From Roseobacter sp. (GTDB lineage: Bacteria; Pseudomonadota; Alphaproteobacteria; Rhodobacterales; Rhodobacteraceae), in NCBI RefSeq assembly GCF_024639605.1, contig NZ_JAHEHZ010000010.1, positions 1-42,496 on the forward strand: DNA of 42,496 nt. Direction: 5' to 3'. The notes beneath the pieces are model-generated. The model was not told the origin of the DNA. It saw only the letters and a list, made by a program, of their open reading frames with translations, and made no database searches. Positions 1 through 42,496 of the stretch are shown here, piece by piece. Numbering within the stretch: position 1 is the stretch's first letter; the number at the start of each line of letters is the position of its first letter. Made by a program: the position numbers and the translations under genes.

Positions 1-2
1 TG

Positions 3-56
3 GCTGACGCTTATGCGCGGATTGCTGAAGGGCTGATCCGCGGGGGGATGGCCTGA
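3..56 (+). CDS. C-terminal end of an upstream CDS (ADAYARIAEGLIRGGMA*), product unknown
   Basis: Open frame from window start to TGA at 54-56; protein-like composition; too short to identify. Confidence 0.5.
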   Translation, partial: ADAYARIAEGLIRGGMA

Positions 57-189
57 GCAGAACGGGCCTGATCTTTCTCGGAACGCTGCAAACAGCGACA
101 TAGTATATAGTGAAACTGCTCCTTTTCGCGCGGGGTATCGCGCCTTGCGGCCTGTTCGGACGAGGTCAGTGCGATTTCCTGTGGCCTGA

Positions 190-203
190 TGGGAAATCAT
201 GGT
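190..203 (+). promoter_or_regulatory. MraZ-box-like element 1: TGGGAAATCATGGT
   Basis: TGGG/TGGT repeats with 10-bp period, matching the known MraZ TGGGN-N5-TGGGN architecture; same core as two other copies upstream of mraZ. Confidence 0.5.
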
Positions 204-222
204 CCGGCATCTATTTCAGCCA

Positions 223-236
223 TTGATTCGAATCAA
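223..236. promoter_or_regulatory. 14-bp perfect palindrome TTGATTCGAATCAA containing two abutting GANTC (CcrM-type) sites
   Basis: Direct reading: GATTC 225-229 and GAATC 230-234 inside a perfect palindrome. Confidence 0.55.
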
Positions 237-333
237 AACCTGCAAGAACGCCTTATTCTTCGTTGATTTCGAGGCTGCGTGGCGGGAACAATATGAGAAC
301 ATTCTGCCAGATTTGTTGAAGGGCCAAAAATTT

Positions 334-347
334 CGGGAAATCGTGGG
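334..347 (+). promoter_or_regulatory. MraZ-box-like element 2: CGGGAAATCGTGGG
   Basis: GGG...TGGG with 10-bp period; shares GGGAAATCRTGG core with elements 1 and 3. Confidence 0.55.
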
Positions 348-503
348 AAATTTTTGCCCTGACCGATGATATCTATATCTGGTATATAAGTGTGAGATTT
401 CATCAATTTGTAGAAAAAATTCGTGGATTGAGCCTCTATATCTTGATTTAACTAACACTGAAGCCTGGATTTAGGGATTTGTTAGCTAAAAATCCCTTGC
501 TGT

Positions 504-519
504 ACCACGATTTCCCACG
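504..519 (-). promoter_or_regulatory. MraZ-box-like element 3 on the opposite strand: CGTGGGAAATCGTGGT
   Basis: + strand ACCACGATTTCCCACG; reverse complement has TGGG and TGGT with 10-bp period. Confidence 0.5.
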
Positions 520-703
520 CTATACCTTTTACATCAGATGAGAGCGGGACCGGGGCACCAAACGACCCCATGCAATAAAAACTCTAGCAGGTTTCATACA
601 GGCACCTCGATTTCATCAGACCAAGAGATCCGGCGCGCGAGCGAGCAGACATCCCCCCAGGTGGCGCGCGCAGTCGGACTTCCCCGCAGACGCGGGACGA
701 GGG

Positions 704-739
704 CGGCGGGTTGATCAGTGGCAGCAGATCAACCCGCCG
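704..739 (+). other. 13-bp perfect inverted repeat CGGCGGGTTGATC-N10-GATCAACCCGCCG (RNA hairpin), followed by TTTCCATTTT
   Basis: Arms 704-716 and 727-739 are exact reverse complements with a 10-nt loop; 65 bp upstream of mraZ. Confidence 0.75.
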
Positions 740-804
740 TTTCCATTTTAAATCAGGGGGAAGCGCGCGAAACTTGAGGCAGCGCATGAAGTTGGGATAA
801 GGCA

Positions 805-1308
805 GTGAGCCGCAGGTTCAGAGGCGAAAGCCGGCATAAGGTCGATGCAAAGGGGCGGGTCTCGATACCGGCCTCTTTCCGCCGTGTGATCGAAGCTGCT
901 GATCCGGCTTGGACGTCGGGCGATGCCCCCGAACTGGTCATTGTCTATGGCGACCACCGCCGCAACTACCTTGAGTGTTACACGATCGAAGCCATCAACG
1001 AGGTGGATGACAAGATTGATGCGCTGCCGCGCGGGTCGATGGAGCGGCGCATGCTGCAGCGGCTCTTTCATGGTCAGTCTTTCCCTACGTCCGTCGATGA
1101 AACCGGCCGCCTCGTGCTGCCGGCAAAGCTGCGCCAGAAAATCGGTCTCGACAAGGAGGCCTTCTTTATCGCCGCAGGTGACACCTTCCAGATCTGGGAG
1201 CCCGGCACCTATGAGGCCGAAGAGGCCGCCAAAACCGAAGCATGGCTTGATGAGTTGCCGCCGGATTTTGATCCGCTGGTCTTCCTGGATGCAAAGCAGG
1301 GGGAGTAG
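805..1308 (+). CDS. mraZ: Transcriptional regulator MraZ
   Basis: GTG start; MSRRFRGESRHKVDAKGRVSIPASFRRVIE; first gene of dcw cluster. Confidence 0.95.
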   Translation: MSRRFRGESRHKVDAKGRVSIPASFRRVIEAADPAWTSGDAPELVIVYGDHRRNYLECYTIEAINEVDDKIDALPRGSMERRMLQRLFHGQSFPTSVDETGRLVLPAKLRQKIGLDKEAFFIAAGDTFQIWEPGTYEAEEAAKTEAWLDELPPDFDPLVFLDAKQGE

Positions 1309-1311
1309 GTG

Positions 1312-2304
1312 ATGGCTGCTGCGGCCACTTCTGATCAGTCTGCGCCTCATGTCCCCGTTCTGCTGCCTGCTATACTGAACGCTGTTGCTCCGGTGCAGGG
1401 GCGCTGGCTTGATGGCACATTCGGTGCCGGCGGTTACACGCGTGGTTTGCTGGAGGCCGGGGCCGCTCAGGTCATTGCGGTTGATCGCGATCCTCTGGCG
1501 TTCGAACTGGCGGAAAGCTGGGCCGGAGATTATGGCGACCGGCTGATCCTCCGGCAGGGTGTGTTCTCGAAAATGGACAGCTTTGCGTCAGATCTCGACG
1601 GCGTGGTGCTCGATCTGGGCGTCTCATCGATGCAGATCGACACACCCGAGCGCGGCTTTTCATTCATGCGCGACGGGCCGCTCGATATGCGCATGAGTCA
1701 GGACGGACTTTCTGCTGCTGATATCGTCAACGAGGCCTCCGAAGAGACGATTGCCAATGTCCTCTTTCAGTACGGGGAAGAGCGGGCGAGCCGGAGAATT
1801 GCAAAAGCCATTCTGCGCGAGCGAACGCTCGAACCCATCACCACCACTTTACGTCTGGCGGGCATTATCGAAAGCTGTCTGCCGCGGGCAAAGCCCGGCC
1901 AGTCACACCCTGCAACGCGCAGTTTTCAGGCTTTGCGAATTGCAGTGAATGATGAGTACGGGGAGTTGTTTCAGGGGCTTATGGCCGCTGAGCGGGCGCT
2001 TGGGCCGGGCGGGTGGCTTGCTGTCGTCACCTTTCACTCCGTCGAGGACCGTATGGTAAAACGCTTTCTGACAGCCCGTGCGGGTGCCGGCGGCAACGCC
2101 AACAGATTTGCGCCTGAAACTGAAAAAGAGCCGCCGCAGTTTACCCTGCCACAGCGCAAAGCAGTGTCGGCGGATGAGGCTGAGGTCGAGGCCAATCCGC
2201 GCGCCCGGTCCGCCCGGTTGCGTGTGGCGCGGCGCACGGACGCGCCGGCAGGGGACATAGATGCAAAATCCATCGGCATGCCGGTGGTCAGAGAGGTTAA
2301 GTGA
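1312..2304 (+). CDS. rsmH: 16S rRNA (cytosine(1402)-N4)-methyltransferase RsmH (MraW)
   Basis: [40 protein letters not shown] motifs; follows mraZ. Confidence 0.95.
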
Positions 2305-2669
2305 TGCGGACGGTGTTTTATATCCTCACCACGCTCAGTGTGATCGGCCTTGCGTTCTGGGCCTATCGTGAGAATTACGCGACACAGGGGGCGCTCGCAG
2401 AGACGCGAGCGCTGCGCCAGGAAATCCGCGAGGCGCATGAGCGCCTGACCGTTCTGCGCGCCGAATGGGCCTATCTCAACCGACCCGACAGGCTGCGCGA
2501 TCTTGCGGATATCAATTTCGACCGGCTGGGGCTGCTGCCTCTGCGGCCCGACCAGTTCGGGCATATCGATCAGGTTGCCTATCCGCCTGCGCCGGAACTG
2601 GAATTCACCGACGGCGTAGATGTATCGAACCTTGTGGATGGTGCCGCGCCGTCAGGGGTGACGCAATGA
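2304..2669 (+). CDS. ftsL: Cell division protein FtsL
   Basis: Small bitopic protein: N-terminal TM, coiled coil, LNRPDRLRDLA motif; between rsmH and ftsI. Confidence 0.85.
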   Translation: MRTVFYILTTLSVIGLAFWAYRENYATQGALAETRALRQEIREAHERLTVLRAEWAYLNRPDRLRDLADINFDRLGLLPLRPDQFGHIDQVAYPPAPELEFTDGVDVSNLVDGAAPSGVTQ

Positions 2670-4441
2670 TCCGCACCCCCCTTCGTCCGCTCGCACGGAT
2701 CCTTGACGCGCGCCAGAAGGGCGAAAGTCCCGAAGCTATTGAACGTGAAAACATACGTATCCGTCACGAACAGATGCGCGACCAGGCACGGCAGCGCGCT
2801 GAGGGCCGGTTGCTCGTGCTGGGGGTGTTTTTCCTCATGGCCTTTATGGTGGTGGGCGCTCGTATGGGCATGATGGCCACCTCTGAGCCGCGCGAGCCCA
2901 GAGCGGAGGCGCCCGGCTCGGTGATTCATGCCGCGCGTGCAGATATCGTGGACCGCAACGGCGCGTTGCTGGCGACGAATTTTGAAACGCATGCACTGTA
3001 TGCGCAGCCACCCCAGATGGTTGACCCGGCCCATGCAGCCCGCGAGCTTGCTAAGGTCTTCCCGGATCTGAAAGAACAGGATTTGCTGGAGGATTTTACA
3101 GGCAAGCGTAAGTTCCTGTGGATCAAAAAGAAAATCAGCCCTGAGCAGATGCAGGCGGTACATGAGATCGGCGATCCCGGTCTGATGTTCGGCGTGCGGG
3201 ACATGCGGCTTTACCCCAACGGACAGCTGGCAGCGCATGTACTGGGCGGGGCGGGGTTTGGCAAAGAGGGCGTCTCGGCGGCTGAAGTGATCGGTGTTGC
3301 AGGGGTCGAGAAATACTTCGATGATTATCTGCGGGACCCGGCCAATTCGCAGTTGCAGCTGTCGCTTGATCTGACCGTTCAGGCGGCGGCGGAGCGGGTA
3401 CTTTACGGCGGCATGAAGCTGATGAATGCCAAAGGCGCCACGTCGATCCTGATGGATGTGCACACCGGAGAGGTGATCAGCGTCGTGTCTCTGCCAACGT
3501 TCGACCCCAATGCGCGTCCACGCCCGCTGGCCTCCGGCGATGCCTCAGACACGCCGCTTTTTAACCGGTCGGTGCAGGGGGTTTACGAGCTTGGATCGAC
3601 CTTCAAAATTTTCACCGTGGCCCAGGCCATGGATCTCGGTCTGGTGAATCCCGATACTCTCATCGACACCAAAGGGCCATTGCGCTGGGGCAAATTCCGT
3701 ATCCGCGATTTCCGCAACTACGGCGACGAGATGTCGGTCACCAAAATTATTGTAAAAAGTTCCAACATCGGTACCGCGCGGCTTGCCATGGAAATCGGCG
3801 CGACGCGACAGCGTTCTTTTCTGCAAAGGCTTGGCATGCTGGACGCCACCGGCTTTGAGATCGTCGAGGCGGCTACGGGAAAACCATTGTTTCCTAAAAA
3901 CTGGTCTGAAATCAGTGCGATGACGATTTCTTATGGTCACGGGCTCTCAACCTCGCCCATGCATCTCGCGGCGGGCTATGCGGCGATTGCAAACGGCGGG
4001 CTCAAAGTGCAGCCGACGATCCTGAAACAGGACGGGCCACGCAAAGGCGAGCGGGTTTTCTCGGAACACTCGTCGGCAGCCGCACGTAAGATGCTGCGCA
4101 AAGTGGTGACCGAGGGCACGGCAAGTTTTGGCGAGGTTGCGGGCTATGCGGTGGGCGGCAAGACGGGTACAGCCGACAAACCAAGACCGCAGGGCGGATA
4201 TTACGATGATAAAGTCATTGCGACATTTGCCTCGATCTTTCCGGCCCATGACCCCAGATATGTACTGATCGTCACGCTCGATGAGCCGGTCGATACCACC
4301 TCGGACGAGCCGCGACGCACAGCGGGCTGGACAGCGGTGCCGGTTGCAGCCGAGATGATCCGGCGGATCGCCCCGCTGCTGGGGCTCAGACCAACCGTTG
4401 AACCTGCTGAACTGATGGATATAACGCTTACTCAGAACTAA
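2666..4441 (+). CDS. ftsI: Peptidoglycan transpeptidase FtsI/PBP3
   Basis: ELGSTFK (SxxK), SSN and KTGTA motifs; start chosen at MIRTPLRPLARILDARQKG overlapping the ftsL stop. Confidence 0.93.
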   Translation: MIRTPLRPLARILDARQKGESPEAIERENIRIRHEQMRDQARQRAEGRLLVLGVFFLMAFMVVGARMGMMATSEPREPRAEAPGSVIHAARADIVDRNGALLATNFETHALYAQPPQMVDPAHAARELAKVFPDLKEQDLLEDFTGKRKFLWIKKKISPEQMQAVHEIGDPGLMFGVRDMRLYPNGQLAAHVLGGAGFGKEGVSAAEVIGVAGVEKYFDDYLRDPANSQLQLSLDLTVQAAAERVLYGGMKLMNAKGATSILMDVHTGEVISVVSLPTFDPNARPRPLASGDASDTPLFNRSVQGVYELGSTFKIFTVAQAMDLGLVNPDTLIDTKGPLRWGKFRIRDFRNYGDEMSVTKIIVKSSNIGTARLAMEIGATRQRSFLQRLGMLDATGFEIVEAATGKPLFPKNWSEISAMTISYGHGLSTSPMHLAAGYAAIANGGLKVQPTILKQDGPRKGERVFSEHSSAAARKMLRKVVTEGTASFGEVAGYAVGGKTGTADKPRPQGGYYDDKVIATFASIFPAHDPRYVLIVTLDEPVDTTSDEPRRTAGWTAVPVAAEMIRRIAPLLGLRPTVEPAELMDITLTQN

Positions 4442-4457
4442 CGCCGGGGCGGGGGCC

Positions 4458-5939
4458 ATGCGCGAGACCTCAAAAAAGCTTTCATCACTCGGTCTGACCG
4501 CCAGAAGCGGCCGGAACCCTGACATAACCGGCCTTGCTGTGGACAGCCGCGATGTGCGCGACGGCTGTCTTTTCGCAGCGATGCCCGGGGTGACTACCCA
4601 TGGCGCGCGTTTCATCGAAGCTGCCCTCAATCAGGGGGCCGTCGCGGTGCTGACCGATTCTGAGGGAGCACATCTCGCTGCCGATGTGCTGGCATCAGGC
4701 GAGTGCGCCGTCGTGGTCAGTCAGGCCCCGCGTGAGGCTTTGGCCCGTACGGCGTCGCTGTGGTTCGGTGCCCAGCCCGCGACCATGGTGGCTGTGACCG
4801 GCACCAACGGGAAAACCTCTGTTGCAAGTTTCGTGCGCCAGATGTGGACGCTGCTCGGCCATCAGGCGATCAATCTTGGCACCACCGGCGTCGAAGGGGC
4901 CTGGACCGCGCCACTTGCACATACCACGCCCGAGCCGATCACGCTGCACCGCGCGCTCGCGGAGGCGGCGGCCCACGGCGTGACCCATGCGGCGATGGAG
5001 GCCTCATCGCATGGTCTTGATCAGCGCCGGCTGGACGGTGTCACACTGAAGGCCGCAGGGTTCACAAATTTCACTCAGGATCATCTCGACTATCACGCCA
5101 GCTTTGAGGATTACTTCGACGCCAAGGCCGGGCTTTTCGCCCGTGTATTGCCTGAAGATGCCCACGCGGTCATCCATATCGAAGAAGAGCGCGGCACGGA
5201 TATGGCTGCGATCGCCACGGCGCGTCACTGCCCGGTGATCAGCGTCGGTCGCCAGATCGGCGATCTGCATATGGGTCAGGTCCAGGCAGATCCGACCGGC
5301 CAGACTGTGGCCTTCCGGTATCTGGGCGAGACCTTTGTGCGCCGGTTGCCGCTCATCGGGGATTTTCAGGCCGAAAATGTCATGGTTGCCGCTGGCCTCG
5401 CGATTGCCTGTGGCGACGCGCCGGCGGCTGTTTTCGATACCTTTGAGAGCCTCACCACCGTGCGCGGGCGGATGCAGCTTGCAGCGACGCGCGAAAACGG
5501 CGCTGCGGTTTTTGTCGATTACGCCCATACGCCTGATGCGGTCGCGACTGCGCTCCAGGCGTTGCGCCCCCATGTGCTGGGGCGTCTGATAGCGATCATC
5601 GGTGCCGGCGGCGACCGGGATGCAACCAAACGTCCGCTGATGGGGCAGGCCGCGACCGATCACGCAGATCTGGTGATCGTCACCGACGACAACCCCCGCT
5701 CAGAAGACCCCGCGACGATCCGTGCGGCGGTTCTTCTGGGGGCGCCCGATGCGCTGGAAGTGGGCGACCGTGCCGAGGCAATCCTGCGCGGTGTAGATGC
5801 GCTCGGGCCCGGGGATGCGCTGCTCATCGCGGGCAAGGGGCATGAAACCGGGCAGATAGTCGGTGATGATATTCTCCCCTTTGATGATGCCGAACAGGCC
5901 AGTGTCGCTGTCTCCGCCCTGGACGGGCGGTTCGCGTGA
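4458..5939 (+). CDS. murE: UDP-MurNAc-L-Ala-D-Glu:meso-DAP ligase MurE
   Basis: TGTNGKTS ATP-binding motif, DNPRSEDP meso-DAP motif, order in cluster. Confidence 0.95.
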   Translation: MRETSKKLSSLGLTARSGRNPDITGLAVDSRDVRDGCLFAAMPGVTTHGARFIEAALNQGAVAVLTDSEGAHLAADVLASGECAVVVSQAPREALARTASLWFGAQPATMVAVTGTNGKTSVASFVRQMWTLLGHQAINLGTTGVEGAWTAPLAHTTPEPITLHRALAEAAAHGVTHAAMEASSHGLDQRRLDGVTLKAAGFTNFTQDHLDYHASFEDYFDAKAGLFARVLPEDAHAVIHIEEERGTDMAAIATARHCPVISVGRQIGDLHMGQVQADPTGQTVAFRYLGETFVRRLPLIGDFQAENVMVAAGLAIACGDAPAAVFDTFESLTTVRGRMQLAATRENGAAVFVDYAHTPDAVATALQALRPHVLGRLIAIIGAGGDRDATKRPLMGQAATDHADLVIVTDDNPRSEDPATIRAAVLLGAPDALEVGDRAEAILRGVDALGPGDALLIAGKGHETGQIVGDDILPFDDAEQASVAVSALDGRFA

Positions 5940-7366
5940 CGCTCTGGACCTCTGCTGAGGCGGCGGCGGTCACCGGCGGGCGTGCCACCAGGGCCTGGTC
6001 TGCCAGCGGCGTATCGATCGATACACGGACACTGAACCCGGGTGATCTGTTCGTGGCGCTCACAGATGTGCGCGACGGCCATGACTTTGTGGCGCAGGCG
6101 CTCGAAAATGGTGCGGCCGCGGCGCTGGTATCGCATGTGCCCGAAGGGGTGCAGGAAGACGCGCCGCTTCTGGTGGTGAGTGACGTGCTTGCCGGGCTGC
6201 AGGCGCTCGGGCAGGCCGGGCGCGCGCGGATGCAGGGCCGGGTGGTCGGTGTGACCGGCAGCGTCGGCAAGACCTCGACGAAAGAGATGCTGCTCGCCAT
6301 GTGTTCCGATCAGGGTCTGACCCATGCGTCGGTTGCAAGCTACAACAATCACTGGGGCGTGCCACTGACGCTGGCGCGGATGCCGGCAGACACCGAATTC
6401 GCAATTGTCGAGATCGGCATGAACCACCCCGGCGAAATCGCACCGCTGGCGAAAATGGCGCAGCCACATGTAGCACTGATCACCACGGTGGCCGCCGCAC
6501 ATCTGGAGGCCTTTAACGATATCACCGGTATCGCGGTCGAAAAGGCGTCGATCTTCGAGGGCGTCGTCCCGAACGGAATTGCGGTACTGAACGCCGATGT
6601 CGAGACCTCTGCCATTCTGATGGCCAAGGCACAGGACTGCAAACTGCGAGACATCAGCTTTGGCGAGCACGGTTATGATTTTCAACTGAAAAAAGCGGTT
6701 GTGCAGGGTGAAACAACTGTCGTTCAGGCACAGATGGGTAACGACCCGCTGCTTTTTAAACTCTCCACCCCGGGGCGGCATTTTGCGGTGAACGCACTTG
6801 GCGCGCTGGCGGTTATGGCGGCCTTGCGCGCTGATATGGCGCTTGCGGTGGCCTCGATCGGGCGCTGGCGGCCTTACAAAGGCCGGGGGCAACGCGAACG
6901 CATCTGCCTTGATGCGGTCGACACCCGTCTGACGCTTGATCTGATCGACGACAGCTACAATGCCAACCCGACCTCTATGGCCGCCGCCCTTGAGGTGCTG
7001 GGCACCGCGGAGGTGCAGAACGATATCGGGCGTGTCTCAAAGGGACGGCGCATCGCCTATCTGGGCGATATGAAAGAGCTTGGTGCGGATGAGATCGCGC
7101 TGCATGCCGGGCTTGCACATCTGGACGCGGTGCAGGAGATCGACGTAATCCACTGCATCGGGCCGCTGATGCGGTCGCTTTATGACCTTCTGCCCGAAGC
7201 CCGGCGCGGCCAGTGGTTTGAAACATCATCCGACGCGCTGCCGCGGCTGAAGCGGCATCTCGACAGCGGCGATGTGGTGCTGGCCAAAGGATCTCTGAGT
7301 ATGAAACTGGGCCTCATCGTTGACGCCATCCGCAAAATGGGACATGCCCCGCTGGACATGGAATAG
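5936..7366 (+). CDS. murF: UDP-MurNAc-tripeptide:D-Ala-D-Ala ligase MurF
   Basis: VTGSVGKTSTKEM, DDSYNANPTSM motifs; 4-nt overlap with murE. Confidence 0.95.
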   Translation: MTLWTSAEAAAVTGGRATRAWSASGVSIDTRTLNPGDLFVALTDVRDGHDFVAQALENGAAAALVSHVPEGVQEDAPLLVVSDVLAGLQALGQAGRARMQGRVVGVTGSVGKTSTKEMLLAMCSDQGLTHASVASYNNHWGVPLTLARMPADTEFAIVEIGMNHPGEIAPLAKMAQPHVALITTVAAAHLEAFNDITGIAVEKASIFEGVVPNGIAVLNADVETSAILMAKAQDCKLRDISFGEHGYDFQLKKAVVQGETTVVQAQMGNDPLLFKLSTPGRHFAVNALGALAVMAALRADMALAVASIGRWRPYKGRGQRERICLDAVDTRLTLDLIDDSYNANPTSMAAALEVLGTAEVQNDIGRVSKGRRIAYLGDMKELGADEIALHAGLAHLDAVQEIDVIHCIGPLMRSLYDLLPEARRGQWFETSSDALPRLKRHLDSGDVVLAKGSLSMKLGLIVDAIRKMGHAPLDME

Positions 7367-7375
7367 GAAATCGCC

Positions 7376-8458
7376 GTGCTTTACTGGTTAACGCTGCTGT
7401 CGGACGGAGGGGATTTTTTCAACCTCTTCCGGTATATCACATTCCGCGCGGGCGGGGCGTTCATGACGGCACTGGTCTTCGGTTTCCTGTTTGGCAAACC
7501 GCTGATCGGGGTGCTGCGCAAGCGGCAGGGCAAGGGTCAGCCCATTCGCGATGACGGCCCCGAGGGGCATTTCGCGAAGGCCGGCACACCCACCATGGGC
7601 GGTCTGCTGATCATCGGCGCGCTTCTGACTTCGACCCTGCTCTGGGCGCGACTGGACAACCCGTTCATCTGGATTGTGCTCTTTGTGACCGTGTCATTTG
7701 CGCTGATCGGGTTTCTCGACGATTACGCCAAAGTGTCTAAACAGACGACATCCGGCGTTTCAGGCAAAATGCGTCTGGCGATTGGTTTTGTGATCTCTGC
7801 CACTGCCGCCATTCTGGCCGCGCGCTATCATCCCGAGGCGTTGCAGAACCGTCTCGCGCTGCCGGTGTTCAAAGATACGCTGATCAATCTTGGCTATCTT
7901 TTTGTACCCTTCGCGATGATCGTGATCGTCGGATCTGCGAATGCAGTGAATCTCACTGACGGGCTCGACGGGCTTGCGATTATGCCGGTGATGATTGCCG
8001 CAGGTACGCTTGGCGTCATCGCCTATGCAGTGGGCCGGGTCGACTTCACCGAATATCTCGATGTGCATTATGTGGCGGGCACCGGTGAGATTCTGATCTT
8101 TACCGCCGGGATCTTCGGCGGGGGGCTGGGGTTTTTGTGGTATAATGCGCCACCGGCCGCTGTCTTTATGGGCGACACCGGCAGCCTTGCCCTCGGCGGC
8201 GCGCTGGGCGCCATCGCCGTCTCAACGAAGCACGAGATCGTTCTGGCCATCGTTGGCGGTCTTTTTGTGGTCGAAGCGCTGAGCGTGATCATTCAGGTGC
8301 TCTATTTCAAAAAGACCGGCAAGCGGGTCTTTCTGATGGCGCCCATTCATCACCATTATGAAAAGAAGGGCTGGGCGGAGAGTACCATTGTGATCCGCTT
8401 CTGGATCATTTCGCTCATTCTCGCGATGATCGGTCTGGCCACGCTCAAGGTGCGCTGA
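7376..8458 (+). CDS. mraY: Phospho-MurNAc-pentapeptide transferase MraY
   Basis: [32 protein letters not shown] motifs; polytopic membrane protein. Confidence 0.96.
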
Positions 8459-8790
8459 TGCCCCATGCGGAGCTGAAATATTCTGACAGCCTGACGCTTG
8501 ATGCGCCGGCGGTTCTGGCTGAGATCGAACATATTATTCTGCAGCACGATGCGGGCTCCGGGGAGTGCAAGGGCCGCGCGTATCCCTGCGCGCAGACGCA
8601 CCACACCCACCTGCTGCTGAGCCTTACGATGCTGGAGAAACCGCATCGGGATGATGCTTTTACCCGGGCGCTGATGGCCGATATTGAAGCGGCGGTGAAG
8701 GCACGCATTCACACCAGCTGCTTTTTCTCTTTTGGCCTTGATTACAGCCGCGGTGCCTATATCACCAACACCCATCAGGTGCCCGGATGA
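8458..8790 (+). CDS. Small protein resembling 5-carboxymethyl-2-hydroxymuconate isomerase (CHMI/tautomerase-like)
   Basis: 110-aa ORF overlapping mraY stop and murD start; MPH start, KGRAYP and [10 protein letters not shown]...[17 protein letters not shown] arrangement recalls CHMI fold proteins; family from memory only. Confidence 0.6.
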
Positions 8791-10181
8791 TCCCGGTCGC
8801 GGGCCTTGCAGGCGCGCAGGTTGCCGTTCTGGGGCTGGGGCGCTCGGGGCTGAGTGCCGCACGCGCTCTGGCTGCCGGCGGGGCGGAACCCCTGTGCTGG
8901 GACGATAACGCAGACGCGCGCACGCGCGCCGAAGCCGAAGGGTTCACCTGTCGCGCTTTCCACTCGGCACGGGATTTTGACGCCGTCGCCCGGCTCATCG
9001 TCAGCCCGGGCATCCCGCATCTTTACCCGGAACCGAACCCCGTGGTCGCCGCGGCGCTCGCAGCGGGGGTGCCGGTAGACAATGACATCGGGCTTTTCTT
9101 TCAGTCGTTTGCCACCAGCGACTGGCACCGGTTTGACGCCAGCCCGCGGGTGATCGCGGTGACCGGATCCAACGGCAAATCGACCACCTCCGCACTCATT
9201 CATCATATTCTTTCGGCCTCCGGGCGGACCTGCCAGCTTGCCGGGAACATCGGGCGAGGCGTTCTCGATATTGACCCGCCGCATGACGGTGAGGTCGTCG
9301 TGCTGGAGCTTTCCAGCTACCAGACAGAGCTTGCACGCAGTCTTACGCCGGATATCGCCGTCTTTACCAATCTCTCACCGGATCATCTGGACCGGCACGG
9401 TGGCATGGGCGGCTACTTCGCGGCCAAGCGGCGGCTTTTTGCGGAAGGCGGACCGGACAGGGCCGTGATTGGCGTCGATGAGGCCGAAGGCCGGTTTCTG
9501 GCCGGCCAGTTATCTGAGGGTCAGGGCGATGACCGTGTGATCCGGGTGTCGGTTGAACGCAAACTCACGGGTCCGGGCTGGCAGGTCTTTGCGCGCAAAG
9601 GGTTCCTGGCAGAGTATCGCAAGGAGCGGCAGGTGGCATCGGTTGACCTGCGCGGCATCGCGGGGCTGCCGGGGTCGCATAACCATCAGAATGCCTGTGC
9701 TGCATGGGCAGCGTGCCGGGCGCTGGGTCTGGCGCCCAAAGTCATTGAGGAAGGCTTTCACAGCTATCCCGGGTTGCCGCACCGCAGCCAGCTTGTGGGC
9801 GAGGTGCGCGGTGTGCGGTTCGTGAACGACAGCAAAGCGACCAACGTGGATGCTGCAGCGCATGCGCTCGCCGCCTTTGACAGTGTGCGCTGGATCTGTG
9901 GCGGGCTGGAGAAAGAGGGTGGCTTGTCCGGGCTGGCGGATGCCGCCGGATCGGTGCGCAAGGCTTACGTTATCGGACGGGAAGCTGCCGGATTTGCTCT
10001 GCAGTTGTCGGTGGAGGCTGAGGTCTGCACCACAATGGAGGAGGCCGTGCGCCGGGCTGCTGAAGATGCTGTGTCCGGCGATGTGGTTCTGCTGGCCCCT
10101 GCGGCCGCAAGCTTTGATCAGTACGATAATTTCGAGCAGCGCGGCGATGATTTTGTGGCCGAGGTGTCAAAGTATCTCTGA
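8787..10181 (+). CDS. murD: UDP-MurNAc-L-alanine:D-glutamate ligase MurD
   Basis: [38 protein letters not shown] motifs. Confidence 0.95.
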
Positions 10182-10253
10182 GGTCCGGTTCAGCCAGGCC
10201 GGAGCCTTTCCGCGACGTGTGTAACGCGTCAGATCGAGACTTAGGATGCGATT

Positions 10254-11423
10254 TTAAATCGCGCGGGCTGCGGCCATGGCCGATGCCCAGGCCCATTGGA
10301 AATTGTACCCGCCAAGCCAGCCTGTGACATCCACCGCCTCACCGATAAAGTACAGCCCGGGGATATCTTTGGCTGCCATGGTCTGTGAGGACAGGTCATC
10401 AGTGCTGACCCCGCCAAGGGTGACTTCGGCCTTGCGATAGCCTTCGGTGCCCGAGGGGAGCATTTCCCAGTTTCCAAGGCGGCCTGCAAGGTCCTGTAAC
10501 TGCGCGTCTGACTGGTCCGCAAGATTTCCTGTGAGCCCGAACTCACTGGCGATATGGTCTGCGAGACGTGCCGGATAATGTTGTGCGAGTTCTGTGACGA
10601 ATTTTCGTTTGCCCGCCTTCTGACGCTGCGCCCGCAGGGCCCCGGACAGGGTATTCTCCGGATCCAGACTGACCGTCACCGTGTCGCCTTCGCGCCAGTA
10701 GCTTGACGCCTGCAGAACGGCCGGCCCGGAAAGCCCCCGATGCGTAAAGAGCAAAGCCTCATCAAAGGCGGTTCCGCCCGCTGTGATCCGCGCGGGGGCC
10801 GCGACCCCTGCGAGATGCGCAAAGCGTCCTTCGGGAAACGTGAAGGGAACCAGCGCGGGCCGGGTATCGGTAACCCTCAGGCCGAACCGCCGGGCGATAT
10901 CATAGGCAAGACCGGTAGCGCCCATTTTCGGAATGGATTTGCCCCCGGTGGCTATGACGAGGTTTTTTGCTGTCACCTGCGTCGTCCTGCCCTCGCGGGT
11001 CATGGCAAAAGTGAACCCCTCCGGCCCCTTTGCAAAGTCGTGGGCTGTCGTTTGCAAATTCAGTGTCGCGCCGTTTTTCTGCATCAGATCGAGCAGCATG
11101 GCTATGATTTCTTTTGCAGAGCCGTCGCAGAAAAGCTGGCCCAGCGTCTTTTCGTGCCAGGCGATGCCGTACTGATCCACAAGACTGATGAAATCCCACT
11201 GGGTATAGCGCGCCAGTGCGGATTTGGCGAAATGCGGGTTCCCGGACAGAAATGACTGCGCATCGCAGTGCATATTCGTGAAATTGCACCGACCGCCGCC
11301 GGAGATCCGGATCTTTTCGCCCGGCGCCCGCGCGTGGTCAATCACCAGCACACGTCCCGGGGTGTGGGCCGCGCACATCATACCGGCCGCGCCGGCACCG
11401 ATGATAGCTGTATCTGTCTGCAT
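10254..11423 (-). CDS. HI0933/YhiN-type FAD-dependent oxidoreductase
   Basis: N-terminal GAGAAGM dinucleotide motif, KIRISGGGRCNFTN signature, ATGGKSIPKMGATG, C-terminal GEAVDVTGWLGGYNFQWAWASA. Confidence 0.9.
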   Translation of the reverse strand: MQTDTAIIGAGAAGMMCAAHTPGRVLVIDHARAPGEKIRISGGGRCNFTNMHCDAQSFLSGNPHFAKSALARYTQWDFISLVDQYGIAWHEKTLGQLFCDGSAKEIIAMLLDLMQKNGATLNLQTTAHDFAKGPEGFTFAMTREGRTTQVTAKNLVIATGGKSIPKMGATGLAYDIARRFGLRVTDTRPALVPFTFPEGRFAHLAGVAAPARITAGGTAFDEALLFTHRGLSGPAVLQASSYWREGDTVTVSLDPENTLSGALRAQRQKAGKRKFVTELAQHYPARLADHIASEFGLTGNLADQSDAQLQDLAGRLGNWEMLPSGTEGYRKAEVTLGGVSTDDLSSQTMAAKDIPGLYFIGEAVDVTGWLGGYNFQWAWASAMAAARAI

Positions 11424-11558
11424 CCCAGCCCATTGGCCCGAAAACCGCTCAAAGACAAGGGTTCAGGCTGGCGCGACGGGCGAATTCGCGTTATTGTCGC
11501 ACCAGCAGACCCCGGAAAGGGGCGCATCGAGGCAGTGTAAACTTCAAGGCAGGCCCCT

Positions 11559-12728
11559 ATGACGGAAATGGTCTATGGCGCAGTACCGGTTCGCGATGGC
11601 GAACCGATCCTCCCGAAATGGTGGCGGACCGTCGATAAATGGACGATGTCCTGCATCCTGATCCTGTTCGCGGTCGGGCTGTTACTCGGGCTTGCCGCAT
11701 CGCCCCCGCTGGCGGCGAAAAACGGGTTTGAACCCTTCCACTACGTACAGCGACAGGCGTTTTTCGGCACCGTCGCGCTGCTGGCGATGATGATTACCTC
11801 GATGATGTCGCCGCTTCTTGTACGCAGGCTCGCGGTTCTGGGGTTTCTGGTGGCCTTCGTGGCGATGGCAATGCTGCCGTTTTTCGGTACGGATTTCGGA
11901 AAGGGCGCTGTGCGCTGGTACGGGCTCGGCTTTGCTTCGCTGCAACCCTCGGAATTTCTCAAACCGGGCTTTGTGGTGGTTGCGGCCTGGCTGATGGCCG
12001 CTTCTGCTGATGTGAACGGACCACCGGGTAAAACGTGGTCTTTTGCGCTTTGTATCTCGATCGTCCTGATGCTGGCGATGCAGCCTGACTTCGGTCAGGC
12101 CTGTCTGGTGCTTTTTGCATGGGGGGTCATGTATTTCGTGGCCGGTGCGCCGATGGTTCTGCTTGTGGGAATGGCAATGCTGGCAATTGTCGGCGGCACG
12201 ATTGCCTATTCGAATTCTGAGCATTTCGCCCGCCGCATCGACGGGTTTCTGAGCGCAGATATCGACCCCACGACCCAGCTTGGATATGCTGCCAATGCTA
12301 TTCGCGAGGGCGGGCTTTTCGGTGTCGGTGTGGGCGAGGGGCAGGTGAAATGGTCGCTGCCCGATGCGCATACCGATTTTATAATTGCCGTGGCCGCTGA
12401 GGAATACGGGCTGATCATCGTGCTGGTTATTATCGCGCTTTATACAACTGTTGTGACGCGCTCTCTGATGCGGCTGGTGCGCGAACGTGATCCGTTTATT
12501 CGCCTGGCCGGCACCGGGCTGGCCTGTACGCTCGGTGTTCAGGCGATGATCAATATGGGGGTCGCGGTCCGGTTGCTGCCCGCCAAGGGCATGACGCTCC
12601 CTTTCGTAAGCTATGGCGGCTCCTCGGTGATCGCTTCAGGCATCGCGGTGGGCATGCTGCTGGCCTTTACCCGCACGCGACCGCAGGGCGGTATCAGCGA
12701 TCTGCTGACCCGCGGGCGTTCAGGATGA
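11559..12728 (+). CDS. ftsW: Lipid II polymerase / SEDS protein FtsW
   Basis: Polytopic SEDS protein with [24 protein letters not shown] and [10 protein letters not shown] motifs. Confidence 0.94.
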
Positions 12729-13828
12729 GTTCCGCGCCGCTTCTCGTGATTGCGGCCGGCGGAACCGGCGGGCATATGTTCCCCGCTCAGGCACTGGCCG
12801 AGGCGATGCTGGACCGTGGCTGGCGGGTAAAGCTCTCCACCGATGCCCGCGGCGCGCGCTATACCGGCGCCTTTCCGGACGGTGCCGAGATCGAAGAGAT
12901 CAGCAGTGCCACCTTTTCGCGCGGTGGACTTGCAGCTAAAGCTGCGGCGCCTTTCCGGATCGGTGCGGGTGTTCTGGGTGCGCTCATGGCCTTCAGCAGG
13001 GACCGGCCGGCAGTTGTGGTGGGCTTTGGCGGTTATCCCGCGATCCCGGCGATGGCTGCGGCCTTTGTGATGAAGCTGCCGCGCATGATCCACGAGCAGA
13101 ACGGTATTCTGGGGCGGGTCAACACGGTTTTTGCCACGCGGGTGAATGCGATTGCCTGCGGAACCTGGCCCACTGATCTGCCGGAAGGTGTGGTGGGCGA
13201 GCATACCGGCAACCCGGTGCGGCGCGCGGTGCTCGACCGGTCCGAGGCGGGTTATATCTCGCCCGGGGATTACCCGATGGAATTGCTGGTCATCGGCGGC
13301 AGCCAGGGCGCGCGCATTCTCAGCGATGTGGTGCCGCCTGCTGTGGCCGGGCTGCCGATGCGCATCCTCGACAACATCCGCGTGAGCCACCAGGCCCGCG
13401 AGGAAGACCAGGAGCGGGTGGCGAAATATTATGCTGACAACGGCATCAAAGCCGATGTTCAACCCTTTTTCAAAGATGTCCCGCGCCGGATGTCAGAAGC
13501 GCAACTGGTGATCAGTCGGGCGGGGGCGTCCTCTGTTGCCGATATCTCTGTCATCGGGCGGCCGTCGATCCTGATCCCGTTTGCCGCGGCGACCGGTGAC
13601 CACCAGACGGCAAATGCGCGCGGTCTCGTCGAGGCCGGCGCCGCGATCATGGTGCCGGAATCCAAGGCAGACGTGGCGGCACTTACGGAAATGATCGCCT
13701 CTGTGCTGGACAATCCAGAGGGGGCGATGCAAATGGCCCGCTCGGCGGCAAAATTCGGAAAACCCGAGGCGACCGAACTGCTGGCAGGGATGGTCGAGCG
13801 GCTTGCCGGAAAGGAACATGAGACATGA
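12725..13828 (+). CDS. murG: UDP-GlcNAc:undecaprenyl-PP-MurNAc-pentapeptide GlcNAc transferase MurG
   Basis: [41 protein letters not shown] motifs. Confidence 0.95.
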
Positions 13829-15231
13829 GTGCTGCAACAAAACTGCCAGGGGACGTGGGTCCTATTCATTTCGTCGGCATCGGTGGGATCGGCATGTCGG
13901 GCATCGCAGAGGTTTTGCTGAACCATGGCTACCGGGTACAGGGATCGGATCTGAAATCCTCTCCGATTACCGAGCGGCTTGCGGGTCTCGGGGCGCATAT
14001 CTTTGAGAGCCAGAAGGCGGACAATGTCGAAAACGCCGGGGTCGTCGTGATCTCAAGCGCCATCAAAACGGGCAACCCGGAGCTGGATGCCGCCCGCGCG
14101 AAGGGCCTGCCGGTGGTGCGCCGCGCAGAGATGCTGGCCGAACTGATGCGGCTGAAATCCAATGTCGCTGTGGCGGGCACACACGGCAAAACGACGACCA
14201 CCACTATGGTTGCCACGCTGCTCGATGCCGGTGATTTCGACCCCACGGTGATCAACGGTGGGATCATTCACGCTTACGGCTCAAACGCGCGGGCCGGCGA
14301 GGGCGAGTGGATGGTTGTGGAGGCTGATGAAAGCGACGGCACGTTCAACCGTCTGCCTGCCACCATCGCGATCATCACCAATATCGATCCCGAGCACATG
14401 GAGCACTGGGGCACCGAAGCAGCCCTGCATCAGGGGTTCTACGATTTCGTCTCGAATATTCCGTTTTATGGCATCGCCGTCTGCTGCACCGATGACCCGG
14501 ATGTGCAGGCGCTGGTGGGGCGGATCACCGACCGTCGCGTTGTCACCTACGGGTTCAATGCGCAGGCGGATGTGCGGGCAATCAATCTTATCTACAAATC
14601 GGGGGTCGCGCATTTCGATGTGGCCCTGCAGGCCGAAGGCATCGTCATCGAAGGCTGCAGCCTGCCCATGCCCGGAGATCACAATGTCTCCAACGCGCTC
14701 TCTGCTATCGCTGTCGCCCGCCATCTTGGTATGAAGGCCGGGCAGATTAAGACCGCGTTAGCCGCGTTCGGCGGCGTTAACAGGCGCTTTACCCGGGTGG
14801 GCGAAATTGACGGCGTGACAATCATTGATGACTACGGACACCATCCCGTCGAGATTACGGCGGTGCTGAAAGCGGCCCGTCATGCGACGGAGGGCCGGGT
14901 GATAGCCGTGCACCAGCCGCACCGCTATTCGAGGCTCTCCAGTTTGTTTGATGACTTCTGCGCCTGTTTCAACGATGCGGATGTGGTGGGGATCGCCGAG
15001 GTTTTCGCCGCCGGCGAGGACCCGGTTGAAGGATACGGGCGCGACGATCTGGTGGCCGGGCTTATCCGTCACGGACACCGGCATGCGCGCGCCGTCGTTG
15101 ATGAAGATGATCTGGAGCGCCTTGTGCGTGAACAGGCGCGGCCCGGTGATATGGTCGTCTGTCTTGGTGCCGGTACGATCAGCGCCTGGGCCAACGCTCT
15201 GCCGGACCGGCTGAAGAAAAAGGTGGCATAG
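13825..15231 (+). CDS. murC: UDP-MurNAc:L-alanine ligase MurC
   Basis: [37 protein letters not shown] motifs. Confidence 0.96.
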
Positions 15232-15238
15232 CGCGGGT

Positions 15239-15499
15239 ATGAAACTGATTGCCATTACGGCCGGGATATCTGTCGCCAGTGGGGTGAGGGGTCTGTTGAC
15301 GGAAAAGCGAATGCGTGGATACGCCCTGGCCGGAACGGCGTTCGCAGTGGCCGCGGCGAGCATCGGTGCCGCGATGTTTTTCGCGCGCGCGGGTGGGAAT
15401 GACAACATTGTCGGCGCCTTCGTCCTCTGCGGATACCTTGTGCCCGCAGTCGCGGGGTTTGCAATCGGTGGCGGCGTGTCAAAAATCAGATATTACTAG
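15239..15499 (+). CDS. Small hypothetical membrane protein (86 aa)
   Basis: Hydrophobic ORF (AGTAFAVAAASIGAAMFFA; IVGAFVLCGYLVPAVAGFAIGGG) between murC and murB, same strand, tight spacing. Confidence 0.6.
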   Translation: MKLIAITAGISVASGVRGLLTEKRMRGYALAGTAFAVAAASIGAAMFFARAGGNDNIVGAFVLCGYLVPAVAGFAIGGGVSKIRYY

Positions 15500-15509
15500 G
15501 GGGAAGGCT

Positions 15510-15758
15510 ATGTTGCTCTGGATCTGTATTGCATGGGTTCTCGCCTCGGCGGCGGTCGCGATGCTGCCGATGCGGCTGCAATATGTGCCTGGCATCGCCC
15601 TGCTCCTGATGGCGCCGGTGCTGATCGTGCTGGCCGGGCTTGCCTGGAACTGGTGGGTGGCGGGCTTTGCGCTCTTTGCCTTCGTGTCGATGTTCCGCAA
15701 TCCGCTGCGTTATTTTCTTGCCCGGGCACGGGGCGAACGACCGGAGATACCCCGATGA
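15510..15758 (+). CDS. DUF2484-like small membrane protein (82 aa), copy 1
   Basis: MLLWICIAWVLASAAVAMLPMRLQ...FVSMFRNPLRYFLARARG; preceded by GGGGGAAGG RBS; ATG at 15510. Confidence 0.75.
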   Translation: MLLWICIAWVLASAAVAMLPMRLQYVPGIALLLMAPVLIVLAGLAWNWWVAGFALFAFVSMFRNPLRYFLARARGERPEIPR

Positions 15759-16003
15759 GCACGCCCCTGATCCTCGCCGCCGTCTGGGCGCTTATTGCCA
15801 ATATCCTCGCTATGACGCCGAGCAGGGACCACCACTGGCGCAATGCTTATATTCTGATCGCCGTGGGCATCCCTATTGTCGGTCTGGTGACCTGGGCGCA
15901 TGGTCCCTGGATCGGAATGCTGGTAATGGTCGCCGGCATGTCGGTGCTGCGCTGGCCGGTGATTTATCTTGGCCGCTGGATCAGACGCATCACGCTGCGC
16001 TGA
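15755..16003 (+). CDS. DUF2484-like small membrane protein (82 aa), copy 2
   Basis: [38 protein letters not shown]...[17 protein letters not shown]; same length and topology as copy 1, ATGA overlap. Confidence 0.75.
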
Positions 16004-16013
16004 GAGGGCCCTG

Positions 16014-16931
16014 ATGACGGACATGCCACAGGTGCGCGGGCGGCTGACGCCGGACCGGACGCTGAATGATCTGACATGGCTGCGTGTGGGCGGTCCTGCC
16101 GACTGGCTCTTCCAACCGGCGGACGAAGAAGATCTCTGTGCATTTCTCGCAGCCCTGCCGCCGGAGGTTCCGGTTTTCCCGATGGGTGTCGGCTCCAACC
16201 TGATCGTGCGCGATGGCGGTCTGCGTGCCGTGGTGATCCGCCTTGGCCGCGGGTTTAACGCAATTGACTGCACGGGAACGCAGGTGACGGCGGGGGCGGC
16301 AGCCCTTGATGCGCATGTCGCGCGCCGTGCGGCGGATGCCGGGCTCGATCTGACATTTCTGCGTACCATTCCCGGCAGTATCGGCGGGGCCGTGCGCATG
16401 AATGCCGGCTGTTACGGAAGCTATACGGCGGATGTCCTTTCGGAGGTACGGGCAGTCACGCGTTCCGGCGAAGTGATCACCATACCCGCATCAGATCTGC
16501 AGCTTGCCTACCGCCAGAGCGTGCTGCCGGACGGGGCTGTGCTCACGGCTGCGGTCTTTAACGCACCCCGGGAGGATCCCGCCAGGCTGCATGCACGCAT
16601 GGAAGATCAGCTGGCAAAGCGCAACGCGTCCCAGCCGGTGAAAGACCGCAGTGCAGGATCGACATTTCGCAATCCGGCAGGGTTTTCATCGACCGGGCAG
16701 TCGGATGACGTGCATGATCTCAAGGCCTGGAAGGTGATTGACGACGCCGGTATGCGCGGCGCACGGCGTGGCGGTGCGCAGATGAGCGAAAAGCATTCTA
16801 ATTTCCTGATCAATACCGGGGATGCCACTGCGGCGGATCTTGAGGGATTGGGCGAGGACGTGCGAAAAAAGGTTTACGCCCAAAGCGGTATCACGCTAGA
16901 ATGGGAAATCATGCGGGTCGGCGAGAATTAA
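16014..16931 (+). CDS. murB: UDP-N-acetylenolpyruvoylglucosamine reductase MurB
   Basis: [51 protein letters not shown] motifs. Confidence 0.95.
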
Positions 16932-16946
16932 CGGCAATTTAACCAT
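16928..16946 (+). promoter_or_regulatory. Perfect full CtrA-type site TTAA-CGGCAAT-TTAA followed by CCAT
   Basis: Two TTAA half-sites separated by exactly 7 nt (16928-16931, 16939-16942); second continues to TTAACCAT; overlaps murB stop codon. Confidence 0.6.
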
Positions 16947-16984
16947 AAACCGCCACGCTCGGATGCACAGATAAAGACGGTGAA

Positions 16985-16999
16985 CCGGCGCAAAGCCGG
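16985..16999 (+). other. Leader hairpin CCGGC-GCAAA-GCCGG upstream of ddl
   Basis: 5-bp perfect inverted repeat. Confidence 0.4.
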
Positions 17000-17016
17000 A
17001 GCTTATAAAATAAAAC

Positions 17017-17031
17017 GGACCGAAACGGTCC
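17017..17031 (+). other. Leader hairpin GGACCG-AAA-CGGTCC upstream of ddl
   Basis: 6-bp perfect inverted repeat, 3-nt loop, ending 15 nt before the ddl GTG. Confidence 0.5.
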
Positions 17032-17046
17032 ACCAGAGGCACCAAG

Positions 17047-17967
17047 GTGGGTAAGTCGAGCAGGACACCCCCGAAAGTGGCAGTATTGATGGGCGGACCT
17101 TCGGCTGAGCGCGAAGTGTCTTTGTCCAGCGGGCAGGCCTGCGCTGACGCTTTGCGGGAAGAAGGATACGAAGTGGTCGCAGTCGATGCGGGCCGCGACC
17201 TGTGCTCCGTTCTGCAGGACATCTCTCCTGATGCGGTGCTGAACTGCCTGCATGGTCGCTGGGGCGAGGACGGCTGCGTTCAGGGCCTGCTGGAATGGTT
17301 GGGCATTCCCTATTCGCATTCCGGCGTGCTGGCCTCCGCCCTCGCTATGGATAAGCAGCGCAGCAAAGATGCTTTTGTCGCTGCCGGACTGCCAGTGGTA
17401 AAGAGCTTCATCACATCCCGCGACGCAGTGTGCGCAGGCCACGTGATGGACCCGCCCTATGTGGTCAAACCCAATAACGAAGGCTCATCCGTCGGCATCT
17501 ATCTGGTGCATGAGGCGAGCAACGGGCCGCCGGCTCTGGCCGCTGATATGCCTGATGAAGTCATGGTGGAAGCCTTCGCACCGGGACGCGAGCTGACCAC
17601 CACAGTAATTGGTGACCGGGCGCTGGTGGTCACGGATATTCTGACCGACGGCTGGTATGATTACGATGCAAAGTATAAACCCGGCGGCTCGCGGCATATC
17701 GTGCCGGCAGAGATCCCCGATGAGATCACCGCCCTCTGTCTCGACTATGCGCTGCGTGCTCACAAAGTGCTGGGCTGCCGCGGTGTCAGTCGCACGGATT
17801 TTCGCTGGGACGAAAGCCGTGGCGCGGACGGGCTGATCCTACTTGAGACCAATACGCAACCCGGCATGACCGCGACCTCGCTCTCGCCCGAACAGGCGCA
17901 GGCCTGCGGGATGAGTTTCGGTGCGCTCTGTGCCTGGATGGTGGAGGACGCTTCATGCGCGCGCTGA
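17047..17967 (+). CDS. ddl: D-alanine-D-alanine ligase
   Basis: KVAVLMGGPSAEREVSLSSG, VKPNNEGSSVGIYLV, LETNTQPGMTATSL motifs; GTG start. Confidence 0.95.
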   Translation: MGKSSRTPPKVAVLMGGPSAEREVSLSSGQACADALREEGYEVVAVDAGRDLCSVLQDISPDAVLNCLHGRWGEDGCVQGLLEWLGIPYSHSGVLASALAMDKQRSKDAFVAAGLPVVKSFITSRDAVCAGHVMDPPYVVKPNNEGSSVGIYLVHEASNGPPALAADMPDEVMVEAFAPGRELTTTVIGDRALVVTDILTDGWYDYDAKYKPGGSRHIVPAEIPDEITALCLDYALRAHKVLGCRGVSRTDFRWDESRGADGLILLETNTQPGMTATSLSPEQAQACGMSFGALCAWMVEDASCAR

Positions 17968-18836
17968 GGTTCCGGGGCAAAAACAACACGGCCTGTGACC
18001 CTGCGCCCTCACGCTGGTCCTGGCGGATGCAGCGTCTGATGCTGACGCCGGCCTTCCGGCTGATGCTGCGCGCGGGCCTGCCGATGGCGCTGACATTTAC
18101 GGCAGGCACTGTCTGGCTTTCGGATGAAACGCGCCGCGAGGCGATCCGCGAAACGGTTTCCGAGGCAAAAGCCGCCTTTGAGACCCGCCCGGAGTTCATG
18201 GTGCGCCTGATGGCGATTGACGGGGCCGGCGACGCGCTTGCGGCGGATATCCGCGAGGTGGTGCCGCTTGGCTTTCCGCTCAGCTCATTTGACCTCGACC
18301 TCAGCTCTATCCGCGCGACGATCTCTGATCTGCCCCCGGTAAAGAGCGCGACCGTGCGTATCCGGCCGGGCGGTATCCTGCAGGTGGACGTTGTGCCGCG
18401 CAGGCCTGTGGTGGTCTGGCGCCGTCCCGGGGGCCTGAACATGGTCGATGTGGACGGGGTTCTGGTTGATACGCTGGCCGCCCGCATGGACCGGCCGGAT
18501 CTGCCCCTGATTGCGGGAGCCGGGGCGCAGGAGCATGTCAAAGAAGCGCTGGAGATTTACCGGGCCGCGGCTCCCCTCGGAGGGCGTTTGCGCGGGATCG
18601 TGCGGATGGGCGAGCGGCGGTGGGACGTCGTGCTCGACCGGGGGCAGCGTATTCTGCTGCCCGAAACCGACGCCGTTGGTGCGCTTGACCGGGTGATTGC
18701 GATGGACGGCGTGCAGGACGTGCTGGCCCGCGATATCCGGCGGATCGATCTGCGGCTGGGACAGCGGCCGACAGTACAGATGAGCAAGGCAGCCACCGGG
18801 ACCTGGTGGGAGATGCGGGAAGTGTCAGGGCAGTAG
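17955..18836 (+). CDS. ftsQ: Cell division protein FtsQ
   Basis: Single TM plus POTRA-like region, position between ddl and ftsA. Confidence 0.88.
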   Translation: MRALRFRGKNNTACDPAPSRWSWRMQRLMLTPAFRLMLRAGLPMALTFTAGTVWLSDETRREAIRETVSEAKAAFETRPEFMVRLMAIDGAGDALAADIREVVPLGFPLSSFDLDLSSIRATISDLPPVKSATVRIRPGGILQVDVVPRRPVVVWRRPGGLNMVDVDGVLVDTLAARMDRPDLPLIAGAGAQEHVKEALEIYRAAAPLGGRLRGIVRMGERRWDVVLDRGQRILLPETDAVGALDRVIAMDGVQDVLARDIRRIDLRLGQRPTVQMSKAATGTWWEMREVSGQ

Positions 18837-18837
18837 A

Positions 18838-20172
18838 ATGAGCGACTTATACGACAATCAGCGGCAGATGAGACAGATGCGCAAGGCCGCGATGCAGCGC
18901 GGTGTGGTGGCGATCCTGGATGTGGGCAGTTCAAAGATCTCCTGTCTGGTGCTGCGCTTTGACGGCACCGGCCCGCTGGGCGATGAGGGTGAGATCGGCT
19001 CGCTTGCCGGACAATCGGGGTTCCGGGTGATCGGTGCGGCCACAACCCGGTCACGCGGTGTGAAATTCGGTGAGGTCTGCGCAATGCAGGAGACCGAACG
19101 CGCGATCCGCACGGCGTTGCAGGGTGCCCAGAAGATGGCCGGGATCCGTGTCGATCATGTGATCGCCTGTTTCGCTGGTGCCGAGCCGCGCTCTTACGGG
19201 CTTGATGCCGCTCTGCCGCTCGAGGGCGAAGCCGTAGGAGAGCAGGACGTGGCACGCGTTCTGGCCGCCTGTGATGTACCGGATTACGGACCGGGCCGCG
19301 AGGTGCTGCATGCACAGCCGGTCAATTTTGCAATTGATCACCGCTCGGGTCTCGTCGACCCGCGCGGACAGCTTGGCACCATGCTGTCGGTGGATATGCA
19401 TATGCTCACCGTAGACGGACAGGCCGTGCAGCATCTGGCACATTGCATCAAGCGGTGTGATCTGGAACTCGCAGGGATCGCCTCGTCGGCCTATGTCAGC
19501 GGGTATTCCTCGCTGGTGGAGGATGAGCAGGAACTTGGCGCGGCCTGTATCGATCTGGGGGGCGGCACAACCGGTGTGTCGATTTTCATAAAGAAACACA
19601 TGATTTACGCCGACACCGTGCGGATGGGCGGCGATCACGTGACCTCTGATATCTCAATGGGTCTGCAGATCCCGATGGCCAATGCCGAAAGGATCAAGAC
19701 ATTTTACGGCGGCGTACATGCCACGGGTGTGGATGACCGCGAAATGATTGAAATCGGCGGTGACACGGGTGATTTTGAACACGATCGCAGGACCGTAAGC
19801 CGCGCTGAGGTGATCGGGATCATGCGTCCGCGGGTCGAGGAAATACTCGAAGAGGTGCGCGCACGGCTTGATGCAGCGGGCTTTGACCACCTTCCGAGCC
19901 AGCAAATTGTACTGACGGGCGGCGGCAGCCAGATCCCCGGGCTCGATGGTCTGGCGAGCCGGATTCTCGGACAGCAGGTGCGACTGGGCCGGCCGCTGCG
20001 TGTGCACGGGCTGCCGCAAGCTGCTACCGGTCCGGGATTTGCCTCGGTTGTCGGGCTGTCCCTTTTTGCGGCGCATCCGCAGGATGAATGGTGGGATTTT
20101 GATATTCCTGCCGAGGGCTATCCGAACAGGTCGCTGAAGCGTGCGGTGCGGTGGTTCCGGGACAACTGGTGA
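18838..20172 (+). CDS. ftsA: Cell division protein FtsA
   Basis: VVAILDVGSSKISCLV, CIDLGGGTTGVSIF, VLTGGGSQIPG actin-like ATPase motifs. Confidence 0.96.
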   Translation: MSDLYDNQRQMRQMRKAAMQRGVVAILDVGSSKISCLVLRFDGTGPLGDEGEIGSLAGQSGFRVIGAATTRSRGVKFGEVCAMQETERAIRTALQGAQKMAGIRVDHVIACFAGAEPRSYGLDAALPLEGEAVGEQDVARVLAACDVPDYGPGREVLHAQPVNFAIDHRSGLVDPRGQLGTMLSVDMHMLTVDGQAVQHLAHCIKRCDLELAGIASSAYVSGYSSLVEDEQELGAACIDLGGGTTGVSIFIKKHMIYADTVRMGGDHVTSDISMGLQIPMANAERIKTFYGGVHATGVDDREMIEIGGDTGDFEHDRRTVSRAEVIGIMRPRVEEILEEVRARLDAAGFDHLPSQQIVLTGGGSQIPGLDGLASRILGQQVRLGRPLRVHGLPQAATGPGFASVVGLSLFAAHPQDEWWDFDIPAEGYPNRSLKRAVRWFRDNW

Positions 20173-20178
20173 GGGAGG

Positions 20179-20208
20179 GTTGTTTCCACGCCGGCAACAG
20201 TTGTTTCC
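20179..20208 (+). repeat. Direct repeat GTTGTTTCC x2, 21-bp period
   Basis: Copies at 20179-20187 and 20200-20208, immediately after the ftsA stop. Confidence 0.55.
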
Positions 20209-20241
20209 GATACGTGTCCGGTTGCGTCTGTTCCGCTGAAA

Positions 20242-20337
20242 GAATCGGGTGACGCTCAATGACTCGCATGATAAGTTATCCACAAGGCCCGACAGAGGTC
20301 TGAAGGCGATCGAGCAGGCGCCCCTAAGTAGTGAATC
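20242..20337. promoter_or_regulatory. Cluster of three GANTC (CcrM-type) sites
   Basis: GAATC 20242-20246, GACTC 20261-20265, GAATC 20333-20337. Confidence 0.5.
20276..20284 (+). promoter_or_regulatory. Perfect DnaA box TTATCCACA in the ftsA-ftsZ gap
   Basis: Exact match to the DnaA consensus TTATCCACA. Confidence 0.6.
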
Positions 20338-20396
20338 ACCCCACCGTCCGGCACAGCTTCTGCGCCGTTCTCGTTAGGGTTGCATCATGTTCCAGG

Positions 20397-20421
20397 TGTT
20401 GCGCTTTGATTTTGCGCAACA
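20397..20421. promoter_or_regulatory. 8-bp inverted repeat TGTTGCGC-N9-GCGCAACA
   Basis: Arms 20397-20404 and 20414-20421 exact reverse complements; loop TTTGATTTT. Confidence 0.6.
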
Positions 20422-20553
20422 TCTTGCCGATAGCCCCGCTACCAGGCTCTCAACGCCTGATTGCACCCTACATTTTGTGGCAAATTTGCGTTTTTTGCGT
20501 GACCCTGGGGCCGGCAACGGATAAAGTCGTCAAGGAACAGGACCGGAAAAAAT

Positions 20554-20572
20554 ACCCGCGAATGCGGGTTTT
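20554..20572 (+). other. Terminator-like leader hairpin ACCCGC-GAAT-GCGGGT-TTT just upstream of ftsZ
   Basis: 6-bp stem, tetraloop, short T-run; ends ~20 nt before the ftsZ ATG. Confidence 0.5.
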
Positions 20573-20592
20573 CATCACAGGCGGATTTAACC

Positions 20593-22218
20593 ATGACACT
20601 TACTCTTTCGATGCCCGGACAGGCAGATCTTAAACCCCGTATCACCGTGTTTGGTGTGGGCGGTGCCGGCGGGAATGCCGTCAACAATATGATCGAGAAA
20701 GAGCTGGATGGTGTTGAATTCGTTGTCGCCAACACCGATGCCCAGGCGCTGCAGCAAGCACGCGCGGAAAACCGCGTGCAACTCGGCGTGAAAGTGACCG
20801 AAGGACTTGGCGCGGGGGCGCGCGCATCCGTCGGCGCCGCAGCCGCAGAGGAAAGCATCGAAGAGATCGTGGATCATCTGGCCGGCGCGCATATGTGCTT
20901 TATCACCGCCGGTATGGGGGGTGGCACCGGAACCGGCGCGGCGCCGATCATCGCTCAGGCCGCGCGTGAGCTGGGTGTTCTGACTGTCGGCGTCGTCACC
21001 AAGCCCTTCCAGTTTGAGGGCGCCAAGCGGATGCGCCAGGCCGAAGACGGTGTCGAGGCCCTGCAGAAGGTCGTCGATACGCTGATCATCATTCCCAACC
21101 AGAACCTGTTCCGTCTGGCCAATGAAAAAACCACCTTCACCGAAGCATTCTCGATGGCGGACGATGTGCTCTATCAGGGCGTCAAAGGTGTCACCGATCT
21201 GATGGTCCGGCCGGGCCTTATAAATCTCGATTTTGCCGATGTACGCGCCGTAATGGACGAAATGGGTAAGGCGATGATGGGCACCGGCGAAGCTGACGGC
21301 GAAGATCGTGCAGTTCAGGCGGCAGAAAAAGCCATCGCCAATCCGCTGCTGGATGAAATCAGCCTGCGCGGCGCCAAGGGCGTGCTTATCAATATCACGG
21401 GCGGGCATGACCTGACACTCTTCGAGCTCGATGAGGCGGCCAACCGGATCCGCGAAGAGGTGGACCCGGAAGCAAACATCATCGTCGGTTCCACACTCGA
21501 CACCGATATGGGCGGCCTGATGCGGGTCAGCGTTGTTGCCACCGGCATCGACGCCGCCGATGTGAATGCCGATATGCCGGTTCCGCGCCGGTCGCTTTCC
21601 GAACCGTTGCGCCAGCCTGCCGCGGTCGAAGAAGAAGTGGCGCCCGCCGCCGTGGCCGTCGAACCCGAACCGCAGCAGGAAGTCGCTCTGCGCGACACTG
21701 ACGAGCCGGGTCTCTTTGAAACCCTGGACGTTGAACAGGCCGCGGCCTCCGATATGGCCGAGGATATCTTTGCCGAGGACACGCAGCAGGCCGCTGACGA
21801 TCTGCCGCCGCCTGCGTATCAGCCCCAAGTCGCGGCGTTCGAGCCGCGCCGCGATGCGCCCGAAGCACAGGCCGAAGCATTTGTCGCACCGCGCGCTCCT
21901 GCCCCCGGCACGCCCTCACCGGAAGCTCTTGCCCGCCTGCGCGCGGCTGCCGAGAAGGCCGCACCGCAGACCGTTTCCGATCACCAGGCACGCGTTGCCC
22001 GCGAAGCTGCCCAACAGGGCGAACGCCCGCGCTTTGGGATAAACTCGCTGATCAACCGGATGACAGGTCACGGCGAAGGTGCCCCGCAGCCAGCGCCGCG
22101 CCAGCAACCAAAGGTTCAGCATCGCAGTGCCGCACCCGCTCCGATGCCTCAGGATCAGGTGGACCCCGATCAGGAACGCATCGAAATTCCGGCATTTCTG
22201 CGTCGCCAAGCGAACTGA
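20593..22218 (+). CDS. ftsZ: Cell division protein FtsZ
   Basis: [29 protein letters not shown] tubulin-like GTPase motifs; C-terminal [13 protein letters not shown] peptide. Confidence 0.98.
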
Positions 22219-22241
22219 AACCATCACGAATAACGAGAAGG

Positions 22242-22268
22242 GGGCTGCGGAAACGCAGCCCTTTTTTT
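22242..22268 (+). terminator. Rho-independent terminator after ftsZ
   Basis: GGGCTGCG-GAAA-CGCAGCCC stem (8 bp, GNRA loop) followed by 7 T. Confidence 0.93.
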
Positions 22269-22422
22269 ATTGTTATCAAGGATTTGGCATCGTGCAGGCG
22301 TCTTTGCGCCGAAATGTAACAGGAGTGTTTCAGTCGGTTGCAAAGATTGAGTTGGCTCCAGGGGCGTCAGCACCTAACTAGCTGTCAAGCGGGTGAAAAA
22401 CCTGTGGGATTGAGAGGTTACT

Positions 22423-23346
22423 GTGCAGACTACCATTAAATCGCCGGTCAGTTTTACGGGCCGCGGATTGCATTCCGGTCAAAAAGCCACGCTGACCATC
22501 CGGCCGGCAACTGCCGAGCACGGCATCTGGTTTGCACGGACCGACGTGGCCGTGGGTGACCGTATGGTGCCCGCGCGCTGGGACGCTGTTCTGCGATCAC
22601 CGCTTTGCACGCGCATCGAAAACAGTTCCGGTCTTCAGGTCTCTACTGTCGAGCATGTGATGGCGGCGCTTGCCGGCTGTGGCGTGCACAACGCGCTTGT
22701 CGAGATCGACGGTCCCGAAGTGCCGATCCTTGATGGCTCTGCCGCTCCCTTCGTACGCGGCATCATGCAGCGCGGTCTGCGTGACCTGCATGCGCCGGTA
22801 CGCGCTTTTGAAATCATGAAAGAAATTACCGTGACCGACGGCGAGGCCTCCGCAACGCTGGCCCCGGCGGAGACGTTGATTATCGATTTTGAGATCGACT
22901 TCGAAGACCGCGCCATCGGTCATCAGCGCAAATCGCTCGTGATGAACAACGGCAGCTTTGCCCGCGAGCTTTGCGACAGCCGCACCTTCTGCCGTCAGGC
23001 GGATGTGGATGCGATGCTCTCCAGTGGTCTGGCGCTTGGCGGCAACCCAGGCGAGAACGCGGTCGTCTTCGACGGCGACCAGGTGCTGAGCCCGGGCGGT
23101 CTGCGTCACAGTGACGAACCTGTACGCCACAAAATGCTGGACGCTCTGGGCGATCTGGCGATGGCGGGTGCGCCGCTGATCGGTCACTATACCGGTGTGC
23201 GTGCAGGCCATTCGCTGACCAACACGTTGTTGCGCAAGGTTTTTGCGACACCGGGTGCTGTACGCATGATCGTCTGTGATGAAGATACCGCAGCGCGTCT
23301 TCCGGGTTACGGACTGGTCTGGGATGAAATTCCCGCAGTTGCCTGA
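22423..23346 (+). CDS. lpxC: UDP-3-O-acyl-N-acetylglucosamine deacetylase
   Basis: QTTIKSPVSFTGRGLHSG, STVEHVMAAL, LDGSAAPFV, KMLDALGDLAMAG..GHYTGVRAGHSLTN motifs; GTG start. Confidence 0.95.
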   Translation: MQTTIKSPVSFTGRGLHSGQKATLTIRPATAEHGIWFARTDVAVGDRMVPARWDAVLRSPLCTRIENSSGLQVSTVEHVMAALAGCGVHNALVEIDGPEVPILDGSAAPFVRGIMQRGLRDLHAPVRAFEIMKEITVTDGEASATLAPAETLIIDFEIDFEDRAIGHQRKSLVMNNGSFARELCDSRTFCRQADVDAMLSSGLALGGNPGENAVVFDGDQVLSPGGLRHSDEPVRHKMLDALGDLAMAGAPLIGHYTGVRAGHSLTNTLLRKVFATPGAVRMIVCDEDTAARLPGYGLVWDEIPAVA

Positions 23347-23388
23347 AGGGCAGGCTGCTTTTAACATCACAAACAATGTATTAGGTGC

Positions 23389-23413
23389 AAAGGGCGTTTT
23401 GCGCGCCTTTTTT
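23389..23413 (+). terminator. Probable Rho-independent terminator after lpxC
   Basis: AAAGGGCG...CGC(G)CCTTTTTT imperfect hairpin with bulge, then T-run. Confidence 0.6.
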
Positions 23414-23466
23414 CTGTGCTACGACACACCTGAATGCGCATGGATACGGCGCCCCGGGGGAAACGG

Positions 23467-24348
23467 ATGAGGAAAGCCGGCATGGGAATGATCAGATCGC
23501 GTCACGGAGTGATCGGCGCGCTGCTCGTTGGTGTGGCACTTGGCGGCTGTGCCGAAGACAGTGGCCGGACCACCGGCAGCTTCTTCAACCCGCAGGAAAT
23601 TCCACTGGAAACCTATTCTGCTGAGCAGATTTTTGAACGCGGGGAGTTTGAGCTGAGCCGGTCGCAGCCGGATGAGGCCGCGTTTTACTTTTCCGAAATC
23701 GAGCGCCTTTACCCGTATTCGGACTGGGCCCGACGTGCGCTGATTATGCAGGCCTTTGCCTATCACTCTGGCGAAGACTATCCCAACAGCCGGTCCGCCG
23801 CGCAGCGTTTCATTGATTTTTACCCTGACGACGATGATGCGGCCTATGCGCAGTACCTCCTCGCGCTGAGCTATTACGATCAGATCGACGAAGTCGGTCG
23901 GGATCAGGGGCTGACCTTTCAGGCGCTGCAGTCCCTGCGCGAGGTGATCGAGCGCTATCCCGAGAGTGACTACTCACGCTCGGCCATCCTCAAATTTGAT
24001 CTCGCCTTTGACCATCTTGCGGCCAAGGAAATGGAGATCGGGCGCTATTACCTGCGTCGTGAGCATTACTCTGCTGCGATCAACCGGTTCCGCGTCGTGG
24101 TTGAGGATTTTCAGACCACCACACAGACACCTGAAGCCCTGCACCGCCTTGTCGAGGCCTATCTCTCGCTTGGCCTTACAGATCAGGCACGGACAGCAGG
24201 CGCCATTCTGGGGTACAACTATCGCTCGACCTCGTGGTACGAGGACAGCTATGCGCTGCTCACCGGGCAGGGGCTTACCCTGGAAGCGGCCGGTGACGGA
24301 TGGCTGCGGCAGGTCTATCGCCAGACCATCAAAGGGAACTGGCTCTGA
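23467..24348 (+). CDS. bamD: Outer membrane assembly lipoprotein BamD (ComL)
   Basis: Signal peptide with GVALGGC lipobox; TPR-like repeats (YSAEQIFERGEFELSRSQPDEAAFYFSEIERLYPYSDWA); start among several Met uncertain. Confidence 0.88.
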   Translation: MRKAGMGMIRSRHGVIGALLVGVALGGCAEDSGRTTGSFFNPQEIPLETYSAEQIFERGEFELSRSQPDEAAFYFSEIERLYPYSDWARRALIMQAFAYHSGEDYPNSRSAAQRFIDFYPDDDDAAYAQYLLALSYYDQIDEVGRDQGLTFQALQSLREVIERYPESDYSRSAILKFDLAFDHLAAKEMEIGRYYLRREHYSAAINRFRVVVEDFQTTTQTPEALHRLVEAYLSLGLTDQARTAGAILGYNYRSTSWYEDSYALLTGQGLTLEAAGDGWLRQVYRQTIKGNWL

Positions 24349-24379
24349 CCCGGCCACCGCCAGAGGACCGATAACGCCG

Positions 24380-26044
24380 ATGCTGCGCGGACTGGACATC
24401 GCCGACATGCTCATCATCGACCGGCTGGAACTGGCGTTTCAGCCCGGTCTGAATGTGCTCACCGGGGAGACCGGAGCAGGCAAATCCATCCTTCTGGATT
24501 CGCTGGGTTTTGTGCTGGGCTGGCGCGGCCGGGCGGATCTGGTGCGGCAGGGGGCGGAGCAGGGCGAGGTAACGGCCTGGTTCGATCTCACGCCCGGTCA
24601 TCCGGCCCGTACGGTGCTCCGTGACGCGGGCCTGCCGGACGGGGATGAGCTGATCCTGCGGCGCATAAACAGCCGCGACGGGCGTAAAACCGCATGGGTC
24701 AATGACCGCCGTTGTTCCGGTGAAGTGCTAAGGCAACTCTCGGACACACTCGTGGAACTGCATGGCCAGCATGATGACCGGGGGCTTCTGAACCCGCGTG
24801 GTCACCGGGTCATCCTGGACGAATTTGGCGGGCTGGAGGCGCAGCGCGCAGCGGTCCGGGCGGCATGGAACACGCGCGGACAGGCCACCAAAGCGCTGAA
24901 GTCGGCTGAGGCCGCGATGGCCGTCATTCGCGAAGAAGAGGATTATCTCCGGCACGCGGTGGCGGAGCTGGATGCACTGGCACCGGAGCCCGGTGAAGAG
25001 GCCAGCCTCGATGTAAAGCGGCGTCTGATGCAGGGCGCGGAAAAGATCCGCAACGATGTTGTGCGCGCGCATGAGCTTTTGGGGGCGCAGGGGGCTGAAG
25101 CAGCGCTTGGTGAGGCGATGCGCTGGCTTGATGGTGCGGCAACGCATGCTGAAGGGCGGCTGGAGGCGCCGATGGCGGCACTGTCCCGCGCGATGTCCGA
25201 ACTGGGTGAGGCGCTCGACGGCATCGGTGACGCCGTTCAGGACTTATCCTTTGACCCCAATGATCTGGAGAACACAGAAGAGCGCCTTTTTGCCATTCGC
25301 GGCCTCGCCCGGAAGCACGATATACTGGCGGATGATCTTGCTGTATTCGGCGATACCCTGCGTGAAAAGCTGAATGCCCTTGATGCCGGGGATGCTGATC
25401 TCTCAAAGCTCCGGCAGGCGCTCGACAAGGCCGAGGCGGAATACAGGGACACAGCGGCGCATCTGAGCGAGGCCCGCAAGTCAGCGGCAACGTCACTTGA
25501 TAAGGCCGTCAGTGCAGAGCTCGCACCGCTGAAGATGGAGCGCGCGGTTTTCACGACACAGATCACGCCTGATGCGCCCGGTCCCGAGGGCCATGATGCG
25601 GTGGCGTTCAGCGTCGCCACCAACCCCGGCGCGCCCTCAGGGCCGCTCAACCGGATCGCCTCGGGCGGTGAACTCAGCCGGTTTTTGCTGGCCCTCAAAG
25701 TGTGCCTGACGCGTGGACAGACCGGCCTGACCATGATTTTTGACGAGATCGATCGCGGTGTCGGCGGCGCAACTGCGGATGCGGTGGGGCGTCGCCTGTC
25801 AGCGCTGGCAGCGGACGGCCAGGTGCTGGTCGTGACCCACTCCCCTCAGGTGGCAGCCCTTGGCACGCATCACTGGCGCGTGGAAAAGCAGGTCTCGCGC
25901 GGCATGACCACCTCGACAGTTGTCCCGCTGCCCGGCGACGACCGCATAGACGAGATTGCCCGGATGCTGTCGGGTGACACCATTACCGATGAAGCCCGTG
26001 CGGCCGCGAGGTCATTGCTCGCTGTTCAGGGGTGCAGCGGATGA
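24380..26044 (+). CDS. recN: DNA repair protein RecN
   Basis: MLIIDRLELAFQPGLNVLTGETGAGKSILLDSLGFVLG Walker A; RIASGGELSRFLLALK signature; MIFDEIDRGVGG Walker B; start corrected from longer ORF. Confidence 0.95.
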   Translation: MLRGLDIADMLIIDRLELAFQPGLNVLTGETGAGKSILLDSLGFVLGWRGRADLVRQGAEQGEVTAWFDLTPGHPARTVLRDAGLPDGDELILRRINSRDGRKTAWVNDRRCSGEVLRQLSDTLVELHGQHDDRGLLNPRGHRVILDEFGGLEAQRAAVRAAWNTRGQATKALKSAEAAMAVIREEEDYLRHAVAELDALAPEPGEEASLDVKRRLMQGAEKIRNDVVRAHELLGAQGAEAALGEAMRWLDGAATHAEGRLEAPMAALSRAMSELGEALDGIGDAVQDLSFDPNDLENTEERLFAIRGLARKHDILADDLAVFGDTLREKLNALDAGDADLSKLRQALDKAEAEYRDTAAHLSEARKSAATSLDKAVSAELAPLKMERAVFTTQITPDAPGPEGHDAVAFSVATNPGAPSGPLNRIASGGELSRFLLALKVCLTRGQTGLTMIFDEIDRGVGGATADAVGRRLSALAADGQVLVVTHSPQVAALGTHHWRVEKQVSRGMTTSTVVPLPGDDRIDEIARMLSGDTITDEARAAARSLLAVQGCSG

Positions 26045-26101
26045 TCAGGCACCGGTGTGCGCCTCTCGTTGAAAATCCGCAATCCCCCGGGCGGGCAACG
26101 G

Positions 26102-27787
26102 ATGCCTGACAACGACCGATCCTACATTTCACGACAACTGGACATGGCGGTCAGCTCCTGTCGCGACGGTCTCGTTCACATCCGCAAGCACGGGCCGGGT
26201 CAGGTTCAGTTCTGGTTTATCGCACTGGCGGTCGGTATCGTGGCCGGGTTCGCTGCGATCTTTTTCCGAAAGGGTGTCAACAGCTTACAAACCTTTCTTT
26301 ACGGAACCGAGGACGTGCGCCTGCTGCACAGTTTTGCGCAGTCTTTGCCGTGGTATATGATCCTGATCATCCCGATCTGCGGCGGGCTGGTGGTCGGTCT
26401 GATACTGCACAATTTTACCCGTGATGCACGCGCACGCTCAGTGGCGGATGTTATTCATGGCGCCGCGATGCACGACGGGCGGGTCGAGACGCGGGCCGGT
26501 CTGGCATCTGCCCTGGCCTCGATGATCACGCTGGGCACCGGCGGGTCGAGTGGCAGGGAAGGGCCGGTAGTGCACCTTGCGGCCGTGATCTCCACTTGGG
26601 TCAACCGCCGCATGCATGCAGACGGGATCACCGGGCGCGATCTGCTGGGCTGTGCCGTGGCGGCGGCGGTTTCTGCGAGTTTCAACGCGCCGATTGCCGG
26701 TGCGCTTTTTGCGCTTGAGGTGGTACTGCGCCACTTTGCCGTACATGCCTTTGCCCCGATTGTCATTGCGAGTGCAGCCGGCACGGTCATCAACCGCCTT
26801 GAGTTCGGCGGCGTGACCGAGTTCACGCTGACCACCGTGAACGAAGTGCAGTTTTACCAGGAGATGCCGGCCTATCTCCTGCTCGGACTGGTTTGCGGAC
26901 TGGTGGCTGTGGCTCTGATGAAAGCAATTTTCTGGGCGGATGATTTCGGTAATCACATTCAGGAACGCACCGGTCTGCCGCGCTGGCTGCGCCCGGCGGT
27001 TGCCGGTGCACTGCTCGGCGGCATCGCCATCTGGTATCCGCATATCATCGGCGTCGGGTATGAAACGACGTTCCTCGCTATGGACGGCCAGCTTTTCCTG
27101 CGGGATGCGATTGTCTTTGCGGTGATCAAAACCATTGCTGTGGCGGTGACCATGGCGGGGCGCATGGGCGGCGGGGTATTCTCGCCATCGCTGATGATCG
27201 GCGCGCTGACGGGCCTGAGCTTCGGGCTGATTGCCACCAGCGTTTTCCCCGAAGTTTCCGGATCTATTTCGCTCTATGCGCTCGCCGGGACGGGGGCTGT
27301 GGCGGCTGCCGTGCTGGGCGCGCCGATCTCAACAACGCTGATTGTATTTGAACTGACGGGCGACTGGCAGACCGGGCTGGCGGTCATGGTGGCGGTGTCG
27401 ATGTCGACCGCTCTGGCCTCAAAAATTGTGGACCGCAGTTTCTTTCTCAGCCAGCTTGAACGGCGGAATATCCACCTTGCCGCAGGGCCGCAGGCCTATC
27501 TGCTGGCCATGTTCCGGGTGAACGGAGTGATGCGCCCGCCCGACCATCCGCGTGCCGCCAGTGAAGAAGTCTGCTGGGACATGATCGGCGACGGGGTTTA
27601 TGTCGACGCGACGGCCACGCTCGAAGCTGCAATGCCGCTTTTTGAAGCCGGTGTGCAGTTTATTCCGGTGGTGTCCCTGAATAAAAACGCGGCACCGCCT
27701 GAGTTACTTGGCGCGCTCTTCCATGTGGATGCGCTCAAGGCTTACAACCGGGCTCTTGCGGCGACGGCGGCTGAAGAACACTCGTGA
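26102..27787 (+). CDS. CLC-family chloride channel/transporter
   Basis: GSSGREGPVVHLAA selectivity-filter motif, ~10 TM segments, C-terminal extension. Confidence 0.9.
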   Translation: MPDNDRSYISRQLDMAVSSCRDGLVHIRKHGPGQVQFWFIALAVGIVAGFAAIFFRKGVNSLQTFLYGTEDVRLLHSFAQSLPWYMILIIPICGGLVVGLILHNFTRDARARSVADVIHGAAMHDGRVETRAGLASALASMITLGTGGSSGREGPVVHLAAVISTWVNRRMHADGITGRDLLGCAVAAAVSASFNAPIAGALFALEVVLRHFAVHAFAPIVIASAAGTVINRLEFGGVTEFTLTTVNEVQFYQEMPAYLLLGLVCGLVAVALMKAIFWADDFGNHIQERTGLPRWLRPAVAGALLGGIAIWYPHIIGVGYETTFLAMDGQLFLRDAIVFAVIKTIAVAVTMAGRMGGGVFSPSLMIGALTGLSFGLIATSVFPEVSGSISLYALAGTGAVAAAVLGAPISTTLIVFELTGDWQTGLAVMVAVSMSTALASKIVDRSFFLSQLERRNIHLAAGPQAYLLAMFRVNGVMRPPDHPRAASEEVCWDMIGDGVYVDATATLEAAMPLFEAGVQFIPVVSLNKNAAPPELLGALFHVDALKAYNRALAATAAEEHS

Positions 27788-28132
27788 TCAGATCTCTTCG
27801 ACTGTCACATCGCCGGTAGTATAAAAGGCCAGGTGGTCTTTGATGCGCGCAACGCCCTCTTTGGGTGCTTCATAAGACCAGGCGACATCTTTCAGCGTGG
27901 TGCTTTTGGTTACAACCGAGAAATATGTGGCGTCGCCTTTGTGCGGGCAGTTGGTGGATTTGTCAGTCTGGTCAAGAAATGCCATAGCGATGTCGCCGCG
28001 CGGAAAATAGATCACCGGCGGGTAGTCGCCCTCTACCAGTTCGAGGGCATCGCTGCTCTCTCCCAGAACGGCGCCACCGGCCCTGACAGACCACGTGCCC
28101 GCAGATTTCCGTACGGTGATATGATCGGCCAT
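27788..28132 (-). CDS. DUF427 domain-containing protein
   Basis: VYYFPRGDI-like VIYFPRGDIAMAFL, CPHKGDATYFSV motif; start set to MADHITVRKSAGTW. Confidence 0.85.
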   Translation of the reverse strand: MADHITVRKSAGTWSVRAGGAVLGESSDALELVEGDYPPVIYFPRGDIAMAFLDQTDKSTNCPHKGDATYFSVVTKSTTLKDVAWSYEAPKEGVARIKDHLAFYTTGDVTVEEI

Positions 28133-28208
28133 GTCAGGTCTCCTCCCCTTTGTATTGTAACGATATTCTGTCGTTGGTGCGCGGCAGAATGATTTGTGTG
28201 TCCGCAGT

Positions 28209-29999
28209 CTAGAGCGGCGCGGTGGCCGCATCCAACCATGTTTTTGCATCCGGGGATACCCGGGGGCCGATCTTTTCTGCCACTGCCGCATGGTAAGTGT
28301 TCAGCCAGTCGCGTTCTTCCGTACTCAGCATCTCCCGCACTACCAGGCGCCGGTCCACAGGCACCCATGTCAGTGTCCGCCAGTCCAGCATGTTGCGATG
28401 GTCGTCGCCGCCCGGCAGATCAGGCGCATCCCGGGCCACGATCAGGTTTTCGATACGGATACCGAATGCGCCTTCGCGGTAATATCCCGGCTCATTCGAC
28501 AGGATCATCCCGGCCTCAATCGGCACGTGATTGATCCGGCTGAGGCGCTGCGGGCCTTCGTGCACAGACAGATAGGCACCGACGCCGTGCCCGAGACCGT
28601 GGTCAAAATCCTGCCCCGCAAGCCATAGCGGCATGCGTCCGATGGCCTCGATATCACGGCCGGCAAGACCCTGCGGCCAGCGCAGGCGGCTCATGGCGAT
28701 CATGCCCTGCAGCACCCGTGTAAAGGCCTCGCGGGCCTCTTCGGGCACCTCACCGATTGCGATTGTGCGGGTGATATCGGTCGTGCCGTCGAGGTACTGC
28801 CCGCCGCTGTCGAGCACCAGCAGATGGCCGTCTTCAAGCGTGGCATCGGTCTCTTCGGTGACACGGTAATGCATGATCGCGCCATGCGGACCGGTGCCGG
28901 CAATGGTTTCAAAGCTGATGTCCTGCAGCGCGTTGTCATTGCGCCGAAGGGCCTCAAGGCGGCTGACCACCTGCGTTTCGCTGAGGCTGCCTGCGGGCTG
29001 CGCATCAAGCCAGGCCAGAAGTTCTACGACGGCCGCGCCATCGCGCAGGTGTGCGGCCGCCGCTCCGGCGATTTCAGCCTCGTTCTTACGGGCTTTGGGC
29101 AGGGCGCAGGGCTCATCGCCCCAGACCACTCTGTCGCCGAGAAGTTCAGAGACCGCCACGGGGACGGTGCTTTTGTCCAGCCTGACAAGTCCGTCCAGTC
29201 CGGCGACAAAGCTTTCGAAATCATCGGGATCCTGAACACTGACTTCCGGGCCGAAATGCTCCATCAGCCCGTCGAGTTTTTCCGCCGCCATGAACAGGGC
29301 CACATGTCCGTTGTCGTGCAGCACGGCAAACCCCTGGGCGATGGGATTGCGCGGAATGTCCGAGCCGCGAATGTTCAGCAACCAACACAGGGAATCGGGC
29401 AAGGTGATCACGGCAGAGCGGTGACCGGCATCGCGCAGGTCATCTGCAAGGCGCGCGCGTTTGTCAGCATGGCTTTCCCCGGCGAATTCCATCGGATGGA
29501 CACGGACCGGCGCGCGCGGCGGAGCCGGCTGATCGTCCCAGACACGATCCACCATGTTCTCGCAGGCCCGCGTGTCGATACCACTGCCTTTGAGAGCACG
29601 CTCAAGGGTTTCGATCTGCCCGGGGGTGTGCAGCCAGGGATCAAATCCGACCGTGCCACCATCGGGCAACTGCTCCGCAAGCCACGTTCCCAGAGTAACT
29701 TCGGGCCAGGGCACTGGCGTGAACTCAGCCGCGACCTGGGATTTCACCTGTGTCCGGTACCGGCCGTCGATAAACACGCCCGCACTTCCGGTCAGGACGG
29801 CACAAAAGCCCGCCGATCCGGTAAATCCGGTCAGCCAGGCAAGCCGCTCGTCATGCGCGGAGACGTACTCGCCCTGATGCGCGTCCGCGCGTGGCACAAG
29901 AAAGCCGTCCAGCCCTTCAGCTGCCAGAACCTCGCGCAAAGCGGCAAGGCGGGGCGGGCCCTGTTCGGGCCGTGCTGTGACTTTGAATGACTGAAACAT
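28209..29999 (-). CDS. Xaa-Pro aminopeptidase (M24 family)
   Basis: LDSGGQYLDGTTDITRT, GHGVGAYLSVHEGP, SNEPGYYREGAFGIRIENL metal-ligand motifs. Confidence 0.93.
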   Translation of the reverse strand: MFQSFKVTARPEQGPPRLAALREVLAAEGLDGFLVPRADAHQGEYVSAHDERLAWLTGFTGSAGFCAVLTGSAGVFIDGRYRTQVKSQVAAEFTPVPWPEVTLGTWLAEQLPDGGTVGFDPWLHTPGQIETLERALKGSGIDTRACENMVDRVWDDQPAPPRAPVRVHPMEFAGESHADKRARLADDLRDAGHRSAVITLPDSLCWLLNIRGSDIPRNPIAQGFAVLHDNGHVALFMAAEKLDGLMEHFGPEVSVQDPDDFESFVAGLDGLVRLDKSTVPVAVSELLGDRVVWGDEPCALPKARKNEAEIAGAAAAHLRDGAAVVELLAWLDAQPAGSLSETQVVSRLEALRRNDNALQDISFETIAGTGPHGAIMHYRVTEETDATLEDGHLLVLDSGGQYLDGTTDITRTIAIGEVPEEAREAFTRVLQGMIAMSRLRWPQGLAGRDIEAIGRMPLWLAGQDFDHGLGHGVGAYLSVHEGPQRLSRINHVPIEAGMILSNEPGYYREGAFGIRIENLIVARDAPDLPGGDDHRNMLDWRTLTWVPVDRRLVVREMLSTEERDWLNTYHAAVAEKIGPRVSPDAKTWLDAATAPL

Positions 30000-30051
30000 G
30001 GATCCCCCGGTTTCTTTGGCTGAACTACTCCCGCCGGAGGCAGGTATCACT

Positions 30052-31932
30052 TTATCCCGCGCGGCGGATGCCCATCATGCGCGCCCGGGCCCGCGGATTG
30101 CTGTCGAAGAGTGCGGCAAGCTGTTCGGTCATCGCTCCGGCGAGCTGATCCACATCCGTGATAGTTACCGCGCGGTCGTAGTAGCGTGTTACGTCATGCC
30201 CGATGCCAATGGCCAGCAGCTCGACGGCTTTGCGTTTTTCGACCATCGCAATCACGTCGCGCAGGTGTTTTTCCAGATAGTTCGCAGGATTCACAGACAG
30301 CGTGCTGTCATCGACCGGCGCACCGTCAGAGATCACCATCAGGATCTTGCGCGCCTCAGCGCGCATCAGCATCCGGCGGTGCGCCCATTCGAGCGCCTCT
30401 CCGTCAATATTTTCCTTCAGCAGGCCCTCTTTCATCATCAGACCCAGATTGGGTCGCGTCCGCCGCCAGGGCGCATCCGCGGATTTATAGATGATGTGGC
30501 GCAGGTCATTGAGCCGCCCGGGCTGCTGCGGCCGGCCGTCGTTGAGCCATGCCTCGCGCGCCTGGCCGCCCTTCCAGGCGCGGGTGGTAAATCCCAGAAT
30601 CTCGACTTTGACGTTGCAGCGCTCCAGCGTGCGGGCGAGGACATCCGCGCAGATCGCCGCGATGGAGATCGGACGCCCGCGCATCGAGCCGGAGTTGTCC
30701 AGCAGCAGCGTCACAACGGTATCGCGGAATTCGGTGTCTTTCTCGACCTTGAAGCTCAGCGGCGTCGTCGGGTTGGCGACCACACGTGCCAGACGGCCCG
30801 CGTCCAGTATGCCCTCTTCGAGATCGAATTCCCAGGACCGGTTCTGTTGCGCCTGCAGACGGCGCTGCAACTTGTTGGCCAGCCGGCTGACAGCGCCTTT
30901 CAGCGGTTCCAGCTGCTGATCAAGATAGGCGCGCAGGCGCTCCAGTTCTACCGGTTCGGCAAGCTCCTCTGCGCCGATTTCCTCATCATGATCAGAGAGA
31001 TAAACCAGATAATTGGGATCCGCGTCCGAGGCAGGCTGCGGGGCAGGCGGCTCCAGCGGGGCCTCTCCTTCCGGCATCTCGGCCTCTTCACCCATTTCCT
31101 GATCGGCCATGTCATCCATGGAGACCTGGGCCTGTGCTGCGTCCTGTTGTTCTTCCTGGGATTGTTCAGGGGAGGCATCGGCGTCCTCTTCATCCTGATC
31201 GTCCTGACCGGTGCTGTCGGGTTCGCTGTCGTCCTCTGAGCTGTCTTCTGCGTCTTCTTCCTGATCCTCGTCAATCTGATCGGGGTCATCGCCAAGCTGA
31301 TCGCCATACCCCAGATCCGAAATCATCTGGCGGGCAAACTTCGCAAAAGCAGACTGATCCGCCAGCGTCTCATCAAGGTTCTCAAGCGTGCCACCCGCCT
31401 GTTCCTCAATGAACCCGCGCCACAGCTCCATCACGTTCTGCGCACCTGAGGGCAGATCGCGCCCGGTGGCCAGATGGCGGATCAGATATCCGGCGGCCAC
31501 AGACAGCGGTACGTCCGCCGCCTGGGTGACCTGGTCATACCCTTTGCGCATAGCTTCGTGGCCGATCTTGGCATCAATGTTGCCGGCAGTGCCGGGCATA
31601 TCCCGGGCCCCCATCGCCTCGCAGCGGGCAGTTTCCATCGCCTCGTAAAGATCCCGCGCCATATCGCCCTGAGGCGCATATTTCGCATGGGTCTGGCCGT
31701 TGTGATAGCGCCGGTTCAGCGCCAGCGCATCTGCCGTTCCGCGTGCCAGCAAGACCTCTTCGCGCGTCATGCGGCGGCTGACCTGCGGCAGGCGCATCGC
31801 GTCCCCGGACATGCCGGCGGGATCGACGGAATACGAAACCGTCAGTTCGGGGTCATGCGCCATGACCTTCGTTGCTTCTCCCAACGCCTTTTTAAAAGCG
31901 TCGGCGGGGTTGTCAGATTGCTTTTTGCTCAT
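30052..31932 (-). CDS. cobT: Aerobic cobaltochelatase subunit CobT
   Basis: VWA domain [18 protein letters not shown], long acidic linker, adjacent to cobS. Confidence 0.94.
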
Positions 31933-32025
31933 GACGGCGCCCCCGTCCGGTTTTTGCCGCAGACGGATCCACCAGCACCCCGTCCCTCGCGCCTGGCGCG
32001 CGTTTTGATGGCGGCGAGCGTCACG

Positions 32026-33012
32026 TCAGCCGAGGCTCACGCTTGCAGCGCTTTCGGGCAGTTCTTCATTAAAGAGGCGCTGGTAGAACTCCGCCACGGT
32101 CTGGCGTTCAAGCTCATCGCATTTGTTAAGGAAGGAGAGCCGGAAAGCATAGCCGATATTGCGGAAAATCTCGGCATTCTGCGCCCAGGCGATCACTGTC
32201 CGCGGGCTCATCACTGTGGAAAGATCTCCGTTCATGAAGGCCGTACGCGTCAGGTCGGCCACCGTAACCATCTGTTTGACGGTCTTGCGGCCCTTCTCGG
32301 TATTGTAGTGCGGGTTTTTGGACAGAACGATCGCGGTTTCGGCGTCGATGCTGAGATAGTTCAGCGTCGCCACGAGGCTCCAGCGGTCCATCTGACCCTG
32401 GTTGATCTGCTGCGTGCCGTGATAAAGACCGGTCGTATCGCCCAGTCCAACAGTGTTGGCCGTCGCAAAAATGCGGAAATAGGGGTGCGGCTCAATCACC
32501 TGGTTCTGATCGAGAAGCGTGAGTTTGCCGTCCACTTCCAGCACACGCTGGATCACGAACATCACGTCCGCGCGGCCTGCATCGTATTCGTCAAACACGA
32601 TCGCGGTCGGATTGCGCAGCGCCCAGGGCAGGATGCCTTCCTGAAAATCGGTGACCTGTTTGCCGTCTTTCAACCTGATCGCGTCTTTACCGATAAGGTC
32701 AATCCGGCTGATGTGGCTGTCGAGGTTCACACGCACCGCAGGCCAGTTCAGACGTGCGGCGACCTGCTCAATGTGCGTCGATTTGCCCGTGCCGTGATAG
32801 CCCTGGATCATCACCCGGCGGTTATGGGAAAACCCTGCAAGGATCGCCAGCGTGGTGTCGGGGTCAAACTTGTATGTGGAATCCAGATCCGGCACCCGGT
32901 CGCTGGCATCGGAAAAGCCCTTAACAACCATATCGGTGTCGATGCCGAAGACCTCGCGCACGTGTATCTCTTCGGTGGGCTTGGTGTTGATGTCCAGTGC
33001 GCCGTCGGCCAT
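32026..33012 (-). CDS. cobS: Aerobic cobaltochelatase subunit CobS
   Basis: AAA+ ATPase [35 protein letters not shown]; start at [15 protein letters not shown]. Confidence 0.94.
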
Positions 33013-33134
33013 GGGTGTCGTCCTTTGAAAAAACAGGTCTGTCCGGGCACGCGTTGCCCGGGTCATCTGGTGCAACATATTGCGCCGGGGTGCAAGGGAA
33101 AGGGCCCGGGGCAGGACCGCGCTCTCACCCGGTC

Positions 33135-33761
33135 TCAGTCGCGGAAATTCCGGCTGCCTTTGATCTGGTCCCAGGCCCAGACGACTTCCTGCAGCTGTTC
33201 TTCCTGGCTGCGGTCGCCGCCGTTCATGTCAGGGTGCAGCACTTTGATCAGCGCTTTATAGGCTTTGCGGACCTCTGGTTTGGTCCAGGTGTCTTTGGCC
33301 TCGAGGATCTCAATGGCGCGCCGTTCAGTCGGGGGCAGGCGCCGCCCGGCCTGGGCACCGCGTCCGGGGTTCTGCGTTGCATTGGCGCCCAGCACCTGAT
33401 GCGGGTCTTCAATGCCAAGCCGGGCCCACGCCCTGGCTTCGGGGTCGCCCATCGGTTTTGTGTCGCGTTCCCAGACTTTGTCCTTAGACATCTGAGCGTT
33501 CAGCTCGGCCTCAGTGGTGCCATCAAAGAAATTCCACTTCAGATTGTACTCGCGCACATGAGCCTGACAAAACCAGTAATAGTCATCGAGAACATCAGGT
33601 GCCCTTGGCGCGCGGTATTTGCCCGCTTCACCACAGCCTTCTTTGTCGCAGATGCGGGTCGATGTTTCCGACGCACCGGACATGCCCCTCCGTCCGCGTG
33701 GGTTTTTCTTTTTGGAGGAGGACACGGACATGTCGAATCCAAAGGGGTCGGGTTTTGGCAT
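33135..33761 (-). CDS. J-domain (DnaJ-like) protein with Cys/His-containing N-terminal region
   Basis: C-terminal ...[26 protein letters not shown]-domain HPD; N-terminal [15 protein letters not shown]...FCQAH. Confidence 0.88.
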
Positions 33762-33838
33762 TTTATGGCACCTATACGAGTCGAGGCCGCTTAGTTTAGA
33801 CTGCACAGGAAAAGATTGAAGGGGGCGGAGGCAAAAAA

Positions 33839-34096
33839 ATGTCTAAACGACAAGAGATCGAAATAAGGTTACGTGAAGCTTTTCAGCCGACGCGGCTGGA
33901 AGTTGTGGATGACACAGAAAGCCATCGCGGGCACGCTGGTTTCACCGAAGGCGTCGAGAGCCATTTCAATGTGGCTATCCGGGCGCCGGCCTTTCAGGAC
34001 ATGAACCGGCTGGCACGGCACCGGGCTGTTCATACGGCACTCGGGCCTGAACTGATCGGACAAATTCACGCGCTCGCACTTGATGTGGATGTTTAA
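33839..34096 (+). CDS. BolA family protein
   Basis: 85 aa; LEVVDDTESHRGHAGFTEGVESHFNVAIRAPAF..MNRLARHRAVHTAL. Confidence 0.93.
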   Translation: MSKRQEIEIRLREAFQPTRLEVVDDTESHRGHAGFTEGVESHFNVAIRAPAFQDMNRLARHRAVHTALGPELIGQIHALALDVDV

Positions 34097-34105
34097 CGTC
34101 GTGTC

Positions 34106-34609
34106 TTAGTTTTTTGATTTAAAGTGATTTCTGCTGGCCGCAAGACGCATAAGCGCGTTTGAGATGCCGGAGACGTCGCTGTGTTCTTCGACACCGTTGT
34201 CGCGCAGCATCCGGGTGGCACCCTCGCTTTGAGAAGCATCATCATCCGGGCTTGCCGGTTGCGAATAGGGCATCGGGCGGGGCGATACCGCGCGCTTTTG
34301 CGCCGCATCCGCCACCGGTGCGGGCGGGTATGTCACATCAAGTCGTTCGGTAGCCTGCAGGATCAGCGGTGAGCGTTCGGGGATCTGCCGGCGAAAGACC
34401 AGCATATTGCGCCACTGTGTCCCGGCGGATTCCGGCTCGCCGTCTGTAACGGGCAGAGTTTCTGCCCGCTGGTACTCCCAGCCCCGCACGCCCATGTCAT
34501 TCATCAGGGTCTGCAGGGCATTTGCAAAGCGTGCATCCGCCGTGCTGAGACCCCTCGTTTTGAGACCGCGGTCCGGCGCGGGAATGACCCTGTATTCGTA
34601 TTGCGGCAT
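34106..34609 (-). CDS. DUF4177-like hypothetical protein
   Basis: YEYRVIPAPDRG...FANALQTLMNDMGVRGWEYQRAETLP. Confidence 0.7.
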   Translation of the reverse strand: MPQYEYRVIPAPDRGLKTRGLSTADARFANALQTLMNDMGVRGWEYQRAETLPVTDGEPESAGTQWRNMLVFRRQIPERSPLILQATERLDVTYPPAPVADAAQKRAVSPRPMPYSQPASPDDDASQSEGATRMLRDNGVEEHSDVSGISNALMRLAASRNHFKSKN

Positions 34610-34701
34610 GCTCAGCCTCTCAGACACCTGCGTTAACTATATCAACCGGCTGACCTGTGGGAAAGACGCCTTGCCTCCGGTCCGGACCGACCTCCGTCAG
34701 G

Positions 34702-35202
34702 TTACTGCTTACGTTTAATTCCGATGCTGCGTCCGGCGCGTTCAGGCCAGGGCAAATTCTCATGTGCCTTGTGGAGCGCCCGCACGCGCGCGAGGATCTC
34801 GCCGGGCATCGGTGCGACGCGTGGCCCTGACTGATCAATATGCAGGCCCATGGATTCGCCGGTTGCTGCACACCAGCCGTCCGTGTGGTGAATTTCCTGA
34901 TAGATGTGAAAGCGTTTCTCGTCAAAATCCAGCAACTGCAGGGTTACTGTGACCGGATCTCCCTCGTGCAACTCGCGCAGATAGCAGATGTGAAATTCAG
35001 CAGTGTAGGTGGTGAACCCGGTCTTCTGATATTCCGGACCGAACCCGAGCACAGGGTAGATTTCATCCGCTGCCTCGTCAAAGAGCACGGCATAATAGGC
35101 CATATTCATATGACCGTTATAATCGAGCCACTCAGGGCGGACTGTCATGACAGAGGAGCGGAACGGGGCATCGTTCAGAGGATCGGAGATTTTCGGCTGC
35201 AT
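34702..35202 (-). CDS. Acyl-CoA thioesterase (hotdog fold, 4HBT-like)
   Basis: VRPEWLDYNGHMNMAYYAVLFDEAADEI hotdog N-terminal signature. Confidence 0.85.
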   Translation of the reverse strand: MQPKISDPLNDAPFRSSVMTVRPEWLDYNGHMNMAYYAVLFDEAADEIYPVLGFGPEYQKTGFTTYTAEFHICYLRELHEGDPVTVTLQLLDFDEKRFHIYQEIHHTDGWCAATGESMGLHIDQSGPRVAPMPGEILARVRALHKAHENLPWPERAGRSIGIKRKQ

Positions 35203-35662
35203 TCCTGAGACTTAGGGCAGGAAACGGCGCATGGCAAAATGTTTTACCCCGGTGCGTCCCCGGACAGATGATGTTCTTACGGTCTCTTAAGGATGATCCG
35301 CCGTTATCCTGCCACATCCAGAGGCGATTATCCGGCCTGGTGATACGGGAAAATCTGATGAGACCAGCCGACGACATTGTCCTGTCACACGACATCTCCG
35401 CGACACTGCGGCTGACCCCGGTGTTCCGTGAGAGCGATCCGGAAGTCACCCGCGTCAGGTGCTTCCGGGCGTTATTGCGTACACTTGCATGCTAAGTGCG
35501 GTCACGGTGCTGTATTCGGTGCCCGATCTGCCGGGACCTGGGTTTTTATTGCAGCTGATCCTGTCGCTGTGCGACTGAACCGGCAACGTGCAGCGCTGAG
35601 CGCCCACCACAAGGATAAGTGCCGGCCGTAACGCGCGCGCATCCCGTGCGCCCGCACACCTT

Positions 35663-37174
35663 TCAGCCAGAGAGCTTTTGAGCCACCAGCTGGTTGACGA
35701 CTTTCGGGTTGGCTTTGCCGCCCGTGGCTTTCATCACCTGTCCCACGAACCAGCCTGAAAGCTTTGGGTTTTCGCGGGCTTTCGCCACCTGATCGGGGTT
35801 TGCGGCGATGATCTCATCGACTGCGGCCTCAATGGCGCCGGTGTCGGTGACCTGTTTCATGCCTTCGGTATTCACGATCTCGACCGGGTCGCGGCCGGTC
35901 GTGTAGCAGATTTCAAAGACATCCTTTGCAATCTTGCCTGAAATGGCATCCGAAGCGATCAGATCGACAATGCCGCCAAGCTGTCCGGGCGTGACCGGGC
36001 TGTCCGCTATGTCTTTGTCATCTTTTTTCAGGCGGCCGAACAGCTCGTTGATGACCCAGTTTGCGGCCATCTTGCCATCACGGCCCTGCGCCACGGCTTC
36101 AAAATACCCCGCACTGTCCAGATCCGCGGTCAGCACCGATGCGTCATAATCTGCAAGGCCGAAATCATTGATGAAGCGGGATTTCTTTGCGTCCGGCAAC
36201 TCGGGCAGGTCCGCGCTGATCTGATCGACCCAGGCCTGTTCGATCACCAGCGGCAGCAGGTCGGGGTCGGGGAAATAGCGGTAATCATGCGCCTCTTCCT
36301 TGGAGCGCATCGAGCGTGTCTCGTTTTTGTCCGGATCATAGAGACGGGTCTCCTGATTCACCGTGCCGCCCGCTTCGACGATGGCGATCTGACGACGGGC
36401 CTCGACCTCGATCGCGGCCTGAATAAAGCGCATCGAGTTCATGTTCTTGATCTCGCAGCGCGTGCCGAGATGGCTGAAATCCTGGCTGGCCTGATACTTC
36501 TCGTAATCGCCGGGCCGGCAGATGGAGACGTTCACATCCGCGCGCAGGTTGCCGTTCTGCATATTGCCGTCGCAGGTGCCCAGATACCGCAGGATCTGGC
36601 GCAGTTTCACCACATATGCCGCCGCTTCTTCCGGGCCGCGGATGTCGGGGCGCGAGACGATTTCCATCAGCGCCACACCGGTGCGGTTCAGGTCGACGAA
36701 AGACATGTTCGGATCCATGTCGTGGATCGACTTTCCCGCGTCCTGTTCGAGGTGAATGCGTTCGATCCGTACCAGCCGCGCAGTGCCGTCGCCCATCTCG
36801 ACCAGCACTTCGCCTTCGCCGACAATCGGATGGTAAAGCTGCGAGATCTGATATCCCTGCGGCAGGTCCGGATAAAAGTAATTCTTGCGGTCAAAGGCGC
36901 TTTCGAGATTGATTTCCGCCTTCAGGCCCAGCCCGGTGCGCACGGCCTGCTCAACACAGAATTTATTGATCACGGGCAACATGCCGGGCATTGCGGCATC
37001 CACAAATGCCACATTGCTGTTGGGCTCAGCCCCGAATTTTGTGGAAGCGCCGGAAAAGAGCTTGGCTTTCGAGGTGACCTGGGCGTGGACTTCCATGCCG
37101 ATCACCAGTTCCCAGTCATGCTTTGCACCAGCAATTACTTTGGGTTTTGGGGTCTCACTGGTCAGATCAAGCAT
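35663..37174 (-). CDS. gatB: Asp/Glu-tRNA(Asn/Gln) amidotransferase subunit B
   Basis: [53 protein letters not shown]. Confidence 0.97.
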
Positions 37175-37278
37175 GCCGCGCCTCATGGAGAAAATGCACT
37201 GGCAGCGGGTTTAGATCACCCTGTGCAGGGTCGCAAGGGCAGGCGCGGATACGGCGGCTAAAATACCGGACCGGTTCG

Positions 37279-37758
37279 TCAGCGCGCTGCGGGCAGGGCA
37301 GCCCAGGAAAGCTTCAGCGTGCCTTCTTCGGCGCAGTTAAGCCGCGCGCGTGAGACCATCCGCGATTCTACCGTCCAGTTGTCGCGGATCCGTACCAGCA
37401 GAACGGCACTGAACGGTTGTCCAAGATCAACGTCAACCGTGTTACCGGGGCCGTGCGGCGGCAGCACGCAGATCCTTATCATGCGCTCAGGGTCGGGGTC
37501 CTCGCCCGAAACGGGCAGATCGTATTCAAGTGCTGCGTGTACTCTGGCGATCGCATCATAGACGAGCAGGTGCTCGCCTGTGGCCTCCCACCAGGCGCGG
37601 GCGCTGTTCAGCATATTCACGTTGAGGGCCGTCAGGGCGGCCATCGGATCAGAAGGTGTCGCAATGGAGGGCGCAGGGGATTTTCCGATTGCGGTACGGT
37701 GCCATTCTATCCAGTCACCGCTGTCCCAGTGGGTGGCATCTGCGGGGATCTGTCCCAT
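37279..37758 (-). CDS. Conserved hypothetical protein
   Basis: 159-aa ORF with balanced composition, flanked by coherently oriented genes. Confidence 0.6.
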   Translation of the reverse strand: MGQIPADATHWDSGDWIEWHRTAIGKSPAPSIATPSDPMAALTALNVNMLNSARAWWEATGEHLLVYDAIARVHAALEYDLPVSGEDPDPERMIRICVLPPHGPGNTVDVDLGQPFSAVLLVRIRDNWTVESRMVSRARLNCAEEGTLKLSWAALPAAR

Positions 37759-37780
37759 AAACTGTTCCTTTCCTGCGGTG

Positions 37781-39079
37781 TCAGACCGGTGCCGTTACCG
37801 GCCCGTCTGCGGTGAATGAAATGCGCTTTCCGGCGCTGATTTCTGTGTCGAAGACAGACCGGATGGTGCGCAGCGCCACGGTCTCTCCGGCACTGGCAAA
37901 CCGGCGGGGCGATCCGATGCTGATGTTGTTGTCAAACCCCTGTGCCGCATGGGCCCAGATCAGCGGGTGCATTTCGGTCATGAAGCCGCGCACGATCCAG
38001 TCACAACAGCCTGCGACGGCTTTGCGGGTGGTGTCGGCACGGGTATGCCCGCTCATCTGGCGGCCGAGGGACACTGCACACCATGCCGCCAGCAGATTGA
38101 CCGTGTGCTGATCGGGCCGGCGGTCGAGAATATCGTGCAGCCCTTCGATAAAGAATTCGAGGTCGAGTTGAGCGCAGGCGTTATTATCATCCGCCAGCGC
38201 ATCCATCATGACCCAGGTATAGCCACCTGCGCCCCAGTCGGGGGTAAGCCGCGCGGCTGTTTTGCGGGCCTCGAGTTCCAGCCTTTCGTGGCTGCCAAAC
38301 CAGCGCGGCGACAGATAGGCGCCAAGGCTGCGCATGGGCGCGGGGTTATCGGGGTGCAGATCAATAAGCGTTTCGTAGTCGCGCACGAGATCATCTGTTG
38401 TGCCTGTGCCCCGACCATGCAGCGCACAAAAGGCGGCTCTGATCAGCGGCGACCGTGAACTGTGCTGCCGGTACGATCTGAGGATCTCGGCGGCACGGTC
38501 GAAATGTGCCTCGAATGCCTCGCGGTTACCTTCCGGTACCTGCGCATCGGTCACAGTGCCGCGCCAGGTCCAGCCGATGTCCATATGCGCCTGTGCCACC
38601 GTTGCTGCGCGAAAGGCGCAGGCCGGATGATCGGCCAGCATATGCTCCAGCGCTTCGATGCCGGAAATAAGAGGGGTGGTCCCGGCGGCGTTCTCGTCGG
38701 ACAGCGCGTGTTCAACGGCCATCACCACATCCGCGCGCGCGCCAAAACACAAAAGTTCGGCCACTGGCATGCCGGCGGGTGTCGTATCACGCGCTGCATC
38801 GGCCCGTGCCATTTCAGCAACCAGATCGTCCCAGCGGTCCTGGCGTGCCAGAAACTGGCCATGCTGTCGGTGGATGTCACGCGCATCTTCTTCGCCGGAG
38901 ACGACCGGGCTGGGGATGTGCAGCACCTCCGCGCTCTGTCTTTGCGCCGGCGCGTCTGATGCTGCGTCCCCGGAACGGACGGCCCCGGGGGTGACCCTGG
39001 CCAGTGGCGGCACAGGATCAGGGGTCCCCCCCTTGCGGGAAGGCCGGCGGTTTCCGGTAAGAATTGACAACAGCGACAT
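37781..39079 (-). CDS. Hypothetical protein (432 aa, possible helical-repeat/TPR-like)
   Basis: Alpha-rich, Ala-rich repeats; longest ORF in region; no recognised domain. Confidence 0.65.
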   Translation of the reverse strand: MSLLSILTGNRRPSRKGGTPDPVPPLARVTPGAVRSGDAASDAPAQRQSAEVLHIPSPVVSGEEDARDIHRQHGQFLARQDRWDDLVAEMARADAARDTTPAGMPVAELLCFGARADVVMAVEHALSDENAAGTTPLISGIEALEHMLADHPACAFRAATVAQAHMDIGWTWRGTVTDAQVPEGNREAFEAHFDRAAEILRSYRQHSSRSPLIRAAFCALHGRGTGTTDDLVRDYETLIDLHPDNPAPMRSLGAYLSPRWFGSHERLELEARKTAARLTPDWGAGGYTWVMMDALADDNNACAQLDLEFFIEGLHDILDRRPDQHTVNLLAAWCAVSLGRQMSGHTRADTTRKAVAGCCDWIVRGFMTEMHPLIWAHAAQGFDNNISIGSPRRFASAGETVALRTIRSVFDTEISAGKRISFTADGPVTAPV

Positions 39080-39303
39080 TTAACCATTCCGGGAGTGACA
39101 GAGGCCTCCAGGATGCGCGGGCAATCGGGCAAAAAGGCGGCGCCGGAAGGGTGACATCGCGTTGATTTCCCGCCGGCAGCGGCCTTTCCGGTGCCTTTTC
39201 CGTGGCATTGTCCGGCCTGACGCAACGCACCGTTTCCTGCCGGTTCGCTGCTGCCTTTCTGCTGCGACTTGCGCAGGCCCCGCGCGCGGCGCAATATCGC
39301 GCG

Positions 39304-39972
39304 ATGATCCGACGTGCTTTTCTCCGATATTCTGCAGCGGCCATCCTGGCGCTAATGACGGCCGGCGCGGACCCGACCGGTGCCACAGGATCCGACGCCC
39401 GCGCACTGCCCCAGATGCGCTGGCATCACGCCGAAAACAGCGCGCTCTGGAATGCTGCTGCTTTGGATGCGCTGCGCACCCACGGGCGCGAACTTGTTGA
39501 GATGGTGCCTGCCGATATCGGGGAATGGTGTCCGCTTTATCCGATTGCGGGTATTGCAGTGCGCGAGGCATTCTGGGTCGGCTTCATGTCGGCACTGGCC
39601 AAGCATGAGAGCACCTGGCGGCCCCGTGCGGTCGGCGGAGAAGGTCGATGGTACGGGCTGCTGCAGATCTCGCCTGCGACAGCGCGCGGATACGGATGCC
39701 GGGCGGGCACCGGCGAAGCACTCAAACGGGGTGGCGAAAACCTGAGCTGTGCCGTGCGGATCATGGCGTCGACCGTGCCGCGTGACGGGGTCATTGACGA
39801 TCGCGATACGCGCTGGCGCGGGGTGGCCGCAGACTGGGGGCCGCTGCGGGTGCCGCGTAAACGTAATGAAATGGCTGCATGGACAAATGCGCAGCCTTTT
39901 TGCCTTGCACCGCTGGTCCCGGCGAAACGGCCTGAACGCACGCCGGTCATTCCTGAGCCTGTCAGCCGATAA
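39304..39972 (+). CDS. Lytic transglycosylase (SLT domain) protein
   Basis: Signal peptide MIRRAFLRYSAAAILALMTAGADP; ALAKHESTWRPRAVGGEGRWYGLLQISPATARGYGC SLT motif. Confidence 0.87.
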   Translation: MIRRAFLRYSAAAILALMTAGADPTGATGSDARALPQMRWHHAENSALWNAAALDALRTHGRELVEMVPADIGEWCPLYPIAGIAVREAFWVGFMSALAKHESTWRPRAVGGEGRWYGLLQISPATARGYGCRAGTGEALKRGGENLSCAVRIMASTVPRDGVIDDRDTRWRGVAADWGPLRVPRKRNEMAAWTNAQPFCLAPLVPAKRPERTPVIPEPVSR

Positions 39973-40399
39973 GCGAAAAGTGGTGGCGCTCTGACGCAAT
40001 CCCGCGGTCAGCAAAGGCCCGTTCCAGCGCCTCATGCGGTGGTGTGCATTCATAGGGCAGGCGGATTTTGCGTCCCTCATACGGGACCAGTGTCGCCCGC
40101 ACCGAGAAATCCAGCCGCGTATCAAGGCGGAGTTTCGAGATCTCGCTCAGCGCCATCTGTGCCTCCCGGCGGCCTGAGAACCAGCGCACGGTACGGTCAT
40201 CCAGATCAAGCCCCGCTTCGGGGTTGCTTATCAGCTCCCAGATCGCGGGAAGGCTGAAAAATCCGATGATCGCCACCAGCCACCAGGCGGCATCCAGAAG
40301 TACAATTGCTGCAAGGAGGGCCAGCCACACAAGTCCGACTGTCAGCAGGGCCGCACGGCTGCGACCCCGCCGCCGGTACTGAAACGCCTCAGCGGCCAC
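39962..40399 (-). CDS. Hypothetical membrane protein
   Basis: Two adjacent TM segments then soluble domain; overlaps downstream end of SDR gene by 11 nt. Confidence 0.7.
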   Translation of the reverse strand: MAAEAFQYRRRGRSRAALLTVGLVWLALLAAIVLLDAAWWLVAIIGFFSLPAIWELISNPEAGLDLDDRTVRWFSGRREAQMALSEISKLRLDTRLDFSVRATLVPYEGRKIRLPYECTPPHEALERAFADRGIASERHHFSLIG

Positions 40400-41129
40400 C
40401 TGTCACATCCAGGGTTGACCCGGTCACATAGCTTGCCTCATCCGATACCAGCCACATGATCGCCTGAGCCACTTCGTCAGCCGAGCCCTTGCGTTTCATC
40501 GGCACCATATGCGCTAGTTTGTCGGCACGGCCGGGCTCGCCGCCTTTGGCATGCAGTTCGGTTTCAATCAGTCCTGGACGGATCGCCATGACGCGGATAT
40601 TATCTGCGGCAACTTCGTCCGATAAGCCTTTGGTAAAGCAATCAATTGCAGCTTTCGATGCGGCATAATCCACGTACTGGTTTCCAGATCCAAGACGCGC
40701 CGCAGCTGAAGAGATATTTACGATCACACCCCCTTTGCCCTGTGCCTGCATCCGTAAAACGGCCTCTTTGGCCACCAGCATCGCGCCAATTACATTGATG
40801 TCGAACATCCTTTTCAGGCGCGCATGATCCATTTCGGTGAGCCTGGCCGTCTGATCAACGACACCTGCATTATTAATCAGCGCATCAATCCGCCCGAAGT
40901 GGTCGTCAATCTGTGCATACATCGCCGTGATATCCGCGGGGTCGGCCACATCGCCCTGGCACAGGATGACATCGGCGCCCTGCGCTTTGCAGTCGTTGGC
41001 AACCTTCTCTGCCTCAGCTGCACTGGAGCGATAGCTGAGTGCGAGGTCATAGCCGCGCGCAGCGGCGATGCGGGCGCAGGACGCGCCAATGCCGCTGGAG
41101 CCGCCGGTGATCAGAAGGACTGGTTTCAT
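40389..41129 (-). CDS. SDR family NAD(P)-dependent oxidoreductase
   Basis: LITGGSSGIGASCARIAAARG, NNAGVV, YVDYAASKAAID catalytic YxxxK. Confidence 0.93.
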   Translation of the reverse strand: MKPVLLITGGSSGIGASCARIAAARGYDLALSYRSSAAEAEKVANDCKAQGADVILCQGDVADPADITAMYAQIDDHFGRIDALINNAGVVDQTARLTEMDHARLKRMFDINVIGAMLVAKEAVLRMQAQGKGGVIVNISSAAARLGSGNQYVDYAASKAAIDCFTKGLSDEVAADNIRVMAIRPGLIETELHAKGGEPGRADKLAHMVPMKRKGSADEVAQAIMWLVSDEASYVTGSTLDVTGGR

Positions 41130-42496
41130 CAGGAATTTCCTCGGATTCTGGTAAGCATTTCAGTTGTATCGCGCGACAGATCAGGTGTGGCGAGGATCCG
41201 GTCCAGTTCAGATGCGATCAGCGCCTGCCGTGCATCGTCATATCGCCGCCAGGTCTGGAACGCTGAACACATGCGCGCCGTGGTCTGCGGATTTACCGGA
41301 TCGAGGCGTATCAGCCAGTCCGCCAGCAAGCGGTACCCTGCGCCGTCTTTTGCGTGAAAACCGGGGTGATGGCCGGCGAGCGCTCCCATGACCGAGCGGA
41401 ACCTGTTGGGGTTTTTCCAATTGAAGTCCGGGTGCTTTGTCAGCCGGGTCGCGATTGTCGCGGTCTGGTCAGGTCCAGAGGCCACCACCTGCAGCGCAAA
41501 CCATTTGTCCATAACAAGGCGGTCGCTTTTCCACTCCGCTTCAAAGGCGGCAAGGGCATCATCGCCGGTGCCGGCCTCCAGCATCACGCTCAGTGCGGCG
41601 AGCTTCTGGGTCATATTGTCCGCGGCTGCGTATTGCCTCGCAGCCTGCGCGCCGCCATCAAGGCGGCCCAGCAGAGCCAGCATGGCGTTTGAGAGGGCGC
41701 GGTGTCCGGCCTGAACGGCATCGGGACGAAAGGGGTCACTGACCTGATGGACGGCGTAAACCGTCTGCGCCAGATCGCCCAGGTGCGCGGCCCGTGCATC
41801 GCGCATCGCCTCGGTAGCAGCATAAATCGCATCGGGATCCGGGGTTGTGCCTTCTTTGTGCAGAGCTGTCGCAAGGTCTGACTGGCCTGGAAGGCCCAGC
41901 ATCAGAGCGCGGTAGGCCGGATCAAGCGTTTCGTCCTGTAACACCAGGCGCATCCCGTCCATATATGCGTGATCCGGTGCGTCCCCGGTCCGGATCGAGT
42001 TCAGCAGACTGTCGCGCGCGATGCTGCGCCCTGCTTCCCATCGGTTGAACGGATCGGTGTCATGCGCCAGCAGAAAGGCACGCTGCTCCACCGGCAGATC
42101 ACTTTCCAGAACGACAGGCGCGGAAAATCCGCGCAGTACAGACGGCACCGGCCGTGCATCGAGGCCTTCAAAAGTGAAGCTTTGGGTTGCTTCGGTCATT
42201 TCAAGAACCTGCGTCGGCATGACCTCATGACCATCCGGTGCCAGCAGACCTGCGGCAATCGGGATCACCTGCGGCAGTGGATCGGGTGTCGCGTCTGATG
42301 GCTTAAGGCTTTGTGTAAAGGTCAGGGTATATGTTCCTGAATTCCATTCTTCTTCTACCTTCAGTGTGGGTGTTCCGGCCTGGCTGTACCAGCGCATGAA
42401 CTGTGTCAGATCGCGCCCGGTCTGATCCTCAAATACCCGCAGCCAGTCTTCGATGGTGCAGGCCTCGCCGTCATGGCGGTCAAAATACAGGTTAAC
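41129..42496 (-). CDS. pepN: Aminopeptidase N, C-terminal part (truncated by window edge)
   Basis: Open frame continues to window end (VNLYFDRHDGEACTIEDWLRVFEDQTGRDLTQFMRWYSQAGTPTLKV); matches PepN mid/C-terminal region. Confidence 0.92.
   Translation of the reverse strand, partial: VNLYFDRHDGEACTIEDWLRVFEDQTGRDLTQFMRWYSQAGTPTLKVEEEWNSGTYTLTFTQSLKPSDATPDPLPQVIPIAAGLLAPDGHEVMPTQVLEMTEATQSFTFEGLDARPVPSVLRGFSAPVVLESDLPVEQRAFLLAHDTDPFNRWEAGRSIARDSLLNSIRTGDAPDHAYMDGMRLVLQDETLDPAYRALMLGLPGQSDLATALHKEGTTPDPDAIYAATEAMRDARAAHLGDLAQTVYAVHQVSDPFRPDAVQAGHRALSNAMLALLGRLDGGAQAARQYAAADNMTQKLAALSVMLEAGTGDDALAAFEAEWKSDRLVMDKWFALQVVASGPDQTATIATRLTKHPDFNWKNPNRFRSVMGALAGHHPGFHAKDGAGYRLLADWLIRLDPVNPQTTARMCSAFQTWRRYDDARQALIASELDRILATPDLSRDTTEMLTRIRGNS

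Follow-up and report, generated by a model that had tools for sequence, protein, structure and literature searches.

The gap between ftsA and ftsZ in this Roseobacter genome contains a cluster of one DnaA box and three GANTC sites, which marks a conserved distal promoter ahead of ftsZ with a predicted sigma-70-like core of GTGACG-N17-TAAGTT. In our preferred reading, to which we assign a probability of about 60%, this is a cell-cycle-type promoter carrying GANTC sites and a DnaA box, and it transcribes a conserved two-hairpin RNA, either as a leader or as a small RNA of ~90 nt. To our knowledge, the coupling of replication and division in alphaproteobacteria other than Caulobacter is largely unknown. 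In this abundant marine group, the locus places both classical inputs on one small, testable promoter from which a candidate RNA would be made, and relatives with and without each of its parts offer natural controls.

The site cluster and its genomic background

We analyzed a stretch of 42,496 nucleotides, hereafter the window. The genes ftsA (18838..20172, TIGR01174) and ftsZ (20593..22218, TIGR00065) both lie on the forward strand, and the gap between the ftsA stop at 20172 and the ftsZ start at 20593 measures 420 bp. The FtsA protein is closest to those of named Roseobacter species, placing the source genome in this genus. The earlier note had described a perfect DnaA box together with GAATC, GACTC, and GAATC within the gap, and all four sites are indeed present on the forward strand at the positions given here. 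The first GANTC site (GAATC, 20242..20246) starts 7 bp 5' of the distal -35 hexamer. The second (GACTC, 20261..20265) is located within the 17-bp spacer of the distal promoter and is preceded by T, hence does not form CGACTC, and the third (GAATC, 20333..20337) lies 3' of the second hairpin, within the predicted transcript. The perfect DnaA box TTATCCACA (20276..20284) overlaps the -10 hexamer and the predicted start of the distal promoter.

As the earlier note had supposed, GANTC is depleted, with 25 occurrences in the window against 175 ± 12 expected from dinucleotide shuffles (~7-fold). In a 280-kb sample of the source genome, the density was 0.62 per kb in coding and 1.45 per kb in intergenic DNA, as divided by our own simple gene caller based on codon usage. 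At the intergenic rate, the probability of at least three GANTC sites in a given 96 bp is ~4e-4. The clustering also proved notable by direct count, being the sole group of at least three sites in at most 96 bp within the 280 kb sampled. The 3.67-Mb draft contains 24 perfect copies of TTATCCACA, as compared with 13 of the reversed control pattern, and ~0.003 copies are expected per 420-bp gap. Within the sampled regions of the source genome, which were picked around DnaA boxes and describe these boxes rather than an unbiased survey, a GANTC site was found within 150 bp of 8 of the 11 intergenic perfect boxes and of 0 of the 11 coding ones. A high general frequency of the sites could have made the cluster unremarkable; the GANTC background of the 280-kb sample and the DnaA-box count of the draft leave it notable.

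Other loci with DnaA boxes or GANTC sites were observed as well. Positions 400-470 of L119 (G000:C64) are AT-rich and contain two perfect DnaA boxes 36 bp apart together with TTATCCCCC, possibly a replication origin. At 2743-2780 of L118 (G000:C45), a gene for a Crp/Fnr-like regulator has right at its start a perfect DnaA box and, after it, GACTC and GATTC. Several GANTC sites and a near-DnaA box, TGTGGATAC, are found in 200 bp of intergenic DNA at 2318-2517 of L236 (about 402318-402517 of G008:C1).

A predicted distal promoter separate from the conserved ftsZ promoter

To place the cluster in context, we compared 191 distinct ftsA-ftsZ gaps from Rhodobacteraceae. Their lengths are two-peaked, with 103 gaps shorter than 300 bp, most of them ~173 bp, and 88 gaps of at least 300 bp, peaking at 300-450 bp. 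Long and short gaps have the last ~175 bp before ftsZ in common. This conserved core contains the proximal ftsZ promoter, predicted in the window as GTGACC-N17-TAAAGT on the forward strand (20499..20527), and the pattern GTGAC-N17-TAnnnT recurs at -70 to -140 in 160/191 gaps. Closer to the gene, the hairpin ACCCGC-GAAT-GCGGGT (20554-20569), located just 5' of the ftsZ start, is kept in most Roseobacter, and CAGGCGGA, adjoining the start codon, is conserved family-wide.

The cluster sits 5' of this shared core, in the part exclusive to long gaps. We also considered that it might be homologous to the widely conserved core promoter, and rejected this, as the cluster lies outside the ~173-bp core, in which both types of site are usually absent. 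The distal promoter of the window, ~340 bp upstream of ftsZ, consists of a predicted -35 hexamer GTGACG (20249..20254) and a predicted -10 hexamer TAAGTT (20272..20277) on the forward strand, separated by a 17-bp spacer (20255-20271), and relatives have the GTGAC-N17-TAnnnT pattern equally far from ftsZ. With the relaxed pattern GTGAC-N16-18-TAnnnT, a second promoter is found at about -320 to -360 in 42 of the 88 long gaps. A generic sigma-70 scan called no promoter, GTGAC/TAnnnT scoring under its cut-off. A GANTC site starts 6-10 bp 5' of the -35 hexamer in 16 of these 42 distal promoters, including the GAATC at 20242 of the window. In a stricter set, GANTC falls within the 18 bases that precede and run into the -35 hexamer in 14/36 distal promoters, as compared with 0-7 for eleven control palindromes. 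Comparison of the gaps, akin to the alignment proposed in the earlier note, revealed that the placement of the promoter, the GANTC sites, and the DnaA box recurs across genera. The same comparison does not support the interpretation of the earlier note as it stands: the promoter is distal, the proximal one is separate and more widely conserved, and the first product is probably the two-hairpin RNA.

The exact three-GANTC layout is lineage-specific; the nearest relative, G008, has two sites, and for the third one it has a GANTC at -259 from ftsZ. On a quick FtsA-FtsZ tree, the long or short state of the gap switches ~34 times, indicating that the distal module was gained or lost repeatedly across the family. 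Judging from these state changes and from the absence of the whole module in about half of the sampled genomes, the distal module is dispensable.

The DnaA box and the sign of regulation

Perfect DnaA boxes are present in 21/173 gaps of up to 600 bp, against a mean of 0.18 and a maximum of 4 for permuted 9-mers. On the forward strand at -345 to -295, they occur in 13/88 long gaps and in none of 300 permuted draws. In 15 genomes, the perfect box lies over the -10 hexamer or the start of a distal or proximal promoter (permuted mean 0.06, maximum 4), these counts being of genomes that are not all independent. In most promoters carrying a box, its first base lies 4-5 bases past the start of the -10 hexamer, and in some genomes, e.g., L070, L074, L077, and L189, a box is found on the proximal ftsZ promoter. 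Most Roseobacter species have no DnaA box at this position, and on the tree its state switches at least 19 times, pointing to repeated gain and loss. The location over the -10 hexamer and the start favors repression, or at least a mode differing from simple activation. It suggests that DnaA represses the distal promoter, where it would obstruct the polymerase, although DnaA may instead activate it.

GANTC sites and a possible CcrM/GcrA input

In Caulobacter, DnaA and CcrM methylation of a promoter CGACTC raise ftsZ transcription (PMC3708114; PMC3193534; PMC8203912), DnaA being an ftsZ activator (PMC3193534; PMC8203912). CGACTC has been described at ftsZ in Caulobacter and, in many cases, in Rhodobacterales, and a link between CcrM and ftsZ in Rhodobacterales was already proposed (PMC3708114). 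The Caulobacter-type CGACTC motif was not found in the gap of the window, which has TGACTC instead; several sister Roseobacter carry CGACTC near -248. The source genome contains a GcrA gene (PF07750) and a gene for a methyltransferase with a CcrM-type RAMA domain (PF18755), an assignment of domain and not of activity. One GANTC just 5' of the -35 hexamer and another in the spacer would fit an input from GcrA and methylation. The earlier note had proposed that DnaA and CcrM/GcrA both feed into ftsZ, with DnaA promoting its transcription. The two inputs are partly supported, as the sites lie on a conserved promoter, recur in other genera, and are accompanied by GcrA and CcrM-type genes, but a DnaA box placed over the -10 hexamer and the start favors repression rather than activation in the form proposed.

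A probable, conserved two-hairpin RNA element

Immediately 3' of the DnaA box, the predicted RNA begins with the hairpin AGGCC-C-GACA-G-A-GGUCU (HP1, 20285..20301, forward strand), which is followed on the same strand by a second hairpin (HP2, 20305..20322) with the constant loop GAGCAG (20312-20317) and covarying arms. The GAGCAG loop is found at -345 to -235 in 67/88 long gaps, as compared with 7/103 short gaps when searched anywhere. We assessed HP2 by swapping arms between genomes, which needs no alignment. The arms pair over 4.45 bp within a genome and over 3.39 ± 0.14 bp after swapping, the highest of 1000 swaps reaching 3.86 bp, and outside the genus Roseobacter the values are 4.47 and 3.33 bp. 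Over all tests, they ranged over 4.3-4.5 and 3.3-3.4 bp with a standard deviation of 0.14-0.17, and the difference held after removal of duplicates. HP2 is represented by 45 distinct arm pairs with compensatory arm change and a constant loop. In an alignment of 36 sequences, which was fitted by a covariance model and hence leans to its own structure, changes on both sides affect 8/12 pairs, the number of such cells being 17, whereas shuffles give 5.6 and 0/500 of them reach 17, and RNAalifold reports compensatory change in 7/10 pairs. The pair count on 17 close relatives alone was unconvincing, so that the wider set was needed, and in distant members HP1 came out misaligned when MAFFT was used by itself. 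The RNA of the window folds no better than shuffled sequences (z of 0.15 for 95 nt and -0.36 for 43 nt).

A constant loop with changing arms indicates RNA, since a site for a DNA-bound protein would keep its arms. The distal promoter thus probably gives rise to a two-hairpin RNA, either a structured leader or a small RNA. Across 180 genomes of the family, the strongest matches of the covariance model, R1, lie in the ftsA-ftsZ gap, where the top seven were compared with FtsA coordinates, and none of the strongest matches falls outside this gap; the source genome has one match. Relocation of the RNA gene elsewhere in short-gap genomes was considered and dropped, as no convincing match was found there with R1, a model that is not very sensitive. 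Pairing of the HP2 loop with CTGCTC in the ftsZ leader was likewise rejected because CTGCTC is not conserved. No family of Rfam 15 matched near the gathering threshold, and the literature searched, most of it outside subscription journals, contains no description of an RNA between ftsA and ftsZ. The distal promoter with two putative inputs would be a variation on known control of division genes.

As for the 3' end, a GC-rich stem with a weakly T-rich tail (20349..20378, forward strand) could be a partial terminator. Terminator-like stems near -200 to -225 reach the threshold in 19/88 long gaps, as compared with 6.3 expected in shuffles, which is a modest enrichment and a weak signal. The RNA may end near 20370, at a length of ~90 nt.

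In Rhodobacteraceae, the leader RNA UpsM at the head of the dcw cluster is targeted by the small RNA StsR (PMC5089854). In the mraZ leader, the UpsM region, the 34 bases of TCCGGCGCGCGAGCGAGCAGACATCCCCCCAGGT (629-662 of the window) are near-invariant in 28/30 leaders and have the 7-mer CGAGCAG in common with the HP2 loop upstream of ftsZ. When R1 was compared with the mraZ leader, only the CGAGCA loop matched, without similarity in sequence and structure, and we rejected derivation from the UpsM leader because nothing matches beyond the loop. The common 7-base loop may be a coincidence. The UpsM type of arrangement, in which the downstream gene has no promoter of its own, does not apply here, as ftsZ has the separate predicted proximal promoter.

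Proposed mechanism and alternatives

From the observed sites, their conservation, the covariation, and the gene content, we infer transcription from the distal promoter, binding by GcrA and DnaA, a sign of regulation, and a fate of the RNA. GcrA and RNA polymerase would use the methylated GANTC sites at the distal promoter, and passage of the replication fork would leave them hemimethylated and thereby change promoter output. DnaA over the -10 hexamer and the start would lower this output until initiation relieves the repression. The RNA with HP1 and HP2 would either extend through to ftsZ, forming a structured leader, or end in part near 20370, yielding a small RNA of ~90 nt, with ftsZ keeping its independent proximal promoter.

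The most serious competitor, possible although less probable than our preferred reading, is an independent gene for a trans-acting small RNA, terminating ahead of the proximal ftsZ promoter and working like UpsM. The RNA has its own predicted promoter, terminator-like stems cluster at -200 to -225, and CGAGCAG is near-invariant in the mraZ/UpsM leader too. However, the terminator is weak, R1 has no sequence-structure match with the mraZ leader, and the strongest matches include no copy beyond the ftsA-ftsZ gap. Somewhat less likely still is an additional, Caulobacter-like ftsZ promoter, on which DnaA and methylated GANTC sites would activate ftsZ directly and the hairpins would be incidental or stabilize the 5' end of the mRNA. 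It has a precedent in Caulobacter (PMC3708114; PMC3193534), and the DnaA boxes on the proximal promoter of some genomes suggest that selection acts on ftsZ output. Yet the box over the -10 hexamer and +1 is unlike the usual activator site, and a constant loop with compensatory arms in 45 arm pairs is unexpected for incidental hairpins.

That HP2 is an inverted-repeat site for a DNA-binding protein rather than RNA is improbable. Its location just 3' of the promoter would suit such a site, but a protein site would keep its arms and leave the spacer free, and here the GAGCAG spacer is kept while the arms covary. We regard a functionless chance cluster as the most improbable explanation of all. 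The exact layout is confined to the source lineage, and G008 has two further loci with at least three GANTC sites in at most 96 bp, clusters of similar density, elsewhere in the 400 kb sampled. The positions of promoter, GANTC sites, and DnaA box are nevertheless conserved across genera relative to permuted controls, and these controls, together with the genome background, led us to reject chance clustering.

A more speculative extension of the preferred reading, the promoter with a two-hairpin RNA, appears doubtful to us, though well above these last explanations in likelihood. In it, an undescribed Rhodobacteraceae RNA from a DnaA- and CcrM/GcrA-gated promoter would set the FtsZ level in cis or in trans, with its CGAGCAG loop common to the UpsM leader. 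If true, a single RNA or protein partner could recognize the gene cluster at both of its ends.

Comparison with known systems

The ftsZ promoter of Caulobacter crescentus resembles the locus in its GANTC in the promoter core, its DnaA box or boxes, its place ahead of ftsZ, and the presence of GcrA and CcrM-type genes. Unlike the Caulobacter promoter, the one described here is a distal, second promoter. No full CtrA site (TTAA-N6-8-TTAA) was found in the 420-bp gap, TGACTC and GAATC replace CGACTC, the DnaA box lies over -10/+1, and a structured RNA is predicted immediately 3'. With UpsM, the element has in common the gene cluster and the family, a hairpin leader with possible partial termination, and CGAGCAG. 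In contrast to UpsM, it precedes ftsZ instead of mraZ, has a predicted DnaA/GANTC promoter of its own, and is short and weakly conserved beyond the loop and stems, and the covariance model does not match both. In E. coli, the antisense RNA StfZ also originates from the ftsA-ftsZ region (PMC9628754). Both RNAs thus come from the ftsA-ftsZ boundary, but StfZ is antisense to ftsZ, whereas the element described here would be made from the sense strand, upstream of the gene.
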